Source: Bdellovibrio sp. NC01 (GTDB lineage: Bacteria > Bdellovibrionota > Bdellovibrionia > Bdellovibrionales > Bdellovibrionaceae). Taken from it: a stretch of 64,000 nt of DNA. Below the pieces are notes generated by a model that saw nothing but the letters and a program-made list of their open reading frames with translations, made no database searches and was not told where the DNA came from. Shown piece after piece: positions 1 through 64,000 of this stretch; within the stretch, counting starts at the first letter, position 1, and the number at the start of each line of letters is the position of its first letter. The stretch is taken from NCBI RefSeq assembly GCF_006874625.1, contig NZ_CP030034.1, forward strand, positions 1,426,001 through 1,490,000, given 5' to 3'. Position numbers and translations under genes: made by a program.

Positions 1-1186
1 CGATAACCTCACGGTCCAAACCGCCCGTAATTTCTGATTCCTCTTCGATCAAGCCAACGCCACCGCTACCAGTGCCACCAGCTGCAAGGCCACCCATACC
101 AGCAGCGTTTTTACCGCCACCGCGACCGTTCGTAGAAATCATCACGCCACTGCCGTTACCTGCAGCACCCCAGTCACGACCAGAACGTTCCATGCTGCCG
201 ACTGCAGCCAAGGCACGACCTGAAGGACCCGAACCTGCTTTCACGCCATTTGCGAAAATCACGTTGTTAGATTTTGCACCTTGCGCAGAAACTTTGCCGA
301 TCAATTGCGAAATACGACCGTTCGAAATCGATTTCATCATGTTCGCCAATTTACCGCCGCCACCACCTGTTGGCATTTCTGCCTTAGGACCTGCAGCAGG
401 AGCCGCTTGCACTGCCACTTGCGCAGGTTTTGCAGCTTCAGCTTTTTTACGCTTAGGTTTGATTTCAGTTTTAACAATAATTTTTTGCGCCACTTTTGGT
501 GGAGCCTCTGCCACAAGGTGGTTCGACTTCGGAGAGAAGATCGCCAGTGTAATGAAGAAAGCCGCAGCTCCCAACATCAACACCACACCTTTTTTAGAGT
601 CTTCATCAACCAATTGACTTGGAGAGAAGCGTGCAAGTCTTGCAGCATCTTCCAAAGACAATGTTCTTTGGCTGACTTCAAGATCGCCAACCATTTGGCG
701 GTGCCATTCCGGAGACGGCACACATGCGATCTTTTCAGAGCTCAATGCAGGTTGGAATTTTTTATTCAAAGGAAGGATCTTCGTTTGAATAACAACACCA
801 GCTTGTTTCACCATGAACAATTGGAATTGTTTGCCAAGTTCTTGTGATTCACGGCCTGCTTTTTCAAGGCGCATGTAAAGATCGACTTCTCTTTTCACCG
901 GAGTGAAAGAAAGAGTGCAATCTTCTAACTCAAGCACTTGATCTTTATTCAATGACAAAGCAGGGGAACCAGAGGCTTTTGCGCTTGTCATAAGATCCAT
1001 ATTTACGTACCACCACTGGTTGTCACGGAATTCAAAAAGACCTTGAATGCCTTTTGTACCAGGAGCGATCGAGATCACATCGGCATCGCGAGATGAACCG
1101 AATGTTTGTGTATTATTTGTTGAACGCAACTTCCAAGTTTTTGCAGTCCCGTTCTTAAGAGACTGACGTACAATTAACGTGAGCAT
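1..1186 (-). CDS. FHA-like / TonB-like envelope transducer, GltG/GltJ (AgmX) type, partial
   Basis: Starts at ATG 1186 and runs off the left edge with about 395 codons visible. The N-terminal ~95 residues look like a degenerate FHA domain (a GSSRDAD stretch near residue 30 and a WWYVN strand near 58-62, but no clear S..H). One membrane segment lies near residues 200-218, followed by a Lys/Ala/Pro stretch (about 225-262) and a long Gly-rich linker. The last visible residues, GGLDREVI, begin the AgmX/PglI-type TonB-like C-terminal domain seen complete in the paralogue at 48894-50117. This layout (cytoplasmic sensor, one TM, periplasmic TonB-like tip) is that of Myxococcus GltG/GltJ, which couple the AglRQS motor to the envelope. 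It is the last visible gene of a minus-strand operon starting near 8657. Function in this organism is inferred. Confidence 0.72.
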   Translation of the reverse strand, partial: MLTLIVRQSLKNGTAKTWKLRSTNNTQTFGSSRDADVISIAPGTKGIQGLFEFRDNQWWYVNMDLMTSAKASGSPALSLNKDQVLELEDCTLSFTPVKREVDLYMRLEKAGRESQELGKQFQLFMVKQAGVVIQTKILPLNKKFQPALSSEKIACVPSPEWHRQMVGDLEVSQRTLSLEDAARLARFSPSQLVDEDSKKGVVLMLGAAAFFITLAIFSPKSNHLVAEAPPKVAQKIIVKTEIKPKRKKAEAAKPAQVAVQAAPAAGPKAEMPTGGGGGKLANMMKSISNGRISQLIGKVSAQGAKSNNVIFANGVKAGSGPSGRALAAVGSMERSGRDWGAAGNGSGVMISTNGRGGGKNAAGMGGLAAGGTGSGGVGLIEEESEITGGLDREVI

Positions 1187-1203
1187 GTAACACCTCGTGT
1201 GTT

Positions 1204-1452
1204 CTAGTTATTCAGGTACAAAGCAGATTCGCGAATACGGCCATCCATATCCTTCTGCACGTCATAAAGAGGCATAAATTTAATCCCTCTTTTTTGCACA
1301 AGGTAGGCACCGTCAGGATTACGAATCGTACCCTTGAGGTTCATGTCACCAAAATTTACTTCTTGGACTTTACGGACTGTTCTTGTTTTGGCAAAGCCAG
1401 TCGCAGTTCCCAAGAGAATGAAAGCGATCATCGCCGAGATGAAAGTTTTCAC
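1204..1452 (-). CDS. small exported protein of locus A
   Basis: 82 residues from a GTG start at 1452, supported by a GGAGG ribosome-binding site six bases upstream. Residues 1-21 form a signal peptide (hydrophobic core, AXA-like end GFAK). The mature part carries a VNFGDMNLKG motif and ends with a DGRIRES stretch. No known family is recognised. The gene sits between the giant TPR protein and the TonB-like transducer, the same slot filled by the 93-residue exported protein at 50127-50408, which has F-K-F-D-G-S-A-L-R-G and EDRIQQD at matching places. Conserved position and motif suggest a real, small periplasmic component of the TolQ/ExbD machine; this is inference. Confidence 0.75.
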   Translation of the reverse strand: MKTFISAMIAFILLGTATGFAKTRTVRKVQEVNFGDMNLKGTIRNPDGAYLVQKRGIKFMPLYDVQKDMDGRIRESALYLNN

Positions 1453-1466
1453 CTGTACCCTCCATA

Positions 1467-4400
1467 CTACAAGTCTCCTGAGATTACGTTCTGACCGACT
1501 TTGTTTTGATTTTTCAAATACTGTATTTTCTTACCTAACCAATCTCTCAAATCCATTTGCGAGCTTGCTTTGAACGCTTTTTCATAAGAGTCCAAGGCAA
1601 GAGTTGGGCTTCCTTTGTAAGTCTCAAAGATATGAGCTTGTTCTAGAAGGAAGTCGACATTGTCTTTCTTACCACCCAACAAATCTTTCAGAGTGCTGAG
1701 AGCTTTATCGACTTCACCTTTCTGAGCATAGGCTTCGCTCATCAAGGTTCCCACATTGAAAGTATACAACTGTTCTTTATTCAGAGAAGATAATTTTTCA
1801 ATTGCTCTAGTAAAATCTCCCTCTGAGAAAGCCTTCACGCCAGCGAAAGTTTGCATTTCTGTCGAAGGCATTTGCATGTCCAAAACTTTTTCGAAAAATT
1901 GCATTGCTGCATTCAAGCCATCGTCTTTATAAATCAAGCGTGCTTTTTGATATACGAATGGAGCTGCTTCAGGTTGAAGCTTCAATGCGGCTTCAATCAT
2001 CCACTGAGCTTTCTCTGTATAACCGCGAGCTTCCGCGCCAACGCTTGCATAGAACAAACCTAGTGCGCGCGTGTCTTTATTTTTCGCAAGCTCTAAACCC
2101 AATTTTTCAACGATATCGAACTGTCTAGAACCATAACAATTTCCTGCAATTTCGATCGGATTTACTTTCGCAAGTTGACCCGTTAAAACTGCGGCTTTGT
2201 TACAAGTTTTTCCTGCGCGAGTCTCAAGACGAGACACCTTACCGATGCTCATATCCATTGAAGCTGGCAAGAAAGCACCCATTTTATCAGCCGCAGGGTA
2301 TTGCACATCCGGAGTGATCGTTTGATCCACACGAATATTTGCAATCACACGACCTGTCGTTGCTGATTGACCCTTAGAAGCCGCAAGAACTTTCAATTTA
2401 TTTTCGTTCTCGTTCTTCTTTTCTTGGATCGGGTTGATCAATTTAGCCAACTCACCACGCAATTGCTGTTGTTCTTCCGGTTTCAAGGAAGCAGGCAATG
2501 GCATGCTTGATAAAGCTTCGATGTAGTTGCCGTAACAACGGTCGATACCGCGCATAGCTTCCAGCTGTTGATACGGATCTTTACTCATTTTCAAAGCTGT
2601 CACGTAAGCCGTTTGAGCTTTATCCAACTTTTCAGTCTTGATACCAAGAACTGTTGCGAATTTCTCTTCACGAGCTTTCACGCTTTGTTGGATCAATTCT
2701 TTTTCAAGAACTTGCGCTTGGATCAAACGAGCTTCCGCACGAACTTCTGCAGGAACACTACGGCCGTTTGCTTTCATCGAAAGATCGAAAGCAGCAGTCA
2801 TTTTGCCAGCGGCCAACAAAGCTTTCGCTTTGTCGATCATGATCTGAGTCGTATATGGTTCGATCCCTTTAGCTTGGATCTGATTTTGGATCTTCGCTAG
2901 CTCCGCAGAGTTCGGTTCACCTTTATATGAATCCATCAATTTGCCATAGATGCGCTCTAACGTTTTGTTATCAGCACCAGCCAGGATTCCCATATAAGCC
3001 GCACGAGCATCTTTGATTTTCTTTTCTAGCAAGTAGATGTCAGCAGCCGTTTCAAGTTGTGTGTTGCGACCTTTTTTATCAAGGTCGGCAATTTTCACCA
3101 AAGTTTCTGCCGATTTTGAAATTTGGCCGACGTCAGCGTAAGCTTTCGCAGCATCTTTCAAAGCATCCAAGTTCTTTTTATCGTCTGGATATTTCGAAAC
3201 GTATTTTAAAGACAATTCAGCAGCATCAAAGACTTTGCCTTCAGTATAAAGAATACCGATAGCTTGCCATTGAGCGTCTTGAGCTAACTTCGAACCTTCG
3301 TGTTCTTTAGCGTAAGCGATAAGCTTTTGCGCAGCTTGGTCTTTGTCACCAGTTTTCGCAAACTCTTGAACTTCCGTAAAGTGAGCTTCTTCGAAGATTT
3401 TGCCCATATCTTTTTTGCGGGCTTCGTCTGATGAAGAAGTCATAACTTGTTTCGAGAAATCTTTGATACCAGCGTAGTCTTTCTTGATGTTCAGCATATC
3501 CAACACCAAGTCTTCAGATTTCTTTTTGATATCTGCGTTTTCAGAGCCTTTAACGACAGTCAAAGGTTTCAACCACTTTTCAGCTTCTGGGTAGTTTTGC
3601 TCTTCGTAAGCAATGTGACCCATTTTGAATTTCACTGATGTCGCGAATTTGCCAGCAGGATATTTAGCTAAGTAGTTTAAAGCCAATTCTTTACGTTCAG
3701 CCTCTTTCAAAGCATCTTTCTTTTGATCGATAGACTTTTCTTTAGAGAATAGGGCCGCGTAGTTGGCATCATGGCGAAGAGGTTCTTCTTTAGAAGCATC
3801 GCCCACCATTTTGTACTGAACGCTGGCGTCATCGTATTTACCCAATTGGAATAACAACTCTGCATAGGCAAAGCGTGTTTTCAAATCTGGTTTCGTTGGA
3901 TCTTCGTTATCCAACATCAATTTGAAAAGTTTCTGAGTCAAATTCGAGAACTCAGTGTTTTGTTTGTTTTTAGTCCAGATGTCCCACCATTTTTTCGTCA
4001 TATCAAGACTTGTATGGCGGAAACCTTCGTTACAAGAAGCTTGTGCAACGTCTGCTTTTTGCATTGTTTTCCAAGCAGAATCTTTGCGGCAAAGATCGCT
4101 GGCCAATTGCAAATGCTCTAGAACCAAATCACGTTTCTTCAAAGTTTCGTTCGCTTCAACCAAGGCCAAGTGAGATTTCACAACCTCTGGACCCGATGGG
4201 CGCTTATCGATGTATTCGCCCAAGAAGATATTCATCTCTTTTTGGCGAGAATGCGAATCGTAAAGTTTCGCAAGGTCCGACATTGATTGACCTAGTTCGT
4301 CTTCAGTCGTGATGTCTTCGAAGAAAGAATAAAGTTTATTAGCAGGGTAAGAGTCACCAATGAAGACCGTCAAGTCACGCAAAGCTTCTTTACGCAAGTT

Positions 4401-5174
4401 GTGGCGGTTCGTTGGAACTTCACCTTCTTGAAGTGGCGGATTGTTTTTAACAACCTCGATCAACTTCTTAATGCCGTTATCAGAGTCATGAAGATTATAG
4501 TAAGCCCATGCTGCTTTATACATACCGTATGAATACACACGGCTTTGTGGGAATTTTTCTAAGCGTTGGAATTGGTCCAAAGCGGCAGCAAATTTACCTT
4601 GATCATACAACAACTCACCCAACGCCAACGTACCATCTGGTACCAATGGAGATTTAGGGAATTTTTGTAGTAGGCGAGCGTAAAGATTATCAGATTCTTT
4701 AAATTGACCCACTTGCTGATGAGCAAAGGCATTGTTGAAAAGAACTGAGTCCATTTGTTTGAAGCCAGGGAATTCCGCTTCAATTTTATTATAGATTTTG
4801 ATGGCGCGTTTAATCGCCTCAGCACCTTTTTCGTTTGGTACTGGGAAAGAAGAAAGCTTCATCAGCGGTGTATCTTTGTGTAAATCAAAGAAACGACCTG
4901 ATTTAGATCTTCTCATGTAAAGCTCGGCAAGGCGGTACCATAGGTCCGCCTCATTTTTCGAGCCTTTTTGTTTTTTAAGAATAGCTTGAAGAGACTCGAT
5001 CGCCTTATTTTCAGAGCGCGTGATCATGATCTCGCTGCTTAATGCTTTTCTTTCGTTGTCATCTTCGTTGCCGGATAGACGCACTTCAGGCAAAAGGCCC
5101 TTTTCGGTTTCTGCAAAACAGTAAATCGAAAAAAGATGTATTGCTAGAAGAAGAAATACTGTGCGCAGTTTCAT
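1467..5174 (-). CDS. giant TPR-repeat exported protein of locus A
   Basis: About 1235 residues. The chosen start is ATG 5174, six bases after GGAG; a TTG at 5186 is in frame but lies inside that Shine-Dalgarno and the upstream gene. Residues 1-22 are a signal peptide (ending IYCFA). The rest is almost entirely helical repeats of TPR type with spaced A/Y/G patterns such as LWYRLAELYMRRS, LALGELLYDQGKF and YAELLFQLGKY. There is no lipobox and no enzyme motif. Myxococcus gliding loci encode comparable periplasmic TPR proteins (GltC, GltD/AgmU, GltE/AglT). The gene lies directly after two ExbD-like genes, and its paralogue in locus B is 50405-53368 (987 residues). A scaffold linking inner-membrane motor and outer membrane is the likely job, by analogy. 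Confidence 0.8.
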   Translation of the reverse strand: MKLRTVFLLLAIHLFSIYCFAETEKGLLPEVRLSGNEDDNERKALSSEIMITRSENKAIESLQAILKKQKGSKNEADLWYRLAELYMRRSKSGRFFDLHKDTPLMKLSSFPVPNEKGAEAIKRAIKIYNKIEAEFPGFKQMDSVLFNNAFAHQQVGQFKESDNLYARLLQKFPKSPLVPDGTLALGELLYDQGKFAAALDQFQRLEKFPQSRVYSYGMYKAAWAYYNLHDSDNGIKKLIEVVKNNPPLQEGEVPTNRHNLRKEALRDLTVFIGDSYPANKLYSFFEDITTEDELGQSMSDLAKLYDSHSRQKEMNIFLGEYIDKRPSGPEVVKSHLALVEANETLKKRDLVLEHLQLASDLCRKDSAWKTMQKADVAQASCNEGFRHTSLDMTKKWWDIWTKNKQNTEFSNLTQKLFKLMLDNEDPTKPDLKTRFAYAELLFQLGKYDDASVQYKMVGDASKEEPLRHDANYAALFSKEKSIDQKKDALKEAERKELALNYLAKYPAGKFATSVKFKMGHIAYEEQNYPEAEKWLKPLTVVKGSENADIKKKSEDLVLDMLNIKKDYAGIKDFSKQVMTSSSDEARKKDMGKIFEEAHFTEVQEFAKTGDKDQAAQKLIAYAKEHEGSKLAQDAQWQAIGILYTEGKVFDAAELSLKYVSKYPDDKKNLDALKDAAKAYADVGQISKSAETLVKIADLDKKGRNTQLETAADIYLLEKKIKDARAAYMGILAGADNKTLERIYGKLMDSYKGEPNSAELAKIQNQIQAKGIEPYTTQIMIDKAKALLAAGKMTAAFDLSMKANGRSVPAEVRAEARLIQAQVLEKELIQQSVKAREEKFATVLGIKTEKLDKAQTAYVTALKMSKDPYQQLEAMRGIDRCYGNYIEALSSMPLPASLKPEEQQQLRGELAKLINPIQEKKNENENKLKVLAASKGQSATTGRVIANIRVDQTITPDVQYPAADKMGAFLPASMDMSIGKVSRLETRAGKTCNKAAVLTGQLAKVNPIEIAGNCYGSRQFDIVEKLGLELAKNKDTRALGLFYASVGAEARGYTEKAQWMIEAALKLQPEAAPFVYQKARLIYKDDGLNAAMQFFEKVLDMQMPSTEMQTFAGVKAFSEGDFTRAIEKLSSLNKEQLYTFNVGTLMSEAYAQKGEVDKALSTLKDLLGGKKDNVDFLLEQAHIFETYKGSPTLALDSYEKAFKASSQMDLRDWLGKKIQYLKNQNKVGQNVISGDL

Positions 5175-5175
5175 T

Positions 5176-5673
5176 TTATTCTCCAACTAAAGTCACTAGT
5201 TTCAATTGCGGGAAGCCCGCCATTGAAGCTGTATACATGACCTTTCTCAAAGTTGCATAAGGAAGCTCTTTATCTGCTTGAAGCAAGATACGGCCTTCTT
5301 TGACGCCAGCTTTATCTTGAGAGTTTTTAGCAAGCTTATCTAGCTCTTCGAAAAGAGGCTTGATGAAGTTTGTGTCTTTCTCTTCAAGATCTTGCGGAAG
5401 AAATTCCGCATCTTTAACGTCGGCAATCTTTGTTTGGTCAATTTTAAGGGCTGTTCCAGACAGCGAAAGCTTAATCGCTTCCGTTGGATTCGATTGCGAA
5501 GCCGAAGATGGCAAGCGCAAACCATTTTCTGGAATGATCTGAACATCTGACGTCGAATAAGTTTGCAACAAGAACACGAGGAGGATCGTGAACATGTCGG
5601 TCATCGACGTGATATTCAAAGCAAATGTGGAGTTCTTTTTAAGGTTTGGCTCATAACGACGTCTGCGTGACAT
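5176..5673 (-). CDS. ExbD/TolR-family proton-channel subunit (Asp intact), locus A
   Basis: 165 residues. A short basic cytoplasmic tail (MSRRRRYEP), one membrane helix and a periplasmic domain give the ExbD/TolR/AglQ/AglS layout. The helix reads LNITSMTDMFTILLVFLL; Asp26 aligns with the Asp of the family's N-V-T-P-L-V-D motif that carries protons. The periplasmic domain ends with the usual ILLQADKELPYATLRKVMYTA strand-helix pattern. It is the second ExbD gene after the TolQ-like gene; the stop overlaps the ribosome-binding site region of the downstream TPR gene, so translation is probably coupled. Together with 5678-6223 and 6282-6983 it would form one motor complex. Confidence 0.9.
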   Translation of the reverse strand: MSRRRRYEPNLKKNSTFALNITSMTDMFTILLVFLLQTYSTSDVQIIPENGLRLPSSASQSNPTEAIKLSLSGTALKIDQTKIADVKDAEFLPQDLEEKDTNFIKPLFEELDKLAKNSQDKAGVKEGRILLQADKELPYATLRKVMYTASMAGFPQLKLVTLVGE

Positions 5674-5677
5674 GTTG

Positions 5678-6223
5678 TTAGCCCTCCATCATGTTAGAGA
5701 AAATGATTTCTGGAAACATATACGGTGTATCTACGTTCTTCCCTTGTTTCGTATCAAACACTGGAAATTTTACTGATGAATCGTGAGCTTGACGAACTTC
5801 ATCCATGATTTTCACGATTTCCTTGTAGGGAACTTTCGCATCTGGATTCAGTTCAAGCTTAAAGATTTCAGGATGTAGTTTTTTAACTTCAACTAATTTT
5901 TGGTGAAGGGCAGGAAGGTCGAAGGCGCCATCTTTCAATGGAACTTCTTCTACTTTCTCTTGGCCTTTTTCAGTCACCACAATGCGGAAACCATCTTTCG
6001 CGTCGACATCCAATGCGATGTTTGTCGGCAAGTTGTCTTTGTCTTGACGTTGGATAGCTTCATTCACTACTTGTGGCAATTCTGTTTCGATAACCATCAT
6101 TTGCACGAAGGCTGAGGAAACCAGAAGAACCGGAACTAGTTTTACCATCACAGCAAGCAGGGGAGCCAAGTCCAACTCGAACTCACTGTGGTGATTAATT
6201 TTTAACTTTTTTGCGCGTCTCAT
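5678..6223 (-). CDS. ExbD/TolR-family subunit lacking the transmembrane Asp, locus A
   Basis: 181 residues with the ExbD layout: basic N-terminus (MRRAKKLKINHH), one membrane helix, and a periplasmic domain with the family's P-Y-K-E-I-V-K-I-M-D-E-V helix near residues 133-145. The helix reads ELDLAPLLAVMVKLVPVLLV. Aligned to the family motif N-V-T-P-L-V-D-V-M, the proton-carrying Asp is Ala24 (codon GCT, 6154-6152), and Lys28 falls one helical turn later. The other ExbD genes in the window (5176-5673, 53858-54319, 53368-53853) all keep the Asp. The reading frame is intact and lies in the operon, so this is not a decaying gene. A structural or regulatory subunit in a mixed ExbD pair is my inference. 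Confidence 0.88.
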   Translation of the reverse strand: MRRAKKLKINHHSEFELDLAPLLAVMVKLVPVLLVSSAFVQMMVIETELPQVVNEAIQRQDKDNLPTNIALDVDAKDGFRIVVTEKGQEKVEEVPLKDGAFDLPALHQKLVEVKKLHPEIFKLELNPDAKVPYKEIVKIMDEVRQAHDSSVKFPVFDTKQGKNVDTPYMFPEIIFSNMMEG

Positions 6224-6281
6224 AGTTCACCCATCTTAAAGAATCGTACCCACCATTACCGAATCTTAGCAGCGAAAGGTC

Positions 6282-6983
6282 TTAAGAGACCTTTGCGCCT
6301 GGAGTCGGAGGTGTCATCGCTGGCACGTGATCAGGGAACACGTTTTGGCGAGTCAAGTTAGGGATGTGTGCACTTGTAAGAAGCTCTGCAAGTTTACCGC
6401 ATTTTTCCATCATCTCTTCAAGCAACTCGTTTTGACGAGAAGTTAGGAAAGAGAAGAACACCATCGCAGGGATCGCAACCGCAAGACCCAACGCTGTTGT
6501 ATACATGGATACCGAGATACCTTGTGCAAGCAACGCTTGTTTTTGTGCAGGGTCAGCTTGTGCAACCGCTTGGAACGACAGGATAAGACCGTGGATCGTA
6601 CCAAGAAGACCTAGCAATGTTGCAACGTTGGCAAGCATTGAAAGATAGTGCAGGCGTTTTGTATACAGCGGTGTATTTTCAGACAAAGCGATGTCGTGCG
6701 CTTGGAAAATAGTGTCGTCATCACGGTCTGCTTTTTCCAAAATAGTTTTGAAAGCTGCAGCCAATGGCTTTTTCTCAAGCTGAGCACACATCAAGAGTGC
6801 TTCATCAAGCTTTTTAGCTAGAACCAAAGTTTGGATCTTGCCCATGAACTCTTCCGTGTTCATACCGTATTCTTTATAGAGCATCTTTGCTCGTTCAGCT
6901 ACCAGGATCAAAGATCCGATACCAGTTAATAGAATTGTCCAGCCAACGAAACCAGATTCATTCATGAATTTAAGAAATGCCAT
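6282..6983 (-). CDS. TolQ/ExbB/AglR-family motor subunit, locus A
   Basis: 233 residues from ATG 6983, chosen because GGAGG lies six bases upstream; the frame is open further back but inside the upstream gene (14-base overlap). Three membrane segments: residues about 12-30, and a pair near 115-140 and 155-185. The signature LANVATLLGLLGTIHGL and the following GISVSMYTTALGLAVAIPA match the TolQ/ExbB/MotA channel helices. The protein pairs with two ExbD-like subunits directly downstream, the same one-plus-two arrangement as AglR-AglQ-AglS of Myxococcus. It would use the proton gradient to drive envelope-spanning partners. The C-terminal tail is rich in Pro (about residues 215-233). Confidence 0.92.
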   Translation of the reverse strand: MAFLKFMNESGFVGWTILLTGIGSLILVAERAKMLYKEYGMNTEEFMGKIQTLVLAKKLDEALLMCAQLEKKPLAAAFKTILEKADRDDDTIFQAHDIALSENTPLYTKRLHYLSMLANVATLLGLLGTIHGLILSFQAVAQADPAQKQALLAQGISVSMYTTALGLAVAIPAMVFFSFLTSRQNELLEEMMEKCGKLAELLTSAHIPNLTRQNVFPDHVPAMTPPTPGAKVS

Positions 6984-7581
6984 TTGTTTCCTCCTTGGCA
7001 ACGCCACCGCGCGACCATTTTGTAAGTTGAGCAACACCGTGTTCTTGCACTTCGAGGAAACGGACAGCATAGTGCAGACCGGATTTAACATTAAGTCTTT
7101 GCTTCGAATAATTCTTACGAACGATCTCGCAAAGAACGTTGAACGATACTGGATTCACATCAGAAGTTCTGAAGTGAAGCAGAATTTTTTGACCTGGTAA
7201 AAGAAGCGGATCGTTCAAAAGAACGAGAGCTCCGTTTTCACTCACAGAGAGTGTTTGACCATCGAAAAACGTTTGATCGTTGTGCGCATAAACAGGCGTC
7301 ACAAGGTCAACACGTGGTACCTTTCTATCCTTGAAAGAACCTGCCAAGTGATCTTTAGTTTCGATCAAACGGCAAAGACGGTCTTTAGAGAATTCTTGCA
7401 AATCACCTACGAGAGTCCAATTCTCAAGGTGCGGAGCCCATACGTAATTATAATCGTAAAGCTCGCTGTTTTGAATCATAGTGATCAAGGATTTGTACTC
7501 GTAAGGACCGTATTTCATGTCCCCACGAAGGATGTACCACTCTTGACCTTTTGTAGTTGTTGCTTGTACCCCACCACTCAT
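6970..7581 (-). CDS. GYF_2 (DUF4339) plus PilZ domain protein
   Basis: 203 residues, soluble, no signal. Residues about 13-60 are a GYF_2-type domain: W15, YGPY at 24-27, and the paired Trps at 48 and 55 (VWAPHLENW). Residues about 85-180 are a PilZ domain with RKVPR (R86xxxR90) and SVSENG (112-117) in place of the usual D/NxSxxG; c-di-GMP binding is plausible but the first Asp/Asn is Ser. The gene overlaps the TolQ-like gene by 14 bases. In Myxococcus a GYF domain is part of GltJ's cytoplasmic region; here it is a separate protein with a PilZ partner. A c-di-GMP-responsive regulator of the motor is my inference. Confidence 0.83.
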   Translation of the reverse strand: MSGGVQATTTKGQEWYILRGDMKYGPYEYKSLITMIQNSELYDYNYVWAPHLENWTLVGDLQEFSKDRLCRLIETKDHLAGSFKDRKVPRVDLVTPVYAHNDQTFFDGQTLSVSENGALVLLNDPLLLPGQKILLHFRTSDVNPVSFNVLCEIVRKNYSKQRLNVKSGLHYAVRFLEVQEHGVAQLTKWSRGGVAKEETNGIS

Positions 7582-7592
7582 ACAGCACCTTC

Positions 7593-8657
7593 TTACAATT
7601 TGATCGATTTCGGATCGAAGTTAATTTTCACACTTGAATTCGCTGATGGAACCGCGCTGCCGTGGAACGTGATGATCATAGTTGCTGCATCATAAGTCCA
7701 ACCGTTCGTTGCGTTGTTTGGAACCGAAGCGCCATCAACAGTCACTACGATTGATTCTGGAATCGGCTCACGAGACAATTTGAATGCACTCGAAAGCTGG
7801 ATGATTTTATCAGAGATCAATTGTAGAGATGTACCGAAGTCAGAGCACAAAGAAGATCTTACGCCACCAGTTGCATCAGCCATCGCATTGTAGCGCTGAG
7901 AAATCTTTTGTGCCGCATTTGGATCGCCCGCCATCAACTGAGAACGGCAAGCAGCATCTTGTACTGAAATCGTGCTTACTGAATAGTTTCTGCCGTTTGC
8001 AGTACCGCCAGTGTATGAATCCAAGAAGTCAGTATATTTAGAAATAGGGAATAGGCCTGAGTAATTGTAGTCTTCATGAAGTGAAGTCGTATTATTCGAG
8101 AAATCGTCCTCGTCACTTACGATAATCACTGCAAGAAACGCATCGGCGCGACGGAAACCAAGTGATACGTTGTAAGGCTCGTTACCTAATGATTGGTAAA
8201 GAGACTCAAACGCACGTTCGTCACCGTTACCGTTAATGCCAACCTTAGCATTTGTTGCGAATACGGAACTCAAGTTCGAAGTATTTTTATCCATCACAAA
8301 CACACCTGAATGTGTTGTGCCGTTACCATCACGGATTTTAGCTTTATCGCTTGTGAAGAATTCTTTCTCCCAGCCGTCAGTCGTAACAACTGACATATGG
8401 AAGTCATAACTATATTGGTTGAAGCGTGAGATGAAAGACTGGAAGTTGTTAGCCAAGTTAGTTTGTGAAGTAGCCATAGAGCCTGAGTTGTCGATCACCC
8501 AAAGGATGTCGATCTTCTTAGGGATATAGACAGCTTCTTGCGTGAAGCTAGCTGTATCAGCAAGCGTAGAGTACGAGCCTCCACCTTTAGCGCAACCGGC
8601 AAGCATTGCTAACGCTGAAGCGAATGTCATTGCTTTGCGTGCGACTTGATTAACCAT
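7593..8657 (-). CDS. VWA-domain lipoprotein, locus A
   Basis: About 354 residues. ATG 8657 has AGGAGG eight bases upstream and is preferred; ATG 8663 is only two bases from it. The signal peptide ends in the lipobox LAGC, so it is a lipoprotein. A von Willebrand A domain follows, with the metal-binding DNSGS motif (in ILWVIDNSGSM) and SDEDD in the second loop. The C-terminus has a NGWTYD...ITFHG strand pair that recurs (GGWLYD...HLSG) in the VWA lipoprotein ending locus B (44342-45616), so the two are paralogues. It is the first gene of the locus A operon. The role is unknown; VWA domains usually mediate protein contacts, and an outer-membrane adhesion or assembly role is possible. Confidence 0.83.
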   Translation of the reverse strand: MVNQVARKAMTFASALAMLAGCAKGGGSYSTLADTASFTQEAVYIPKKIDILWVIDNSGSMATSQTNLANNFQSFISRFNQYSYDFHMSVVTTDGWEKEFFTSDKAKIRDGNGTTHSGVFVMDKNTSNLSSVFATNAKVGINGNGDERAFESLYQSLGNEPYNVSLGFRRADAFLAVIIVSDEDDFSNNTTSLHEDYNYSGLFPISKYTDFLDSYTGGTANGRNYSVSTISVQDAACRSQLMAGDPNAAQKISQRYNAMADATGGVRSSLCSDFGTSLQLISDKIIQLSSAFKLSREPIPESIVVTVDGASVPNNATNGWTYDAATMIITFHGSAVPSANSSVKINFDPKSIKL

Positions 8658-8710
8658 ACTCATGCCCTCCTGAGCAACCCCACCACGTTTGTGTTTCGTG
8701 ATGAAGTTAG

Positions 8711-8730
8711 TTTCGTTGCAATCAACGAAA
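8711..8730. promoter_or_regulatory. inverted repeat upstream of locus A (candidate operator or leader hairpin)
   Basis: TTTCGTTG, four bases CAAT, then CAACGAAA: perfect 8-bp arms about 55 bases before the VWA gene start. It could be a dimeric-regulator site or a hairpin in the 5' leader. There is no direct evidence for either. Confidence 0.45.
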
Positions 8731-8835
8731 ATAGAAAATCACCCCTAAGTGTTCGAAATCGTTTTTTATTCTGTGAAGAGTCTCTTTTTGACACGCACTA
8801 AGTGTGCGGAAACACAGTGAATTGGTAGAAAGACC

Positions 8836-8875
8836 AGTGCGCAAATAATTTTCTGCTGTTAAACCTTTGCGCACT
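8836..8875. repeat. 10-bp perfect inverted repeat
   Basis: AGTGCGCAAA and TTTGCGCACT are exact reverse complements separated by 20 bases. No T-run follows on either strand, so an operator or RNA structure is more likely than a terminator. Confidence 0.5.
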
Positions 8876-9080
8876 TTCAACAGAAATACTGTCTGAAACT
8901 TTGTCTAAGTAGTTGGAATTTTAGTAAGTTTAAAAAGATTGACGAACTTTTTTGCGTCTCAAGGTCCCTGCGTTTCAGCACAAGACTGGCAGAACGCCGC
9001 GGGAAAATCTTGTCCAAGGTAGAGTGAAAATCACGACGTTTCTCGAGGGAAAACGCATTTTCTCTAGAGGAGAGTGAACG

Positions 9081-9127
9081 AAAATTTCTGCCACTTCTAA
9101 AGAACCCTTGAAGAGTGAGTGGCAGAA
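9081..9127 (-). terminator. terminator of mazG
   Basis: Perfect 9-bp arms TTCTGCCAC (9086-9094) and GTGGCAGAA (9119-9127) with a further CTTC/GAAG pairing inside. Read on the minus strand the hairpin is followed by ATTTTC, just after the mazG stop. Confidence 0.6.
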
Positions 9128-9139
9128 CCGCTGTGACGA

Positions 9140-9964
9140 CTAAATTTTGACGGTCTTCAATGCTTGCTTGGCTTTCAACCAATAGCTTTCTTTTTCATCA
9201 AGAGTCAATTTGCCCCAATCTTTTCCGTCTTGGGTAGCGAACTCGATCATTTTATTAAAGCGTTCTTCAAAACGATTGTTGGCTTTACGTAAAACCTGTT
9301 CTGGGTCCATGTCGAGATGACGGCCTAATTGCGCCAGCGAGAAAAACACATCACCCAATTCATGTTCGATCTCTTCTTTAGAAGTCAGATCTAGTGCTTC
9401 ACGCAATTCATCGATCTCTTCATCGACTTTGCCTAAAACGCCTTCTACGTTTTCCCAATCGAACTGTAATTTTTCGGTACGTTTGCCTATCTTGAAAGCC
9501 TTTTGCAGAGCGGGAAGTGGCGGCACGTTCAACGCGTAAGGAGATTTCTGTAATTCTCCTTTAAGCGCTTTTTCAGCTTTTTTAATTTCTTCCCAATTGC
9601 GAATAACTTCAGCAGAGTCAGTCACGTTTACTTCGCCAAACACGTGAGGGTGGCGACGTACTAATTTTTCGCTGATGCCGTGAATAACGTCATCAAGGGT
9701 GAAGGCACCACGTTCCGAAGCCATTGCCGAGTGCAGAATAACTTGGAATAGCACGTCACCAAGTTCTTCTTTCATTTTCATATCGCGTGATGCATCCTTC
9801 GTTTCGATGGCTTCAACCAGCTCGGCTGTTTCTTCAATCGCGTACTGTGTTAAAGACTCGTGTGTTTGCTCTTTATCCCAAGGACAACCATCTGGGCCGC
9901 GCAGCGACTTGACGATCTCGACTAAGGACTCAAATTGACGTAAGTTAGAAGGAGCTTTTGGCAT
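9140..9964 (-). CDS. mazG: nucleoside triphosphate pyrophosphohydrolase MazG
   Basis: 274 residues from ATG 9964 (GAGG six bases upstream; a GTG one codon earlier is less likely). Two MazG domains in tandem: the first has the family opening LRGPDGCPWDKEQTHESL followed by the metal-binding EETAELVEAI and LGDVLFQVILHS; the second repeats this as EEIDELREAL and LGDVFFSLAQL. The enzyme hydrolyses (d)NTPs to (d)NMP and pyrophosphate, cleaning the nucleotide pool of noncanonical NTPs. Length agrees with the E. coli protein (263). It stands alone on the minus strand, divergent from the pgpH gene. Confidence 0.95.
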   Translation of the reverse strand: MPKAPSNLRQFESLVEIVKSLRGPDGCPWDKEQTHESLTQYAIEETAELVEAIETKDASRDMKMKEELGDVLFQVILHSAMASERGAFTLDDVIHGISEKLVRRHPHVFGEVNVTDSAEVIRNWEEIKKAEKALKGELQKSPYALNVPPLPALQKAFKIGKRTEKLQFDWENVEGVLGKVDEEIDELREALDLTSKEEIEHELGDVFFSLAQLGRHLDMDPEQVLRKANNRFEERFNKMIEFATQDGKDWGKLTLDEKESYWLKAKQALKTVKI

Positions 9965-10075
9965 CACAAGCCTCGACTTTCTGATTGGAAACTGGCTTCT
10001 ATGCTAGCCTAAAACGAAAGCCTAAAGGAAGATAAAAAGATAGGTCCAAAACAACAGGAATGACTTACTAAGGGC

Positions 10076-12490
10076 ATGCAACGAAACAAGAATTTTAAAA
10101 AGGGCGAGAGTCCTACCACACGCGTTAACTATGAAGATCACAGTCTTAAGTTTTTGGACTGGGTAGATTCTATTGGTCTGGAGAAAACTTTCTTCGGTCG
10201 CGTTGTGCAGTTGATGGAAGAAAAATTCTTTATTCGTCGTGCGGCGTTGATCTTCCTGTATTGCGTTCTTCTTTCTTACACAATTTTCTATCAATTCGAT
10301 GTGCCATATAATTTCGCGGTCGGCGACGTTGCCAAATACGATGTGGCGTCACCAATTGGTTTTGAAATGACGGATGAGGTCACAACGGAAGAGAAACGCT
10401 TTAAAGCGGAATACTCGGTACCGGTTGTTTATGACTTCGATACGAACGTGTTCGAACGCGTCTCTCAAGGTTTGATTCATTCCTTCAGAACGATGCGCAC
10501 ATATTACCGTGAAACATCGTGGGCAAAGTCTTCCGTTGCAAACCGCGCACAAGTTAAAGAGTTCTTCCAATATAAAAAAGAATTCGAAAAAGAGTTGGGC
10601 GTTCAAGTTTCCGACTTTATGTACGAGTGGCTCATAGACAATAAATTTAGTCCTCGTATCGAAGCGGTTTTGATTCGTAATCTTGAAAACTGGTATGAAA
10701 GAAAAATCGCGGAAGCTCCGGATCGTGTTGTGCCTGCCAGCCAAACTTCAGTGGTTGCGCGCGTTGTGCACAAAAACAATCTGGGCCGCGAGTTTTCAAT
10801 CAATCGCAATGACGTGATCGATCTGCAAGATCCTGAAAATTTCAATCTTGACGATAAAAAAGATCTGGATCGTTTTACGGAAAGTGACCGTGCGAATATT
10901 TTGTATTTCGGTCGTTCATTGTTAATCCCGAATTTGACGTTGAATAAGCAGGAAACGGCAACTCGTCGTCAGTCGGCACGTGATGCGGTTATTCCAGTTA
11001 CGATTACGATCAAAAAGAATCAAACGATCATCACGCAAGGTTCTGTGATTCAGCCATTCCAAATGGCGGTGATTAAACAGATCGAAAATATCAGAGCGGA
11101 TAAACGCAAAGACATCACATCGCTTTCAATGGCTTTGATGCTGTCAGTTGCGATCATGGTGTTCTTCTCGTACTTGAAACGTTTCACATTAAACCGTGTG
11201 CGTGTGGCCTTTAAAGACCTTGTGGTCATGATGTTAATCGCCTTTGGGGTGATTTTATTCACGAAGATTTACTTGTTCATCGTGGATGCGGCTTTTGTTT
11301 CCAAACTAGGTCACTTACTGCCGGCAAGTTTCTGGTTGTATGCGGCACCCGTGGCGGCAGGACCGATGCTTGTTGGTTTGCTAGTAACATCAGGCGAAGT
11401 GGTGTGGTTGTTCACAGCCTTCATTTCCGTATGTCTGGGCGTGATGGTTGATTACAACTATTCGTTCATGATCGTAAGTCTGGTCGGCGGTATCGCGGCG
11501 GCTCGTGGTGTGTTCAACTGTAAAACAAGAAACGATATCTACTTTGCTGGTGTCAGAACAGGTGCGGTTAACGCCTTGATGATCGCATTCATTTTAACGA
11601 TGACCAAATTCGATCAAGAGGGTGGAGCGAAAGATATCTTGTTTGCGATTCCGGGTGGTTTTGTTGGCGGGATCTTCAGTGCTTTGTTTGCGATGATGTT
11701 CATTCCGCTTTTGGAATCGATCTTCAATTATACAACCGACGTTAAACTTCTAGAACTTTCAAATTTGAATCATCCGCTTTTAAAAGAAATGATCGTGAAA
11801 GCACCGGGCACATACCATCACTCGATGATGGTGGGTTCGATGGTGGAAGCGGCAGCAGAAGAAATCGGTGCGAATCCACTGCTTGGTAAAGTCATGTGCT
11901 ATTACCATGACATCGGTAAAATGGAGCACGCGAATTACTTCATCGAAAATCAAAAGCCGGGACACAATCCACACGATCATATCTCGCCGTTCATGAGTAA
12001 GACTTTGTTGATCGCGCACGTTAAAGACGGTGTGGAAATGGGGATTTCCTATAAACTGGGAACACCAATCATCGACGGGATCATTCAGCATCACGGGACG
12101 ACATTGATTTCTTACTTCTTTAATAAAGCTCTGGATTTGAAAAAGCCGGAAGATCCTGAAATCAGCGATCAAGATTTCCGTTACCCAGGTCCAAAACCGC
12201 AATTCCGTGAAGCGGCGTTGTGTATGTTAGCAGACAGTATCGAAGCGGCGGCTCGTTCATTGGATGAACCGACTCCTGCGCGTTTGCAGAACATCGTTCG
12301 TAATATTATCCAAAGAAAGTTCTCTGACGGGCAGTTAGATGAATGTAATCTGACGTTGAAAGACATTTCAAAAGTTGAAGCGGCATTCATCCGCATTCTT
12401 TTGGGCATCTACCATCAACGTATCGACTATCCACGCAGTGCTGGCGGCGGTTTAGGCGAAGTTGCAGGAAGCAGCAGCACACAAGGTTGA
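10076..12490 (+). CDS. pgpH: 7TM-HD (PgpH-type) cyclic-di-AMP phosphodiesterase
   Basis: 804 residues. One membrane segment near residues 55-72, then a large extracytoplasmic domain (7TMR-HDED, about 75-340), a block of about six membrane helices (about 345-545) and a cytoplasmic HD domain. Catalytic motifs are clear: TYHHS near 580, YHDIGK near 613 and IQHHGT near 671. This is the PgpH/YqfF architecture, which hydrolyses c-di-AMP. ATG 10076 is preceded by AAGGG. The ybeY start overlaps its stop region, and a pgpH-ybeY pairing is common in bacteria. No diadenylate cyclase lies in the window, so the substrate is assigned by family. Confidence 0.9.
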   Translation: MQRNKNFKKGESPTTRVNYEDHSLKFLDWVDSIGLEKTFFGRVVQLMEEKFFIRRAALIFLYCVLLSYTIFYQFDVPYNFAVGDVAKYDVASPIGFEMTDEVTTEEKRFKAEYSVPVVYDFDTNVFERVSQGLIHSFRTMRTYYRETSWAKSSVANRAQVKEFFQYKKEFEKELGVQVSDFMYEWLIDNKFSPRIEAVLIRNLENWYERKIAEAPDRVVPASQTSVVARVVHKNNLGREFSINRNDVIDLQDPENFNLDDKKDLDRFTESDRANILYFGRSLLIPNLTLNKQETATRRQSARDAVIPVTITIKKNQTIITQGSVIQPFQMAVIKQIENIRADKRKDITSLSMALMLSVAIMVFFSYLKRFTLNRVRVAFKDLVVMMLIAFGVILFTKIYLFIVDAAFVSKLGHLLPASFWLYAAPVAAGPMLVGLLVTSGEVVWLFTAFISVCLGVMVDYNYSFMIVSLVGGIAAARGVFNCKTRNDIYFAGVRTGAVNALMIAFILTMTKFDQEGGAKDILFAIPGGFVGGIFSALFAMMFIPLLESIFNYTTDVKLLELSNLNHPLLKEMIVKAPGTYHHSMMVGSMVEAAAEEIGANPLLGKVMCYYHDIGKMEHANYFIENQKPGHNPHDHISPFMSKTLLIAHVKDGVEMGISYKLGTPIIDGIIQHHGTTLISYFFNKALDLKKPEDPEISDQDFRYPGPKPQFREAALCMLADSIEAAARSLDEPTPARLQNIVRNIIQRKFSDGQLDECNLTLKDISKVEAAFIRILLGIYHQRIDYPRSAGGGLGEVAGSSSTQG

Positions 12491-12492
12491 TC

Positions 12493-12930
12493 ATGAAAGT
12501 TGTCGTTGTAAACGAATCCAAACACGCTATTCCCAAAAAATTTATTGAGCAGTGGACCGAGTCTGTCACTGCAGAGCTTCGCAAACGCAAAGTGATCAAC
12601 GCCGAAAAAGCGAAACGCGAATTAACGCTGGTCTTTTTAGATAAAAAGCCAGCGCAAAAGATCAATAAAGAATTCCGTGGTAAAGACTACGCCACTGATG
12701 TTTTGAGCTTTGATTCCATGGACCCATCGTCCTTGGGTGAACTGGTAATGTGCCCAGAAGTTCTAAAAAAACAAGCAAAGGAGCACAGCCTGACATTCCA
12801 AAAAGAATTAGGCTATATGCTCCTTCACGGGATTTTACATTTGCTAGGCTACGATCACGAAACCAGCGAAGCCGACGCCAAAGAAATGTTCAAAATCCAA
12901 GACACGATCTTCGAAAAGCTAACCAAATAA
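12493..12930 (+). CDS. ybeY: endoribonuclease YbeY (rRNA maturation)
   Basis: 145 residues from ATG 12493; the TTG at 12487 is in frame but overlaps the pgpH stop. The zinc-binding signature HGILHLLGYDHE (H-x3-H-x5-H) is present near the C-terminus, preceded by the family's INKEFRGKDYATDVLSF. YbeY matures the 3' end of 16S rRNA and takes part in ribosome quality control. AAGG upstream serves as ribosome-binding site within the end of pgpH, so translation is probably coupled. Confidence 0.95.
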   Translation: MKVVVVNESKHAIPKKFIEQWTESVTAELRKRKVINAEKAKRELTLVFLDKKPAQKINKEFRGKDYATDVLSFDSMDPSSLGELVMCPEVLKKQAKEHSLTFQKELGYMLLHGILHLLGYDHETSEADAKEMFKIQDTIFEKLTK

Positions 12931-13080
12931 AAAAACTCACTCAGTGAGTGACCAACAACACCACTCTCTATGTCACTCAATCCGCCCGAGAAACTCGAGC
13001 TAGAAGTTTCTTTATTTCGAGATTCAAAAACGAGAGAATCGAACTGATTCTCTCGTAAGCAAGAGTGTTGAGTGTTTGCG
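12931..13080. ncRNA. structured intergenic stretch; candidate RNA element or terminator array
   Basis: Several inverted repeats are packed between ybeY and prfB. ACTCACT (12935-12941) and AGTGAGT (12943-12949) form a compact palindrome. TGAGTGAC (12945-12952) can instead pair with GTCACTCA (12972-12979), so two helices exclude each other. GAAACT/AGTTTC (12990-13010) is followed by TTTATTT. ACGAGAGAATC (13030-13040) and GATTCTCTCGT (13046-13056) form an 11-bp hairpin that is followed by a T-run on the minus strand. Some of this must terminate ybeY transcription; whether a separate RNA exists is not known. Confidence 0.4.
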
Positions 13081-13200
13081 TAAACAATTGGCAATATTTA
13101 TTGAACCCCGCATGCCGATAAACGAACTTGATCACCATTGTTTAAGCAAAGACGCAGAGCATTCATTGACTTAACTACCGAGAAAAATAACAGTATCCGC

Positions 13201-14332
13201 ATGTCTATCGTTACCGAAGCATCTGAAGTAAAAAGCAAAATTTCTTCTCTCGAGAGTTTCTCACAGGAGCTCCGGGGGTATCTTTGACCTCGACAAAAAG
13301 AAAAAGCGTCTAGACGAGATCGCAATCCAAGCGGAAAACCCGGCCCTTTGGGAAAAACCTGCAGAAATGCAGAAACTCAACAAAGAAAAAAGTCTGTTAG
13401 AAAAAGCTGTCGGTGAATTCGACGGTTTTACGGGCCGTTTGGAAGACGCCAAAGTTTTGCTTGAGATGGCCGAAGAAGCCCACGATGAAGGCAGCTTTGC
13501 TGAAGTGAAAGCAGAAGTCGCGGCCTTGGAAAAATACGGTCGCGAATTAGAATTAAAACGAGTTTTGAACGGTGAGCTTGATGCGAATAGCACGTACCTT
13601 TCAATCAACTCGGGCGCGGGCGGTACGGAATCGTGCGACTGGGCTGAAATGCTTCTGCGTATGTACATGCGCTACGCTGACAAACACGGCTACAAGTATC
13701 AAATCGTTGAGATCACAGAGGGCGAAGGTGCCGGAATTAAATCGTGCACGCTGCTGATCGAAGGCCCTTATGCTTACGGTTATTTGAAAGCGGAATCAGG
13801 CGTTCATCGTCTGGTGCGTATTTCACCGTTTGATTCAAATGCTCGTCGTCACACATCGTTCTCGTCCGTGTTTGCATGGGCGGAAGTCGATGACGATATT
13901 AATATTGAAGTAAAACCTGACGAAATCCGCGTTGAAACGTTCCGTTCCAGCGGTGCCGGTGGTCAGCACGTCAATAAAACCGATTCAGCCGTGCGCATGT
14001 ATCACATCCCCACAGGGATTGTGGTGTCATGTCAGATTGAACGTTCACAGATTCAGAACCGTGAAAAGGCGATGAAGATGTTGAAAGCGAAGCTTTACGA
14101 AAAAGAGCTTGAAAAACGTAACGCTGAAAAAGACGCGATGAATTCTGTGAAAAAAGCCAACGAGTGGGGCTCGCAAATTCGTTCGTACGTGATGCATCCT
14201 TATCAAATGGTGAAAGACCACCGTACTGATTTTGAAACCAATCAAGTGAATGACGTAATGGACGGCGATATTGATGATTTCATCATGGCCTACCTTAAAT
14301 CTGAAATCACTGCAGGAACGCCAGCACAGTGA
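13201..14332 (+). CDS. prfB: peptide chain release factor 2, with programmed +1 frameshift
   Basis: The gene is split into two frames. ATG 13201 opens 28 codons ending CTT and an in-frame TGA at 13285; shifting +1 at CTT-TGA-C reads GAC at 13286 and continues to 14332, giving about 376 residues. The site GGGGGTATCTTTGAC matches the conserved prfB frameshift signal, with a G-rich Shine-Dalgarno-like stretch before it. Low RF2 lets the ribosome shift, so RF2 controls its own synthesis. The body carries the stop-codon-reading SPF tripeptide (RISPFDSNARRHTSF) and the GGQ loop (SSGAGGQHVNKT). No strong ribosome-binding site precedes ATG 13201, but the 28-codon leader agrees with the usual length (25 in E. 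coli). Confidence 0.94.
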
Positions 14333-15558
14333 AATCAACCTTAGCCTGGATCTCTTGGAGACTTTTACTTTCGCGTAAAACTTTGTTCGGTGGAACAGCT
14401 CCATTGGCATTGTTGGGACTCATTCTTGGAGTCGCAGCCCTTGTCGTTTCCATGGCAGTGATGAGCGGATTTGAATCGACATTGCAACAAGCAATGACCG
14501 ATGTTTCAGGTCATGTGCAAGTGGTGAAGCGTTCGCGTTTCCCTGATGACTGGAAAGATCTTGAAGCGCGCATTAAAAAAGCCGAGCCCACATTGGTGGG
14601 GGCGACGCGTTTTGTTTTTATTGAAGGCATCATGGCTCACAATGGTCAAATTTCTGGCGTCTTGCTAGAAGGTGTCGATACAGAACGTGTGACTTCAGTT
14701 TTGAAATTCAAAAGCCGCGTGCAAAGTGGCAGCGAAGATTTATCAGCGCCATCCGACGTTCCCTTGGCTTTGATCGGCTCGGGGCTTGCCAAAAAAATGA
14801 ATTTAAAAGTCGGCGATGTGTTCCGCGTTGTCGTACCAGTCACCGAAACAGTGGATCCCAACAGTCTGCAAAGAAAAGTCGGCCAGTTTAAAGTTCAAGG
14901 GATCTTAGAGCTTGGCAAATACGACTGGAATGAGCGCTTTGTCGTGACCGGTTTAACAGCAGCACAACAAGTGGCCGAAATCGGCGATCGCTACAGTGGT
15001 TTGCTTCTAAGATTTCCAAGTGCGCAGTATGCTCGTCAGGCAGGATTTAATTTAAGTCGTGCTTTGGGAACTCCGTATTGGATTCGTGACTGGCGTGATT
15101 CAAATGAAAATCTTTTTGATGCGGTCAGCGTTGAACGCCCTGCGATTTTCTTTGTCGTTTCAATTATTATTTTCGTTGCGGCCTTTAATATCTCATCCAC
15201 ATTGTTTGTGAATGTGGTGCAAAGATATAAAGACATCGCGATTCTGAAAACTGTCGGCTTCCGTCGTAAAGATATTATTAAAATCTTTACGTTTCAGGGT
15301 TTGTTCATGGGGGCGATCGGTTTGTTCGGCGGTTTTATCGTCGGTTTTATTTTGTGCGCGCTCTTTAATACTTTGCAGGGCAGTTTGGGATTGATCGCAG
15401 GGGCTGTGTACCGTGTTGATGGGATCAGCCTCAGCATTCGTTTCACTGATACGATTGCGATCTGTTTTGCGACGATGTTGATTTGTTTTATTGCTACTTT
15501 GGCTCCGGCTCGCAGAGGCGGTCAGCTCAATCCGATGGAAGGGCTTCGTAATGAATAA
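14329..15558 (+). CDS. lolC: LolC/LolE-family lipoprotein-release permease
   Basis: 409 residues from GTG 14329, overlapping the prfB stop by four bases (GTGA). One membrane helix near residues 22-46, a periplasmic MacB-like core domain and three more helices after about residue 265 give the FtsX/LolCE layout. The N-terminal ALLGLILGVAALVVSMAVMSGFE and the C-terminal FNISSTLFVNVVQRYKDIA are typical of LolC/E. With the LolD ATPase encoded next, it extracts outer-membrane lipoproteins from the inner membrane. Only one permease gene is present, so it may be a LolF-type homodimer doing both LolC and LolE jobs. Confidence 0.9.
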   Translation: MKSTLAWISWRLLLSRKTLFGGTAPLALLGLILGVAALVVSMAVMSGFESTLQQAMTDVSGHVQVVKRSRFPDDWKDLEARIKKAEPTLVGATRFVFIEGIMAHNGQISGVLLEGVDTERVTSVLKFKSRVQSGSEDLSAPSDVPLALIGSGLAKKMNLKVGDVFRVVVPVTETVDPNSLQRKVGQFKVQGILELGKYDWNERFVVTGLTAAQQVAEIGDRYSGLLLRFPSAQYARQAGFNLSRALGTPYWIRDWRDSNENLFDAVSVERPAIFFVVSIIIFVAAFNISSTLFVNVVQRYKDIAILKTVGFRRKDIIKIFTFQGLFMGAIGLFGGFIVGFILCALFNTLQGSLGLIAGAVYRVDGISLSIRFTDTIAICFATMLICFIATLAPARRGGQLNPMEGLRNE

Positions 15559-16234
15559 CGCCAATGTTTTCATGAAGGCGACAAATATCCATAAATCTTA
15601 CTCGCACGCGACGGGCGAATTGGAAGTCCTGCGCGGAGTCAGTTTGGAAATCAAAGAGGGCGAAGCTCTTGCGATTCTGGGTTCATCAGGTGCTGGTAAA
15701 AGTACGTTATTGCAAATCATGGGAACACTGGATCGTCCAACAAGTGGTGAATTGACGTGTGAAGGCCGCGATTTGCTTGCAATGAACGACGATGAAATAT
15801 CGCAATTTAGAAACGCTGAAATGGGTTTCGTCTTCCAGTTCCATCATCTTTTGAGTGAATTTAACGCGGTGGAAAATGTCATGATTCCGTGTCGCGTGGC
15901 AGGTGAGTCGCCAAAACTTGCCCGTGAAAAAGCTCTGCACTTGTTAGAGTTCATGGGCCTTGCCGAGCGTGCTCATCATTTCCCAAATCAGCTATCTGGT
16001 GGCGAGTTGCAGCGTGTCGCTATCGCACGTTCACTGGTTCGTCAGCCGAAGATTTTGTTTGCCGATGAGCCCACAGGAAATTTGGACTCACAGACAAGTG
16101 GCAAAATACAAGAGCTGTTTTTCCGACTGAAAGAGGAAATGAAGTTAGCGTTAGTCATCGTCACTCACGACTTAACATTCGCGACTCGTTTTCCAAAGGT
16201 CTACAGAATGAAAGACGGTAGCTGGTTCTCTTAA
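15551..16234 (+). CDS. lolD: lipoprotein-release ABC ATPase LolD
   Basis: 227 residues from ATG 15551, whose start overlaps the lolC stop. All ABC motifs are visible: Walker A GSSGAGKSTLL, Q-loop VFQFHHLLSEFNA, signature LSGGELQRVAIA, Walker B ILFADEPTGNLD and H-loop IVTHD. The FHHLLSEF stretch after the Q-loop is characteristic of LolD, which binds the LolC/E coupling helix there. It energises release of lipoproteins to LolA. Operon with lolC and probably prfB. Confidence 0.95.
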   Translation: MNNANVFMKATNIHKSYSHATGELEVLRGVSLEIKEGEALAILGSSGAGKSTLLQIMGTLDRPTSGELTCEGRDLLAMNDDEISQFRNAEMGFVFQFHHLLSEFNAVENVMIPCRVAGESPKLAREKALHLLEFMGLAERAHHFPNQLSGGELQRVAIARSLVRQPKILFADEPTGNLDSQTSGKIQELFFRLKEEMKLALVIVTHDLTFATRFPKVYRMKDGSWFS

Positions 16235-16253
16235 GCAGCGCGCCGCTTCCTCT

Positions 16254-16282
16254 TTGACAGGACGTTGGTCTTGGGCTACGAT
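16254..16282 (+). promoter_or_regulatory. sigma70-type promoter of bamA
   Basis: TTGACA at 16254-16259, a 17-base spacer, and TACGAT at 16277-16282, placed 21 bases before the TTG start proposed for bamA. The -35 box is perfect and the -10 box matches four of six. Confidence 0.65.
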
Positions 16283-16303
16283 TCTCCCAATAAATTGTAA
16301 GTA

Positions 16304-18766
16304 TTGAAAAACTTTAAGTTTTTCCAAAAAACAACTAGTTGGGGAATTGGAACTTTGTTTAAGCTTCTTTGTGCTCTGCTTATAGTGTCTTCATCGTCGC
16401 AGCTTATGGCTGCGCCAAAGACCAAAAAATCATCCCAAAAAACGGCCGAGGTTGTGGATACTTCCAATCTTCCTTCCGGCTTAACTATCAAATCCATCGA
16501 GATCACTGGCAACCGTAAGATCGAAAAAGATGCGATCATCGCGAAACTCGTTTCGAAAGTGAACGAAGAATATTCTGCGAAGAATGTGCGCGAAGATGTC
16601 GAGCAACTTTTCAAGATGGGTTATTTCAACGACATCGAAGTCAGTCGAAATGTTTCAGGCAAAGATGTGTCTGTAACTTACAAAGTTTTGGAAAAACCTT
16701 CGATCGCCGAAATCGCATACGAAGGTAATAGCGAAATTAAAGCGGAAGACATCGCTGAGGCGACGGGTATCAAAGCGTACCAACTTTTGAACATGCCGAA
16801 AGTAAAAGAAGCGGTTGAGAAAGTTCAAAAGCTTTACGAAGACAAAGGTTTCTTCTTGGCGAAAGTAGAAGCTGAAGTGCAAGTGATCAAAGCGGATGAA
16901 ACAGTTCGCTTGGTTTTCAAAATTCGTGAAAACGATAAAGTGAAAGTAAAGAAGATCACTTTCCTTGGTAACAAAGCTTTGACGTCTCGTGATTTGAAAT
17001 CTCGTATGTTGACTCAAGAAGGCGGCTTCTTCTCGGGACTGAGCGGTTCTGGTCAATACAAGCAAGAGATGTTCGAACGTGACGTGCAAATCTTGCGTTT
17101 TGCGTACTACAATCAAGGTTACGTGCAAGCCAAAGTCGATCGTCCCCAAGTGACGGTGACTCCGGATAAGAAAAACATCTACATCTCTATTCATATCGAA
17201 GAGGGCGAGCAATATTCAGTCGGCGACGTTGATTTCGCGGGCGACATCTTGTTCCCGAAAGAGGAATTGTTCCAAGCCATTCAAATCGATAAAAACGGCG
17301 TCTTTGCTTACGATGTTCTTCAAAAAGACATCAGTGAGTTGACGGCGAAGTACGGTGACTTGGGTTACGCTTACGCCAACGTTATCCCAAGAACGCGTTT
17401 CAACGACAAAGATCGCAAAGTGGATCTTGTGTTTGAATTCGACAAAGGTAACAAAGTTTACTTCGGTAAAATCAACGTTGTTGGTAACTCGAAAACTCGC
17501 GATAAAGTTGTGCGCCGTGAATTACAAGTTCATGAGGGCGAACTTTATAACGAAACTCGTCGTCGTAAATCTTTAGAAAATATCCAACGTCTTGGTTTTT
17601 TCGAAGAAGTGAATTTTAAAACTTCCGTAGATCCTGATCACACAGAAGTGATGAACGTGGATATCAACGTGAAAGAACGTAACACAGGACAAATCCAATT
17701 GGGTGCTGGTTACGGTACGTCTCAAGGTTTCACACTTCAAGGTTCCGTGAACCAATCCAACTTCTTGGGTAAAGGTCAAAACCTTGGTGCGTCTTTGAAC
17801 TTAAGCGGTACGGGTAGTTACTACAGTTTGTCGTTCACAGAACCGTACGTGAACGATACGTTGTGGTCTGCGGGCGCCGATGTGTATCGCAGTGCCAACT
17901 CCGCTCGTCTTGACTACGAAGAAAATCACACAGGTGCGGCTGTTCGTTTCGGTCACCCGGTGGCGGAAAACACTCGCGGTTACTTGCGTTTCAAATACGA
18001 CAAATCTGAATTGGATCCGACATATGATTCAAACGGTAAGTTGATCACGGACTACGATCTGTTCCCATTGGATTCAGCATCGGGCGAGATGGCTTCTGTG
18101 ACGGCATCGATCGAGTACGATACGCGTAATGACCGTTTCTCTCCGACAAAAGGTATTTTTGCGAGTGCTTCTTACGAGTACGCGGGTCTTGCGGGAACTA
18201 TTAAGTTCAATCGTGCCAGCGGTACATTCCGTTTCTTTAAGAATTTGTTCTGGGATGTCACATGGAGAAACTCATTGCAGTATGCGCAAATCGCAGCTGT
18301 GGATGGTGGCTCTGTGCCGTTCAATGAATTGTACTTACTGGGTGGACCGTACTCACTACGTGGTTACCGTTCATACCGTGTCGGTAAAATGAAATACTCA
18401 AATAAAATCCATTGTGATTTGACGGCGTGTCCTGGGGCGCAGAATCCATCAAATCCTCCGGTGCCAGAACCGTACGCGACTCAGCAGTCATGGCGTTTCT
18501 ACGGTGGTACGCAACAAGCGATGTATCAGACCGAGTTGCAGTTCCCACTTGTTCGTGAAGCACAAATTTACGGCGCAGGTTTCTTCGATATCGGTGCGGC
18601 GGATGACGTTCTTGAAGCGGGCAACTTCTTCTCTGACGTTGGTTTCGGTATTCGCTGGTACTCGCCAATCGGGGTGTTACGCTTCGAGTGGGGGTTCCCA
18701 CTCAATCGCGATCCTGTGTACCACGATGCGACTGTGTTCGAGTTCTCTATCGGACCTAGCTTCTAG
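16304..18766 (+). CDS. bamA: outer-membrane protein assembly factor BamA
   Basis: 820 residues if TTG 16304 is used. An alternative TTG at 16355 would give a neat signal peptide (MFKLLCALLIVSSS) and is preceded by GGGG, so the start is uncertain. After the signal come five POTRA domains (about residues 60-430; for example LTIKSIEITGNRKIEKD and VYFGKINVVGNSKTRDK) and a 16-strand barrel (about 435-820). The barrel holds the conserved LRGYRSYRVG loop near residue 685, equivalent to the VRGF/Y motif. The C-terminus ends FSIGPSF with the terminal Phe of outer-membrane barrels. BamA folds and inserts barrel proteins. Two Skp-like chaperones follow. Confidence 0.95.
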   Translation: MKNFKFFQKTTSWGIGTLFKLLCALLIVSSSSQLMAAPKTKKSSQKTAEVVDTSNLPSGLTIKSIEITGNRKIEKDAIIAKLVSKVNEEYSAKNVREDVEQLFKMGYFNDIEVSRNVSGKDVSVTYKVLEKPSIAEIAYEGNSEIKAEDIAEATGIKAYQLLNMPKVKEAVEKVQKLYEDKGFFLAKVEAEVQVIKADETVRLVFKIRENDKVKVKKITFLGNKALTSRDLKSRMLTQEGGFFSGLSGSGQYKQEMFERDVQILRFAYYNQGYVQAKVDRPQVTVTPDKKNIYISIHIEEGEQYSVGDVDFAGDILFPKEELFQAIQIDKNGVFAYDVLQKDISELTAKYGDLGYAYANVIPRTRFNDKDRKVDLVFEFDKGNKVYFGKINVVGNSKTRDKVVRRELQVHEGELYNETRRRKSLENIQRLGFFEEVNFKTSVDPDHTEVMNVDINVKERNTGQIQLGAGYGTSQGFTLQGSVNQSNFLGKGQNLGASLNLSGTGSYYSLSFTEPYVNDTLWSAGADVYRSANSARLDYEENHTGAAVRFGHPVAENTRGYLRFKYDKSELDPTYDSNGKLITDYDLFPLDSASGEMASVTASIEYDTRNDRFSPTKGIFASASYEYAGLAGTIKFNRASGTFRFFKNLFWDVTWRNSLQYAQIAAVDGGSVPFNELYLLGGPYSLRGYRSYRVGKMKYSNKIHCDLTACPGAQNPSNPPVPEPYATQQSWRFYGGTQQAMYQTELQFPLVREAQIYGAGFFDIGAADDVLEAGNFFSDVGFGIRWYSPIGVLRFEWGFPLNRDPVYHDATVFEFSIGPSF

Positions 18767-18799
18767 TGCAGTTTAGTTTAAAAATTTAAGGAGTATTCC

Positions 18800-19303
18800 A
18801 TGAACAAAATGATTCTTTCTTTGTGTGTGATTCTAGCAACAGGCGCGGCAAAAGCAGCAGAAACGAAAGTGGGTTTCGTGGACGTTCCTAAAGCAATCCA
18901 AGCAACTTCAGCTGGTAAAAAGGCTAAGGCTGAATTGGAAGGCCAGTTCAATAAAAAGAAAAAAGAACTAGAGAAAAAAGAAGCTGATCTTAAAAAGATG
19001 GGCGAAGACCTAGACAAGAAAAAGTCTGTGCTTTCAGAGGAAGCTTTGCGTACGAAGCAAGCTGAATTCCAAGGCGAAATGATGAAGTTCCGTGATGAAG
19101 TTGGTAAGAGCCAAGCTGAAATCCAAAAGAAGCAGCAAGAGATGACTGCTCCGATCTTGGAGAAGATGCAAAAAACTATCACGAAAGTTGCTCAAGAGAA
19201 GGGCTACACACTTGTATTGCAAAACACACAGGGCGTTCTTTATGCAACACCTGACTCAGATCTAACTGATGATGTGATCAAAGCTTACGAAAAAGAGAAA
19301 TAG
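18800..19303 (+). CDS. skp: periplasmic chaperone Skp/OmpH family, copy 1
   Basis: 167 residues with a signal peptide (residues 1-20, ending AKAA) and a long Lys/Glu-rich coiled coil, then the family's ending EKGYTLVLQN...PDSDLTDDVIKAY. Skp/OmpH trimers hold unfolded outer-membrane proteins for delivery to BamA. AAGGAG lies before ATG 18800, and the gene is 33 bases downstream of bamA. The next gene is a close paralogue in tandem; stretches such as SAGKKAKAELEG and KKKSVLSEEAL are identical. Confidence 0.93.
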   Translation: MNKMILSLCVILATGAAKAAETKVGFVDVPKAIQATSAGKKAKAELEGQFNKKKKELEKKEADLKKMGEDLDKKKSVLSEEALRTKQAEFQGEMMKFRDEVGKSQAEIQKKQQEMTAPILEKMQKTITKVAQEKGYTLVLQNTQGVLYATPDSDLTDDVIKAYEKEK

Positions 19304-19314
19304 TGTGACGGAAC

Positions 19315-19328
19315 GCCAGGTTCCTGGC
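19315..19328. repeat. small hairpin between the two skp genes
   Basis: GCCAGG-TT-CCTGGC, perfect 6-bp arms, in the 62-base gap between the paralogues. No T-run follows. It may adjust relative expression of the two genes or stabilise mRNA ends. Confidence 0.4.
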
Positions 19329-19365
19329 ACAATTAATTTGTTGTGAAATTTGAAGGAGTATTGAG

Positions 19366-19866
19366 ATGAAAAAAATCGTTGTTGTGTTGGGCGCGCTATT
19401 GATGGCAACTGCAGCACATGCTGAATCTAAGATCGGTTTCGTTGATATGCAAAAAGCTATTCAATCAACTTCTGCTGGTAAAAAAGCAAAAGCTGAATTG
19501 GAAGGCGAGTTCAACAAAAAGAAAAAAGATCTTGAGAAAAAAGAAGCTGATTTGAAAAAAATGGGTGAAGACCTAGAAAAGAAAAAATCAGTTCTTTCTG
19601 AAGAAGCACTTGGCAAAAAACAAGCTGAGTTCCAAGAAGAGATGTTGAAGTATCGTGACGTTGTCGGCAAAAGCCAGGTTGAAATCCAAAAAAAGGAAAG
19701 AGACCTAACAGCTCCGATTCTTGATAAAATGAAAAAAGTGATCGCTAAGATCGCAAAAGAAAAAGGCTACACGCTTGTGATGGAAAACAATCAAGCGATC
19801 TTGTTCGCAACACCTGACAGTGATTTGACAGATGAAGTGATCAAGGCCTACGAAAAAGAGAAATAG
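19366..19866 (+). CDS. periplasmic chaperone Skp/OmpH family, copy 2
   Basis: 166 residues, signal peptide 1-19 (ATAAHA) and the same Lys/Glu coiled coil and C-terminal cap as copy 1, with roughly three quarters of residues identical by eye. The differences are mostly conservative in the coiled coil (KELEKK to KDLEKK) and greater in the segment after TAPIL. GGAG precedes ATG 19366. Tandem duplication of skp is unusual; the two may form mixed trimers or serve different client sets. A terminator follows, ending the bamA-skp-skp unit. Confidence 0.92.
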   Translation: MKKIVVVLGALLMATAAHAESKIGFVDMQKAIQSTSAGKKAKAELEGEFNKKKKDLEKKEADLKKMGEDLEKKKSVLSEEALGKKQAEFQEEMLKYRDVVGKSQVEIQKKERDLTAPILDKMKKVIAKIAKEKGYTLVMENNQAILFATPDSDLTDEVIKAYEKEK

Positions 19867-19876
19867 TTCAATAAGT

Positions 19877-19932
19877 AAAAGGGCCTCACAAAGGCCCTTT
19901 TTAGTTTAAAGCCGAGCAGTACTTAAGGCTTT
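19877..19932 (+). terminator. terminator after the second skp gene
   Basis: AAAAGGGCCT-CACAA-AGGCCCTTTTT (about 19877-19902) is a classic GC-rich hairpin with a T-run. A second weak repeat, AAAGCC/GGCTTT, spans 19908-19932 just upstream of lpxA. Confidence 0.85.
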
Positions 19933-19951
19933 AAGGGGTTAGGAAAAAGTT

Positions 19952-20773
19952 ATGGCAAAAAATATTCATCCAAGCAGCGTTATTGGTCCTGATGTAGAAA
20001 TCGCAGACGATGTTGAAATCGGTCCTTATTGCTTGATCCAAGGTAAAGTAAAAATCGGTAAAGGCACGTTCGTAGAAGGCCATGTTACTTTGGGAACTCG
20101 TCACGGTATTCTAGAGATTGGTGAAAACAATCACTTCAGCCCAGGAGCCGTTATCGGTGGTGCTCCTCAAGATATCTCTTACAAGGGCGAACCGACTTCT
20201 TTGATTATTGGTAACAACAACACATTCCGTGAATTTTCGACTGTGAATCTTGCGACAAGCAAACACGATAAGAAAACTGAAATCGGCAACAACTGCTATT
20301 TCATGTCTTACACGCACATCGGTCACGATTGCAAAATTGGTAACAACGTTATCATCGCCAATGACTCGCACTTGGGTGGTCACTGTATCATCGAAGACGG
20401 CGTGAACATCGGTGGTGTTTGTGCCTTCAATCAATTCGTTCGCGTAGGTCGCGGTGCTTTCGTTGCCGGTTCCTCTGCAATCAATAAAGACATCCTGCCG
20501 TTCTCTCGCGCACAAGGTAACTACGCAATGGTGCGTGCGACGAACAAAATCGGTTTGTCACGTAAAGGCTACTCTCGTGAAGAAGTGGCAAACGTACATA
20601 AAGCAATTCGTATCATGATTATGGGCTCGCACTCAGTTGATGAGGGTGTTGCTCGTATTCAACAAGAATGCACAATGAGTGAAAACATTGAGTACTTCTT
20701 GAACTTCATCAAAACTTCAAAACGTGGACTTGCAATCGACAGAAGTCCAAAAGGTTGGCAAGACGATGAGTAA
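19952..20773 (+). CDS. lpxA: UDP-GlcNAc(3N) acyltransferase LpxA
   Basis: 273 residues of left-handed hexapeptide repeats (IGPDVEIADDVEIGP and so on) and a helical C-terminus. The catalytic His is present in YTHIGHDC, equivalent to E. coli His125. Some usual residues differ: the His of E. coli AVHQF is Asn (AFNQF), QGNHA is QGNYA, and the TIHRGT segment is TVNLAT. LpxA transfers a hydroxyacyl chain from acyl-ACP to position 3 of the sugar nucleotide, the first step of lipid A synthesis. The next gene is a GnnA-type oxidoreductase, so the acceptor may be UDP-GlcNAc3N with an amide rather than ester product. No lpxD or fabZ lies between skp and lpxA, unlike the common order. Confidence 0.93.
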   Translation: MAKNIHPSSVIGPDVEIADDVEIGPYCLIQGKVKIGKGTFVEGHVTLGTRHGILEIGENNHFSPGAVIGGAPQDISYKGEPTSLIIGNNNTFREFSTVNLATSKHDKKTEIGNNCYFMSYTHIGHDCKIGNNVIIANDSHLGGHCIIEDGVNIGGVCAFNQFVRVGRGAFVAGSSAINKDILPFSRAQGNYAMVRATNKIGLSRKGYSREEVANVHKAIRIMIMGSHSVDEGVARIQQECTMSENIEYFLNFIKTSKRGLAIDRSPKGWQDDE

Positions 20774-21692
20774 ACTTCGCGGCGCCGTTGTTGGCGTAGG
20801 TTATCTAGGCACGTTTCACGCTCAGAAATATAAAAATAATCCGAACGTGGAATTGGTAGGGGTGTGTGATGCATTCCCAGCTCAAGCTGACAAAGTCGCT
20901 GCAGAGTTGGGCGTAAAAAGTTTCCATCGTCCCCAAGACCTTATCGGTCAAGTGGACTTGGTGACTATTGCAGCCAGCACTTTGAGTCACTTCGAAGTTG
21001 CAAAAATGTTTTTGCAAAATGGCGTTCACGTAAACGTTGAAAAGCCAATCACAGCAACTGTGCCGCAAGCTGAAGAGCTTGTGGCCTTGGCTGAAAAAAA
21101 TAATTTAAAATTGGCAGTGGGACATATCGAAAGATTCAATCCTTCTGTGAATGAATTAAAAAAACATCTTCGCAACGTGCGCACGATTGAGCTTGTAAGA
21201 ACAGCTCCGTACAAAACACGTGGCGCTGATGTCAGTGTGCTTCACGACTTAATGATTCATGATATGGATCTTTTGTATTTCCTAAGTGACAGCGAAATTG
21301 ATTCTGTGATCGCTTCGGGAACGAAGTTGATTTCTCAAGAATTAGATACATGCTCAGCCTCTTTCAAAATGAAAAATGGCATCATGGGTATTATCACTGT
21401 CAGCCGTGTGGCGACGAATCCACAAAGATCTGTGCGCATCGTTCAAGATGATGCCACGATCTTTGCAAACACAGGTATCCACGAGCTTGAAATGGTTCAA
21501 AAGGGTGATGGCACTCCAGAGAATCTGACTAAAGTGACGAAATGGACTGTAAATAAAGAAGATGCTCTTCAAAAAGAAACTGATGCCTTCATCGCGGCTG
21601 TTATGAATAACACAGCACCCGTCGTGACAGGTCTTGATGGCTTGAAAGCTCTTCGTGCAATTGAAACTATCGAAAAGCTAGTAACAAAGTAG
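20766..21692 (+). CDS. gnnA: Gfo/Idh/MocA oxidoreductase, likely UDP-GlcNAc 3-dehydrogenase GnnA
   Basis: 308 residues from ATG 20766, which overlaps the lpxA stop. The N-terminal Rossmann fold has GVGYLG; the catalytic EKP motif (VEKPITAT) and the HDLMIHDMDLL helix are those of the Gfo/Idh/MocA family. In Leptospira and Acidithiobacillus, GnnA of this family oxidises the 3-hydroxyl of UDP-GlcNAc and GnnB aminates it, making the 2,3-diamino sugar used by LpxA. Position between lpxA and lpxB strongly supports the same role, and Bdellovibrio lipid A is known to contain 2,3-diamino-2,3-dideoxyglucose. The aminotransferase GnnB is not in the window. Confidence 0.8.
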   Translation: MSKLRGAVVGVGYLGTFHAQKYKNNPNVELVGVCDAFPAQADKVAAELGVKSFHRPQDLIGQVDLVTIAASTLSHFEVAKMFLQNGVHVNVEKPITATVPQAEELVALAEKNNLKLAVGHIERFNPSVNELKKHLRNVRTIELVRTAPYKTRGADVSVLHDLMIHDMDLLYFLSDSEIDSVIASGTKLISQELDTCSASFKMKNGIMGIITVSRVATNPQRSVRIVQDDATIFANTGIHELEMVQKGDGTPENLTKVTKWTVNKEDALQKETDAFIAAVMNNTAPVVTGLDGLKALRAIETIEKLVTK

Positions 21693-21702
21693 GGATGGCT
21701 TA

Positions 21703-22854
21703 ATGGATCAAGTTCTCTTTGTCGCAGCCGAAGCATCCAGCGTCACATATGCACAACGCATTTTGGAAGCGTGGAAAAAGCAGGGTCGTAAGATCCATGC
21801 CTTCGGTGTCGGCAGCCAAGCAATGGAAGACCTGGGCTTTGAACGCCTAGGCAAATCTGAAGAGATGGCTGTTGTCGGTGCGGCAGAGATCATCCAACAC
21901 TTCGGCTTATTAAAAGGCGTATTTAACAGCCTTGTCGCTGAAGCGGAAAAGCGCAGACCTAAAGTTGCAATCGTTATGGATTACCCAGAGTTCAACTTGA
22001 TGCTTGCAAAAAAATTGCACGCGATGGGTATTCCGGTTGTTTATTATATTTCTCCGCAAGTATGGGCATGGCGCAAGGGTCGTGTTGAAACGATCAAAAA
22101 ATACTGCAAAGAAGTATTCGTTCTTTTCCCATTTGAAGTGAAATTTTACGAAGAGCATGGCGTGCCTTGTGAGTTCGTCGGTCATCCGCTGTTGGATGAA
22201 TTCGATGATCGTTTGACGGATGATGCGGCTTACTTGAAAACTCATCGTAACCAATGTGGTATTCGTGATGACGAAATCGTGTTGGGCTTGATGCCGGGCA
22301 GTCGTCGTTTGGAATTGAAACAGCACTTCCAGATTCAGTTGGATGCAGCTCGTATTCTTTCTAAAAAATATCCGAACTTAAAAGTTTTGATTTTGACGGC
22401 ACCAACATTCTCGAAAGAACAGATGCAAGATTATTTGGAAGACTTCCGTCTGCCTTATATCTTGTTAAAGGACGAACCATTCCGCATGATCCACTTGGTG
22501 GACATGATGCTGGTGGCTTCGGGGACAGCGACTTTGCAAGTGGGTTTGTTGAAAAAACCAATGGTCATCATGTACCGGATGAAATGGCTGACAGGTTTGA
22601 TTGCAAAACTTGTGGTGCGTGGGACGAAGTACTTCGGTCTTGTAAATCTGATCTTGAACAAAGAAGCGGTGCCTGAAAGATTCCAAGGTGATGTAACGCC
22701 TGAAAAAATCGCAGCTCTTCTTGAACAATACATTGTTGATCCTGAATACAAAGCGAAAGTCGTCAACGATTTGGCGCAGATTCGTCCGTACTTAGGCGAC
22801 AAAGGTGCAACTCAACGTGTGGTTGCGGCTTTGGATAAATATATTAAGGCTTAA
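21703..22854 (+). CDS. lpxB: lipid A disaccharide synthase LpxB
   Basis: 383 residues, usual family length. Family signatures are present: AAEASS near the N-terminus (LFVAAEASSVTYAQRIL), YYISPQVWAWRKGR and LPGSRRLELKQH. LpxB (GT19) joins UDP-2,3-diacyl sugar and lipid X to form the beta-1,6 disaccharide, acting at the inner face of the inner membrane. ATG 21703 has AGGG upstream. It lies within the operon lpxA-gnnA-lpxB-lpxK-lpxL with short gaps. Confidence 0.96.
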   Translation: MDQVLFVAAEASSVTYAQRILEAWKKQGRKIHAFGVGSQAMEDLGFERLGKSEEMAVVGAAEIIQHFGLLKGVFNSLVAEAEKRRPKVAIVMDYPEFNLMLAKKLHAMGIPVVYYISPQVWAWRKGRVETIKKYCKEVFVLFPFEVKFYEEHGVPCEFVGHPLLDEFDDRLTDDAAYLKTHRNQCGIRDDEIVLGLMPGSRRLELKQHFQIQLDAARILSKKYPNLKVLILTAPTFSKEQMQDYLEDFRLPYILLKDEPFRMIHLVDMMLVASGTATLQVGLLKKPMVIMYRMKWLTGLIAKLVVRGTKYFGLVNLILNKEAVPERFQGDVTPEKIAALLEQYIVDPEYKAKVVNDLAQIRPYLGDKGATQRVVAALDKYIKA

Positions 22855-22857
22855 AGC

Positions 22858-23877
22858 ATGAAGATCTATTTACGTCCTCTTTCATATTTGTATGACAAGG
22901 TTGTGGGAGTGAAGAACTCACTCTACGACAAGGGCGTGATAACAACTTACAATGCTCCAGTTCCTGTTATTTCTATTGGAAATTTGACTGTCGGTGGAAC
23001 GGGTAAAACTCCACTGACGGATTTCTGTATTAAACATTTAGTTAAAGCCGGTAAGAAGGTGGCGGTCATTAGTCGCTCTTATCGTGCGGATGCTGAATCA
23101 CCTTGTTGGGTCGATGTCAGTCATCCATTCGGTGCGCGCTATTATGGCGATGAACCACTGCTGTTGGCACAGGCAAATCCCGAAGTCGCAGTTTATGTGG
23201 GGCCTAGTAAATGGCAGACGGCTGAATATGCAGTTTCTAAAAAGCCTTACGATGTTTTGATTGTGGATGATGGTTTCCAGCACCGCAAATTGAAACGTGA
23301 TTTGAATATTGTGATTTTAGATGCCACAGAATCTTTGGCAAACTATGAAGTCGTGCCTGAAGGACGTGCGCGCGAAGGTTGGGCCGGTCTTGATCGCGCC
23401 GACATCATCTTACTAACAAAATGCAACTTGGCTGAAGAAGCACATTTGAAAGCCTTGGAAGCGCGTCTGCCGAAAGATAAAGAAGTTCTTTATTTCGGCT
23501 ATGAATTACAGAAGTTTTCTAATCCCGTTGAAAACAAAAAAATCACTCGCGCGGAAATGCAGGGTAAAAAAGTTTTCCTGGTATCAGCAATTGCTCGTCC
23601 TGATGTGTTTGAAAAAATGATGCGTGAAATTGGTGAAGTTTCTAAAAAAAGCTTAGCATTCCGTGATCACCATCAGTACACGCCAGCAGACGTTCGCAAT
23701 ATCGTGGCTGAATTTGAAAAATCAGGTGCTGATTATCTGGTTACGACAGAAAAAGATGCTGTGAAGCTTCGTCCGTTGATGGCGAAATCACCGGCTTTGT
23801 GGAGCGCGCATCTTGAAGTGTCAGAGATCGGTAAAAAAGGACGTCTTGATGAAATTATTGGTCAAATTCTTCGTTAA
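22858..23877 (+). CDS. lpxK: tetraacyldisaccharide 4'-kinase LpxK
   Basis: 339 residues. A membrane-associating N-terminus is followed by the P-loop GGTGKTP (SIGNLTVGGTGKTPLT) and the LpxK motif DVLIVDDGFQHRKL. LpxK phosphorylates the 4' position of the lipid A disaccharide. Bdellovibrio lipid A has been reported to carry mannose instead of phosphate, so the phosphate made here may be removed or replaced later; that step is not encoded in the window. Starts three bases after the lpxB stop. Confidence 0.95.
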   Translation: MKIYLRPLSYLYDKVVGVKNSLYDKGVITTYNAPVPVISIGNLTVGGTGKTPLTDFCIKHLVKAGKKVAVISRSYRADAESPCWVDVSHPFGARYYGDEPLLLAQANPEVAVYVGPSKWQTAEYAVSKKPYDVLIVDDGFQHRKLKRDLNIVILDATESLANYEVVPEGRAREGWAGLDRADIILLTKCNLAEEAHLKALEARLPKDKEVLYFGYELQKFSNPVENKKITRAEMQGKKVFLVSAIARPDVFEKMMREIGEVSKKSLAFRDHHQYTPADVRNIVAEFEKSGADYLVTTEKDAVKLRPLMAKSPALWSAHLEVSEIGKKGRLDEIIGQILR

Positions 23878-24733
23878 GATTGCGACTCTGATCAGTGGTC
23901 TGATGCCACGTCAAATTCTGCGCAAAAGTGGCGCATGGATTGGCTTTTTGTGGTTCGACGTTTTTGGCTTTCGTAAAAAAATCGTTTTAGACAATTTGAA
24001 AATCGCCTTTCCCGAGTGGAGCGATGAACAGCGCTATGCTGTCGGTCGCGAATCCGTTTATCAACTGGGCTACAACGGTCTTGAATTCTTTAAACTGCCA
24101 TCGATTAATAACGAATGGCTTGATAAGAATATGGTTTCTCACGGCTGGGAAAATATCGAAAAAGCCGCTGCAGGCGGGAAGGGCATGTTCTTCCTAAGTC
24201 TGCATTTGGGGAACGGTGATTTTGGTGCAAGTTCCATCGCCATGCGCGGGCAGGAAACGTTCATCATTACGAAACGTTTTAAGACGAAATGGTTCGATGA
24301 TATTTGGTTTTCGATTCGCGGTTCGCAAGGTGTTCAGTACATCGATGCCCATTCTCCGAATAATGCTTTTGAGATTTTAAAAGCCTTAAAGAAGAATGCC
24401 GGAATCGTCTTCGTGCTTGATCAGTACATGGGAAAGCCATTTGGAATTGCTTCCACTTTCTTTGGTAAAAGAACGGGAACAGCCTATGGTCTAGCTCTGT
24501 TTGTGCAAAAAACCAAAGCTCCGGTGATCCCATGCTACACATACGAGGGAACTGATAAAAAACTTCATACTGTTTTTGAACCAGCGATGGACTTAGCCAA
24601 ATACGTCGTTGATGATAAAGATCAGACGATAGCTAATTTGACTCAGGCCTTTAATAACAAGCTTGAGGAAATCATCAGAAAGCATCCGGAGCAGTGGATG
24701 TGGGTGCATCGTCGATGGAAGGACTTTAAGTGA
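23849..24733 (+). CDS. lpxL: LpxL/HtrB-family lipid A late acyltransferase
   Basis: 294 residues from ATG 23849 with AAAAAGGACG just upstream; it overlaps the end of lpxK by 29 bases. One N-terminal hydrophobic segment (FFVKIATLISGLM) and the HX4D catalytic motif (HLGNGDFG), plus the later FFGKRTGTAYGLALF and the C-terminal PEQWMWVHRRWK, identify the lysophospholipid acyltransferase/LpxL family. It adds secondary acyl chains to lipid A at the inner membrane. Only one such gene is present here, so it cannot be said whether it acts as LpxL or LpxM. Confidence 0.9.
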   Translation: MKLLVKFFVKIATLISGLMPRQILRKSGAWIGFLWFDVFGFRKKIVLDNLKIAFPEWSDEQRYAVGRESVYQLGYNGLEFFKLPSINNEWLDKNMVSHGWENIEKAAAGGKGMFFLSLHLGNGDFGASSIAMRGQETFIITKRFKTKWFDDIWFSIRGSQGVQYIDAHSPNNAFEILKALKKNAGIVFVLDQYMGKPFGIASTFFGKRTGTAYGLALFVQKTKAPVIPCYTYEGTDKKLHTVFEPAMDLAKYVVDDKDQTIANLTQAFNNKLEEIIRKHPEQWMWVHRRWKDFK

Positions 24734-25875
24734 AGTACAGCTCGTTTCTTATCATCTCAGCATTTCTTCTTTCTTCCTGCGGGACTGCGTTTTTAAAGTA
24801 CGACAAGGAAGATCAACTAAAGAAGATTGATGAGTTCGACGAGAAAGTGAAGATTGTCGAACCCAATGCCACGCCAACACCAACTCCTTCGCCAGCGCCG
24901 ACAGCTGGGACTGTGGCGATTCCTACTGAAAGCAAAAAAGATTTAATGGAAGGCAAGTCTTCCACTTCTAAATCAACGAAATCCAGTTCTAAAAAATCAG
25001 CAGCAGCGACAACGACTGCGGCTGCAACTGCTACTAAAAAACCTGCGAAGTCAGCCAAAGGAAAAAAAGCCATGGCAACAGATGCAGCTACTGAACCGAC
25101 AGCAGAGCCATCACCAACGCGTCGTCAACCAGAACTGGAAGACGATGAAGGTTTCACGGGTCGTCGTCCTAATGTGGATCCTTTCCGTGTGGGTGAAGAA
25201 GTCATTCACGACGTCAATTACTTCAAAGTGTCAGCGGGTACTTTGCGTATGAAAGTGGACCCGTATGCAACGGTGAATGGTCGTAAAGCGTACTCGTTTA
25301 AAATCTTTATCAGTACAAGTTCATTGTTTTCTTCATTCTATAGTGTTGAAGACAGCGTCGACATTTTTATGGATTACGAATCTTTGGTGCCAAGTGTTTT
25401 CCAATTGCACGTGAAAGAGTCGGGGCAACTTCGTGAAGCGAAAATGCTTTTCAACGAAAAAGACAACACTGCGACTTTCTGGGAAAAGAAAGTAACGAAA
25501 AAAGACGGCGTTGAAGAAAAGAAACAAAACTGGGAAATCTTGCCATACACACAAAACGTATACAGTGCCGTTTACTATATGCGTTTCTTTAAATGGGAAG
25601 TGGGCAAAGAGTATTCCTTCCGTGTTGCCAACGATAATGAAAACCTGGTGTTTTCAGGTAAAGCTCTTCGCAAAGAAGTGCTTGATACAAAGCTAGGTCC
25701 GATGAAAGCCATCGTCATTCAGCCGAACATTATGCTGAAAGGGAAGTTTAAACCTATTGGTGATAACTTGATTTGGTTGTCAGATGATGATCGCCGATAC
25801 ATCTTGCGTATCGAAGCGAAAATCAAAATTGGTACATTGGTTTCAGAAGTAACGGAAATCAAACCAGGTCACTAG
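24730..25875 (+). CDS. DUF3108 lipoprotein with low-complexity linker
   Basis: 381 residues from GTG 24730, overlapping the lpxL stop (GTGA). The signal peptide ends in the lipobox LLSSCG. Residues about 45-135 are a Pro/Thr/Ala/Ser/Lys-rich linker with runs such as KSTKSSSKKSAAATTTAAAT. The C-terminal ~230 residues match the DUF3108 family (VGEEVIHDVNYFKVSAGTLRM, then FYSVEDSVDIFMDYESL). DUF3108 proteins are periplasmic or outer-membrane, with no settled function. Position at the end of the lipid A operon suggests a role in LPS or envelope maturation. Confidence 0.85.
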   Translation: MKYSSFLIISAFLLSSCGTAFLKYDKEDQLKKIDEFDEKVKIVEPNATPTPTPSPAPTAGTVAIPTESKKDLMEGKSSTSKSTKSSSKKSAAATTTAAATATKKPAKSAKGKKAMATDAATEPTAEPSPTRRQPELEDDEGFTGRRPNVDPFRVGEEVIHDVNYFKVSAGTLRMKVDPYATVNGRKAYSFKIFISTSSLFSSFYSVEDSVDIFMDYESLVPSVFQLHVKESGQLREAKMLFNEKDNTATFWEKKVTKKDGVEEKKQNWEILPYTQNVYSAVYYMRFFKWEVGKEYSFRVANDNENLVFSGKALRKEVLDTKLGPMKAIVIQPNIMLKGKFKPIGDNLIWLSDDDRRYILRIEAKIKIGTLVSEVTEIKPGH

Positions 25876-25885
25876 GCTTGTTTGC

Positions 25886-25904
25886 ACTCCGGTTTCGCCG
25901 GAGT
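25886..25904. terminator. bidirectional terminator between DUF3108 and CNB genes
   Basis: ACTCCGG-TTTCG-CCGGAGT, perfect 7-bp arms between convergent genes. T-runs are weak on both sides. Confidence 0.6.
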
Positions 25905-25908
25905 AGGA

Positions 25909-27045
25909 CTATTTCGGGCGAGTCGAATCTTTTTGCAGACGACTCGCAGCCATTGTTTCAATCTCTTTTGCTAAGATTAAATTTTGACTGAGCATCTTAT
26001 AGAAATCGTTTTGTTGGATTTCTAAAAGCACGCAATCTCGTTGGGTTGCCACGGTTGCCGTGCGCACTCCGCCACTCATAAGTAGCGAAATCTCGCCAAA
26101 GCAAGAACCTTGGTTCAGCACGTTGATTGGCTGGCCACCTTTGGTCACAACCGCAGATCCTTGCACTAAGATATAACAAGTGTTTCCGCGTTGGCCTTCT
26201 TGGAAAAGAATCTGATTGGCAGGGGCTTGGACTAAGCGACCGGCAAATACCAAGGCATCCAGTGAATCGGTTGGCATCTCTTTAAATATTGGCGATGACA
26301 GTAAGGCTTGCATCACCCAGAAACGGTGTTGCAGACTTTGTGCTTTTTCTGTTTTGATCAGTTGATCAAATTCGGGCAAGTGTTTAACGCGCAAAACTTC
26401 TGACGGTGTCGTCGTAATAATATCGGCGTTGCGCGGTTGATTTAATAAGAATCCGCGTTCACCAAACAGCGAACCTTGATTTAAAGTCGCAACCATCTGA
26501 CGACGGTGAGTATCAATAACTTTATAAATCGCAGCTTGGCCATTCAAAAGAATGAACAAATCGCGATCCGTTTGCCCTGAATGAGTCAGACGAATTTGCG
26601 CGGGAACTTGAAACACTTCCGCGCCCTTTAGAAGGTATCGAGCTAATGCTGGATCGAGCGAGCGAAAAAACGGCAGCTCTGCAGGATTCAACGCTTGCGC
26701 CGCTTTACCAGTCATATTGCTGATCGAGCTAAACACCATTGGCACATCATGACTTAAAGCTTTTTTAAAATAATCAACCACTGTGGGATTAGTGATCACA
26801 CGCTCGGTGACTAAAAATTGAATCAGCGTATTAAGTTCACGGAAATTAACTAACCAACCTTGTCCTAAGAAAAATTGCACAAGGCCTTCAATAGAAAGGC
26901 CATTTTTTAAAACGTCTAAATAGGAATATTGCAGGGGACTGAGTTGAAAAGAATCGTTACGCCCGGAAATAGTAATCACACCGGCTCCATCTTTTGGAGT
27001 CAGTTGAAAGGGCTTAAACTGGAGCTTTTCTTTTTCAACTTTCAT
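25909..27045 (-). CDS. protein with two cyclic-nucleotide-binding domains
   Basis: 378 residues from ATG 27045 (a TTG two codons earlier is unlikely). The first ~110 residues match nothing I recognise. Two CNB domains follow: the first has FGERGFLLNQPRNADI near residue 196, the second FGEISLLMSGGVRTATV near 320. Both keep the Glu and Arg that bind the cyclic phosphate. There is no helix-turn-helix, kinase or channel part after them, so it is not a CRP-type regulator. It may act as a cyclic-nucleotide sensor that binds another protein. No signal peptide. It stands alone on the minus strand. Confidence 0.8.
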   Translation of the reverse strand: MKVEKEKLQFKPFQLTPKDGAGVITISGRNDSFQLSPLQYSYLDVLKNGLSIEGLVQFFLGQGWLVNFRELNTLIQFLVTERVITNPTVVDYFKKALSHDVPMVFSSISNMTGKAAQALNPAELPFFRSLDPALARYLLKGAEVFQVPAQIRLTHSGQTDRDLFILLNGQAAIYKVIDTHRRQMVATLNQGSLFGERGFLLNQPRNADIITTTPSEVLRVKHLPEFDQLIKTEKAQSLQHRFWVMQALLSSPIFKEMPTDSLDALVFAGRLVQAPANQILFQEGQRGNTCYILVQGSAVVTKGGQPINVLNQGSCFGEISLLMSGGVRTATVATQRDCVLLEIQQNDFYKMLSQNLILAKEIETMAASRLQKDSTRPK

Positions 27046-27184
27046 GGTCAACTTTCATGCCTTGCTCTTATCGGAAAAACCTCGACGTTCTTTCGCACAA
27101 CGAAGGTCCTGATTCACAATTCCAAGAGGTCTGGGTTTGTGTTTGCCCTCATATATTGGTGGAACGATGTTTTAGGATAGAAGA

Positions 27185-28339
27185 ATGGCAATAACTGACT
27201 GTCGACATTTTTCTGGCTATAAACCGTGCAAAAAAAATCTCACATGCGATTCAAACTGCCAGCATAAAGATGTACCGCAGATTTCAATATTGCTGGTGCA
27301 CTTAGGTGCGCTGGGTGCCGTGGTTCGTAGCACAAGTCTGTTAAAAGCGATTAAAAGAAAATATCCATCCAGTATGATTACATGGGTGACGGATGCCCCG
27401 GCTCATCACTTATTGAAAAATCATCCGGCGATTGATCGCGTGCTGACGACAGCAGAAGTAGATCTTTTGCAATTGTCAGCTTTAGAATTCGAAGTGGCCT
27501 TAGTGATCGATAAATCGTTAAAAGCAGTCGGTATTGTGAAGCGTACAACGGTTGATCAAATTTTTGGCTTTACGGTCAATGTTAAAAACGGCGCCATCAT
27601 TCCTGCAACAGAAGCTGCGAATGAATTGTGGCAATTAGGTTTAGACGACAATCAGAAGTTCTTTGTGAATCAAAAACCAGAAACGCAATTGATGATCGAA
27701 GCTTTAGAGCTGGGCGAGTATCAACGTGACGATTACTGGTTGCCTCTGACATATCAAGAGGAACTTCAGGCCGGGGAGCGTCGGGCTTCGTGGTTACAAG
27801 GTAAGTCCTATATTATCGGTGTTAACACCGGTTGCAGTCATGTGATTGCTCACAAAAAACTGACTGTGGCTTATCAAAGAAAAATGATTCAGGAATTGCA
27901 GCAACGTTTTTCAGACGCCCAAATTGTTTTGCTGGGTGGTCCCGAAGATACGGAACGCAACCAACAAATTGCTGAAGGTCTTTCGGTTATTTCCAGCGCA
28001 ACAACTTCAGGCTTGCGTGATGGTCTTGTCAGCGTCGCTTGTTGTGACATTGTAATTACTGGCGACAGTCTTGGTATGCACATGGCCATTGCACAGAAAA
28101 AACAGGTGATCGCATGGTTTGGTCCAACCTGTGCTCACGAGATCGACATCTTTGATCGCGGATCTAAGATTTTAACGCAAAGTCCGTGTGCTCCGTGCTG
28201 GAAGAGAACTTGTGAAAAAGACATAATGTGTTACGATCAGGTTCGTCTTGGAGATATCATTGATGCCGTTAAATCTAGTCGTGCAAACTGCCTTTCTAGG
28301 GGATCTACTTCTGTCGATTCCGCTATTGAAGCGTTGTAA
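27185..28339 (+). CDS. GT9 (heptosyltransferase-type) with N-terminal Cys cluster
   Basis: 384 residues. A 30-residue N-terminal extension carries C6, C15, C21 and C25 plus H8 (DCRHFSGYKPC), which looks like a metal or iron-sulphur site. The body is a glycosyltransferase family 9 fold: LLVHLGALGAVVRSTSLLKAIK at the start, GVNTGCSHVIAHKKL, VLLGGPEDTERN, and GDSLGMHMAIAQKKQVIAWFGPT for nucleotide-sugar binding. The C-terminus has CAPCWKRTCEKDIMC, often seen in GT9. The enzyme would add heptose or a related sugar to the LPS core. The next gene, another GT9, overlaps its end by 77 bases. Confidence 0.85.
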   Translation: MAITDCRHFSGYKPCKKNLTCDSNCQHKDVPQISILLVHLGALGAVVRSTSLLKAIKRKYPSSMITWVTDAPAHHLLKNHPAIDRVLTTAEVDLLQLSALEFEVALVIDKSLKAVGIVKRTTVDQIFGFTVNVKNGAIIPATEAANELWQLGLDDNQKFFVNQKPETQLMIEALELGEYQRDDYWLPLTYQEELQAGERRASWLQGKSYIIGVNTGCSHVIAHKKLTVAYQRKMIQELQQRFSDAQIVLLGGPEDTERNQQIAEGLSVISSATTSGLRDGLVSVACCDIVITGDSLGMHMAIAQKKQVIAWFGPTCAHEIDIFDRGSKILTQSPCAPCWKRTCEKDIMCYDQVRLGDIIDAVKSSRANCLSRGSTSVDSAIEAL

Positions 28340-29363
28340 AGAGCTATGGCCTGACCATAAGCTTGCACTGGTTTGTCGCAAGGGCATGGGCGATTTTTTC
28401 ATCAAGACGGGCGTTGTCGATCAAGTTTTTGAAATTCAAAAAGGCAACAAAGACACTTATAAAAAAATTCTCGAACAATTGAAAACGCAAGAAGTGGATT
28501 ATTTGATTTCTCCACATCAATCTATGCGCACGACATTGTTCTGTCGTCAGATCAAAGCCAAACACAAAATCGGTTATAAGAATTTTTGGTCATGGCTTGC
28601 ATTTGATTCTAAGATTGAACGCGATTCACAGTTGCCAGATTCACTTCGTCAAATCAGTTTATTGAAAGACGTCGATCCACGTTTGAAAGAACAACTGGCA
28701 GATTATAAAAATAAAGAGACTCCGTATCGTCCGGATAAACACGGCCACTTGTCAGCTCCACCCAAATGGGGTTCGATGAGTTTACGCAAAACCGTTTTGA
28801 ACGATGAGCTTTTCCAAGCACTCAAAACAAAATACCAACTGCATGGATTTGAAGACAGTAAAGCTGTCCTTATCTTTCCCGGCAGTGTGTGGGCGACAAA
28901 ACGTTGGACGACAGATGGTTTCATCAAGGTTGGCCAAAGCTTGCAGCAACAAGGCTATCAAGTTTACGTGATGGGCGGACCTGGAGAAGAAGCTTTGGCA
29001 GAACAAGTTGCGGAAGAAATCGCAGGTTCTGTTTCTTTAGCAGGGAAGACACAGATTTTTGAATCGGCACAGTTGATTGGTCGCGCGGCTTTGCTTGTCG
29101 GTAACGACAGTGCTTCAACACATTTAGCAAGTGTGTGTGAAACCCCGCTGATTGCGGTGTTTGGTCCTACGATTTTGGAATTTGGTTATCGTCCGTGGTC
29201 TGCAGAAACGTATATTGTGCAGAATTCAGAATTGGCGTGCCGTCCTTGTGGAAAGCACGGCCATAAAGTGTGTCCGATTAAAACCCACGTCTGTATGAAA
29301 TCAGTTTCACCAGACGAGGTTTTAAAAACAGCGGGCTTTATTCTTCGCCCGAGTAATCCTTAA
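28263..29363 (+). CDS. GT9 heptosyltransferase (WaaF-like)
   Basis: 366 residues from ATG 28263; GGAG lies nine bases upstream. The start VVQTAFLGDLLLSIPLLKRCKELWP, FPGSVWATKRW for ADP-heptose binding and NDSASTHLASVCETPLIAVFGPT are typical of heptosyltransferases I/II. The LPS inner core is the expected product, made at the cytoplasmic face. The 3' end overlaps the convergent response-regulator gene by 26 bases. A Cys pattern (ACRPCGKHGHKVCPIKTHVC) sits near the C-terminus, as in many WaaF proteins. Confidence 0.88.
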   Translation: MPLNLVVQTAFLGDLLLSIPLLKRCKELWPDHKLALVCRKGMGDFFIKTGVVDQVFEIQKGNKDTYKKILEQLKTQEVDYLISPHQSMRTTLFCRQIKAKHKIGYKNFWSWLAFDSKIERDSQLPDSLRQISLLKDVDPRLKEQLADYKNKETPYRPDKHGHLSAPPKWGSMSLRKTVLNDELFQALKTKYQLHGFEDSKAVLIFPGSVWATKRWTTDGFIKVGQSLQQQGYQVYVMGGPGEEALAEQVAEEIAGSVSLAGKTQIFESAQLIGRAALLVGNDSASTHLASVCETPLIAVFGPTILEFGYRPWSAETYIVQNSELACRPCGKHGHKVCPIKTHVCMKSVSPDEVLKTAGFILRPSNP

Positions 29364-30750
29364 CATTGATTCCGTATTTACGGATTTTACGAAGCAACGT
29401 GTTCTTTGGAATGTTTGCTTGCGCAACCGTTTGATTGATGCGGCCTTGATTTGCTTTTAATGCGCTCACGATGAACTCTTTTTCCATCTCTTCTTTGAAG
29501 GCATCGAAATCAAGTGGACCTGAATAACCAACGCTCGCAGTTTTTTCAGCACTGTCTTTTGGTGCTAAACGAATAGACTCTGGCAAAGAATCCACTGTGA
29601 TCTGGTTTGAGTTTTCAACGATGAACGCACGTTCCACAACGTTTTCAAGTTCACGAATATTTCCCGGCCAGCGATAAGACTTCAACATATCCAAAGCTTC
29701 AGGCGTAATTCCTGAAATGGTGCGCGCGTGTTGGCGCGAGAATTTTTTGATAAAATGTTGCGCCAAGGCTTCGATATCATCCAGGCGATCACGCAAGTTC
29801 GGCAAGAAAATCGGCATGACATTCAAACGATAGAACAAGTCTTCGCGGAACGTGCCATCAGCCATCATTTTTTCTAAGTTACGATTTGTCGCTGCGATAA
29901 TACGCGTTGTTGTTTTCACTTCACGGTTGCCACCAACAGGAGTGAATTTCTTTTCTTGCAACACACGTAACAACTTAACTTGCATATCGGGGCGAAGTTC
30001 ACCGATTTCATCTAAGAACAACGTTCCGTTGTTCGCGATTTGGAATTTACCAATCTTTCTTTCAACGGCACCTGTGAACGCACCTTTTTCGTGACCAAAA
30101 AGTTCTGATTCCATCAAGCTTTCAGGAATTGCACCGCAATTGATCGCGACAAAGTTGCCCGATTTGCGAGGCGAGTTGAAGTGGATTGCTCGCGCCACCA
30201 ACTCTTTACCCGTACCATTCTCTCCACGAATAAGAACTGTCGTATCGACTTTGCACAGACGATAGATCAAGTTGAAGACTTCTTTCATCTTCTGATTGCC
30301 ACCAACAAATTCAGACTCGATGTCGTCATCAAAAACCGGATTGGAAAGTGCTAAAGAGGAAACCAAGTCGCGAGCTTCCAAACTTTTGCGAACGATCTCT
30401 GTCAAAAGTTCTGGTTTCACTGGTTTTTCAACGTAATCGTAAGCGCCTTCTTTGATCGCTTGAACGGCGTCATGAAGATTTGAATGCGCCGTCATCAAAA
30501 CGACAAATGTGCGTGGATCGTGTTCTTTGATAGCCGTTAAAGCTTCAAGACCATTCATCTCTGGCATCTTGACGTCCATCAAGACCAGGTCCCAGGTGTG
30601 TGCTTTTACTTTTTCTAAAGCTTCTTTGCCGTTAGAGGCTTCTTCAATCGAAAATTCGATTTCAGGCATTGCTGATTGAAGAATCGAAATCACCGAACGG
30701 CGTAGTTCAGCTTCGTCATCCACGATAAGAGTATGAAGTTTATTAATCAT
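29338..30750 (-). CDS. NtrC-family sigma54-dependent response regulator
   Basis: 470 residues: receiver domain with phosphorylatable D59 (LVLMDVKMPEMNG), AAA+ domain with Walker A GENGTGKE, the sigma54-contacting GAFTGA loop, Walker B GTLFLDEIGEL, and a Fis-type helix-turn-helix at the end (INQTVAQANIPKNTLLRKI). It activates sigma54 RNA polymerase after phosphorylation, probably by the CHASE2 kinase encoded directly upstream, whose stop overlaps this start (ATGA). Its targets are unknown; a sigma54-type promoter lies before the TolQ-like gene at 55006. Confidence 0.95.
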   Translation of the reverse strand: MINKLHTLIVDDEAELRRSVISILQSAMPEIEFSIEEASNGKEALEKVKAHTWDLVLMDVKMPEMNGLEALTAIKEHDPRTFVVLMTAHSNLHDAVQAIKEGAYDYVEKPVKPELLTEIVRKSLEARDLVSSLALSNPVFDDDIESEFVGGNQKMKEVFNLIYRLCKVDTTVLIRGENGTGKELVARAIHFNSPRKSGNFVAINCGAIPESLMESELFGHEKGAFTGAVERKIGKFQIANNGTLFLDEIGELRPDMQVKLLRVLQEKKFTPVGGNREVKTTTRIIAATNRNLEKMMADGTFREDLFYRLNVMPIFLPNLRDRLDDIEALAQHFIKKFSRQHARTISGITPEALDMLKSYRWPGNIRELENVVERAFIVENSNQITVDSLPESIRLAPKDSAEKTASVGYSGPLDFDAFKEEMEKEFIVSALKANQGRINQTVAQANIPKNTLLRKIRKYGINVKDYSGEE

Positions 30751-32615
30751 GCGATCACCTCTGATTCAGTTTCAGATTCCAACGGTAAAGTGAATGTCAC
30801 AGTCGTGCCGACACCCACTTTACTTTCCATAGTGACTTTACCACCATGAAGTTCAATAAAATATTTAACTAAGTACAAGCCCAAGCCCGTACCTTTTGTT
30901 TTTAAATCCTGGTCACTACCGCGAGTGAACTTGCCCCAAACCTTGTCCATGTCTTCAGGTTTGATACCTTCGCCGGTATCTTTCACTACGACATGCACAT
31001 AGTCGTCATTTTCGTGCGAAATCACTTCAATGCTGCCACTACGCGGAGTGTACTTGATCGCATTTTCGACCAAGTTAATAATAACTTCCTTAATCAACGT
31101 GCTATCGAATTCCAAAGAAAACATAGGCTCTAAAGCCGTATGGACTTGAATATCCTTTTCGCGCGCTAACGGGCGTAATGTTTGTAGCGCTTCTTCAATC
31201 ACTTCGTTGATGTCGGCCACATCAACATTCACTTTAAAGTCACGCGACTCAACTCGCAGAACTTTTAAGATCGATTGGATATAGCGGTTTAGTTCATCGC
31301 TGTAAGTTCTTAAAGAACGCAAATCGGTATTCAGTTCAGCCTCTTGATGTTGAGTCATCAAGCGGTCCACGATCGCTTGAATTTTCGCAATCGGAGTTTT
31401 TAAGTCATGGGAAATAAGACTTACGAAATTATTCTTAAGTTGTTCAAGCTCTGCCAAGTACTGTTGTTCTTGTTGAAGGGCAAAGTTTTGTTTCTCAATC
31501 TTCGTCGCCTGATAACCGATGAAAATCGTCCAGGTCGCCGTCAAAAGTACGAATGGTGAAAACGCCGGTGACCAGAAATAGAAACTGTCGAACACCCACG
31601 CGGATAATGCCGCAAGCAACGTCGCAATCCAGATAATGAAGAACAAAGCGACTGATTGCGGATAAGTGGTAATGATGAACACCGCAACCCACATCAAAAC
31701 CGCAAAGCCAATTGCGTACCACCAGAAGGTCAGACGCTTAATCCACTTGTTGCCGATCACGGTGTCAGTGATTTGTGCCATGATCTCTGTACGTGACAAA
31801 GTTCCAACCGGTGTCGAATACACGGGTGCGGAAGAAGTCTCGGCTCCGATCAAAATAATTTTGTTCGTGAAGGTATTAGCCGGAAGTTCATCGTAAAGAA
31901 TTTCGCTTAACGAATACTGCGCGAACACGCCGCTGTTACCGCGATAGTTAATTGGCAGTCCTGCTAAAGTTGTCGGGAAGGACTTGCCGGTGATTTTCTC
32001 TACCAAGTGAGGCATGTCGGACCGGGACGGGAACACACGACGAACAATGCCGTCCTCGTCACGACGAATTTCATTGTTTCCTAAATTCGTTTTTTCAGAA
32101 TTTGCAAAGACCGGTGTTAAGACTCGCTCTAAGTTGTTTGTCGTTGAAGCCCACACGATGCGTGGATCATCAAAGATTTTATGATCTTCTGCCGACATGC
32201 GAACGGCGCCGATGTTATCGCCAAAATACAAAACCACACCGATGGATTTTGGATTTTGTTTTAACAAACGTTGTAACAACGTGGTCCAGGTCTTTTGGTC
32301 CCAAAAGAAGCTGTCCGTGATGTCAGTGGCTTCGCTGATGTTGCCCAAAGAATTTGTACGGGCATCATAGATGTTTGAAATGTCAGATTGTTTGATCGTG
32401 ATCATCACGATTTGTGAACTGACCTTTTGATCTCCGCGCAATTGAAAGCGTTGGTCGTACGAATTGATCTCGTCCGATGCCAAGGTCACGCAACCGATCA
32501 CCCAACACAGCAGGTAACGCAGCCAAAAACCTCGGCGGCGAGAAAAGAAACGAAGCAGGACTTCGCTACGGTAGATGAGCTCTTGAAACTTTCCGGTTTG
32601 CACGCGTCGCAACAT
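30747..32615 (-). CDS. CHASE2-domain sensor histidine kinase
   Basis: 622 residues. One N-terminal helix (about 28-45), an extracytoplasmic CHASE2 domain (about 50-285, with ILIGAETSSAPVYSTPVG), then three membrane helices (about 300-375), a short coiled coil, and the kinase core. The H-box is SLISHDLKTPIAKI (His near residue 402), followed by the N-box NLVENAIKYTP, DTGEGIKPEDMDKVWGKF and GTGLGLYLVK. It probably phosphorylates the NtrC-type regulator in the same operon. CHASE2 ligands are unknown in general. Confidence 0.93.
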   Translation of the reverse strand: MLRRVQTGKFQELIYRSEVLLRFFSRRRGFWLRYLLCWVIGCVTLASDEINSYDQRFQLRGDQKVSSQIVMITIKQSDISNIYDARTNSLGNISEATDITDSFFWDQKTWTTLLQRLLKQNPKSIGVVLYFGDNIGAVRMSAEDHKIFDDPRIVWASTTNNLERVLTPVFANSEKTNLGNNEIRRDEDGIVRRVFPSRSDMPHLVEKITGKSFPTTLAGLPINYRGNSGVFAQYSLSEILYDELPANTFTNKIILIGAETSSAPVYSTPVGTLSRTEIMAQITDTVIGNKWIKRLTFWWYAIGFAVLMWVAVFIITTYPQSVALFFIIWIATLLAALSAWVFDSFYFWSPAFSPFVLLTATWTIFIGYQATKIEKQNFALQQEQQYLAELEQLKNNFVSLISHDLKTPIAKIQAIVDRLMTQHQEAELNTDLRSLRTYSDELNRYIQSILKVLRVESRDFKVNVDVADINEVIEEALQTLRPLAREKDIQVHTALEPMFSLEFDSTLIKEVIINLVENAIKYTPRSGSIEVISHENDDYVHVVVKDTGEGIKPEDMDKVWGKFTRGSDQDLKTKGTGLGLYLVKYFIELHGGKVTMESKVGVGTTVTFTLPLESETESEVIA

Positions 32616-32679
32616 AGCAAATTTATTAGAAATATCAACAATTAAAAGTACTTACCGCCGGCCTCACAACGGGGTATAT

Positions 32680-33636
32680 TTGAAAAATATGCAGATCTTA
32701 AACGGTGTGAAACAGCTCAACTCTCCATTAACGGCTTCCGTGGTCACCATTGGTAATTTCGATGGGGTCCACCTAGGGCATCAGCAGCTTATCGAGAACG
32801 TGGGGAGGGAGGCGCAGTACTTCGGAGTTCCCTCTGTCGTCTATACATTTCATCCACACCCCGTGAAGGTTTTGCATCCTGAAAGAGCTACCGAACGTCT
32901 TTTTGACCTGCGCGACCAGCAAGAGCAGTTTGAAAAAAGAGGCATCGACATGGTGATTATCGAGGAGTTCACGAAGGATTTCGCGAAGGTCACCCCCCAG
33001 GAATTCCTAGATAATTATATTCTGAAAAACCTGCATCCTAAGACTTTGGTTGTCGGTCATGATTTTACTTTCGGTGCTGATCGCGCAGGCAACATTCCAT
33101 TCTTGGAAAAATATTGTGCTGATAAAGGCATCCGCTTGATTATCATTCCGCCATTTCAGTTGAACTCACAAGTCGTGTCATCGACAAAGATTCGTGAAGC
33201 CCTTAAAGAGGGCAACGTTGAAAAGGCCAATGAACTTTTAGGTCGCACTTACTATTTGCGTGGTCATGTTGAAAAAGGTTTCCAACGTGGTCGCACGATC
33301 GGTGTGCCGACAGCGAACGTACATCCTGATATCGAATTTGTTCCCCGCAAAGGTGTGTATTTTACGTACACGAAAATTGGCGGGCACATGCATCCGTCAA
33401 TCACGAACATCGGTATCAATCCGACATTCCATGAAGATAAAAAATCGCCCATCAAAATTGAAAGTCATATTTTTGATTTTGATGCGCAACTTTATGGCGT
33501 TGAAGTGGAAGTTTTCTTGATGCGCTTTGAACGTGATGAAAAGAAATTCAACGGCATCGATGAATTAAAAACGCAAATCATGAACGACATGCAAGCAGCA
33601 CGCAGGTATTTTGATGAGCACAAAAAAGATTCTTGA
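32680..33636 (+). CDS. ribF: bifunctional riboflavin kinase/FMN adenylyltransferase
   Basis: About 318 residues. TTG 32680 has GGGG five bases upstream; ATG 32689 is in frame three codons later, so the start is uncertain by three residues. The N-terminal adenylyltransferase domain shows GNFDGVHLGHQQL and the VSSTKIREAL motif; the C-terminal kinase domain shows RTIGVPTANV. It makes FMN and FAD from riboflavin. The next gene overlaps its end by 23 bases. Confidence 0.95.
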   Translation: MKNMQILNGVKQLNSPLTASVVTIGNFDGVHLGHQQLIENVGREAQYFGVPSVVYTFHPHPVKVLHPERATERLFDLRDQQEQFEKRGIDMVIIEEFTKDFAKVTPQEFLDNYILKNLHPKTLVVGHDFTFGADRAGNIPFLEKYCADKGIRLIIIPPFQLNSQVVSSTKIREALKEGNVEKANELLGRTYYLRGHVEKGFQRGRTIGVPTANVHPDIEFVPRKGVYFTYTKIGGHMHPSITNIGINPTFHEDKKSPIKIESHIFDFDAQLYGVEVEVFLMRFERDEKKFNGIDELKTQIMNDMQAARRYFDEHKKDS

Positions 33637-34450
33637 GTTCAATCCTGAAGGCCAAGGAATATTCTGTCGTTATCTTGAAAACCTAGCAAAGCAGCAGGGT
33701 TGGGATTTTACATTTGAAACTCATCCTGAATTCAAGATGGAGCTTCTGGATCAAGCTGACATGGCGAAAGTGGAGTTGACGTTATCAGATGCGGTGCTGC
33801 CGCAACTGCATTTGTTATCAACGGCAGTCAGAACCATTCGCTGTGTAGATGCTTTTGCACCTGAAGACGGCAAATGGCTTCCGCGTTTGTATACTTACGA
33901 AGCGATTCGTAAAGTTCTGGTCGATTGCGCTCGCGATTTGGACGTGCGTCTGCCTGCCTTCGTCGTCGGTCACACCGAGCTTGCGCGTGTGGTGGCTTCT
34001 GTTTTTGCAGAACTTGGTTTTAGTGAAATTTACGTTGTCGGCGAAGATGCTGAGCAGCTTGCAGTGCAAATGGATATCCTTCGTCGTGCGCACTTTGGAA
34101 TTAAGTTTAGAGATTTACTGTCTGAAGAGCTGACGATTCAGTCCCTTAGTGCAGCGATCATCGTTAACACTGTGGATCTGTCTCAGAATAAAGAACTTTT
34201 GAATGACCTTTCATATTTTAATTTTATGAAGGTCAATGGTTATGCGTTAGACTTGAACTTGTTGCCTTATCATAACTCTCTTCTTGAAGAAGCAGAGCGT
34301 GCTGATCTTCGCGTTCTTCATCCCGCACTTGTCGCTGCATCTCTGACAGAGATTTGGTTGCAACGCCTTCAAGTAGGGGCCTCGTTAAAGGTCGAGGAGC
34401 TTCGCGAAAGCTGGAAAAAGTTTTTGCAAGAAATCTCTCCCTCGGTCTAG
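33614..34450 (+). CDS. AroE-like protein, probably a pseudoenzyme
   Basis: 278 residues from ATG 33614. The layout resembles shikimate dehydrogenase: CVDAFAPEDGKW aligns with the A-V-N-T-L...D-G-K-W stretch of AroE, VVGHTELARVVASVFAELG with its NADP-binding helix, and HPALVAASLTEIWL with its closing helix. The catalytic Lys motif (NVTxPxK) is absent, the catalytic Asp of NTDG is replaced (LYTY), and the glycine-rich GAGGA turn reads GHTEL. It is unlikely to catalyse the shikimate reaction. Placed between ribF and pilB; a binding or regulatory role is possible but unproven. Confidence 0.6.
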   Translation: MSTKKILEFNPEGQGIFCRYLENLAKQQGWDFTFETHPEFKMELLDQADMAKVELTLSDAVLPQLHLLSTAVRTIRCVDAFAPEDGKWLPRLYTYEAIRKVLVDCARDLDVRLPAFVVGHTELARVVASVFAELGFSEIYVVGEDAEQLAVQMDILRRAHFGIKFRDLLSEELTIQSLSAAIIVNTVDLSQNKELLNDLSYFNFMKVNGYALDLNLLPYHNSLLEEAERADLRVLHPALVAASLTEIWLQRLQVGASLKVEELRESWKKFLQEISPSV

Positions 34451-34496
34451 TTACAAAAAATGGCACCCTGTATTAAGGTAATAAAGGGGAGCCACA

Positions 34497-36200
34497 ATGT
34501 CTTCACTCAAAATTGGTGAAATCTTAGTTAAGCAAGGTTTGCTGAAACCTGATCAATTTGCTTTGGCTGTTGAAGAGCAAAAAAAATCAGGACAGAAGCT
34601 GACGAACGCCATCGTTCAACTTGGATTTCTTAAAGAAAATCAAATTCTTCGTGCGCTCGAAAAGAACTATGCCGTCCCCGGTGTAGAAGTAAATACTTTT
34701 GAAATTGATGCTTCTGTTATTGCTATGATTCCGCGTGATATGTGTGAAAAACACACACTCATTCCTTTACAACGCGCGGGAAGCACCTTGGTCGTGGCGT
34801 TCGCTGATCCTAGTAACATCATGGTCAAAGAAGATTTGCGCTTCATCGCTCGCTGCCGCATTCAAGCGGTTGTGGGAACTGAAAGTGCGATCAGTGCCGC
34901 GATTGAAAAATATTACGGCGGCAGCATCAGCATGAAGCAATTGAACTCTATGTCGATAGCAGGGGAAGACGATGAGTTTTCTTTCTCGGGCCCGACAGCA
35001 GAGATCATTGACCAAGAAGGTACGAATGACGACGCTCCTATCGTTAAATTCGTAAACTCTATTTTGGGTGATGCGATTCGTAAAAGAGTTTCCGACGTTC
35101 ACTTTGAACCGTATGAAAAACGTTATCGTGTGCGCTTCCGTATTGACGGTAACTTAGTGGAAGCAACGGCGCCTCCTCCAGGAACGGCCGCAGCGATTGC
35201 TTCGCGTATTAAAATTATGTCGAAACTTGATATCGCGGAAAAACGTCGTCCTCAAGATGGTCGTCTGAAAGTACGTACCATTAAAGGTAAAGAGATGGAT
35301 TTCCGTGTCAGCGTCTTGCCAACAATCTGGGGCGAGAAAGTCGTACTGCGTTTGCTTGATAAATCAAACTTGCAGCTCGACATGACGAAATTAGGTTTCG
35401 AGGAAGACGATCTTAAAATTTTCAAAAACAATATCAACCTTCCGCAAGGAATGGTGTTGATCACAGGTCCGACGGGTTCTGGTAAGACGACAACAATCTA
35501 TTCTGCATTGGCGGAATTGAATAAAGCAGACGTGAATATTTCGACGGCGGAAGATCCTGTCGAGTTCAACTTGGAAGGTATCAATCAGGTACAAATGAAT
35601 CCTGACATTGATTTGAACTTCTCAAGTGCGCTGAAGTCTTTCCTTCGTCAAGACCCTGACATCGTTATGGTCGGTGAGATTCGTGACCTTGAAACGGCAG
35701 AAATTGCATTTAAAGCGGCCTCAACAGGTCACTTGGTTGTAAGTACTTTGCATACCAACGATGCTCCGGGAACTGTCATTCGTCTGACAGAGATGGGTGT
35801 TGCTCCCTATATCATTACTTCTACAGTAAACTTGATCGTGGCTCAGCGTCTGGTGGGTCGCGTGTGTGAATCGTGTAAACAGCCGATCGAAGTTCCAGCA
35901 CAAACGCTGATCAACCTGGGTGTTGCTGCGAATGATGTGGGTGAATACAAACTTTTCCGCGGAAAAGGTTGTGCGAACTGCGCGGGTACGGGCATTAAAG
36001 GTCGTGCCGCAATTTATGAATTGATGAGCATGACTGAAAAGATGAAAGAAGCCATTTTAAAAGGCGCTTCAACAGGTCAGCTTCGTTACCTCGCTCGCGA
36101 GCAAGGTATGAGAACTTTGCGTCGTTCGGCTTTGTTAAAGTTAAAGCGCGGTATTACGACAATTGAAGAAGTTTTAAATGCATCAGTGAAGGACGTCTAA
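34497..36200 (+). CDS. pilB: type IV pilus assembly ATPase PilB
   Basis: 567 residues. An N-terminal T2SSE/MshEN domain (about 1-150), then the motor: Walker A GPTGSGKTTT, Asp box LEGINQVQMN region, Walker B DPDIVMVGEIRDLETAE, His box TLHTNDAPGT, and a four-Cys zinc site (CESCKQ...CANCAGTG). It powers pilus extension at the inner membrane. GGGG precedes ATG 34497. First gene of pilB-pilT-pilC-pilS-pilR. Type IV pili are needed for prey entry in Bdellovibrio. Confidence 0.96.
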   Translation: MSSLKIGEILVKQGLLKPDQFALAVEEQKKSGQKLTNAIVQLGFLKENQILRALEKNYAVPGVEVNTFEIDASVIAMIPRDMCEKHTLIPLQRAGSTLVVAFADPSNIMVKEDLRFIARCRIQAVVGTESAISAAIEKYYGGSISMKQLNSMSIAGEDDEFSFSGPTAEIIDQEGTNDDAPIVKFVNSILGDAIRKRVSDVHFEPYEKRYRVRFRIDGNLVEATAPPPGTAAAIASRIKIMSKLDIAEKRRPQDGRLKVRTIKGKEMDFRVSVLPTIWGEKVVLRLLDKSNLQLDMTKLGFEEDDLKIFKNNINLPQGMVLITGPTGSGKTTTIYSALAELNKADVNISTAEDPVEFNLEGINQVQMNPDIDLNFSSALKSFLRQDPDIVMVGEIRDLETAEIAFKAASTGHLVVSTLHTNDAPGTVIRLTEMGVAPYIITSTVNLIVAQRLVGRVCESCKQPIEVPAQTLINLGVAANDVGEYKLFRGKGCANCAGTGIKGRAAIYELMSMTEKMKEAILKGASTGQLRYLAREQGMRTLRRSALLKLKRGITTIEEVLNASVKDV

Positions 36201-37243
36201 TGAGTTTAACAGAACTTCTATTGCAGGCTAAATCTAAGAAGGCACAAGAGTTTCTATTCATCGTAGGCAGCGAGCCGCGTGCGCGTGCAGCCACAGGATG
36301 GGAAAGTCTTCGTGCTTCTCCTGGTTTGATTACTGAGTGGAATCTTCTTCAGCAAAGCTTTTTAGATAATACCCAAAAAGCCGTGCTTGAAACGACAGGC
36401 GTCGTACAGGGTGAGTCTTCGTTTGAAAACTTACGTATTGGTTTTTCATTCTTTCAACAAGACAGCACGATGAAAGCTGTTTTGGATTTGGATATCGATG
36501 GTTCACGCCAAGATATTCAAATTCCAGCAAGCGTCCTTGAAAGCTGCATGCGTATGAAAGGACTTGTGTTGATGTCGGCTCCTGGCGAGTCGGGTCAAGT
36601 CACTTCCTTGCATAAAATCCTCCAAAAAATGGGTGAAGAAAAATCGTTCTTGGGCGTCGTGTTCTCGAACAAAGCTTTTCCACAAGTCCGTGAAGAAAAA
36701 GCAAGCTTCATTTATCACTCGGGCCAATTCGCTCGTCATGAAGAACGTGAAAGTCTTCTTGCGGGTGCGGATATGGTTGTCTTTGACGGTTACGCTGATG
36801 ACAACAGCTTCATTGAAGCCTTGGCACTAGCAGAGCGTGGCGTGTTTGTTATTTATTCTATGAAAGCTCCGTCATTACCAAATGCACTTCGTCGTTGTCT
36901 GGCTGTGTTGTCAGAGCGTTTTGCTGAACACGGGGCGCCTCGTCTGGCGGAAGTTCTGTCAATGGCTTTCGGTCAATATGCGATGCCGGGTCTTGGTGGC
37001 GAGCGTGTTCATGCTCATGAAGTTTTATTGGTAAAACCACAAGTTCGTGAATTGCTTGAAACGCAAAATATGAAACAAATTGAAAGTCTGTTACAAGTGG
37101 CTCCTGAAAATTCGGGTCTTTTGACTTTGAATCAATCCCTGCTTCAACACTTGATTCGTCGTCGTGTGGATTTGAAGACTGCTTTTGAGTCTTCGCGCGA
37201 TCCAGATGGCTTAGACTTGCTTCTGAAGAAGGTAGGAATCTAG
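36200..37243 (+). CDS. pilT: degenerate PilT-family pseudo-ATPase
   Basis: 347 residues in the pilT slot, overlapping the pilB stop by one base. Global alignment to PilT is recognisable (EALALAERGVFVIYS against A-A-L-T-A-A-E-T-G-H; GGERVHAHEVLLVKPQVRELL against G-G-R-V-A-A-H-E-I-M). The nucleotide site is lost: Walker A reads APGESGQV (residues 127-134; Lys is Gln133), Walker B reads DMVVFDGYAD without the catalytic Glu, and the His box reads SMKAPS. The frame is intact and the operon preserved, so it is retained, not decaying. A partner or regulator of PilB/PilC is likely; retraction would need another PilT elsewhere. Confidence 0.85.
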   Translation: MSLTELLLQAKSKKAQEFLFIVGSEPRARAATGWESLRASPGLITEWNLLQQSFLDNTQKAVLETTGVVQGESSFENLRIGFSFFQQDSTMKAVLDLDIDGSRQDIQIPASVLESCMRMKGLVLMSAPGESGQVTSLHKILQKMGEEKSFLGVVFSNKAFPQVREEKASFIYHSGQFARHEERESLLAGADMVVFDGYADDNSFIEALALAERGVFVIYSMKAPSLPNALRRCLAVLSERFAEHGAPRLAEVLSMAFGQYAMPGLGGERVHAHEVLLVKPQVRELLETQNMKQIESLLQVAPENSGLLTLNQSLLQHLIRRRVDLKTAFESSRDPDGLDLLLKKVGI

Positions 37244-37244
37244 G

Positions 37245-38459
37245 ATGCCAAAGTTTTCGTATCAGGCAAAAAACTCTGCGGGACAAATGGTGAATGGCGA
37301 TATCGAAGCGGGCTCTCAACAAGAGGCTGTGATTCGTCTTCGCGCACAACAGTTGATTCCTGTACGTGTCGGTATGGCCTCTGCAAAACAAGGTGTCGGC
37401 AAGTCGACAGGTTTGTTCGCGCCGAAAGTAAAAGGTAAAGATCTGCAAATCTTTACTCGTCAGTTTGCGACGTTGATCAATGCCGGTATTCCTGTCGTGG
37501 ATTCTTTGAAGATCTTGTCGGAAGGTCTGCGTCCTGGTTTGTTAAAAGAAGCCTCAGCTCAAGTTAAAACTTCCATCGAAGGCGGTCGTCGTTTGGCCGA
37601 TTCAATGGCGCAAGTGCCGGGTGTATTTGATAAACTTTATTGCAACATGATTCAAGCAGGTGAAGAGGCCGGTATCCTTGATGGTATCTTGCAACGTCTT
37701 GCCAGCTATATGGAAAAATCGGAAAAACTTAAAGGCCAAGTAAAAGGTGCCTTGGTTTATCCGTTAGTGATCATCATCGTAGCGATTCTGGTCATTGCGG
37801 GTATTTTGATTTTCATTATTCCAAAATTTATGGAGTTCTTCGCTTCTTCTGGTCAACAGCCGCCGGCATTGACTCAGATGGTGGTGAACCTCAGCCACTC
37901 GTTGACGAATAATTGGTACGTTTATTTGGGTTTGTGTATTGGTGGTCCGATTGCACTTGCTCAATATGGAAAAACGCCGGAAGGTCGCGACACGTTTGAT
38001 CGTTTGATCTTTAAAGCACCTATCTTCGGTGAAGTGGTGCAGAAGTCAGCGATTGCTAGGCTGACTCGTACGCTGGGTACTTTGTTGTCTTCAGGTGTGG
38101 GGTTGATTGAAGCAATCGACATCTCGGCTAAGACTTCAGGTAATATCGTAATCGAACAAGCTCTTCTTCGTTGTAAAGAGTCTGTGACTCAAGGTCGTAC
38201 TTTCGCTGCACCTTTGGGTCGCGAAAAAGCATTTCCAGAGATGGTTGTGCAGATGATCTCCATCGGTGAGCAATCAGGTACACTGGATGTGATGCTTGGT
38301 AAGATCGCCGACTTCTATGAAGACGAAGTTGAAACGGCTGTTAAAGCAATGACTTCATTGATTGAGCCACTTTTGATGGTGGCCTTGGGTGGTATTATCG
38401 CAATCCTAGTAATCGCGATGTATCTTCCGATCTTCAACATGGCAGGAACGATTCAATAG
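37245..38459 (+). CDS. pilC: type IV pilus inner-membrane platform protein PilC
   Basis: 404 residues with two GspF domains (about 70-195 and 275-395) and membrane helices near 170-195, 220-240 and 375-395. Motifs QFATLINAGIPVVDSLKIL, MIQAGEEAGILDGIL, and the second copy LGTLLSSGVGLIEAID with GEQSGTLDVMLGKI are typical. PilC links the PilB motor to pilin assembly. It starts just after the PilT-like gene stop. Confidence 0.96.
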   Translation: MPKFSYQAKNSAGQMVNGDIEAGSQQEAVIRLRAQQLIPVRVGMASAKQGVGKSTGLFAPKVKGKDLQIFTRQFATLINAGIPVVDSLKILSEGLRPGLLKEASAQVKTSIEGGRRLADSMAQVPGVFDKLYCNMIQAGEEAGILDGILQRLASYMEKSEKLKGQVKGALVYPLVIIIVAILVIAGILIFIIPKFMEFFASSGQQPPALTQMVVNLSHSLTNNWYVYLGLCIGGPIALAQYGKTPEGRDTFDRLIFKAPIFGEVVQKSAIARLTRTLGTLLSSGVGLIEAIDISAKTSGNIVIEQALLRCKESVTQGRTFAAPLGREKAFPEMVVQMISIGEQSGTLDVMLGKIADFYEDEVETAVKAMTSLIEPLLMVALGGIIAILVIAMYLPIFNMAGTIQ

Positions 38460-40040
38460 ATGCGTCTTAGTTATGCGCTTCAGAATAGCAAAAACAATGG
38501 ACTGGCAGTGGAATTTGCCCGCGTCAGTCTATTCGTACTGATCCTCGGGGTCAGCCTTGTATCTACATTGGTACAAGGAAGCTTCATCAATTGGGTGGTG
38601 CTGGGGCCGTTCTATGCGATTTTAACTTTGGCTTTGGGTCTGCATATCGTGTGGATCGCGAAGTGGAATCAATTGATCGAACGTCCGCGTTTATTGTTCG
38701 CAGGCTTCGTTCTTGATTCGTTCTTCATCTCGCTTTTGATTTACTATTTCGGTGTCAATCAATCGCTGTTCTTGTTCTTGCATCTTGTGAACATCTTGCT
38801 TGCGGGGATTGCGTGTCGTGGTGTCGGGGCATTGACGTTGTCATTGTTCACAAGCATTTTCTTTACGGCGGCAGCGTTGTTTTCACCGGAAATGAAGGCG
38901 TTGAATTTCTTCTTCTTGCTGGTTTTAAATAACGTCGCTTTCTTTTCAGTTGCAGGTCTTGCAGGTTATTTAAGCGAGCAATTGCAATCGGTTGGTAAAG
39001 AGTTAAAGAAGACGGGGGCAAGTCTTCGTTCAGCACAAGAATTGAATCAGGTTCTGATCGCGAACATCCCATCAGGTATGACTTCGTTTACAGATAACGG
39101 TGAGATCATTCAAGCGAACTCGTCCGCGTCGGCGATTCTAGAAAAAGAAAATCTGACTCAAACAAATTGGTTTGAGCTTTTTCCAGAGGCGAAAGCGACG
39201 GAAAACAGTTTGTTTAAAGCGGACGTTCGTTACGCTCCGTCGGTAGATCAGGAACCAAAAACTTTGGGGATGACAATTTCCAAAGTGTACAGCCCGGAAC
39301 TTCAATCAAACGTGTCGATCGCATTGTTTGATGATTTAACCAAAGTTCGTCAGTTGGAATATGCGGCAAGACAAAATGAAAAGCTTGCGGCAGTGGGTGG
39401 CTTGGCAGCAGGTATCGCGCACGAGATTCGCAATCCGCTTGCAGGTATCAGTGGCAGTATCGAAATGCTGACGCAAACTGTGACGAACGATGACGATAAG
39501 AAGTTAATGAAGATCGTTCTTCGTGAAATTGATCGTTTGAATAATTTGATTACTGAATTCCTTGATTACGCTCGCCCAGAAACTCCGCCGACAGACAAAG
39601 TAGATTTGTCTCCGTTGATGAATGAAGTGCTGGATGCAATCAAGGCCGATAACAAACTGCGCGCTGATATCGAACAAGTTCGTGAGCTGGGCTCGGAACT
39701 AGTCATTTTGGGTCGCAGAGATAAGTTGAAACAAGTGTTTTTAAATATTGTTTTGAACTCTTACCAAGCGATGGGCGAAGCTAAAGAGCCGCGTCTGATC
39801 GTGAAGGCAATGAAAGCTCAAGACAAAGTTGAAGTTCGTATTCGCGACACGGGTTGCGGTATGAGTGAAACGACGAAGAAGAAAATGTTTGAACCATTCC
39901 ATACAACGAAGCCTAAAGGTACGGGCCTTGGTCTAGCTGTGACTCATAAGATTTTAGAAGGTCACGGGGCGCAAGTGTTCGTTGAGAGTGAACAAGGTGT
40001 AGGGACTGAGTTTATTTTGACATTTCCAAAAGCTAACTGA
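38460..40040 (+). CDS. pilS: PilS-type sensor histidine kinase
   Basis: 526 residues. Six membrane helices occupy about residues 20-180, a PAS-like domain follows (about 195-300, IPSGMTSFTDNGEIIQAN), then the kinase core with H-box AAGIAHEIRNPLAGI (His near 321), N-box VLNSYQAMGEA, DTGCGMSE and GTGLGLAV. PilS phosphorylates PilR, and in other bacteria senses pilin in the membrane. It starts directly after the pilC stop. Confidence 0.93.
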   Translation: MRLSYALQNSKNNGLAVEFARVSLFVLILGVSLVSTLVQGSFINWVVLGPFYAILTLALGLHIVWIAKWNQLIERPRLLFAGFVLDSFFISLLIYYFGVNQSLFLFLHLVNILLAGIACRGVGALTLSLFTSIFFTAAALFSPEMKALNFFFLLVLNNVAFFSVAGLAGYLSEQLQSVGKELKKTGASLRSAQELNQVLIANIPSGMTSFTDNGEIIQANSSASAILEKENLTQTNWFELFPEAKATENSLFKADVRYAPSVDQEPKTLGMTISKVYSPELQSNVSIALFDDLTKVRQLEYAARQNEKLAAVGGLAAGIAHEIRNPLAGISGSIEMLTQTVTNDDDKKLMKIVLREIDRLNNLITEFLDYARPETPPTDKVDLSPLMNEVLDAIKADNKLRADIEQVRELGSELVILGRRDKLKQVFLNIVLNSYQAMGEAKEPRLIVKAMKAQDKVEVRIRDTGCGMSETTKKKMFEPFHTTKPKGTGLGLAVTHKILEGHGAQVFVESEQGVGTEFILTFPKAN

Positions 40041-40078
40041 GAGAATAACGTCTATACACAGGACGTGGGAGCGCACAC

Positions 40079-41485
40079 ATGAAGTCGAGAATTCTGGTCG
40101 TCGATGACGAAGAATCAATACGCGAGTTTTTAGAGATCATGCTCAAGAAAGAAGGGTATGAAGTCACTTTGGCTGAAGACGGCCAAAAAGCGAAAGACCT
40201 TCTTACGAAAAAAACTTTCGACATGATCATCTCAGATCTTCAAATGCCTCATGTCACAGGTATTGAACTTCTTAAGCATGTTAAAGAGACATACCCAGAT
40301 ACAGTGTTCATGTTGATCACAGCTTTCGGTACGACTGAAACTGCGGTTGAAGCCATGAAGATGGGTGCCTACGACTATTTGACAAAACCATTCAAGATCG
40401 ACGAAGTACGTTTGAATATTCAAAACGCTCTTCGTTCGCGCAACTTGGAAGTTGAAAATAGAACGTTGAAAAAAGAATTGGTGAAAGAATATTCCTTCCA
40501 AAACATGGTCGGAAATTCTCCAGCAATGCATTCAATCTATGACATGGTTAAACGTGTATCACAAACGCCAACAAACGTTTTGATTACAGGGGAATCTGGT
40601 ACCGGTAAAGAGGTCGTTGCAAAAGCGATTCACTACAACGGACCATTGAAAGATAAACCTTTCGTTACCGTGAACTGCGGTGCGATTCCTGAAAACTTGA
40701 TGGAATCAGAAATGTTCGGTCATAAAAAAGGTTCCTTCACGGGCGCCGTTGCTGATAAAGCCGGTCTTTTTGAAGTTGCCGATGGCGGTACATTGTTCCT
40801 GGATGAGGTCGGCGAGTTGCCGTTAACGATTCAGGTTAAATTACTTCGCGCGATTCAAGAACGTGTTATCCGCAGAGTGGGTGCGACAGAAGACATGAAA
40901 GTCGATGTTCGTATCATCGCTGCGACAAACAGAAATCTTGAAGAGATGGTTGCTAAAGGCGGCTTCCGTCAAGATTTGTTCTATCGTTTGAACGTTATCA
41001 ACATCAAGACTCCAGGTTTGCGTGAGCGTCGTGAAGACGTTCCATTGCTTGCGAACCATTTCTTGAAAAAATATAACGAGCGTTTGAATAAAAATATTGG
41101 TGCAATCAGCACTGAAGCGATGGAAATCCTTAAAAAGTACGACTACCCAGGTAACGTGCGTGAGCTTGAAAACTTGATCGAGCGCACAGTGGCTTTGGAG
41201 GGTGGTGCGACAATTCTTCCTGAATCATTGCCACCAATGGTGAATACGTCTTCAGGTCGTAAGATGGCTTCTTCAAACGAGATCGAAATCGGCGATGACG
41301 GTGTTGATCTTGATAAGGTGATGGGCCAAATCGAAAAAGAATTGTTAGTAAAAGCGATCCACGCCGCGGGTGGTGTAAAGAAACGTGCAGCAAAACTACT
41401 TCATATTTCTTTCCGATCTATGCGTTATCGCATTGAAAAATATAATCTAGGCGTAGTCGGCGACGACGAGTTGGACGACGAGTAA
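40079..41485 (+). CDS. pilR: PilR-type sigma54 response regulator
   Basis: 468 residues: receiver with D53 (ISDLQMPHVTGIE), AAA+ with Walker A GESGTGKE, GSFTGA loop (Ser in place of Ala, as in some NtrC proteins), Walker B GTLFLDEVGEL, and a Fis-type DNA-binding end (KKRAAKLLHISFRSMRYRI). It activates sigma54 promoters, classically pilA. No pilA is present in the window. Last gene of the pil operon, followed by a strong terminator. Confidence 0.94.
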   Translation: MKSRILVVDDEESIREFLEIMLKKEGYEVTLAEDGQKAKDLLTKKTFDMIISDLQMPHVTGIELLKHVKETYPDTVFMLITAFGTTETAVEAMKMGAYDYLTKPFKIDEVRLNIQNALRSRNLEVENRTLKKELVKEYSFQNMVGNSPAMHSIYDMVKRVSQTPTNVLITGESGTGKEVVAKAIHYNGPLKDKPFVTVNCGAIPENLMESEMFGHKKGSFTGAVADKAGLFEVADGGTLFLDEVGELPLTIQVKLLRAIQERVIRRVGATEDMKVDVRIIAATNRNLEEMVAKGGFRQDLFYRLNVINIKTPGLRERREDVPLLANHFLKKYNERLNKNIGAISTEAMEILKKYDYPGNVRELENLIERTVALEGGATILPESLPPMVNTSSGRKMASSNEIEIGDDGVDLDKVMGQIEKELLVKAIHAAGGVKKRAAKLLHISFRSMRYRIEKYNLGVVGDDELDDE

Positions 41486-41530
41486 ACGGTTTAAATACGG
41501 CAGCTGCCGTGTTTAAAGCCGTTTCCTTTT
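41484..41530 (+). terminator. terminator of the pil operon
   Basis: Long nested hairpin AAACGG-TTTAAA-TACGGCAGCTGCCGTG-TTTAAA-GCCGTTT followed by CCTTTTT. It starts within the pilR stop codon. Confidence 0.85.
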
Positions 41531-41554
41531 TGCTAAAAAACCATTGGAGACTTT

Positions 41555-41986
41555 ATGGCTAAAGATAATAACAAAAAAGTAGTAGCGCTATTGAACGAAA
41601 TCATCGAGATGGAAATCTCGGCGGTTGTTCGTTACCTGCATTATGCGTTGATGATCAAAGGACCTAATCGTATTCCAATCGTGAAGTGGTTCCACGATCA
41701 AGCGAATGAAGGTTATGCGCACGCTTCGTTGATCGGTGAAAAGATCACGGCGTTGGGTGGTCACCCTTCTTTGAAAGTAAGCCCGGTTCCTGAAACTAAA
41801 ACACACAAGGTTTTAGATATCTTGAAAGAAAGCCTAGAGTTCGAAGAAAGAGCTCTAGCAAAGTATAAAGAGTTGCTAGCGGTTGTTGAGCCAGATGACG
41901 TAGCACTTGAAGAGCTTGTGCGCGAACAAATCCGCAACGAGACAGAGCACATCGAAGAATGCATGAAGATGCTTGATGTGAATTAA
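41555..41986 (+). CDS. ferritin-like (bacterioferritin-type) protein
   Basis: 143 residues, four-helix bundle pattern. Candidate iron ligands in order: E in LNEIIEMEISAV, E and H in NEGYAHAS, E in LEFEERAL, and E/H in NETEHIEEC. It is a little shorter than typical bacterioferritin (about 155) and lacks an obvious haem-ligating Met at the usual site, so DPS-like or plain ferritin-like storage is possible. TTGGAG precedes ATG 41555. Flanked by terminators on both sides, a monocistronic gene. Confidence 0.85.
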   Translation: MAKDNNKKVVALLNEIIEMEISAVVRYLHYALMIKGPNRIPIVKWFHDQANEGYAHASLIGEKITALGGHPSLKVSPVPETKTHKVLDILKESLEFEERALAKYKELLAVVEPDDVALEELVREQIRNETEHIEECMKMLDVN

Positions 41987-42000
41987 GAGTTCATAAAAAC

Positions 42001-42032
42001 AAAAAAGCCAGGTGATGAACCTGGCTTTTTTT
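42001..42032 (+). terminator. terminator after the ferritin-like gene
   Basis: AAAAAAGCCAGG-TGATGAA-CCTGGCTTTTTTT: strong hairpin with T-run, and works for the convergent gene at 42056 as well. Confidence 0.9.
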
Positions 42033-42055
42033 GTTTTAAGCGCTAGTGAGTAAAA

Positions 42056-42466
42056 TTACTGAGCAACGTAAACAGGGATTTCCAAGTGCTGATGCTGGCC
42101 ATTCAAATCGAAGTCCACACGGATCAACCACGGACCTGACATCACGAACCATGCATTCGTAATTTTCGCGACATTAGCAGAAGTGTTTTCAATTTCAACC
42201 GGTGCAGAACCGTGACCATGACTGCCCATTTTCATCCACAAATCGACTTTCAAGTTATAGATCTCTGCATTGTTGGCAGTTGCGATATTCACGATGAAAG
42301 AAGACTCTGATGAAGAGTTCACATCAGCCAAGAATTGCAATTGTACGCAAGTTTGTGCGTCGTCTGTTGCGCAAACAACGGCGCTTTTATCACCAGCTTT
42401 GGGGCTTGTGCCGGCAAATGCTGAAAAGCTCAAAAGCAAAGAGGCTGCCACGATAAGTGCTTTCAT
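42056..42466 (-). CDS. small exported FixH/YtkA-like protein
   Basis: 136 residues with a signal peptide (1-18, ending SAFAG). The mature domain is a beta-sandwich type with WMKMGSHGHGSAPVE and AWFVMSGPWLIRVDF, resembling the YtkA/FixH-like family in which a His/Met-rich MGSHGHGS loop occurs. Metal (copper) binding at that loop is a reasonable guess. Two Cys (C32, C40) could form a disulphide. Stands alone on the minus strand. Confidence 0.65.
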   Translation of the reverse strand: MKALIVAASLLLSFSAFAGTSPKAGDKSAVVCATDDAQTCVQLQFLADVNSSSESSFIVNIATANNAEIYNLKVDLWMKMGSHGHGSAPVEIENTSANVAKITNAWFVMSGPWLIRVDFDLNGQHQHLEIPVYVAQ

Positions 42467-42761
42467 TAGGATCTCCTTTGGATGCCAATCGATTTATTGC
42501 AAAGGCTTGATGTTGTCGAGCGAAGATATTTGAATGCAACAATCGGATGCATCGCACTTGCTAGTGATGCAAATCAGTCCCAAAGCGGAGCGCGGTCACT
42601 ATGCAGCGAACGCTGTGCATACAACCCCCTGTTCACATCTGATCATGAAAAATAGTCCCAGAGCGGCTTCTGAGCGTTCTCAGAGTCAATTAACAGATGT
42701 TATAAAAAAGTTTCGCTTGTTTCCTTTTATTATCGGCCCATATGGGCTAAGATGCAGACAT
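42467..42761. other. 295-base intergenic region with several short repeats
   Basis: No gene. It holds AGTCCCAAAGCGG near 42576 and AGTCCCAGAGCGG near 42654 (one mismatch in 13), a TCTGAG-CGTT-CTCAGA hairpin at 42669-42684, and the 12-bp palindrome at 42736-42747. Divergent promoters for the exported protein and the HTH-DUF1232 gene are expected here. Confidence 0.5.
42736..42747. promoter_or_regulatory. 12-bp palindrome before the HTH-DUF1232 gene (candidate operator)
   Basis: GCCCATATGGGC is a perfect palindrome ending 14 bases before ATG 42762. Autoregulation by the encoded helix-turn-helix protein is possible but inferred. Confidence 0.45.
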
Positions 42762-43394
42762 ATGAAAGTACAACAAATCAGTAAGTTAATTAAAGACACC
42801 GGTTTAAGCCCTGAAAGATTGGCTGTATATTTTCAAGTTTCCAACATGACTTTGCGTCGTTGGTTGAAAAAACCAGTTGGATATAAAATTCCGGCTCAAT
42901 ATGAGACGAACCTTCACCAAGGTGTTTTGACCCTTGTGAAGAACGGAATGTTGCCTAAAGAGAACGAAATCGTTCTTGAGTCCTACGACTTCATGCAAAG
43001 CTTGAGCACGAAAAATTCATTTACAATGATGGATTTGACGATGGAACAGTTCGAGAAAACGTCACAGGACGAAGAAGGCACAGTTGATTTGTGCTTGAAG
43101 CTTGGTCAAAAAGACGAAAGCTTGGCTTACGTTCAACAAAACGAAGAAAAACTTCGTGAGTACGAACAAAAAGGCTCAAGCATCGGCGAGAAAGTATCCA
43201 CACTTTGGAAAGTTTTGAACGGCAGCGACGTGCAAAGAACAAATAAATATGTCGCTATTGGCGCCTTGTTTTACTTGTTGTTCCCATTCGATTTCATTCC
43301 AGATGCGATCCCGGCTGTGGGGTTCCTGGATGATATCGCGGTTCTTGGGGTAGCAGTTGACTACTACTTGAAATTAAAACCGTTTAAAGGCTAA
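42762..43394 (+). CDS. HTH plus DUF1232 (YkvA-type) membrane protein
   Basis: 210 residues from ATG 42762; the frame is open further upstream, but that part looks non-coding and has no ribosome-binding site. The N-terminus reads like a helix-turn-helix (LSPERLAVYFQVSNMTLRRWL). The middle is charged and helical. The C-terminus is a DUF1232 domain: YVAIGALFYLLFPFDFIPDAIPAVGFLDDIAVLG, a hydrophobic hairpin. DUF1232 has no established function. A membrane-tethered DNA-binding protein is suggested. Confidence 0.75.
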   Translation: MKVQQISKLIKDTGLSPERLAVYFQVSNMTLRRWLKKPVGYKIPAQYETNLHQGVLTLVKNGMLPKENEIVLESYDFMQSLSTKNSFTMMDLTMEQFEKTSQDEEGTVDLCLKLGQKDESLAYVQQNEEKLREYEQKGSSIGEKVSTLWKVLNGSDVQRTNKYVAIGALFYLLFPFDFIPDAIPAVGFLDDIAVLGVAVDYYLKLKPFKG

Positions 43395-43417
43395 TTTTGA
43401 TTCAATAAAGACAAATT

Positions 43418-43447
43418 AAAAAGGGACTCGATCGAGTCCCTTTTTTT
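43418..43447. terminator. bidirectional terminator
   Basis: AAAAAGGGACTCGATCGAGTCCCTTTTTTT region: perfect 9-bp arms between the convergent DUF1232 and M48 genes, with A-run and T-run on opposite sides. Confidence 0.9.
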
Positions 43448-43451
43448 ATGC

Positions 43452-44261
43452 CTACTTTTTAAGAGTGGCTTGGTAAAGCGGCATTACTTTCGGCATCAAC
43501 GAAGCGATGTGTTCCAAACGCTTTTCATCCGAAGGATGGGTGCTTAAGATTTCCGGTGGTTTTTCGCCACCAACGGCGCCCATTTTTTTCCATAAGTTCA
43601 TGGCTTCATGTGGGTCGTATCCAGCACGCGCCATAAGTTCAGTGCCGATCACGTCGGCTTCAGATTCTTGGCCACGACCGTGCGGCAACGAGATTGCCAC
43701 ATTCGTCAATTGGCCTAAAGCGCTTGCTGAATTGGCGCTGACTTTTCCGCTCAAAACCAACAGCTCAAGACCTTTTTGTTTTACGAGCTCTTCGGACATT
43801 CTTTCGCGACCATGTTCACGCAAAGCATGGGCGATTTCGTGACCCATGATTGCTGCGATCTCACCATCTGTGAGTTTCAATTGTTCGATAATGCCGCTAT
43901 AGAAAATGATCTTGCCACCAGGCATGCAGTACGCGTTCAATTCTTTGCTGGTGATAACGTGAACTTCCCATTTCCATTCAAGGGCATCTTTGCGGAAAGC
44001 CCCTGTTTGCGGAATGATTCTGTTCGCAACAGCTTGCACACGACGAACTTGCGTTGGGTTTGTATCAAGAATCTTTTTAGCAGCAGCTTCTTTCTTAGTT
44101 TGTTCATAGCTTGCGGCAGAAGCTTGATTGATTTCGTCAGAAGAAACCAACATCAATTGCGAACGATTGACGCCAGTGGCGCCTTGGTCGGTCGTTGTCG
44201 CGCAAGAAGTATAAATGAAAAGAGAAGCGAGTAGGGCTGAGTATTTAAATGCGTTTTTCAT
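43452..44261 (-). CDS. M48-family metalloprotease lipoprotein
   Basis: 269 residues from ATG 44261, preceded by GGGG. The signal peptide ends in the lipobox YTSC. The zinc motif [11 protein letters not shown] and the downstream ligand Glu in QESEADVIG are those of M48 peptidases (BepA/LoiP/Oma1 group), followed by [13 protein letters not shown]. Such lipoproteins degrade or help fold outer-membrane proteins. It is transcribed in the same direction as locus B but separated from it by two hairpins. Confidence 0.92.
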
Positions 44262-44277
44262 AGCCCCAGAATGACAA

Positions 44278-44334
44278 GGAAGGCTGGGATTGTCAAAATC
44301 CGAGCCTTCCAAGGTCTACGCAACATGCTGCGTA
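44278..44334 (-). terminator. two hairpins after locus B
   Basis: TACGCA-ACATGC-TGCGTA (44317-44334) and GGAAGGCT...AGCCTTCC with an inner GGATT/AATCC pairing (44278-44310) follow the last gene of locus B. T-runs are weak, so read-through into the M48 gene is possible. Confidence 0.55.
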
Positions 44335-44341
44335 TCAGCGA

Positions 44342-45616
44342 TTACTGCTTTAGAGTCAGAGGGATCAAGTCGACAGCGAAACGCGCGCCTTCTTGATATT
44401 CGTAATTGATATTACCTGACAAATGAACCGAGTTGTTTTCAGGGTCATACAACCAGCCGCCATCCGCTTTTTGTGGGATGATTTGTCCTTTGCCAGCTGC
44501 CAATTGTTTGTCTGTGCCGTAACGTACGCGAACTTTCAAAACACCTTTATCGTCAACACGTGGACGTTGGCTTAAGAAGATTTCTTTTTCCAAAGTCTTA
44601 ACAGTGATGTCGTTACCGATTTTCGCTAAATCGCTACCAAAGTTTTTGCTGACGATGCTCATGATGAACTTTGAACGAATTTGTTCAGGAGTTCCCGCTT
44701 GTGCATTTGCCGCAACGATCAACTGATCCAAACGTTCCGGACCGAAGCCAGTACATTTGCCAGTGTTCTTCGGAGTTTTTTGAGTCATATCAAAACACTC
44801 TGGGTGATATTTTGGATGAATACGCAAGTCCCAGTCTTTGTATTGATCTGGATCTTGAGGACGAACTAAAACACCGAACACTGATACTTTTTCTTCTTTG
44901 CCACCTTTGAAATCAATCAAAGTTTTAGCCATTTGTTCTGGGCTAATACGACTTGTTGAATCGTCAGCATCCGTCATGATCACAACAACAAGTTGTGCAT
45001 TATCACGGAAGAAACCTTCATTTGCAGCACCACGGCCTGTATTTTCCAAAGCAGCCGCTAGGGGAGAGAAGAACTCCTCAACCTCTGGACCACCTTCAGC
45101 GTACGGAGTTACACCAATCGCCAAAGTTGAAGCGAGTGACAATCTTGAACCGTCAGTCTTCGTGTAATAGCGTTTGTTAACAGCTTTGCCGTTTAAGTCT
45201 TTCACATAACGAAGATCGCCGATGTTGAAAGAATCTTTTTTCATTTTCGCAAAACGCTCTGAACTATCCCATGTCGACACAACGCCGATATGGTAGTCGA
45301 TCATTTTGTTCTTAACGATACCCGCAGTAAAACGATCGATATTGCGATTCAAGTTTTCCTGCGCAGACTTCATAGAGTCCGAGTTGTCCATCACAAATAG
45401 AATGTCTACTTGCGGATTGAAGTCCAACTGACTTTGACCGCCATCTTCAGTGATCCAGTCGAATTTTTGTGGTTCAACTTTATCGTAAGTTGGGATCTGT
45501 GGTTGTTCTTGTTGTGGCAATGGCATTTGCGCTTTGATTTCGCTTGATTCAGGAGAACAAGCTGATAGCAAAGCAAACGCTGCTAGGTAAATAGAAAGGA
45601 TCGTGATGGTTCTCAC
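44342..45616 (-). CDS. VWA-domain lipoprotein, locus B
   Basis: 424 residues from GTG 45616, chosen because AGGAGG lies five bases upstream and the start overlaps the previous stop (GTGA). The lipobox is LLSAC. The VWA domain has DNSDS (ILFVMDNSDSM) and MTDADDSTS. A C-terminal GGWLYD...HLSG strand pair matches the locus A VWA lipoprotein (7593-8657). The two sit at opposite ends of their loci (first gene in A, last in B). Likely an outer-membrane partner of the machine; function unknown. Confidence 0.85.
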   Translation of the reverse strand: MRTITILSIYLAAFALLSACSPESSEIKAQMPLPQQEQPQIPTYDKVEPQKFDWITEDGGQSQLDFNPQVDILFVMDNSDSMKSAQENLNRNIDRFTAGIVKNKMIDYHIGVVSTWDSSERFAKMKKDSFNIGDLRYVKDLNGKAVNKRYYTKTDGSRLSLASTLAIGVTPYAEGGPEVEEFFSPLAAALENTGRGAANEGFFRDNAQLVVVIMTDADDSTSRISPEQMAKTLIDFKGGKEEKVSVFGVLVRPQDPDQYKDWDLRIHPKYHPECFDMTQKTPKNTGKCTGFGPERLDQLIVAANAQAGTPEQIRSKFIMSIVSKNFGSDLAKIGNDITVKTLEKEIFLSQRPRVDDKGVLKVRVRYGTDKQLAAGKGQIIPQKADGGWLYDPENNSVHLSGNINYEYQEGARFAVDLIPLTLKQ

Positions 45617-46713
45617 ATTTTCCTCCTGATGCCTTGAGGACAAGATTTCGCAGAAACTTCGAATTTATCCAATTCGTCGATCCATGGGCGACCGTCGTCC
45701 ATGAAAACCAATTTGTCTTCGTCTGTTTCTTTGAATTTGCCTTTTTTGTAAAGCTCGTCATTCAAAGACAGATCAGTATGAATTCTTTGAATTGCTTCAA
45801 CTTCGATCAAGTTCAATTTTTGAACGATCTTAGTGTTTTCTTTTGTTTCATCTGAAGCCAACTCAATCATGCGCGATTTTAATTTCGCAAAACTGTCTTG
45901 GTTCAACTTAGTCAAAGTCGCTTGAAGTTTCGCAAAACCTGAATCCTGAGATTTCAAGATGTCCAAAGCTTTTTGCGATACTTTAAACTTCAACAACGCT
46001 GACTGAACTTCCAAGTCTTTGTAGTAAAGAACTGGCATATGCAAAAAAGAATCGCCAAGATCTTTAGCCAAAAGCGGGAACTGATCTGTCGTATTAATGA
46101 CTTTGGCATAAGCTTCGTTCATACCGGACTTAGCCAAGTTTTGAACGTCAACAATGCGGTTCTTTTGCTTTTCTTTAAACATCTGGTGTGTTGCAAAGAT
46201 GCCTTTGTAATCACAGATTTTTAATTGTGTTAAAGATTGCAAGAAGTAAGCTTCTGAATTCACAACTTCTGAAAACTGTGGACTCAAAAGAGTTTTACTT
46301 TGCGCCAATGCTTTTTCAGAGTCCTCTTGACGGAAATAAGTCCAACCTTTTTCCTCTACAGCATTGAACCAATAGTCCGTGCCTTTAGGGACTTGGTTGT
46401 ACAAAGCCATCGCTTCAGCGAATTGTTTTTTCGCGAAAAGCTTACGAGCTTGTTCCAATTTGTCTTTGCCGTTTTCAGCAGACAAAGTCAGAGCTTGCTT
46501 TTCAAGAGCCTTCATATCAAGAAGGTTCAAAAGGTCTTGTGATTTATTATTTTTTAAAGCCGATTTAAATGACTGGCCCCATGCTTCCACTGAGAAGCGC
46601 TCTTGTGAAGCGGCGTTCTCAGCTTGTGCCTGGTCTGCTGCCATTGCCGAAGAGGCAATCGCAAGCATGCAAGTCACGAAAATTGAAGTGGCAATCCAGG
46701 ATTTACGACTCAT
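45613..46713 (-). CDS. exported TPR protein of locus B (GltC-like position)
   Basis: 366 residues from ATG 46713, overlapping the barrel gene's stop (ATGA). Signal peptide 1-26 (ending SAMAA). A helical region has a TPR-like unit (ARKLFAKKQFAEAMALYNQVP, then EEKGWTYFRQEDSEKALAQS); the rest is a helical coiled segment and a C-terminal acidic part with a single Cys. In Myxococcus the gltA-gltB-gltC order pairs barrels with a TPR protein; a similar barrel-TPR pairing is seen here. Homology to GltC is not proven from sequence. Confidence 0.75.
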   Translation of the reverse strand: MSRKSWIATSIFVTCMLAIASSAMAADQAQAENAASQERFSVEAWGQSFKSALKNNKSQDLLNLLDMKALEKQALTLSAENGKDKLEQARKLFAKKQFAEAMALYNQVPKGTDYWFNAVEEKGWTYFRQEDSEKALAQSKTLLSPQFSEVVNSEAYFLQSLTQLKICDYKGIFATHQMFKEKQKNRIVDVQNLAKSGMNEAYAKVINTTDQFPLLAKDLGDSFLHMPVLYYKDLEVQSALLKFKVSQKALDILKSQDSGFAKLQATLTKLNQDSFAKLKSRMIELASDETKENTKIVQKLNLIEVEAIQRIHTDLSLNDELYKKGKFKETDEDKLVFMDDGRPWIDELDKFEVSAKSCPQGIRRKM

Positions 46714-47453
46714 AGAATCCAACCTAAACCAAGTGTCGCAACACCAGTGTCAAGTTGACGTGAACCAGTGACTGGGCTGTCTTTATAAGTTTGGTAACGG
46801 AATTCTGCACGCGCAGACAAATGTTTAGAAATCCAAGCAGCAACACCAATACCTGCGGTTGCAAGACCTGTCGAACCACTTGAAAGAGTGATTTGACCGC
46901 CACCAGCAAGCAAGTACATATCAAATTGTGTTACGCCCATATCAAGGAAGCTTGTTTTACCATAGATTGGGTACCAGTTCACAACGGCAAGCATTGCATT
47001 TTCTGGGTAGTCGATATCAACTGCGTAACCAGTACCACCAGCTTGAACGTTTTTACGAGCATTGTCGTAAACGCGTTTACCTTCGTCAGTTAAGCTGTTG
47101 CCGTAATCGTAATAACGAGCACCTATAGACCAACGGGGAGTGATGTGGTAATCCATCGCGAAACCAGCGCTTTGTGTTTTCAAATAAGAGTCACCGCCGA
47201 TAACGCCGCCATAAGAAAGACCGAATTCAATGCGGTTTCTTCTTTGTACAAGACGCTCTTGAACAACGCGTGAACGTGTTTCAGATTTGATGTTTTGAGC
47301 CATCTCTGCCAACTCTTGGTTACCACCTAAAGAGTCGATGTCTTCGCTGACATTCAATTGTTTTGAAGACGCTTTGCTGCCAGCGGCTGAAGAAACAGAT
47401 GACCAGGAAAGAGCAGCAAGAACTAAAAGACTAATGACTTTAGCGGTTTTCAT
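46710..47453 (-). CDS. outer-membrane beta-barrel protein of locus B
   Basis: 247 residues. Signal peptide 1-23 (SSVSSAAG). A short polar helix (about 30-70) is followed by alternating strands (RIEFGLSYGGVIGG, FAMDYHITPRWSIGARYYDYG, YPENAMLAVVNWYPIYG, and the closing GVATLGLGWIL). It resembles the barrel family found with myxococcal gliding genes (GltA/GltB type). ATG 47453 shares its A with the previous stop (TAATG). Likely the outer-membrane anchor of the locus B machine. Confidence 0.78.
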   Translation of the reverse strand: MKTAKVISLLVLAALSWSSVSSAAGSKASSKQLNVSEDIDSLGGNQELAEMAQNIKSETRSRVVQERLVQRRNRIEFGLSYGGVIGGDSYLKTQSAGFAMDYHITPRWSIGARYYDYGNSLTDEGKRVYDNARKNVQAGGTGYAVDIDYPENAMLAVVNWYPIYGKTSFLDMGVTQFDMYLLAGGGQITLSSGSTGLATAGIGVAAWISKHLSARAEFRYQTYKDSPVTGSRQLDTGVATLGLGWIL

Positions 47454-48880
47454 TATTTCTTCTCCACGTTTTGCTCAGCAGGCTTTTGCTCTGTTGAAGG
47501 AGCCGTTGCACCTGTGTTGCAAAGGTTTTGTTCAGTCGAAGCGTTCACTACTTTCAACGAGTAAGCAGTCGTTTCAGAAGAACGGCTGTTTACTGTGCTT
47601 GTCGCAGTCATCTCAATCTGCCCCGCCACTTGGTCAAGAGCTGCGTCACAAGGAACATTCCAACTTAAAGTACAATCTTGTTTGTTAGCGCCAGAAGCTG
47701 AAGCTTGGCATGTCACAGAAGGTGAGCCCGCCAATTTTGCTTCTTTTGTTTCAACAGCAACTGCTGCCGCTGAATCAGGAGACGCCACTGTGAATTTCAA
47801 GCTCACAGCTTGACCACGAGAAACTTCCAAACTTTGTTGCGCTAAACCAGAAAGGTCAAAGCGAGGAGCCGTGATCGTTTTAGTGTATTTGATTTTTAAT
47901 TGCGTCAAACTCTCTGGAGTCGACAAACCAACCGGGCTGAATACTTTAAAGCTCAAACGAACGCGTGTGCCGTCAGAGTTTTTAAGAATCGTACCGTCTT
48001 TAGCCAATTGTGGTTGGACAGAAATATTCTTTGTATCGAATAACAAAGAGAACTTCCATTTTGAATCGCCAAGATATTCAGGATCTTTTTGATTCAAGTC
48101 AGCAACAACGTATCTTGAACCATCAAGTTCAAGGAAGTTGTTACCCGCTGTGTAAGACACACCGTCATAGCTGATAACCAAACGTGGTTTTGCAGATGCA
48201 GAACCGTCAATGCCAGGAACCGCTACAGTAACCGAGAACGGAGTCAATGCGCCTTCAGAAAGTTCTGTTGGCAAGCTTTCCACTTTCAAACCAGAAGGAA
48301 GCTCTTGGTTTCTGAAAAGGAACAAGCTGATTTCTTTTGAACGAACCAGACCTTTCAATTGCGCGGCATTTTTAGCATCGTCAGCAACAACAACTTCAGC
48401 AACTAGCTTGACGTTGTATGTTTTCATGCTGGCATTTGAAGGAACCGTGTAAAGAGCTGGAGTCCAAGAAAGAACATAAAGATCTTTTTCAGTTTGCGAA
48501 GCTTTCAATGTGGCACCGTCTGGCAAACCTTGAGCACTCAATTTTACTTGAACACCTGGAACCAAGACGCGCGCACGAACTTTAAAGCTCGCTGCTTGAC
48601 CTTCATTGAAAGTCATTTGTGAATCAGGAGTGATAACGATGAATTTATCATCGATGCTTGATTCTTCTTTAACGATAACTTGCGGTTTTTCCACGATCAC
48701 AGTGTTTGTGATCACGCGTGGTTTTTCAGGTCCTTGAGTCGATTGCTCTTTCGCGTATTTGCGATAGTCGGCAAGAGTCACACCATTCGATTCTGGAACT
48801 GGATTTTTCTTCCACTCTCCGCAGCCAGTCAAAGCTAGGCCCACAGGGATAAGAGTCAAAAACGATTTAATGTGATTCAT
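47453..48880 (-). CDS. Ig-like-repeat lipoprotein of locus B
   Basis: 475 residues, lipobox LTGC. Residues about 75-450 form four beta-rich Ig/cadherin-like units (PDSQMTFNEGQAASFKVRA..., LSEGALTPFSVTVAV, and VSRGQAVSLKFTVASP repeat the same E-G-Q/spacing pattern). Cys pairs near the C-terminus (CQASASGANKQDC, CDAALDQ) could form disulphides. There is no enzyme motif. Likely an envelope or surface adhesion part of the machine. GAGAGG precedes ATG 48880. Confidence 0.78.
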   Translation of the reverse strand: MNHIKSFLTLIPVGLALTGCGEWKKNPVPESNGVTLADYRKYAKEQSTQGPEKPRVITNTVIVEKPQVIVKEESSIDDKFIVITPDSQMTFNEGQAASFKVRARVLVPGVQVKLSAQGLPDGATLKASQTEKDLYVLSWTPALYTVPSNASMKTYNVKLVAEVVVADDAKNAAQLKGLVRSKEISLFLFRNQELPSGLKVESLPTELSEGALTPFSVTVAVPGIDGSASAKPRLVISYDGVSYTAGNNFLELDGSRYVVADLNQKDPEYLGDSKWKFSLLFDTKNISVQPQLAKDGTILKNSDGTRVRLSFKVFSPVGLSTPESLTQLKIKYTKTITAPRFDLSGLAQQSLEVSRGQAVSLKFTVASPDSAAAVAVETKEAKLAGSPSVTCQASASGANKQDCTLSWNVPCDAALDQVAGQIEMTATSTVNSRSSETTAYSLKVVNASTEQNLCNTGATAPSTEQKPAEQNVEKK

Positions 48881-48893
48881 AACAACCTCTCAA

Positions 48894-50117
48894 TTAGCGA
48901 CTGCTTACGCGAGTCAGCTCAAATGGATAGAGAACATCAACATTCACTTTGCCTACAGGGCGAGGGAACTGCCATGTACGCATTCTATCAAGCATGCAGT
49001 TTTCAACCATGCGCGAACCTAAAGACGACTGCGATACTTTCGCCGTTGTGATACGACCTGCTGGACCGATCACGAAATCGACTGCCACGCGACCACCAAG
49101 AGTTGGAGCCGCTTGCAAACCTTTTTCATAACAATAGATGATTTGACCTCTGTTGCGGTTGATAACAGCGATGATTTGGTCACGATCTAAACCGCCTTCA
49201 ACAGTTGCTTCTTCATCAAGAGGAAGACTGACTGCGCTTGTGCCGCCAACCATATTCAATTTGCCGTAACCAGCTTTACCGCCACCAACACCACGAGTAC
49301 CGTAGCCACCCGCAGATTGGGCACGACCGCCTTCACCCGCGGAACCTGCGATCAAACCAGAACCAGGCATATAACCTTTGATACCACCACGGCCTGCTGA
49401 ACCAACGCCGCCACCGCCGCTGCCTGTACCGGCTGCACGGATTGCTTTCATTGAGCGAGGATCCAAACCTTCATAACCTTTAGCACCAGTTGGGATACCA
49501 CCCAAAGCGGCCAAAGCACCAACGCGTTCAACGTTTACGGCTTTCGCTGTATTCACTTTGTAAGGTTTTGTTTTAAGTTTATTCGCAACCGGGCGATAAA
49601 CTTTGTTCGTTTGTTTCAACTTATGCTCTGACACTTTGACGTGCGGAGCCGGTTGAGCTTTTTCAGGTTTTGTTTCGTCTTTAGGAAGAACGATCGTCAC
49701 TAATTGCGGCTCTTCTTTTTTAGAGAAGTAATGAGCAATAACCCATGAACCAAGCATTAATGCAAACAACGCCGCCAAGTGACCCAACGCTGTTTTTTGC
49801 ATGATGATTTTAAGATCTTCTTTATCGTTTTCTTCTGGAAGGTAATAGATCGGGCTGTTGTCGACTTTAGCGCCGGCAACACGCACTGAACCAACACCCG
49901 GAATCACCATACCAGCTTCAGAAATTTCTGAAAGATTGATGGTTTTAAGAAGACGATAATCAACCTTGTTTTCATCAAGTGATTCAAGACGGGTATACGC
50001 TTCAACTCTGCGTTTATCAGTCAGATAAACGAGATTCAAAGCTTCAGCTTCAACCGAGAAGGTACGAACCTTCTGGCCCAACTGATTTTGTAAGATTAAA
50101 AGCTTTGTTGTTCCCAT
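48894..50117 (-). CDS. TonB-like envelope transducer, GltG/GltJ (AgmX) type, locus B
   Basis: 407 residues. A cytoplasmic N-terminal domain (about 1-100) has no clear FHA, GYF or zinc-finger motif. One membrane helix follows (about 110-130), then a Lys/Pro-rich stretch, a Gly-rich linker (about 225-305; GTGSGGGGVGSAG), and a C-terminal AgmX/PglI-type domain (about 310-407) with EGGLDRDQIIAVINRN, QIIYCYEKGLQ and VDFVIGPAGRI. The C-terminal domain is TonB-like and would contact outer-membrane parts. Paralogue of the protein at 1-1186. It would be driven by the TolQ/ExbD complex at the start of the operon. Confidence 0.85.
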   Translation of the reverse strand: MGTTKLLILQNQLGQKVRTFSVEAEALNLVYLTDKRRVEAYTRLESLDENKVDYRLLKTINLSEISEAGMVIPGVGSVRVAGAKVDNSPIYYLPEENDKEDLKIIMQKTALGHLAALFALMLGSWVIAHYFSKKEEPQLVTIVLPKDETKPEKAQPAPHVKVSEHKLKQTNKVYRPVANKLKTKPYKVNTAKAVNVERVGALAALGGIPTGAKGYEGLDPRSMKAIRAAGTGSGGGGVGSAGRGGIKGYMPGSGLIAGSAGEGGRAQSAGGYGTRGVGGGKAGYGKLNMVGGTSAVSLPLDEEATVEGGLDRDQIIAVINRNRGQIIYCYEKGLQAAPTLGGRVAVDFVIGPAGRITTAKVSQSSLGSRMVENCMLDRMRTWQFPRPVGKVNVDVLYPFELTRVSSR

Positions 50118-50126
50118 TTCTGAATC

Positions 50127-50408
50127 CTAGTTTCTTTCTTGATCTTGTTGGATGCGGTCTTCGAACTGTGTTCTTCCGCCCAGAAGATCTTCAAGTAATT
50201 TATCGTTTTCTACTGCGGCCTTCGTACTAAGTGAGGTCTGATATTTCCCGCGAAGGGCAGAACCGTCGAACTTAAACGAAGTGCCAAGTTTTGGCTTAGT
50301 ACCCTCGACTTTTTTCCCTTCATTAGGGCTTGTTTTCGCGAGGGCGCTAGCTCCAAAGCTGCTAATCAGAGTTAGCAAAAGGGAGGCCACTAAAACTGCT
50401 GTTTTCAT
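50127..50408 (-). CDS. small exported protein of locus B
   Basis: 93 residues; the start overlaps the stop of the TPR gene (ATGA). Signal peptide 1-24 (GASALA). The mature part contains FKFDGSALRG and EDRIQQD, placed as in the 82-residue protein at 1204-1452. No known family is recognised. Same slot between the TPR protein and the TonB-like transducer in both loci. Confidence 0.72.
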   Translation of the reverse strand: MKTAVLVASLLLTLISSFGASALAKTSPNEGKKVEGTKPKLGTSFKFDGSALRGKYQTSLSTKAAVENDKLLEDLLGGRTQFEDRIQQDQERN

Positions 50409-53368
50409 AGGCTTTTTCCTTTCTGGATGTGATTTAAACGCGCTTCCAGATAAGAGGGCATTAACGGATGGCCAATTTTTGTCTCGATAGATTTCAAGTT
50501 TTCAAGATCCTTCACGCTATCAGGGTTTTCAGACACTGATTTGCGAGCCGAAGCAAGATCACGAGCCGACAATGATGAAGAGCCATAAGCATCTTCGACC
50601 GCCGTCTTCATTTTGCCGCGACCTGGAAGCTCTTCCAACATCTGCATTTCACGAGAAAGCAGCTTTTGGATCTCTGGGCGCGCCATACGGTAGTCGCGAG
50701 CCAAAGAGGCAAGAGCAGGGGATGAATTCCATAATTCGTTCATTTTCGTCTGAGCCGTTTTCGCCTTCATCAAGAACGGTCTTGATTTGGCTTTCAAGGC
50801 TTCAACGTATTGCTTTTGTTGAGCCGCCGTCAGACCCTTTGGCATATCAGCGCCTGACAAATCCTTAACAAAGCGTTGATTTTCAATCGCTACGATATTC
50901 AAAGCGACCAACTGAGCTGTGATGTCTTTTGTTTGAATAGACTCAGTCAAAGTTTGGTCTGCTTTAGCCAACAATTTCATACGTTGAGTAATACCCTTCG
51001 TAAGATTTTTGTCAGAACCATCGTCAATTTTGTGCTTCGCGATCTGATTTTGGAACTCATTAAGCTTGTTGTAGAACTCTTGTTTGCGAATGAAAGAGTT
51101 CGCAGATTGTTTGCGCATCTCTTTCATTTCTAAAATCGATTGCAAGCCTGCTTTGTTTCCAGTTTTTGCGTAAACCAACAAAGTCGTTTCATTCAACATT
51201 GAAGGTCTTGCACGCAAGTCAGCAGATTGGATTTTCAACTCTCTAACAGGGTTGCTTGAAAGAAGAACCAAACGCTCGCGGATAACAAGAGCACGTTCAC
51301 CAGAAATACCTAAAGCCAAAGCTTCTTTATAGTGTTTTTCCGGATTGATATCAGCCAAGTCAGCCAAAGTACCAAGACGGAAAGCTTTTTCTTTCGCCGA
51401 TACTTTTGAATCGTTCATTTTCAAAGCGGTATTATAAGCGTTTTTGAAATCAAGCTTACGTTCGTAGTAACCAACAAGTTGTTCTAAATACTGCTGCTTC
51501 TTCGCTTCTGGAGTTTCAGGAGTATTGATCAACGCATACAAAGATTTTGCATAAACGTCGTCTTCGCCCAGTTTTTTCGCAACGACGCTTAAGTTTGTGA
51601 AAATCAAGATGCGTTCGTCTGGTTTTGCACCATCCAATTTCGTCTTCAAAACTGTCTTCATCACTGATTTCAATTCTGATTTTGTCGAATGCGGATTGTT
51701 TGCGACGTCAGCCACTTGATTCATCAAAGCACGACGAGCCACACCTGAAAACTCAGGGGCGTTTGCCGGCATCATCTCTGCGTAGTCATTTGCATTTTCT
51801 TGGATGGCTTCGTCGTCTTTCAACTGAGCGTAAGAATCCAAGGCAAGGTCCGCGGATTTTTTACGAAGATCTGCTTTCGTGTTTTTATCACGAGCCAAAT
51901 CGTTAAACATCTTCGCCGCGTCTTTCAACTGCTTAGCTTGATAAAGCTGGTAAGCTTGTTGGTAACGAACTTCGTAGTATTTTTCGTCTTTTGCGGAATT
52001 CTTTAAGAAGTAAGCGTAAGCCTCTTTCTTAAGAACGGGATCGCCAGATTTTTCAGCAGCAGCAACTTCATTCAGCATCGCTTCGTTTTGCTCTTTAGCT
52101 GAATAAGTGCGGCCTTCGGCGATTGTGCGGTAAAGTTTGATAGCGGTTGGGTATTTACCCATGTCCATCGCAACTTGTGAACCACGTTGTACCATTTCCT
52201 TGTCGCCAGGGAATGTGTTTGCGTAAATGATATACGCGTTCAAAAGGTCTTGGTCAGGTTTTACTTTTTTAGAGCGGTGAAGTTCCGTTACATAACGCTT
52301 CATCGTCTTTTTCAATTCTTCGCACTTGTTCGAATCGTCGCAATCAGTATTTTTGAAAGCTTCAGCAGCTTTCGCGAAGTCTTGCGTTGATTTGCCAGTT
52401 TCACCACGGTCGTAGTTCACTTGTGCCATACGAACAAAAGCTTCAAGACGTTCTTGTTTTGTCAAATCAGGTTGATCCATATAACGCGTCAGGATCAAGT
52501 GTGCCGCTTGTTTTTGACCAACGCGGTCTGCTTCCTGAGCGAAATTCAAGATCAATTCTTTGCGTTTTTCTTTAGGAGTCAAAGTTTCATAACGAGCGAT
52601 TTCTTTAATCGTGATCTCTTTACGAGCATAGAAAGTACCCAGGTCGCGAACGATATCAGTGTGGAAAACTGGATCGTAATTGCTGCCAGCTTCCGTGTCT
52701 TTCGTGATTTTAGTAGGGTCTTTCAACAAGCCCTCTAATGTGTCGATAGCAGAAGTCAGCTTGTCTGTGTTGAAGTCACACCAAGCCATGTTGTAGATAG
52801 CTAAAGATTTGTTTTCAAGATTTTTGTCTTTCAACGCGATCACGTAGTGTTCTTTAGCTTCTTTGAATTTGCCTTTTTGGAATAGCAAATCGCCCAATGA
52901 AGCGTGAGATCTAGAAACGATACCAGCATCGATAGACTTCGCTTTAGCTTCTTTAATAATACGTTCAAACAACGCAATAGCTTGATCTTGTTGACCAGCC
53001 ATTTCGTACAAGTGAGCCAATTGGAACAAGATCGGTCCGTGCTCGTTCAATTTCACTTCAGTCAAAAGAGTTTCATAAATTTTGATAGCGCGTTGACGGT
53101 CGTCTTTAGAACCTTTGCAGTTTTCGCAGTTCGCTTCAACTTCAGCCATGAAACGAGTACGTGCGCGTTCCGCCAAAACGTCAGCAAGACGTTGTTGTGT
53201 TGGAATCCAAGAAGGGTCTTTGCGATCCATCAAGTCCAAAACACGGTCCATCTTTTTGATAACCAAGTCTTGCGTGTCTGCATTCATCTTCTCTGCATGA
53301 ACCGGATGAGAGAAGAGCATACCCGCAAGAACCACATTTAAAAAAAGGAGGTGTTTTGTGTTTTTCAT
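50405..53368 (-). CDS. giant TPR-repeat exported protein of locus B
   Basis: 987 residues with a signal peptide (1-25, ending HPVHA). TPR-type helices run through the protein (ILFQLAHLYEMAGQQDQAI, HASLGDLLFQKGKFKEA, AIYNMAWCDFNTDKLTSAI), with a CENC pair near residue 83 and coiled helical content toward the C-terminus. It is shorter than its locus A counterpart (1235). Likely periplasmic scaffold between motor and outer membrane, by analogy to Glt TPR proteins. The stop of the upstream ExbD gene shares a base with this start. Confidence 0.82.
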   Translation of the reverse strand: MKNTKHLLFLNVVLAGMLFSHPVHAEKMNADTQDLVIKKMDRVLDLMDRKDPSWIPTQQRLADVLAERARTRFMAEVEANCENCKGSKDDRQRAIKIYETLLTEVKLNEHGPILFQLAHLYEMAGQQDQAIALFERIIKEAKAKSIDAGIVSRSHASLGDLLFQKGKFKEAKEHYVIALKDKNLENKSLAIYNMAWCDFNTDKLTSAIDTLEGLLKDPTKITKDTEAGSNYDPVFHTDIVRDLGTFYARKEITIKEIARYETLTPKEKRKELILNFAQEADRVGQKQAAHLILTRYMDQPDLTKQERLEAFVRMAQVNYDRGETGKSTQDFAKAAEAFKNTDCDDSNKCEELKKTMKRYVTELHRSKKVKPDQDLLNAYIIYANTFPGDKEMVQRGSQVAMDMGKYPTAIKLYRTIAEGRTYSAKEQNEAMLNEVAAAEKSGDPVLKKEAYAYFLKNSAKDEKYYEVRYQQAYQLYQAKQLKDAAKMFNDLARDKNTKADLRKKSADLALDSYAQLKDDEAIQENANDYAEMMPANAPEFSGVARRALMNQVADVANNPHSTKSELKSVMKTVLKTKLDGAKPDERILIFTNLSVVAKKLGEDDVYAKSLYALINTPETPEAKKQQYLEQLVGYYERKLDFKNAYNTALKMNDSKVSAKEKAFRLGTLADLADINPEKHYKEALALGISGERALVIRERLVLLSSNPVRELKIQSADLRARPSMLNETTLLVYAKTGNKAGLQSILEMKEMRKQSANSFIRKQEFYNKLNEFQNQIAKHKIDDGSDKNLTKGITQRMKLLAKADQTLTESIQTKDITAQLVALNIVAIENQRFVKDLSGADMPKGLTAAQQKQYVEALKAKSRPFLMKAKTAQTKMNELWNSSPALASLARDYRMARPEIQKLLSREMQMLEELPGRGKMKTAVEDAYGSSSLSARDLASARKSVSENPDSVKDLENLKSIETKIGHPLMPSYLEARLNHIQKGKSL

Positions 53369-53853
53369 TATTTTGGTACTACCGCGAATTTAAGTTTTTC
53401 AATGCCAGCTTGAGATCCCGCTTTAAGCAATGGATCGAGATCGGCATATTTCATCTCGGTATCGGCTTGGATCATCAACTCAACTTTGTCTTCTTTGGTT
53501 TTTTTCAACTCAGCCAATTTGTTGCTTAGTTGTGAACCAGACACAGCTTTATCGTTCAAGAAGTACGAACCCTTCTCGATACGCAGGATCGCAGTTTCTT
53601 TATCGATACCTTGGCTGTGTGAAGCTTGAGGAAGATTCATACGCGAAGGAACGGAAGTTTCGATACCGCTGTTTTGCGTTCCGATAAGCAAATAGATAAC
53701 GATGATTGAAAAAGCGTCGATCAAAGAAGTTAAAGGCAATGCGATCGCAAGGTTGCTAGCGATGCCTTTTTTCTTTTTATTTCCGTTTTTCAAGACCATC
53801 GCATCCATCAGTGGAGAAGCTTTTTGGTCTACTTTTAAAAAGCTCGTTTTCAT
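53368..53853 (-). CDS. ExbD/TolR-family subunit 2, locus B
   Basis: 161 residues from ATG 53853, four bases after the previous stop; the frame is open further upstream but inside the previous gene. A basic stretch (KNGNKKKKGIAS) leads into the membrane helix LPLTSLIDAFSIIVIYLLI with Asp46 in the proton-carrying position. The periplasmic part ends with MIQADTEMKYADLDPLLKAG, the ExbD pattern. Pairs with 53858-54319 and the TolQ-like gene. Confidence 0.88.
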   Translation of the reverse strand: MKTSFLKVDQKASPLMDAMVLKNGNKKKKGIASNLAIALPLTSLIDAFSIIVIYLLIGTQNSGIETSVPSRMNLPQASHSQGIDKETAILRIEKGSYFLNDKAVSGSQLSNKLAELKKTKEDKVELMIQADTEMKYADLDPLLKAGSQAGIEKLKFAVVPK

Positions 53854-53857
53854 AAAA

Positions 53858-54319
53858 TTACCCAAGAGGGGACAAGCCCACACCTTCAAATTGAGATTGT
53901 TTCAACTGATCCATGATTTTGATCACATCGCCGTAAGAGCTTTGAGCTCCGGGGCGAACGATACCAGTTTTCAGTTCAGGGAATTTTGTTTTCAAATCGG
54001 CTAATTTGGCTTCAAGGCCTGCCCAGTTCACACCTTTCGTAGTTTTAGCTACGCGTGTTTCTGATGTTTGAAGCTTCGGAAGGTCGCGCACAGAAAGTTG
54101 TACGCTACCATCTGCATCCAAAGTCACCCACAAAGACGGAGGATTTTTAGCGCCTGATGTGGAGTTGTCTCCAATAGCTTGCTTTGTATCCAATGTGCCG
54201 ATTTGAACCCATACCGCTGTCAACAACAGAAAGCAGATCAACACAGACAAGATGTCCAGGATCGGCAAAATGTTGATATCAAAATTCAACTTATCGTTGT
54301 TGTTGCTGGATGCGCTCAT
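53858..54319 (-). CDS. ExbD/TolR-family subunit 1, locus B
   Basis: 153 residues. The N-terminus is polar (MSASSNNNDK), with helix FDINILPILDILSVLICFLLL and Asp22 at the conserved site; the match to the family motif N-V-T-P-L-V-D is good. The periplasmic domain ends GVVRPG-type (TGIVRPGAQSSYGDVIKIMDQL). This slot corresponds to the locus A gene at 5678-6223, where the Asp is Ala. Confidence 0.9.
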   Translation of the reverse strand: MSASSNNNDKLNFDINILPILDILSVLICFLLLTAVWVQIGTLDTKQAIGDNSTSGAKNPPSLWVTLDADGSVQLSVRDLPKLQTSETRVAKTTKGVNWAGLEAKLADLKTKFPELKTGIVRPGAQSSYGDVIKIMDQLKQSQFEGVGLSPLG

Positions 54320-54337
54320 AGCTTACGCCCTTATCTA

Positions 54338-55006
54338 CTATTGTTTCTTGTCTGAAACTGGTTCGTAGTGGAAACCCAATTGGATGAACAAGTTCAAAGC
54401 CGCTTTGTTCAAATCGTCAGTTAAACGAGATGCACGGTTTTGAAGAACCGCATACATAATCAAAGCAGGAACTGCCACGATCAAACCGTACGCCGTTGTA
54501 TTCATCGCTAATGAGATACCTTGAGAAAGGATTGTCGCTTTTTCTACTGGGTTCGCGTTGGCGATACCTGCGAAAGAGTGGATCAAACCTGTGATCGTAC
54601 CTAATAGACCCAACAATGTCGCAACGTTAGCGAACATCGCAAGGAAACCAATGCGTTTTTCTACGCGCGAGTTTTCTTCTAATAGGATTTCGTCCATTTT
54701 AAGTTGGATTTCTTCTTTTCCGCCCATATCAAGAGCCGCTTGGATACCTGCAGAGGCAACAACACCCAATGGTTCTTTCATGCCCAATTGCATAGAGCGA
54801 CGAAGAGCTTTATCGAGGTGACCTGCACGGATATCTTCCGCAAGAAGTTTAGAAAGCTCTTTTTGATTCGTTTTACGAGAAACGAACAAAGCGTGAGAGC
54901 GTTCCAAGATAATAGCTACAGATACGATCTGAGCTGCCAAAATCGTCCACATCCAAATTGCATCGCCAGATGTGAAGCCAGAACCAAGTGACATTAGGAA
55001 TTGCAT
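54338..55006 (-). CDS. TolQ/ExbB/AglR-family motor subunit, locus B
   Basis: 222 residues, three membrane helices (about 15-35, 112-135, 155-180). The channel signature FANVATLLGLLGTITGLIHSF is followed by ILSQGISLAMNTTAYGLIVAVPALIMY. Very close in key segments to the locus A homologue (6282-6983). GGAGG precedes ATG 55006, and a sigma54-type promoter lies about 37 bases upstream of the start. First gene of locus B. Confidence 0.93.
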   Translation of the reverse strand: MQFLMSLGSGFTSGDAIWMWTILAAQIVSVAIILERSHALFVSRKTNQKELSKLLAEDIRAGHLDKALRRSMQLGMKEPLGVVASAGIQAALDMGGKEEIQLKMDEILLEENSRVEKRIGFLAMFANVATLLGLLGTITGLIHSFAGIANANPVEKATILSQGISLAMNTTAYGLIVAVPALIMYAVLQNRASRLTDDLNKAALNLFIQLGFHYEPVSDKKQ

Positions 55007-55042
55007 ATAAAATCCTCCAGTTAGTTTTCCGGAAGTCTTATG

Positions 55043-55058
55043 AGCAACGTTAGTGCCA
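55043..55058 (-). promoter_or_regulatory. sigma54 (RpoN) promoter of locus B
   Basis: Read on the minus strand the element is TGGCAC-TAACG-TTGCT, with the -24 GG and -12 GC exactly 12 bases apart; only the base after TGGCAC differs from consensus TGGCACG-N4-TTGCW. The predicted start of transcription is near 55032, leaving about 26 bases of leader before ATG 55006 and room for its GGAGG. An NtrC-family activator is required; two are encoded in the window (29338-30750 and 40079-41485). Confidence 0.8.
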
Positions 55059-55110
55059 CGATTTGAGACGCCTATTCAGGCCTAAAACTGATTAGAAAGT
55101 GAAGAAAGTA

Positions 55111-55144
55111 AACAGGGGTGACACTTTACGGCGTCACCCCTGTT
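55111..55144 (-). terminator. terminator of the outer-membrane barrel gene
   Basis: AACAGGGGTGAC and GTCACCCCTGTT are perfect 12-bp arms with a 10-base loop, just downstream of the minus-strand gene ending at 55181. The following T-run is short. It insulates that gene from the locus B promoter. Confidence 0.75.
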
Positions 55145-55180
55145 AAAGATGGATGGAAGATGGAGCTTGCTAAAATGCGA

Positions 55181-56161
55181 TTAGAAAACGCCGTTTACGG
55201 ACGCTGCGATCCAATAAGGGTTGTCCAAACGAACGTCATCTTTGTTGATGGCATCGCGATAGAATGAAACGCCAGCTTCAGCACTTGCATTCACACCGTG
55301 GTAAGAAGGACTTGTTAGCTTACCAACAACTTCAGTGTCCCAGTTGATTTGTGGCGCGTGATAGTATTGATGGCCGTCGCCGTGAGCAACGTTGTTCCAG
55401 TCATTGTGCAACTCGTATTTATCATCACGACCTTGAACGGCATCGCGCGCTTTATAGTTTGCGACCACACCAACTTCAGCCCATTTTGCTGGTTGATATT
55501 TGCTGCCCGCTGAAAGAACCAATTGATTGCCTAGGGCCCAGCCGTTTTCATTGCGACCACCACGAACTGTTGCTTCGGCACGAGCACTTTGCACCCATGC
55601 TGGCGTCGTCGTGTAAGAGTATGTGCTACCGATGACCAAGTCTGTCGTTCCAGAACCCAATTGCATATTGTAAGCGGCGTTTTGCGTTGGAGCGCTTGTG
55701 AATTTTTGATTGATGTCACCAGTAGGCAACGTCACGCTGATATCAGTCAGAATCAGGTGGCTGCCTTGCACAAGAGTTGGTGTCACAGCCATCAAACGAA
55801 TATCGCTAAGGCCCTCTGTGTAGTCGCGGGTTTTGAAGTTCAAACCACCTGGTAGTGGTTCATACACTGTTTCAACCATGTTTTTGATGTACGGAACGAA
55901 AGCAAGCAAAGTCCAGTTGGGGCTTAGCAAGTAAGTCGCAGTCACCATGTTCATATCAACAGTCGCAGCATCGAATTTGTAGATGCGTGTGTTGGCTGAG
56001 TTCGTGCCTTGCAAATCGTATTTGTAGTAACTGTAAGTCAGAAACAATTTCGGTTGTTCTACTTTTGTAGAAATAGTTCCTTCTTGAGCCCATGCAGATG
56101 TCGAGCAGGCGATCAGTAAACTTGCGACAATACCATAAGCAATCAAAGTCGATTTTTTCAT
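55181..56161 (-). CDS. outer-membrane beta-barrel (MetA/phenol-pathway type)
   Basis: 326 residues with signal peptide 1-25 (TSAWAQ). Alternating strands (LFLTYSYYKYDLQG, TATYLLSPNWTLLAFVPYI, DIRLMAVTPTLVQGSHLILTDISVTLPTGD, TTDLVIGSTYSY) and a terminal Phe (SVNGVF) mark an outer-membrane barrel. The TLPTGD strand is typical of the 'MetA-pathway of phenol degradation' transporter-like family. Substrate unknown. Monocistronic. Confidence 0.78.
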   Translation of the reverse strand: MKKSTLIAYGIVASLLIACSTSAWAQEGTISTKVEQPKLFLTYSYYKYDLQGTNSANTRIYKFDAATVDMNMVTATYLLSPNWTLLAFVPYIKNMVETVYEPLPGGLNFKTRDYTEGLSDIRLMAVTPTLVQGSHLILTDISVTLPTGDINQKFTSAPTQNAAYNMQLGSGTTDLVIGSTYSYTTTPAWVQSARAEATVRGGRNENGWALGNQLVLSAGSKYQPAKWAEVGVVANYKARDAVQGRDDKYELHNDWNNVAHGDGHQYYHAPQINWDTEVVGKLTSPSYHGVNASAEAGVSFYRDAINKDDVRLDNPYWIAASVNGVF

Positions 56162-56480
56162 AAAAAATCCTTCCAGAGTGTTCGAGTTTTTCTTTGAAGT
56201 CGCGATAGGAATTCCGCGAAAGGGGTGAATGAGTCAATCATAATAGCGCTTTTGACATTGGAGCATATACTCTAGTTTCACTCTGAAAAACGCGGATTTT
56301 TTGCGCTCATTTTGTGATTCTCGAATGAATCTCGAGAGATTTTCATGACGACAAAACGGTCGTGGCGTCAAAAAGTTGGGCAGTTAAAATCCGTTAAAAG
56401 TTCTTAAGATTGAATTGGGAGTGGAGTGGAACTTGTAATGATCTGGGGTGAACACAAACCTGATAGTACCTGGAGATTTT
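56162..56480. other. 319-base intergenic region between divergent exported-protein genes
   Basis: Must hold promoters for both flanking genes. A TTGACA at about 56253 has no convincing -10 box at the right distance. A TCTCGAGA palindrome lies near 56330. No gene is apparent. Confidence 0.5.
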
Positions 56481-57149
56481 ATGAAAGCCGCATTGAAATA
56501 CATGGCTCTTGCTTCAACACTTGTTTGCCAACTGGCGATTGCCGGGAACAACAAACACACAGATCCTGTGGGCGATATCGACTTTTCACCGATGCCTTGT
56601 TCAAATCAAACTTATACGGATCTTGTCAGCACAGACATCACAAAAGAAGGCAGTGAATTTGTTGTGCGCATGGAAGTGACCGAAGACATCAAAAAGACAG
56701 GCGGCTATAAAGAGTATTACTTCTGGCTTGATTTAACTCACGATAAAAGAGCGTATCAACCCTACGATCCAGAATCGGTGGCGTGGCCAGATCTTTATGC
56801 GAACTATAGAATCTTCTATTCGCTTGATTCCAATACTGGCGGCAACTGGGTTTCTGAAAAGATCGCCGTACAAAATTGCCTAACGTCAAACTGCGCAGTC
56901 GATACAGAGCTGAATAGAACCGACGCCGTGAAAGTCAGTATTGATAAAAACGTGGTTGAGTTCAGATGGCCAGACGATATGTTGCCAGAGATGAAGAACT
57001 TGAAGAAGTTCCGCATCGGTTATACAACTTATTTTGATAGACATTACTGTCACGGCGAAGACGACAGCCCACAATGGGGTCAAAAAGCTTGGCGCGTAAA
57101 CTTGGAAGAAACTAAAGTGGATAAAATCAAAGGCCAGACAGAAAAATAA
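56481..57149 (+). CDS. exported protein of unknown family
   Basis: 222 residues from ATG 56481, preceded by TGGAG. Signal peptide 1-20 (QLAIAG). The mature part is rich in aromatic and charged residues ([22 protein letters not shown]), with four Cys after the signal ([20 protein letters not shown]) that could form two disulphides. No domain is recognised. The stop overlaps the dtd start (TAATG), so the two genes are co-transcribed, but no functional link is evident. Confidence 0.78.
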
Positions 57150-57583
57150 TGAAAGCGGTTGTTCAAAGAGTTTCAAAAGCATCAGTCACCGTAGATGGTC
57201 AAAAGGTCTCGTCAATCGAACGAGGCCTTTTAACTTTATTGGGAGTTGCAAAAGGCGATAGCGAAGAGCAGCTGCAAAAAATGATTCAAAAGATTTTAGC
57301 CCTGCGTATTTTCCCCGACGAGCAGGGGAAGATGAATCTGTCCTTAAAAGATATCAAAGGCGAACACTTGCTTGTATCGCAATTTACCTTGTTGGGTGAT
57401 GCCGCCAAAGGCAATCGTCCTAGCTTTATTGGTGCTGAACATCCTGATGTTGCGAAAGTACTTTACGAAAAAGCTCTGCAACTGAGCGGTCGTGAAGTTC
57501 CCACATACGGTGGCATTTTTGGTGCTGACATGAAGGTGGAACTTTTAAACGACGGGCCCGTCACATTAATCATAGAGATATAA
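57149..57583 (+). CDS. dtd: D-aminoacyl-tRNA deacylase
   Basis: 144 residues. Family motifs SQFTLLGDA and [11 protein letters not shown] (the GP-containing Dtd motif) are both present, and the start [17 protein letters not shown] is typical. Dtd removes D-amino acids and glycine mischarged onto tRNA. Length equals E. coli Dtd (145). Confidence 0.97.
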
Positions 57584-57614
57584 AAAAGGATCTGCCACAA
57601 CCAGATCCTTTTTT
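57582..57614. terminator. bidirectional terminator between dtd and the chemoreceptor gene
   Basis: AAAAAAGGATCTG-CCACAAC-CAGATCCTTTTTT: perfect 13-bp arms between convergent genes. Confidence 0.92.
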
Positions 57615-57632
57615 CGCGGTTGATTTATAAAC

Positions 57633-59123
57633 TTAAGCGGCCTGAAGTTCGCTTTTATAATCTGCGATTTTTTCATTGGAACGGGGAGCCTCTTTCGTCC
57701 CGTGAACCGTCTCAATCAATTGCACCACCATACGCGATAAAGAGTCTGCTTGCGCTGACAACTCTTCAGCCGAGGCTGCAGCTTCTTCGGATGACGCCGC
57801 ATTCACTTGCGTGGTTTGGTCTAATTGATTCATGGCTTTGCTAATTTGTGCAATACCATTTGATTGTTCCTCGCTGGCGGATGCGATTTCGCGATTCAGT
57901 TCTTCCATCTTTTTAACAGCTGAAAGAATTTCGGTTAGAACCTGACCGCTGGCATCGGCTTCGATACTACCGCGTTCGATTTTATGAACGCTCGATTTAA
58001 TAAGATTGTTGATGTCTTTCGCGGCCTCGGCACTTTTTTGCGCTAAAGTACGAACAGCATCGGCCACGACGGCAAAACCTTTGCCTTGCTCACCAGCGCG
58101 GGCCGCTTCGACGGCGGCGTTAAGGGCCAATAAGTTTGTTTGGAAAGCGATGTCATCAATGACTGAAATGATCTCTTCGATTTTTTTAGAATCGGCCGAG
58201 ATTTCTTGCATTGAATCAATCAGTGTTTTCATGCGTTCTTCACCCTGAGAAGCCACAGTGCTCGCACTGCCCGAAAGTTTCGCAGCTTCGCCAGCGTTAT
58301 TTGAATTCACACGTACCATAGATGTCAGCTCTTCTAAGGTTGCAACGGTTTCTTCCAGGGATGAAGCTTGTTCCGTCGTCGCTTGAGATAATTCGACCGA
58401 GGCATTCGCAATCTGTTGTGCCGCTTGTGTGACCTGTTGAGAGTTGTCATCCAAGTTTTCAATCACCGAATTAATTGATTTTGAAAGCTTTCTTAAGACG
58501 ACTGTTGCGATACCAATACCAAGCAATGTCGCAAAGACACTAACAAGAATCATCGTCATGCGCGCTTTTTGATACTGCTCATCTGCCAACGTGACTTCCT
58601 TAGCCATGTTCGCTTCGTTGCGATCAATCAGTCCCGTTAGAATATTTTCGATGCTCTTTTTAAGCTCGCCCCCTTTGGAGCCTAGCAGTTTATAGGCGGC
58701 GGCATCGAACTCCCTGCCTTTATTTGAAACTTCACGGACCTCTTTAGAAAGTTCCCACCATTTCCCGTAAGTGTCTTTATATTCGGTCATTTCCTTACGA
58801 CCTACCTCTGTAGAAATATCATAAAGAGTTTGTACGAGCTTCAGCATTTGCTCGTTACGTTTCTCCATCAGAAGATTCAGATTTTCGTGTTCTGCTTTGT
58901 CATCTTCTAAAATGTAAGAGCGAAGATTAGACATTTGCACATAGAAGACGGACTGCAGTTGTTTCGCTGTAGAAACGCGCGCTGATTGGACATTGACAAT
59001 CATATTTAGGGATTCTTTCAGCTCTCCCATCTTCGAGAGGCCGATGAAGACTATCAACATGCTGCCAGTTACAAGGATTGCGATGATGGATGTTACTTTG
59101 AAATTTAAGCTTCCGATTTTCAT
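57633..59123 (-). CDS. methyl-accepting chemotaxis protein
   Basis: 496 residues: membrane helix at about 10-30, a periplasmic four-helix-bundle domain (4HB_MCP type, about 31-190), second helix at about 191-212, then a short linker without an obvious HAMP domain, and the signalling domain with the hairpin-tip IDDIAFQTNLLALNAAVEAARAGEQGKGFAVVA region. No C-terminal methyl-transferase tether pentapeptide (ends SELQAA). It binds CheA/CheW to steer motility. A sigma28-like promoter lies just upstream. Confidence 0.95.
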   Translation of the reverse strand: MKIGSLNFKVTSIIAILVTGSMLIVFIGLSKMGELKESLNMIVNVQSARVSTAKQLQSVFYVQMSNLRSYILEDDKAEHENLNLLMEKRNEQMLKLVQTLYDISTEVGRKEMTEYKDTYGKWWELSKEVREVSNKGREFDAAAYKLLGSKGGELKKSIENILTGLIDRNEANMAKEVTLADEQYQKARMTMILVSVFATLLGIGIATVVLRKLSKSINSVIENLDDNSQQVTQAAQQIANASVELSQATTEQASSLEETVATLEELTSMVRVNSNNAGEAAKLSGSASTVASQGEERMKTLIDSMQEISADSKKIEEIISVIDDIAFQTNLLALNAAVEAARAGEQGKGFAVVADAVRTLAQKSAEAAKDINNLIKSSVHKIERGSIEADASGQVLTEILSAVKKMEELNREIASASEEQSNGIAQISKAMNQLDQTTQVNAASSEEAAASAEELSAQADSLSRMVVQLIETVHGTKEAPRSNEKIADYKSELQAA

Positions 59124-59531
59124 AATTTACCTTTGCTCGAAAGTTGGTCGTGACTCTTTGTCGGGATTTGAACGAATTCTCTTTATTAATTTTACTTCAA
59201 GATATACTGAAAAATCGCGAATGAACTTTTGATAAATTCGAGATGTGAGTAGTGAAGAGTAAATGCAAACTCGCTGAACGAAAAATCCACATGGCGGTGG
59301 ATGAGTTTTGAATGGAAATTCATTTTTAAAATTGCATAGATACTAAATAATGTGAAGTTTATTTATATTGCCGTGAGGACTTCGTCGCCTAGACCTAGTG
59401 GAAAGTCGCTTATAAGAATTCTTGAAAAGAGATGCATGTTTCTCGCTAATGACCGCAGTGCTGAAATGTCCGCATTTTCCAAATAGCACCACTTGCACGC
59501 GAATCATTCTTGGGGTGATATAGAAGACGAT
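59124..59531. other. 408-base intergenic region between MCP and HPt genes
   Basis: Holds the sigma28-like promoter (59158-59185) for the MCP gene. An ATCCAC-ATGGCG-GTGGAT hairpin lies at 59285-59302. AT-rich toward 59340. The promoter for the HPt/kinase pair should be here; none is clear. No gene is apparent. Confidence 0.5.
59158..59185 (-). promoter_or_regulatory. sigma28 (FliA)-like promoter of the chemoreceptor gene
   Basis: On the minus strand TAAA (59185-59182), a 16-base spacer, then CCCGACAA (59165-59158), matching six of eight bases of the GCCGATAA -10 box. It ends 35 bases before ATG 59123. Chemoreceptor genes are typical sigma28 targets. Confidence 0.55.
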
Positions 59532-59951
59532 ATGACACTCACTGAAAAAATAAGAAAATATTGCCCCGAGCTCGTCAGTGCTGGCTTTAACCTCACTGAA
59601 CTTGAAGAGATGATGGACGGGCGATTCCTTGGCGACTTTACGATTTTTGCGGCGGCGGCTGGAATTTTTTTGGAAAGTTATGAAGCGCAATTAAACGACA
59701 TCAGATCCGCAATCATTTCAGAAGATCGTAAAAAGATTTATGCAGCGGCTCATAAATTTAAAGGTGCCATCGCGAATTTTCATGACTCCAGCGTGGCAGA
59801 CACAGTGGAGCGTATTGAGATGGGCTCGTCTGATTGGGATCGTCAAAAGTTTGAAGCCCAGTACGGTGTTCTTGTGAAACAAACCAAAGACTTCGTAAAA
59901 CAATTAAATCAATTAGTGGATAGTTTCGGAAGGATTCAGGAACTTGCATGA
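59532..59951 (+). CDS. HPt-domain phosphotransfer protein
   Basis: 139 residues from ATG 59532. The phosphotransfer motif AAHKFKGAIANFHDSSVADTV has the His near residue 74, and the rest is helical, as in Hpt proteins. It would accept a phosphate from the receiver of the hybrid kinase encoded next, whose start overlaps this stop (ATGA), and pass it to an unidentified response regulator. No output regulator is in the operon. Confidence 0.88.
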   Translation: MTLTEKIRKYCPELVSAGFNLTELEEMMDGRFLGDFTIFAAAAGIFLESYEAQLNDIRSAIISEDRKKIYAAAHKFKGAIANFHDSSVADTVERIEMGSSDWDRQKFEAQYGVLVKQTKDFVKQLNQLVDSFGRIQELA

Positions 59952-62032
59952 AGCTTGGTCATTTAGCAGCTCTGATCTTCGTGATCACAGTCTTATCGAG
60001 TTGGTTGATTGGTCGTCAGGTTCGTTCTCGCATTGAGTTTGAACAAGGCCACACCTTGGCTGATATGGCCTACAATATCGCGGATAAAATCGACATTATT
60101 ATCGCGGCTCGCGCGGGAGAGATCAAAACTCTTTCAACACTTGACGAGATTTCTAATCCTAAAGTTGCCCTCGAACATAAACGTCGGGTTCTAAATCAAC
60201 TGACGCAGTCTTTTCCAGAATTTGCGTGGGTGGGTATCGCATCGTTGGATGGTCATGTCCTGGTTAGCAATAAAGGTCTTCTAGAAGGAGCCGACATTGC
60301 GAAAAGGGATTGGTTCATTCATGGTCAGCAAAAGGATTATTTCGGCGATGTTCATGATGCCTTGCTGCTTAATAAAATCCTTGGCGGGACTGAAGCAGAA
60401 CCAATTCGTTTCTTCGATTACGCAACTCCATTAATATACAACGGCAAGCCGGTTGGCGTGTTAGGAGCGCATTTAAGCTGGCGCTGGGCTCAGGATATCA
60501 GTGAAGCGTGGCTTGCGCCTTTGCAAAGCCGTTTCCCAGTGCGTTTAACGGTGTACTCGAAAGAGGGTAAAGTCATTCTTGGCGATAAGACACTTCCAGA
60601 CATGAAAGCGTCTGATATGCCAGCGGCGGGAGAGCGCAATCACTATCACGTTCAAGATCACGGTAACGGTGATGTGTTATTGGAAGGCCAGGCGCGGACT
60701 AAAGGTTCTGGTAGCATTGATAGCGATGGTTTTGGTTGGATAGTCGTTCTAGATCGTCCTGCTAAAGAGGCATTTGCAGAAGCCGTTTTGCTTGAACGTC
60801 AAATTCTTGGGGTTGGTTGTTTTATCGCTGTTTTGTTCGCGGTCCTTGGAATGCTTTATCGTTTGAACTTATTGCGTACCCATGAACTGGAAACGAAGGC
60901 TGACCGAGCTGTCAAATCGAATGAAGCAAAGTCCCGTTTCCTGGCGACCATGAGCCACGAAATTCGCACGCCAATGAATGGTGTGATGGGGGTCACGGAT
61001 TTACTTCTGGATACAGATTTGAATCTTGAACAAAGAAAATATGCGGAGCTGATTAAAGCTTCAGCGGAAAGTTTGTTAAGTGTCATTAATGACGTTTTAG
61101 ATTTTTCTAAAGTTGAAGCCAATAAGGTTGAACTTGAAAAAGTACCTTTTGGCTTAAGTTCGGTGATGCATCAGGTGATGGGCTTAATGAATTTTCAAGC
61201 CCGCCACAAATCTATTTACCTGCGACTTCATGAAGCCATCAATCCCAACCTTCAAGTCATGGGCGACCCGGCACGGTTCCGCCAGATTATTGTTAACCTT
61301 ATTAGCAATGCTTTGAAGTTCACTGAAAAAGGCGGTGTCGATGTCTTTTTATCTGTCGAACGGGAAACCGATTCGCAAGTGACATTGAAAGTTCAAGTCA
61401 AAGACACAGGCATCGGGATCAATAAAGAAGTGCAACAGCGCATCTTTCAACGCTTCGAGCAAGGAGATATTTCGACAAGTCGTCGTTACGACGGCACTGG
61501 TTTAGGATTATCGATTGCAAAATCGCTGGTAGAGCTGATGGGCGGAACAATGGGTTTCTTCAGCGTTCCTAATGATGGTTCAACTTTTTGGTTTTCTTTG
61601 ACTCTTGAAAAAGCCGCGACGATTGATACTCAAGCAGCACACGTTGTACCAAAAGACAAAACGGGAAAATTGAATATCCTTGTGGCAGAAGATAATCCCG
61701 TTAACCAACTTATCATTCGCGGTATGCTTGCAAAAATGGGTCATGGCTTCACGGTGGTTGAAAACGGTAAACTGGCTCTCGAGGAATTGGAAAACGCCAA
61801 ATACGATTTGGTGTTGATGGATTGTCACATGCCTGAAATGGATGGTTATCTTGCGACTCAAAAAATTCGCGAGATGCAAAAGTTCAAAAGCACACCGATC
61901 ATTGCAATGACGGCCAGTGCGATGTCAGATGAAAAAGATCGTTGCTTACAGGTGGGAATGACAGACTATATTGCAAAGCCACTGAATCTTGCGACCGTCG
62001 AAGCGATCCTACAGAAATATATCGTCACGTAA
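59948..62032 (+). CDS. Cache-domain hybrid sensor histidine kinase
   Basis: 694 residues. Membrane helices near 5-22 and 284-305 enclose a periplasmic dCache-type sensor (about 30-275, with FAWVGIASLDGHVLVSNKG and KRDWFIHGQQKD). The kinase core has H-box ATMSHEIRTPMNGVMG (His near 337), N-box NLISNALKFTEKG, DTGIGINKEV, and GTGLGLSIAKSLV. A receiver domain follows with LVAEDNPVNQLI and D near 624 (LVLMDCHMPEMDG). It forms a phosphorelay with the HPt protein just upstream. Confidence 0.93.
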   Translation: MKLGHLAALIFVITVLSSWLIGRQVRSRIEFEQGHTLADMAYNIADKIDIIIAARAGEIKTLSTLDEISNPKVALEHKRRVLNQLTQSFPEFAWVGIASLDGHVLVSNKGLLEGADIAKRDWFIHGQQKDYFGDVHDALLLNKILGGTEAEPIRFFDYATPLIYNGKPVGVLGAHLSWRWAQDISEAWLAPLQSRFPVRLTVYSKEGKVILGDKTLPDMKASDMPAAGERNHYHVQDHGNGDVLLEGQARTKGSGSIDSDGFGWIVVLDRPAKEAFAEAVLLERQILGVGCFIAVLFAVLGMLYRLNLLRTHELETKADRAVKSNEAKSRFLATMSHEIRTPMNGVMGVTDLLLDTDLNLEQRKYAELIKASAESLLSVINDVLDFSKVEANKVELEKVPFGLSSVMHQVMGLMNFQARHKSIYLRLHEAINPNLQVMGDPARFRQIIVNLISNALKFTEKGGVDVFLSVERETDSQVTLKVQVKDTGIGINKEVQQRIFQRFEQGDISTSRRYDGTGLGLSIAKSLVELMGGTMGFFSVPNDGSTFWFSLTLEKAATIDTQAAHVVPKDKTGKLNILVAEDNPVNQLIIRGMLAKMGHGFTVVENGKLALEELENAKYDLVLMDCHMPEMDGYLATQKIREMQKFKSTPIIAMTASAMSDEKDRCLQVGMTDYIAKPLNLATVEAILQKYIVT

Positions 62033-62067
62033 AAAAGAGGATCTGCCTTCAGCAGGATCCTCTTTTT
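62031..62067. terminator. bidirectional terminator after the hybrid kinase
   Basis: AAAAAAGAGGATC-TGC-CTTCA-GCA-GGATCCTCTTTTT hairpin with A- and T-runs between convergent genes. Confidence 0.88.
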
Positions 62068-62079
62068 AAATTCTAAATA

Positions 62080-62373
62080 TTAGTGACCTGGAGCATAGAT
62101 CGATTTGCACACAGTACCACAGCGATACCAGCTACCATTGTGATCGCAGCAGTAATTGGCGTGAGAGAACTCATAACCACCTGGACAAGTGCTGGAATTG
62201 CTCAAACACGTTTCATTGTTGCCAAGATATGGGGAATCGCAACTTCTTAGGTAAGGTTGTACAACAACATCTTGTGGCTGTTGCTCTTGATTGACGTAGC
62301 TTTGGTTGTCTGCGAATGCAGAAGACAAACTTGCGAACATAACTAGAACTGCTGTAACGAAAACTTTTTTCAC
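62080..62373 (-). CDS. small exported Cys-rich protein
   Basis: 97 residues with signal peptide 1-21 (SSAFAD). The mature part has seven Cys (SCDSP, ETCLS, STCPGG, YCCDH, RCGTVC), suggesting disulphides in a compact fold with one free thiol or a dimer link. No family is recognised. GGAGG precedes the start. Monocistronic. A secreted or periplasmic role is likely. Confidence 0.7.
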   Translation of the reverse strand: MKKVFVTAVLVMFASLSSAFADNQSYVNQEQQPQDVVVQPYLRSCDSPYLGNNETCLSNSSTCPGGYEFSHANYCCDHNGSWYRCGTVCKSIYAPGH

Positions 62374-62567
62374 GATGGCCTCCTTGCCTGAAAGTGATCT
62401 CGTAAAAACCTAAAAGAATTCGTCGGAAGAATCTGTTTCTTTATTTTCCATGTGCGAACAATCACCATTGCTTGTTCTAAGTACAGGAACAACGTGCTTG
62501 TTTATTTCAACTATTCAAAATTATTTTTAGTCCTCATTGTAAGAGCACAGCAAGGACGCGCACGGTT

Positions 62568-63422
62568 CTATTTCGTCAACGCCATCGCTGCGGAAGAAAG
62601 TGTCGCGGTTTTCCGTTTGATGAATTTCATTTTAAAACTTAAGTGCTCGTGCGGGTAAATATCCGACAGCAAGCCTTCTTTGATGTCTTGGCCGACAATA
62701 AAATCCGGCAGAACGGCAACACCTAAGCCTTCTAAAACCATTTGCCTGTGCGCGGTGATATTGTTGCTGGATATTTTAATCTTCGCGTTCGGCCAATCTT
62801 GGCGAAGCTTCTCAAGAGTAGGAAAGCGGCGAGTGGAGGTGTCGTCGATCTCGCGTGAACCGATGAACGTTTCTAAAACCTCTTTCTTACGGCGTAAATC
62901 CTTGCGGATCACGACATGAAAGCGAATGTCTTTAGTTTTAAAGAGCGTCAGCTCATCCGGAATATCAGGAGTATGAAAGAACATACCTAGCTCGATTTCG
63001 CCATTTTTAATTTGCGTAAACAGCATCGAAGCGGGACCCGAAAAAATCTGAGGATGCACAAGCGGGGACTGTACTAAGAGATCTTTAATCAGGGCCGGTA
63101 AATAATGGGTCGCGATTGGCTCTGCGGCCGCGACAAGCAAAGGCCCTTTGCTTTCACCTGAAATGCGTCCCAATGACTGCTGCAATTCCTCAACGGTGCC
63201 AAAGATCCGTTGGCAATACTCAAAAACTTCCATGCCCTGTTTGGTAACCTGTACATGGCGGCCCACTTTTTCAAAAAGCTTAAAGCCAAGATCATCTTCT
63301 AGCAGCTTCACCATACGACTGATTGCCGGTTGCTGAATGCGTAAACGCTTTGAAGCATTGGTAAAACCACGCTCTTGAGCTACCACATAAAAGTATTGCA
63401 AATGCAGAAGATTCATATCCAT
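62568..63422 (-). CDS. LysR-family transcriptional regulator
   Basis: 284 residues: N-terminal winged helix-turn-helix (LLHLQYFYVVAQERGFTNASKRL, then QQPAISRMVKLLEDDLG), followed by the type 2 periplasmic-binding-like effector domain (PLLVAAAEPIATHYLPALI; VLEGLGVAVLPDFIV). Divergent from the small exported protein gene at 63531 across a 108-base gap, the classic LysR arrangement, so that gene or itself is the likely target. Effector unknown. Confidence 0.93.
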   Translation of the reverse strand: MDMNLLHLQYFYVVAQERGFTNASKRLRIQQPAISRMVKLLEDDLGFKLFEKVGRHVQVTKQGMEVFEYCQRIFGTVEELQQSLGRISGESKGPLLVAAAEPIATHYLPALIKDLLVQSPLVHPQIFSGPASMLFTQIKNGEIELGMFFHTPDIPDELTLFKTKDIRFHVVIRKDLRRKKEVLETFIGSREIDDTSTRRFPTLEKLRQDWPNAKIKISSNNITAHRQMVLEGLGVAVLPDFIVGQDIKEGLLSDIYPHEHLSFKMKFIKRKTATLSSAAMALTK

Positions 63423-63530
63423 ACCTAAATAGCATGGATTGCATACAAATTATATATTTTTATTTAATTAAAACTCGGTTTAAACCCTTTTTCGATTCAG
63501 AAAGAACATGAACTAACCAAGGAGATCTAA

Positions 63531-63857
63531 ATGAAAACGTTAAAAGCTGTTATTGCTGCTACTTTTGTTTTTGCCTCTACCGCGCATGCTGAACCTCAAA
63601 ACTGTCAAGACAGACTCACGAAAGTAACAACGACGTTGCTCGAGCAAGAGGGTTCAAATCAAATCACGTCTTGCCCAAATCTTGGTTCGAAAGCAGTTTG
63701 TGAGCTCGCGTTTGAAGGTTGTAAAACATCGGAGATTGGCATCCGTGAATGTTCTTTACGATATGACTACGGCGGTGCGTACTATACGTATACCAATTAT
63801 ACTTTTAAAGTTAATGACCAGTGCGACGTATTCTCTATTCAAATTGATAGATATTAA
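63531..63857 (+). CDS. small exported protein, tandem copy 1
   Basis: 108 residues with signal peptide 1-20 (STAHAE). The mature part has six Cys (QNCQD, TSCPN, AVCEL, EGCKT, RECSL, DQCDV), likely three disulphides, and a Tyr-rich stretch (YDYGGAYYTYTNY). No family is recognised. AAGGAG precedes ATG 63531. The next gene is a close copy (EPQNC, LTKVTTTLL shared). A divergent LysR gene lies upstream. Confidence 0.78.
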   Translation: MKTLKAVIAATFVFASTAHAEPQNCQDRLTKVTTTLLEQEGSNQITSCPNLGSKAVCELAFEGCKTSEIGIRECSLRYDYGGAYYTYTNYTFKVNDQCDVFSIQIDRY

Positions 63858-63868
63858 GAAGGTCCGGT

Positions 63869-64000
63869 ATGAAAACGTTTAAAAGTCTTATCGCCGCGAT
63901 TTTTATTTTTTCCTCTATAGCACAAGCAGAACCTCAAAACTGCGAAGATAAACTGACGAAGGTGACGACGACGTTGCTACAGCAGGAAGGGATGAATGAG
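63869..64000 (+). CDS. small exported protein, tandem copy 2 (partial)
   Basis: The visible 44 residues are a signal peptide (ending SIAQAE) and a mature start EPQNCEDKLTKVTTTLLQQEG that is nearly identical to copy 1. It runs off the right edge. AAGG precedes ATG 63869, 11 bases after the stop of copy 1. Confidence 0.75.
   Translation, partial: MKTFKSLIAAIFIFSSIAQAEPQNCEDKLTKVTTTLLQQEGMNE

Follow-up and report, generated by a model that had tools for sequence, protein, structure and literature searches.

An ExbD/TolR-family subunit without the family aspartate, and with an aspartate six residues upstream, in a gliding-type operon of Bdellovibrio sp. NC01

The locus was analysed within a stretch of 64,000 nucleotides of the Bdellovibrio sp. 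NC01 genome (contig NZ_CP030034.1, positions 1,426,001 to 1,490,000), called the window below, from whose first nucleotide all coordinates are counted. The gene under study, ExbD1, lies on the minus strand (6223..5678), runs from ATG to TAA and encodes 181 amino acids of an ExbD/TolR-family protein without the family Asp. Its neighbours, all on the minus strand, are intact. Upstream lie a VWA/MIDAS-type lipoprotein adhesin (7593..8663; weak NCBIfam matches to MIDAS adhesin and CglD), a protein with GYF_2 and PilZ domains (6970..7581) and ExbB (6282..6983; MotA_ExbB PF01618, E = 5.3e-26). Downstream lie a second ExbD, ExbD2 (5176..5673), a large TPR protein with YbgF/BamD-like repeats (1467..5186) and an AgmX/GltG-like (TonB-like) transducer (2..1186), which runs off the window and whose equivalent at the related locus L148 has FHA and TonB_C domains. 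The 3.98 Mb genome of NC01 holds eight ExbD genes, six of them within three ExbB-ExbD-ExbD triads.

ExbD1 was matched to the ExbD/TolR family by Pfam PF02472 (E = 4.6e-21, residues 12-155, 75.7 bits against a curated cut-off of 25.4), with homology across the TM helix and the periplasmic domain. The AF2 model (pLDDT 77, pTM 0.54) contained a helix at residues 20-38, followed by strands and helices from residue 51, the family architecture of a single N-terminal TM helix and a periplasmic alpha/beta domain. Foldseek matches were weak and included the periplasmic domains of TolR (5by4) and ExbD (8vgc and 8p9r), and a sequence search of the PDB with ExbD1 found no relative. The helix region reads E16-L-D18-L-A-P21-L-L-A24-V-M-V-K28-L-V-P31. 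When aligned to the adjoining ExbD2 (L-N-I-T-S-M-T-D26-M-F-T), the column of the proton-carrying Asp is occupied by Ala24 (codon GCT, 6152..6154, minus strand); Asp18 (GAC, 6170..6172, minus strand) lies six residues N-terminal to the lost Asp, and Lys28 (AAA, 6140..6142, minus strand) one turn past Ala24, at +4. The register was gap-free in a 20-row alignment with L19, P21, L23 and P31 invariant, by which misalignment was excluded as the cause of the missing Asp. The initial annotation, made from the letters of this stretch, had described an intact frame, an Ala24 in place of the family Asp, a Lys28 one turn on and an Asp in each of the window's three further ExbD-like proteins, and all of this was borne out; the three read SMTDMF (ExbD2, 5673-5176, minus strand), PILDIL (54319-53858) and SLIDAF (53889-53368). 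Asp26 of ExbD2 (codon 5596..5598, minus strand) provides the triad with its sole canonical proton site and was present without exception in the sequences aligned (83/83). Since the TM-helix Asp essential to proton-carrying B subunits (MotB/TolR/ExbD) was looked for and Ala24 was found in its place, ExbD1 is filed, on its sequence, as an ExbD/TolR-family member and the AglQ-position subunit of an AglRQS-like operon, and not as a canonical proton-carrying ExbD. A second helix proline, Pro31 (6131-6133), stands at +7 from position 24; it is invariant in the class and absent from other classes, predates the Asp loss and may kink the helix.

The gene arrangement is that of the M. xanthus AglRQS gliding/sporulation motor, with one MotA/TolQ-like subunit (AglR), then two TolR-like subunits, and with linked gliding genes, represented here by the MIDAS/CglD-like, PilZ, TPR and transducer neighbours. 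The conserved Asp is reported for AglQ as well as for AglS of M. xanthus, and whether the two form homo- or heterodimers was stated to be unsettled (PMC9389320); the AglQ substitution D28N abolished both proton conductance and motility (PMC3858216). The AglS-position subunit of the present operon has this Asp (Asp26), but the AglQ-position subunit differs from the Myxococcus state (PMC9389320, PMC3858216) in having Ala, with an Asp at -6. No natural Asp-less AglQ was found in the open-access literature searched.

AglQ-position genes were located at 397, 787, 1402 and 2281 kb in a relative genome (G004), presumably that of B. bacteriovorus HD100. Four tonB/agl operons are listed for HD100, namely Bd0412-0420, Bd0828-0838, Bd1473-1483 and Bd2368-2377 (PMC2797640), and since the four loci match these in order and relative position, the present operon is assigned by synteny to the gliding operon Bd1473-1483, with ExbD1 as Bd1480/AglQ, its partner as AglS, and the GYF_2-PilZ protein and the lipoprotein as the orthologues of Bd1482 and Bd1483. 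The HD100 orthologue of ExbD1 (L017) itself has D18, A24 and K28. Bd1481 was named aglR (PMC2277423) and Bd1480 aglQ (PMC9140294), Bd1482 was described as a PilZ protein encoded first, on the 5' side, in a gliding operon (PMC3271064), and Bd1483 as a MIDAS adhesin, deletion of which alone left prey invasion unchanged (PMC11003981). The operon is in use, as bd1480 is induced on surfaces (PMC9140294) and transposon mutants of Bd1481 and Bd1483 were weakened in predation of thick biofilms (PMC2277423).

For the distribution of the Asp loss, the order was searched (141 genomes, matches in 126) and 108 orthologues were read, the window's own included. The family Asp was absent from ExbD1 in 82/108 and kept in 26/108, with Ala at position 24 in 72, Asp in 26, Ser in nine and Gly in one; position 18 was Asp in 82, Asn in 25 and Ser in one. 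Orthologues with Asp24 exist in other families of the same order. The initial annotation had named retention of the Asp in close relatives as the result that would speak against it, and no such case occurs in the organism's own family; its claim of a conserved operon was likewise sustained, the ExbB-ExbD1-ExbD2 triad being complete alongside Asp-less orthologues wherever the contig allows. A recent single mutation was excluded by the presence of Lys28 in 57/57 orthologues of the family together with the absence of the Asp in 82 of the 108 of the order. The phylum was also searched (293 genomes); 40 triad loci were retrieved, from the sister order and from other classes, and all 40 keep Asp24; position 18 in Asp24 relatives is nearly always Asn, in a few cases Ser or Pro, and never Asp. 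Because Asp24 is universal among these outgroup loci, N18/D24 was taken as ancestral and D18/A24 as derived, and on these comparisons the Asp loss in ExbD1 is derived but old.

A triad tree was built from the three concatenated proteins with the helix columns omitted and rooted on the sister-order and other-class loci. It placed two changes for the Asp loss, and the same two for the gain of Asp18; an earlier tree, rooted on distant paralogues, had required four changes for the Asp loss. When all Asp-less rows were held as one clade, the arrangement was not rejected in the AU test (p-AU 0.508). Two independent coupled losses, as suggested by one tree that sets L056 apart, were therefore not retained as a firm claim, since a single origin is compatible with this value, and from these trees the Asp loss has one or two origins.

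The loss was coupled to a gain. Among the 108 orthologues every one without Asp24 has Asp18 and none with Asp24 does, so that no ExbD1 has both acids and none has neither. Across the 578 aligned columns of the three proteins, positions 18 and 24 of ExbD1 were the only two that separated Asp-less from Asp24 triads perfectly, the next best being an ExbB position at 0.95; the best separators also included two ExbD1 positions on the helix stripe of 18, namely 25, one heptad on, and 32, two heptads on. With the gain of Asp18, of which the initial annotation made no mention, this residue becomes a candidate for an acidic group that was moved to a place just below the helix. At p = 0.508 for one clade, the swap could go back to one evolutionary event and would then lack independent replication. 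It is also not the only route to Asp loss. In the paralogous triad L105 (G107:C104), which is related to the operon at 48.9-55.0 kb, the first ExbD is again the one without the Asp and the second keeps it; Ser replaces Asp and Asn is kept at -6, which makes this a separate loss, and Asp18 is therefore not always required.

No compensating acid was found in ExbB. The threonines T128 and T162 of its pore, which correspond to E. coli T148/T181, are invariant; most of the class lacks an acidic residue at position 157 (E. coli Glu176), and the Asp loss is not followed perfectly by any ExbB column. On the branch leading to the organism's own family, ExbD2 acquired the substitutions Q20N, V25T and K37Q, and Y160 and H111 arose in ExbB.

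The simplest reading of these sequences is a mixed ExbD pair with one canonical Asp, the asymmetric motor that the initial annotation had proposed. In its fuller form, for which the chances are judged about even, ExbD1 would be the permanently Asp-less half of an obligate AglQ/AglS heterodimeric axle in a 5:2 proton motor of the AglR-AglQ-AglS type. In such a motor an ExbB pentamer surrounds two ExbD helices, and the helices of the Asp-less AglQ and of AglS would stand together in one AglR pore. Only Asp26 of AglS would take up and release a proton mid-membrane, the Asp-less AglQ would fill the second helix position with a neutral Ala24, and Asp18, in the water-filled cytoplasmic cavity, would replace Asp24 as the acid that helps to guide or accept this proton once it is released. 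In ordinary motors the asymmetry is believed to pass back and forth between two identical subunits; here it would be fixed by sequence. If the axle rotates, each proton would drive a step of 72 degrees, at 5 protons per turn, in place of 36 degrees and 10 protons; these figures presuppose the rotary 5:2 model and a single working site. Lys28, added later in one family, would probably serve to tune that polar site. The complete proposal of a natural one-site 5:2 motor, with an obligate heterodimer of the Asp-less AglQ and AglS, one mid-membrane Asp, a second acid at the cytoplasmic mouth, five and not ten protons per turn and no two-Asp alternation, is put forward tentatively, at somewhat less than an even chance.

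An axle with two working acids at different heights, in which Asp18 took over the full proton-carrying role of Asp24, was considered and is held to be unlikely. It would account for the perfect reciprocity of N18/D24 and D18/A24, for the two columns being the only perfect separators and for the differences at positions 25 and 32 on the stripe of 18. The placement of Asp18, however, speaks against it. The TolR helix begins at residue 19, with the Asp at 23, and one Asp touches the Thr ring as the other faces a cytoplasmic hydrophilic cavity (PMC12215075); from this layout and the helix start at residue 20 in the AF2 model, Asp18 should precede the helix and lie just below its start, in the cytoplasmic cavity. 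On an ideal helix, position 18 would be some 9 A lower than position 24 and rotated from it by about 120 degrees, so that it could hardly take up a proton arriving from the periplasm. In ExbB, moreover, the threonines serving the former site are unchanged.

The motor might instead consist of AglS homodimers in AglR, with the Asp-less AglQ as a non-conducting regulatory or anchoring partner that would, for example, cap, compete or bind peptidoglycan. This arrangement, to which a low probability is also given, would suit a subunit without the essential residue and an AglQ/AglS stoichiometry that is unsettled even in Myxococcus (PMC9389320), but the gene triad was kept in the loci examined and in the organism's own family the helix of the Asp-less AglQ is under no less constraint than the AglS helix, as expected if it is packed in the pore. 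Within that family the mean consensus frequency of ExbD1 was 0.935 in the helix against 0.622 in the periplasmic part, and that of ExbD2 was 0.891 against 0.637. The key ExbD1 residues show little or no variation, yet codons 18, 24 and 28 vary synonymously (D18, GAT 34 and GAC 23; A24, four Ala codons, with five Ser; K28, AAG 30 and AAA 27); four codons are used for P31. By these measures the Asp-less helix is under purifying selection and not in decay, and a decaying pseudo-subunit was excluded by the better conservation of the helix than of the rest and by the synonymous codon variation.

Lys28 was found in all 57 own-family orthologues and nowhere else, the position being S, T, A, C, N or V in other sequences, and it arose once (support 100), on the branch to that family. 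The Asp loss is wider than Lys28, which therefore cannot be what makes the loss work, and compensation by Lys28 was excluded as a general explanation. The salt bridge suggested in the initial annotation, by which Lys28 would pair with Asp26 of the partner and tune its pKa to give a charge-paired asymmetric motor, agrees with the invariance of Lys28 under both AAA and AAG codons and with its origin on the same branch as ExbD2 K37 to Q and the gain of Tyr160 in ExbB, but is very doubtful, as 25 Asp-less sequences do without it (T, A, C, N, S or V there), its gain was a single event and an ideal helix turns it roughly to the side of position 24, the side that meets ExbB in known motors, and not obviously towards the partner. 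On this branch ExbD2 position 37 (5563-5565) loses Lys to Gln where ExbD1 gains Lys28, which suggests a moved positive charge; this was one event and could be a coincidence.

The heterodimeric one-Asp reading was compared with known 5:2 motors. TolQR and ExbBD share with the triad the ExbD1 family domain, the single N-terminal helix, the periplasmic domain and the ExbB Thr ring, but TolR and ExbD are homodimers with two essential Asps, modelled as alternating every 36 degrees, which an Asp-less ExbD1 cannot join. GldLM of type IX secretion and Bacteroidota gliding, also 5:2, resembles the triad in that the central subunit GldM has no essential helix acid (PMC8986121); unlike in the present triad, however, its acids belong to the outer ring, GldL, rather than to a second central subunit. 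One of them, GldL E59, lies outside the membrane and is required for gliding (PMC8986121), and for GldLM no conclusive sequence homology was reported (PMC9389320). Rotary models for MotAB, ExbBD and TolQR assume that two Asps are used in turn, at 36 degrees per proton (PMC12215075), and a motor probably driven through a single proton site instead of two challenges this usual model of turning. An Asp-less subunit across much of an order, with the partner Asp kept, provides a natural test of the AglQ/AglS dimer type and of two-Asp models: either the axle is a one-site heterodimer, or AglQ stands outside the conducting core. It also corrects the Myxococcus-based expectation that Bd1480 (AglQ) carries protons in the gliding of Bdellovibrio; a 2026 review still described the machinery of this gliding as unidentified (PMC13104615).

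Other AglRQS-like operons of the genus, of the HD100 Bd0412-0420 and Bd0828-0838 types, have the same gene order in the same genome but, unlike the ExbD1 triad, keep the Asp in both ExbDs, as seen in those Bdellovibrio copies that were examined. The window contains one such operon at 48894-55006, an ExbB-ExbD-ExbD-TPR-TonB_C operon with both Asps kept, orthologous by position to Bd0412-0420, which is reported to be the predation-induced operon. The gene following ExbD2 also varies among orthologous loci. A homologue of the large TPR gene was not found after ExbD2 in the main Asp24 clade (L148, L150-L153, L160, L161, L163-L165 and L168-L171), and in L148, the sole locus of that clade checked, the FHA and TonB_C transducer follows ExbD2 directly; the TPR gene is present in Asp-less triads and in a small Asp24 clade of family f10.

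Follow-up and report, generated by a model that had tools for sequence, protein, structure and literature searches.

In this work we describe a protein of Bdellovibrio sp. NC01 in which a GYF domain is joined to a PilZ domain, and which is encoded in an operon for a gliding-type motor. The protein is a real, conserved and motor-associated receptor candidate, which has been partly anticipated. We give about an even chance to the reading in which it is a cytoplasmic cyclic-dinucleotide receptor acting on the gliding-type stator AglR/Q/S, with its GYF domain docked on the C-terminal tail of AglR. The analysis suggests that a signalling nucleotide might control gliding by way of a GYF-PilZ protein that could grip a proline-rich tail of the motor.

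The operon runs in the order vWA lipoprotein, GYF-PilZ, AglR-Q-S, TPR, CglF-like, GltG, OMP barrel and GltC. The window, i.e. the whole stretch of 64,000 nucleotides that was analysed, holds the following genes of this operon, given here with the relevant domains, motifs and tail:

7593..8663, minus strand: vWA/MIDAS lipoprotein with the lipobox LAGC, first gene of the operon and counterpart of Bd1483 (MIDASAdhsBdello E 5.9e-17 and CglD E 1.4e-13, both below the cut-off)
6970..7581, minus strand: GYF-PilZ protein, 203 aa (Pfam GYF_2 and PilZ), syntenic counterpart of B. bacteriovorus HD100 Bd1482
7390..7539, minus strand: GYF_2 domain, residues 15-64 (Pfam; PDB sequence match 7z3c)
7018..7326, minus strand: PilZ domain, residues 86-188 (Pfam and Foldseek)
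7312..7326, minus strand: RxxxR motif, RKVPR, residues 86-90 (both Arg in 58/58 homologues)
7231..7248, minus strand: second PilZ motif, SVSENG, residues 112-117 (S replaces D/N)
6282..6983, minus strand: AglR-like stator protein of the TolQ/MotA family, 233 aa (MotA_ExbB E 5.4e-26; helical TolQ-like AlphaFold2 model)
6285..6359, minus strand: disordered proline-rich C-terminal tail of AglR, ending in MTPPTPGAKVS, candidate GYF ligand
5678..6223, minus strand: AglQ-like ExbD/TolR protein (ExbD E 4.6e-21)
5176..5673, minus strand: AglS-like ExbD/TolR protein (ExbD E 2e-17)
1467..5174, minus strand: TPR protein, 1235 aa, in a GltD/E-like position (TPR families)
1204..1452, minus strand: CglF-like protein, 82 aa (NF033764 E 2.3e-4, below the cut-off)
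2..1186, minus strand: GltG-like protein with a myxo_SS_tail C-terminal domain, cut by the window edge (NF033760 E 6e-38, below the cut-off; NF033768 E 4e-31, above the cut-off)

With an AglR/Q/S-type motor and its GltG, GltC and OMP partners the operon is of the Agl-Glt type; the GltG and GltC profile matches in it were strong, yet under the equivalog cut-offs. The initial annotation had placed a transducer at 1-1186; the gene is there, but the window edge cuts it, and in full it encodes a GltG-like protein of 485 aa. Counterparts of AglR/Q/S, GltG, GltC, the OMP barrel, CglF and CglD of the Myxococcus xanthus Agl-Glt machine lie in a single NC01 operon, which differs from the M. xanthus machine by including a PilZ protein. 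No Rfam riboswitch match was found within the window, and promoter and terminator scans gave sites no commoner than in shuffled sequence.

The order and content of the operon fit Bd1483-Bd1480 of HD100, and by synteny alone the GYF-PilZ protein is the counterpart of Bd1482; that PilZ gene occupies the 5' end of a gliding operon, one of four (PMC3271064). Bd1482 is already known as a possible receiver of DgcA signals, as proposed by Hobley et al. in 2012 (PMC3271064). What the present work adds is the GYF half, the AglR tail, the loss of D/N from the second PilZ motif across the subfamily and the phylum-wide linkage. The open-access text that we found on Bd1482 makes no mention of a GYF domain or of the AglR tail, and no open-access paper was found in which GYF is joined to PilZ in the sense of a gliding receptor. 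As for the neighbours, deletion of bd1483, which encodes a MIDAS lipoprotein, gave no predation defect (PMC11003981), and bd1480 is aglQ (PMC9140294); in the literature searched we found no mutant of the motor in a Bd1480-type operon.

The fusion of GYF to PilZ noted initially was borne out by Pfam, with GYF_2 at E 1.4e-8 (34.8 bits, cut-off 25.8) and PilZ at E 1.9e-11 (44.6 bits, cut-off 22.5) as the sole families matched in the 203-aa protein. Since both families were matched by all 58 aligned homologues, the architecture is not due to chance. The GYF signature GPF/Y and the conserved aromatics are present, and W15, G25, P26 and W55 are invariant among the 58. An AlphaFold2 model built with these homologues gave a pLDDT of about 90 for the GYF domain, where the fold had been expected at residues 13-60, and about 93 for PilZ, the helical linker between them being less certain. 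Searching with the GYF half, Foldseek returned 7z3c (the GYF domain of M. xanthus GltJ) and 7rup (the GIGYF2-TNRC6A complex); the PilZ half returned the c-di-GMP receptors BcsA, MotI/DgrA, Alg44, YcgR and VCA0042, including c-di-GMP-bound PilZ structures, with the MotI structure 5vx6 among the closest folds. The overlap with the TolQ-like gene also held: the GYF-PilZ stop codon lies at 6970-6972 and the aglR start codon ATG at 6981-6983, so that the genes overlap by 14 nt, and a GGAGG precedes the aglR ATG within the GYF-PilZ coding sequence.

The best PDB sequence match of the GYF-PilZ family is the same 7z3c (AgmX, i.e. GltJ), at E 1.3e-5, and GltJ belongs to a gliding machine run by the same type of motor, AglRQS. 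This could be taken to mean, as the initial annotation did, that the GYF part of GltJ has been split off in this lineage. M. xanthus GltJ, of 674 aa (PMC3169522), lies in the membrane and has a TonB-like tail, whereas here GYF is carried by a soluble PilZ protein that lacks the zinc ribbon, the transmembrane segment and the TonB-like part. The NCBIfam GltJ profile did not match it even at E 0.1, and the neighbouring TonB-tail protein of the operon is GltG-like, not GltJ-like. On this profile and domain evidence a split GltJ was rejected and appears very improbable. A GYF-GYF protein elsewhere in the NC01 genome matched the GltJ profile at E 5.7e-8, and no protein of the genome matched it above the cut-off; none of GltH/I/J/K has been reported for Bdellovibrio (Luciano 2011, PMC3169522).

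We found a GYF-PilZ homologue in 59 of 60 near relatives. Those relatives that have a name belong to Bdellovibrio, B. bacteriovorus strain kdesi (86% identity) being an example, and a contig search with the single protein gave five named Bdellovibrio or Bdellovibrionaceae records. The family profile matched in 140 of the 144 genomes of the class at E 0.001, a threshold at which other PilZ or GYF proteins may account for many of the weaker matches, and in 144 of the 369 genomes of the phylum at E 1e-30. At least one of vWA, AglR/Q/S, TPR and GltG lay within 5 kb of 71 of the 79 distinct GYF-PilZ genes, as labelled with neighbour profiles that were built from those same loci and that name homology rather than test it. 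Outside the class, the GYF-PilZ gene of family f27 lies beside vWA-AglRQS and that of f22 beside GltG-TPR, and others are near a vWA gene. The NC01 genome itself has 20 PilZ genes and seven MotA/ExbB-type genes; only the GYF-PilZ gene of the window has a MotA/TolQ/ExbB gene within 15 kb (at 607 bp), the next-nearest PilZ gene being 17 kb off. The linkage across the class and beyond it, together with this control within one genome, indicates that the association with a gliding-type motor did not arise by accident in a single genome, and the motor context first noted for this gene recurs in other classes of the phylum.

The same survey bears on whether the protein serves the stator at all. AglR is near 44 of the 79 genes (5 kb) and a vWA gene adjoins 56, so that GYF-PilZ might instead serve to express, export or display the vWA/MIDAS lipoprotein. 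Lipoproteins of this kind are similar to CglD, a gliding protein, and the genome carries a paralogue of 264 aa with two GYF domains and a PilZ domain that adjoins another vWA lipoprotein and has no motor genes beside it. Moreover, the GYF-PilZ and vWA trees both set operon copies apart from paralogous ones in a similar manner, as if the two genes had been inherited as pairs; the GYF-PilZ operon clade and the vWA paralogue clade both have a support of 100, but the vWA operon clade has only 32. Several loci retain AglR without vWA, the overlap of the GYF-PilZ gene is with aglR and not with the vWA gene, and a cytoplasmic protein could not directly contact an exported lipoprotein. We regard service to the lipoprotein as unlikely.

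The architecture is not unique to the window, as NC01 has three GYF-PilZ proteins, the third of which stands alone. The operon type has one GYF domain and mostly S-x-S-x-N-G in the second PilZ motif; the type with two GYF domains has mostly E-x-S-x-G-G. The second pair, of a GYF-GYF-PilZ gene and a vWA/MIDAS lipoprotein gene with no motor genes, lies at locus L043 (7431-9256, minus strand) and is conserved family-wide; it is perhaps the Bd3100/Bd3099 pair, and bd3099 is a DgcA-dependent gliding gene (PMC9140294).

Proline-rich peptides are the ligands of GYF domains, and the C-terminal tail of the adjacent AglR, which we take to be cytoplasmic going by TolQ topology, is a candidate for such a ligand. 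AlphaFold2 gave this tail a pLDDT of about 50, following a confident helical TolQ-like model. In the AglR alignment the linker is variable and the end, PP...K[A/V]S, is conserved, as expected for a short linear motif. We compared the distinct AglRs linked to GYF-PilZ with 40 MotA/TolQ/ExbB paralogues of the same genomes: PP occurs in the last 30 residues of 36/44 linked AglRs and of 0/40 paralogues (Fisher p 2.9e-16), and a terminal [KR]x[AV]S in 34/44 and 0/40 (Fisher p 9e-15), p-values that overstate independence because the linked AglRs are one clade of related sequences. This clade (32 AglRs, support 0.985) has no paralogue inside it, and shared ancestry confounds the tail with the linkage.

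Some genomes offer a partial check on whether ancestry alone explains the tail. Within the clade, the AglRs of genomes G039, G125 and G099 end without the tail, and GYF-PilZ is weak or undetected there at E 1e-30. A clear member of the AglR clade was also absent from 14 of the 19 genomes searched, most of which had been picked for a weak or missing GYF-PilZ, G127 and G025 being added as special cases; AglR-clade scores were bimodal, either E 1e-82 or better, or 1e-61 or weaker. Genome G123 has the tail and no strong GYF-PilZ match, possibly owing to an assembly gap. In G127, in family f10 and in some others, GYF-PilZ lies beside an AglR without PP. The exact motif of the eukaryotic GYF ligands is PPG-hydrophobic, which the AglR tail does not contain.

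The AglRs without PP would fit a protein that regulates the gliding system with its GYF domain bound elsewhere, either to a polarity or scaffold protein of the MglA/RomR/MreB type or to a proline segment between its own domains, the AglR tail having another purpose. PP segments do occur within the linkers of some homologues with two GYF domains, and in M. xanthus gliding GltJ, which bears the 7z3c domain, is among the MglA effectors (PMC12288465). Against such a partner stands the PP tail encoded directly beside GYF-PilZ and specific to that AglR clade; we consider another partner doubtful, if still the most probable of the alternatives weighed here. Docking on AglR is the reading that we prefer.

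If docking is the role of the GYF half, the PilZ half would provide the nucleotide input. As described initially, RxxxR is kept, and the second motif has serine where its first D/N would stand. Both arginines and Gly117 are present in 58/58 homologues and Ser114 in 55/58. SVSENG departs from [D/N]xSxxG, and D/N comes first in only 4/58 homologues, most having S or E, whereas other PilZ domains of the NC01 genome often keep D/N. With D/N mostly lost, the domain may bind nucleotide weakly or not at all. The protein could then serve the motor as a constitutive structural adaptor, acting by protein contact alone as some PilZ-fold proteins do, for which the 4/58 would speak; the conservation of the arginines, Gly117 and Ser114 is unexpected had ligand binding been lost, and we regard such an adaptor as rather unlikely.

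DgcA (Bd0367) makes both cGAMP and c-di-GMP and is required for gliding of B. bacteriovorus, and a mutant in the serine at its Hypr position, S214D, does not glide; cGAMP from Bd0367 is the messenger known to be needed (PMC9140294). NC01 encodes a REC-GGDEF protein with serine at the Hypr position (FGSYVL). Because DgcA makes cGAMP, this nucleotide has to be taken seriously as a ligand candidate for the PilZ domain. The initial annotation had proposed control by c-di-GMP; a second-messenger input is plausible, but c-di-GMP as that messenger is unproven, given the replaced D/N and the role of cGAMP in gliding. That the S/E replacement affects the choice of base is speculation. A cGAMP-selective clutch, in which this replacement shifts specificity, GYF docks on the AglR tails and cGAMP directly switches on the stator, strikes us as improbable; if true, it would amount to a cGAMP receptor of the PilZ type that docks on a TolQ-family stator in a new way.

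In the preferred reading, translational coupling across the observed overlap would ensure that the GYF-PilZ protein and AglR are made together. The GYF domain would then grip the C-terminal tail of AglR, whose conservation and predicted disorder are described above; in a stator of the 5:2 type, several tails would be on offer to GYF domains. The PilZ half would bind c-di-GMP, or cGAMP from the Hypr cyclase DgcA/Bd0367, through RxxxR, as the invariant arginines suggest. Nucleotide-bound PilZ may reorient against the stator, so that the motor is licensed or engaged, as YcgR or MotI act on MotA.

YcgR of E. coli and MotI/DgrA of B. subtilis are PilZ receptors whose target is the flagellar motor, and the affinity of YcgR for MotA and FliG goes up with c-di-GMP (PMC10140304). 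The GYF-PilZ protein would work most like YcgR. YcgR and MotI, however, have another N-terminal module and are flagellar brakes or clutches; here GYF takes the place of that module, presumably as a dedicated docking device, and the stator is AglR/TolQ-like. We favour activation of the motor over braking because DgcA loss abolishes gliding, an effect that includes lowered expression of gliding genes (PMC9140294). In B. bacteriovorus bd1480, whose number puts it two genes away from Bd1482, is induced on surfaces and is expressed less without DgcA (PMC9140294). There are several such operons, and it is unproven that the present one drives gliding.

According to a 2026 review, the machinery with which Bdellovibrio glides has yet to be identified, which is named there as a major challenge (PMC13104615). 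The text of the 2022 DgcA paper reports the lower gliding-gene expression and does not contain the words receptor or effector (PMC9140294). The route of the DgcA signal to gliding is not settled, and the GYF-PilZ protein offers one concrete receptor candidate together with one candidate docking peptide. If the preferred reading is true, PilZ control of stators reaches past flagella to gliding-type motors phylum-wide.

Several further loci were noted. In genome G025 (L106, 7998-8555, minus strand) a GYF-PilZ gene is kept beside mazG despite the loss of vWA, AglR/Q/S and the other genes of the operon, which counts against the preferred reading; it is a relic or has a second role. Two other GYF proteins of NC01 are a GYF-GYF protein of 147 aa (L045, 5999-6442, minus strand), closer to the GltJ profile than the GYF-PilZ protein of the window, and a GYF-TPR protein of 991 aa (L046, 7807-10782, plus strand). 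The window also contains a second gliding-type core complex at 48894-55006 on the minus strand, without an adjoining GYF-PilZ gene and with a TolQ-like protein that has no proline tail:

48894-50117, minus strand: GltG-like protein
50405-53368, minus strand: TPR protein
53368-53889 and 53858-54319, minus strand: two ExbD/TolR-like proteins
54338-55006, minus strand: TolQ-like protein

Immediately past the gltC end of the GYF-PilZ operon (L042, 4857-11952, minus strand) lie four tandem related genes encoding proteins of 515-552 aa with similar N-termini, which are chemoreceptor-like as judged by eye.
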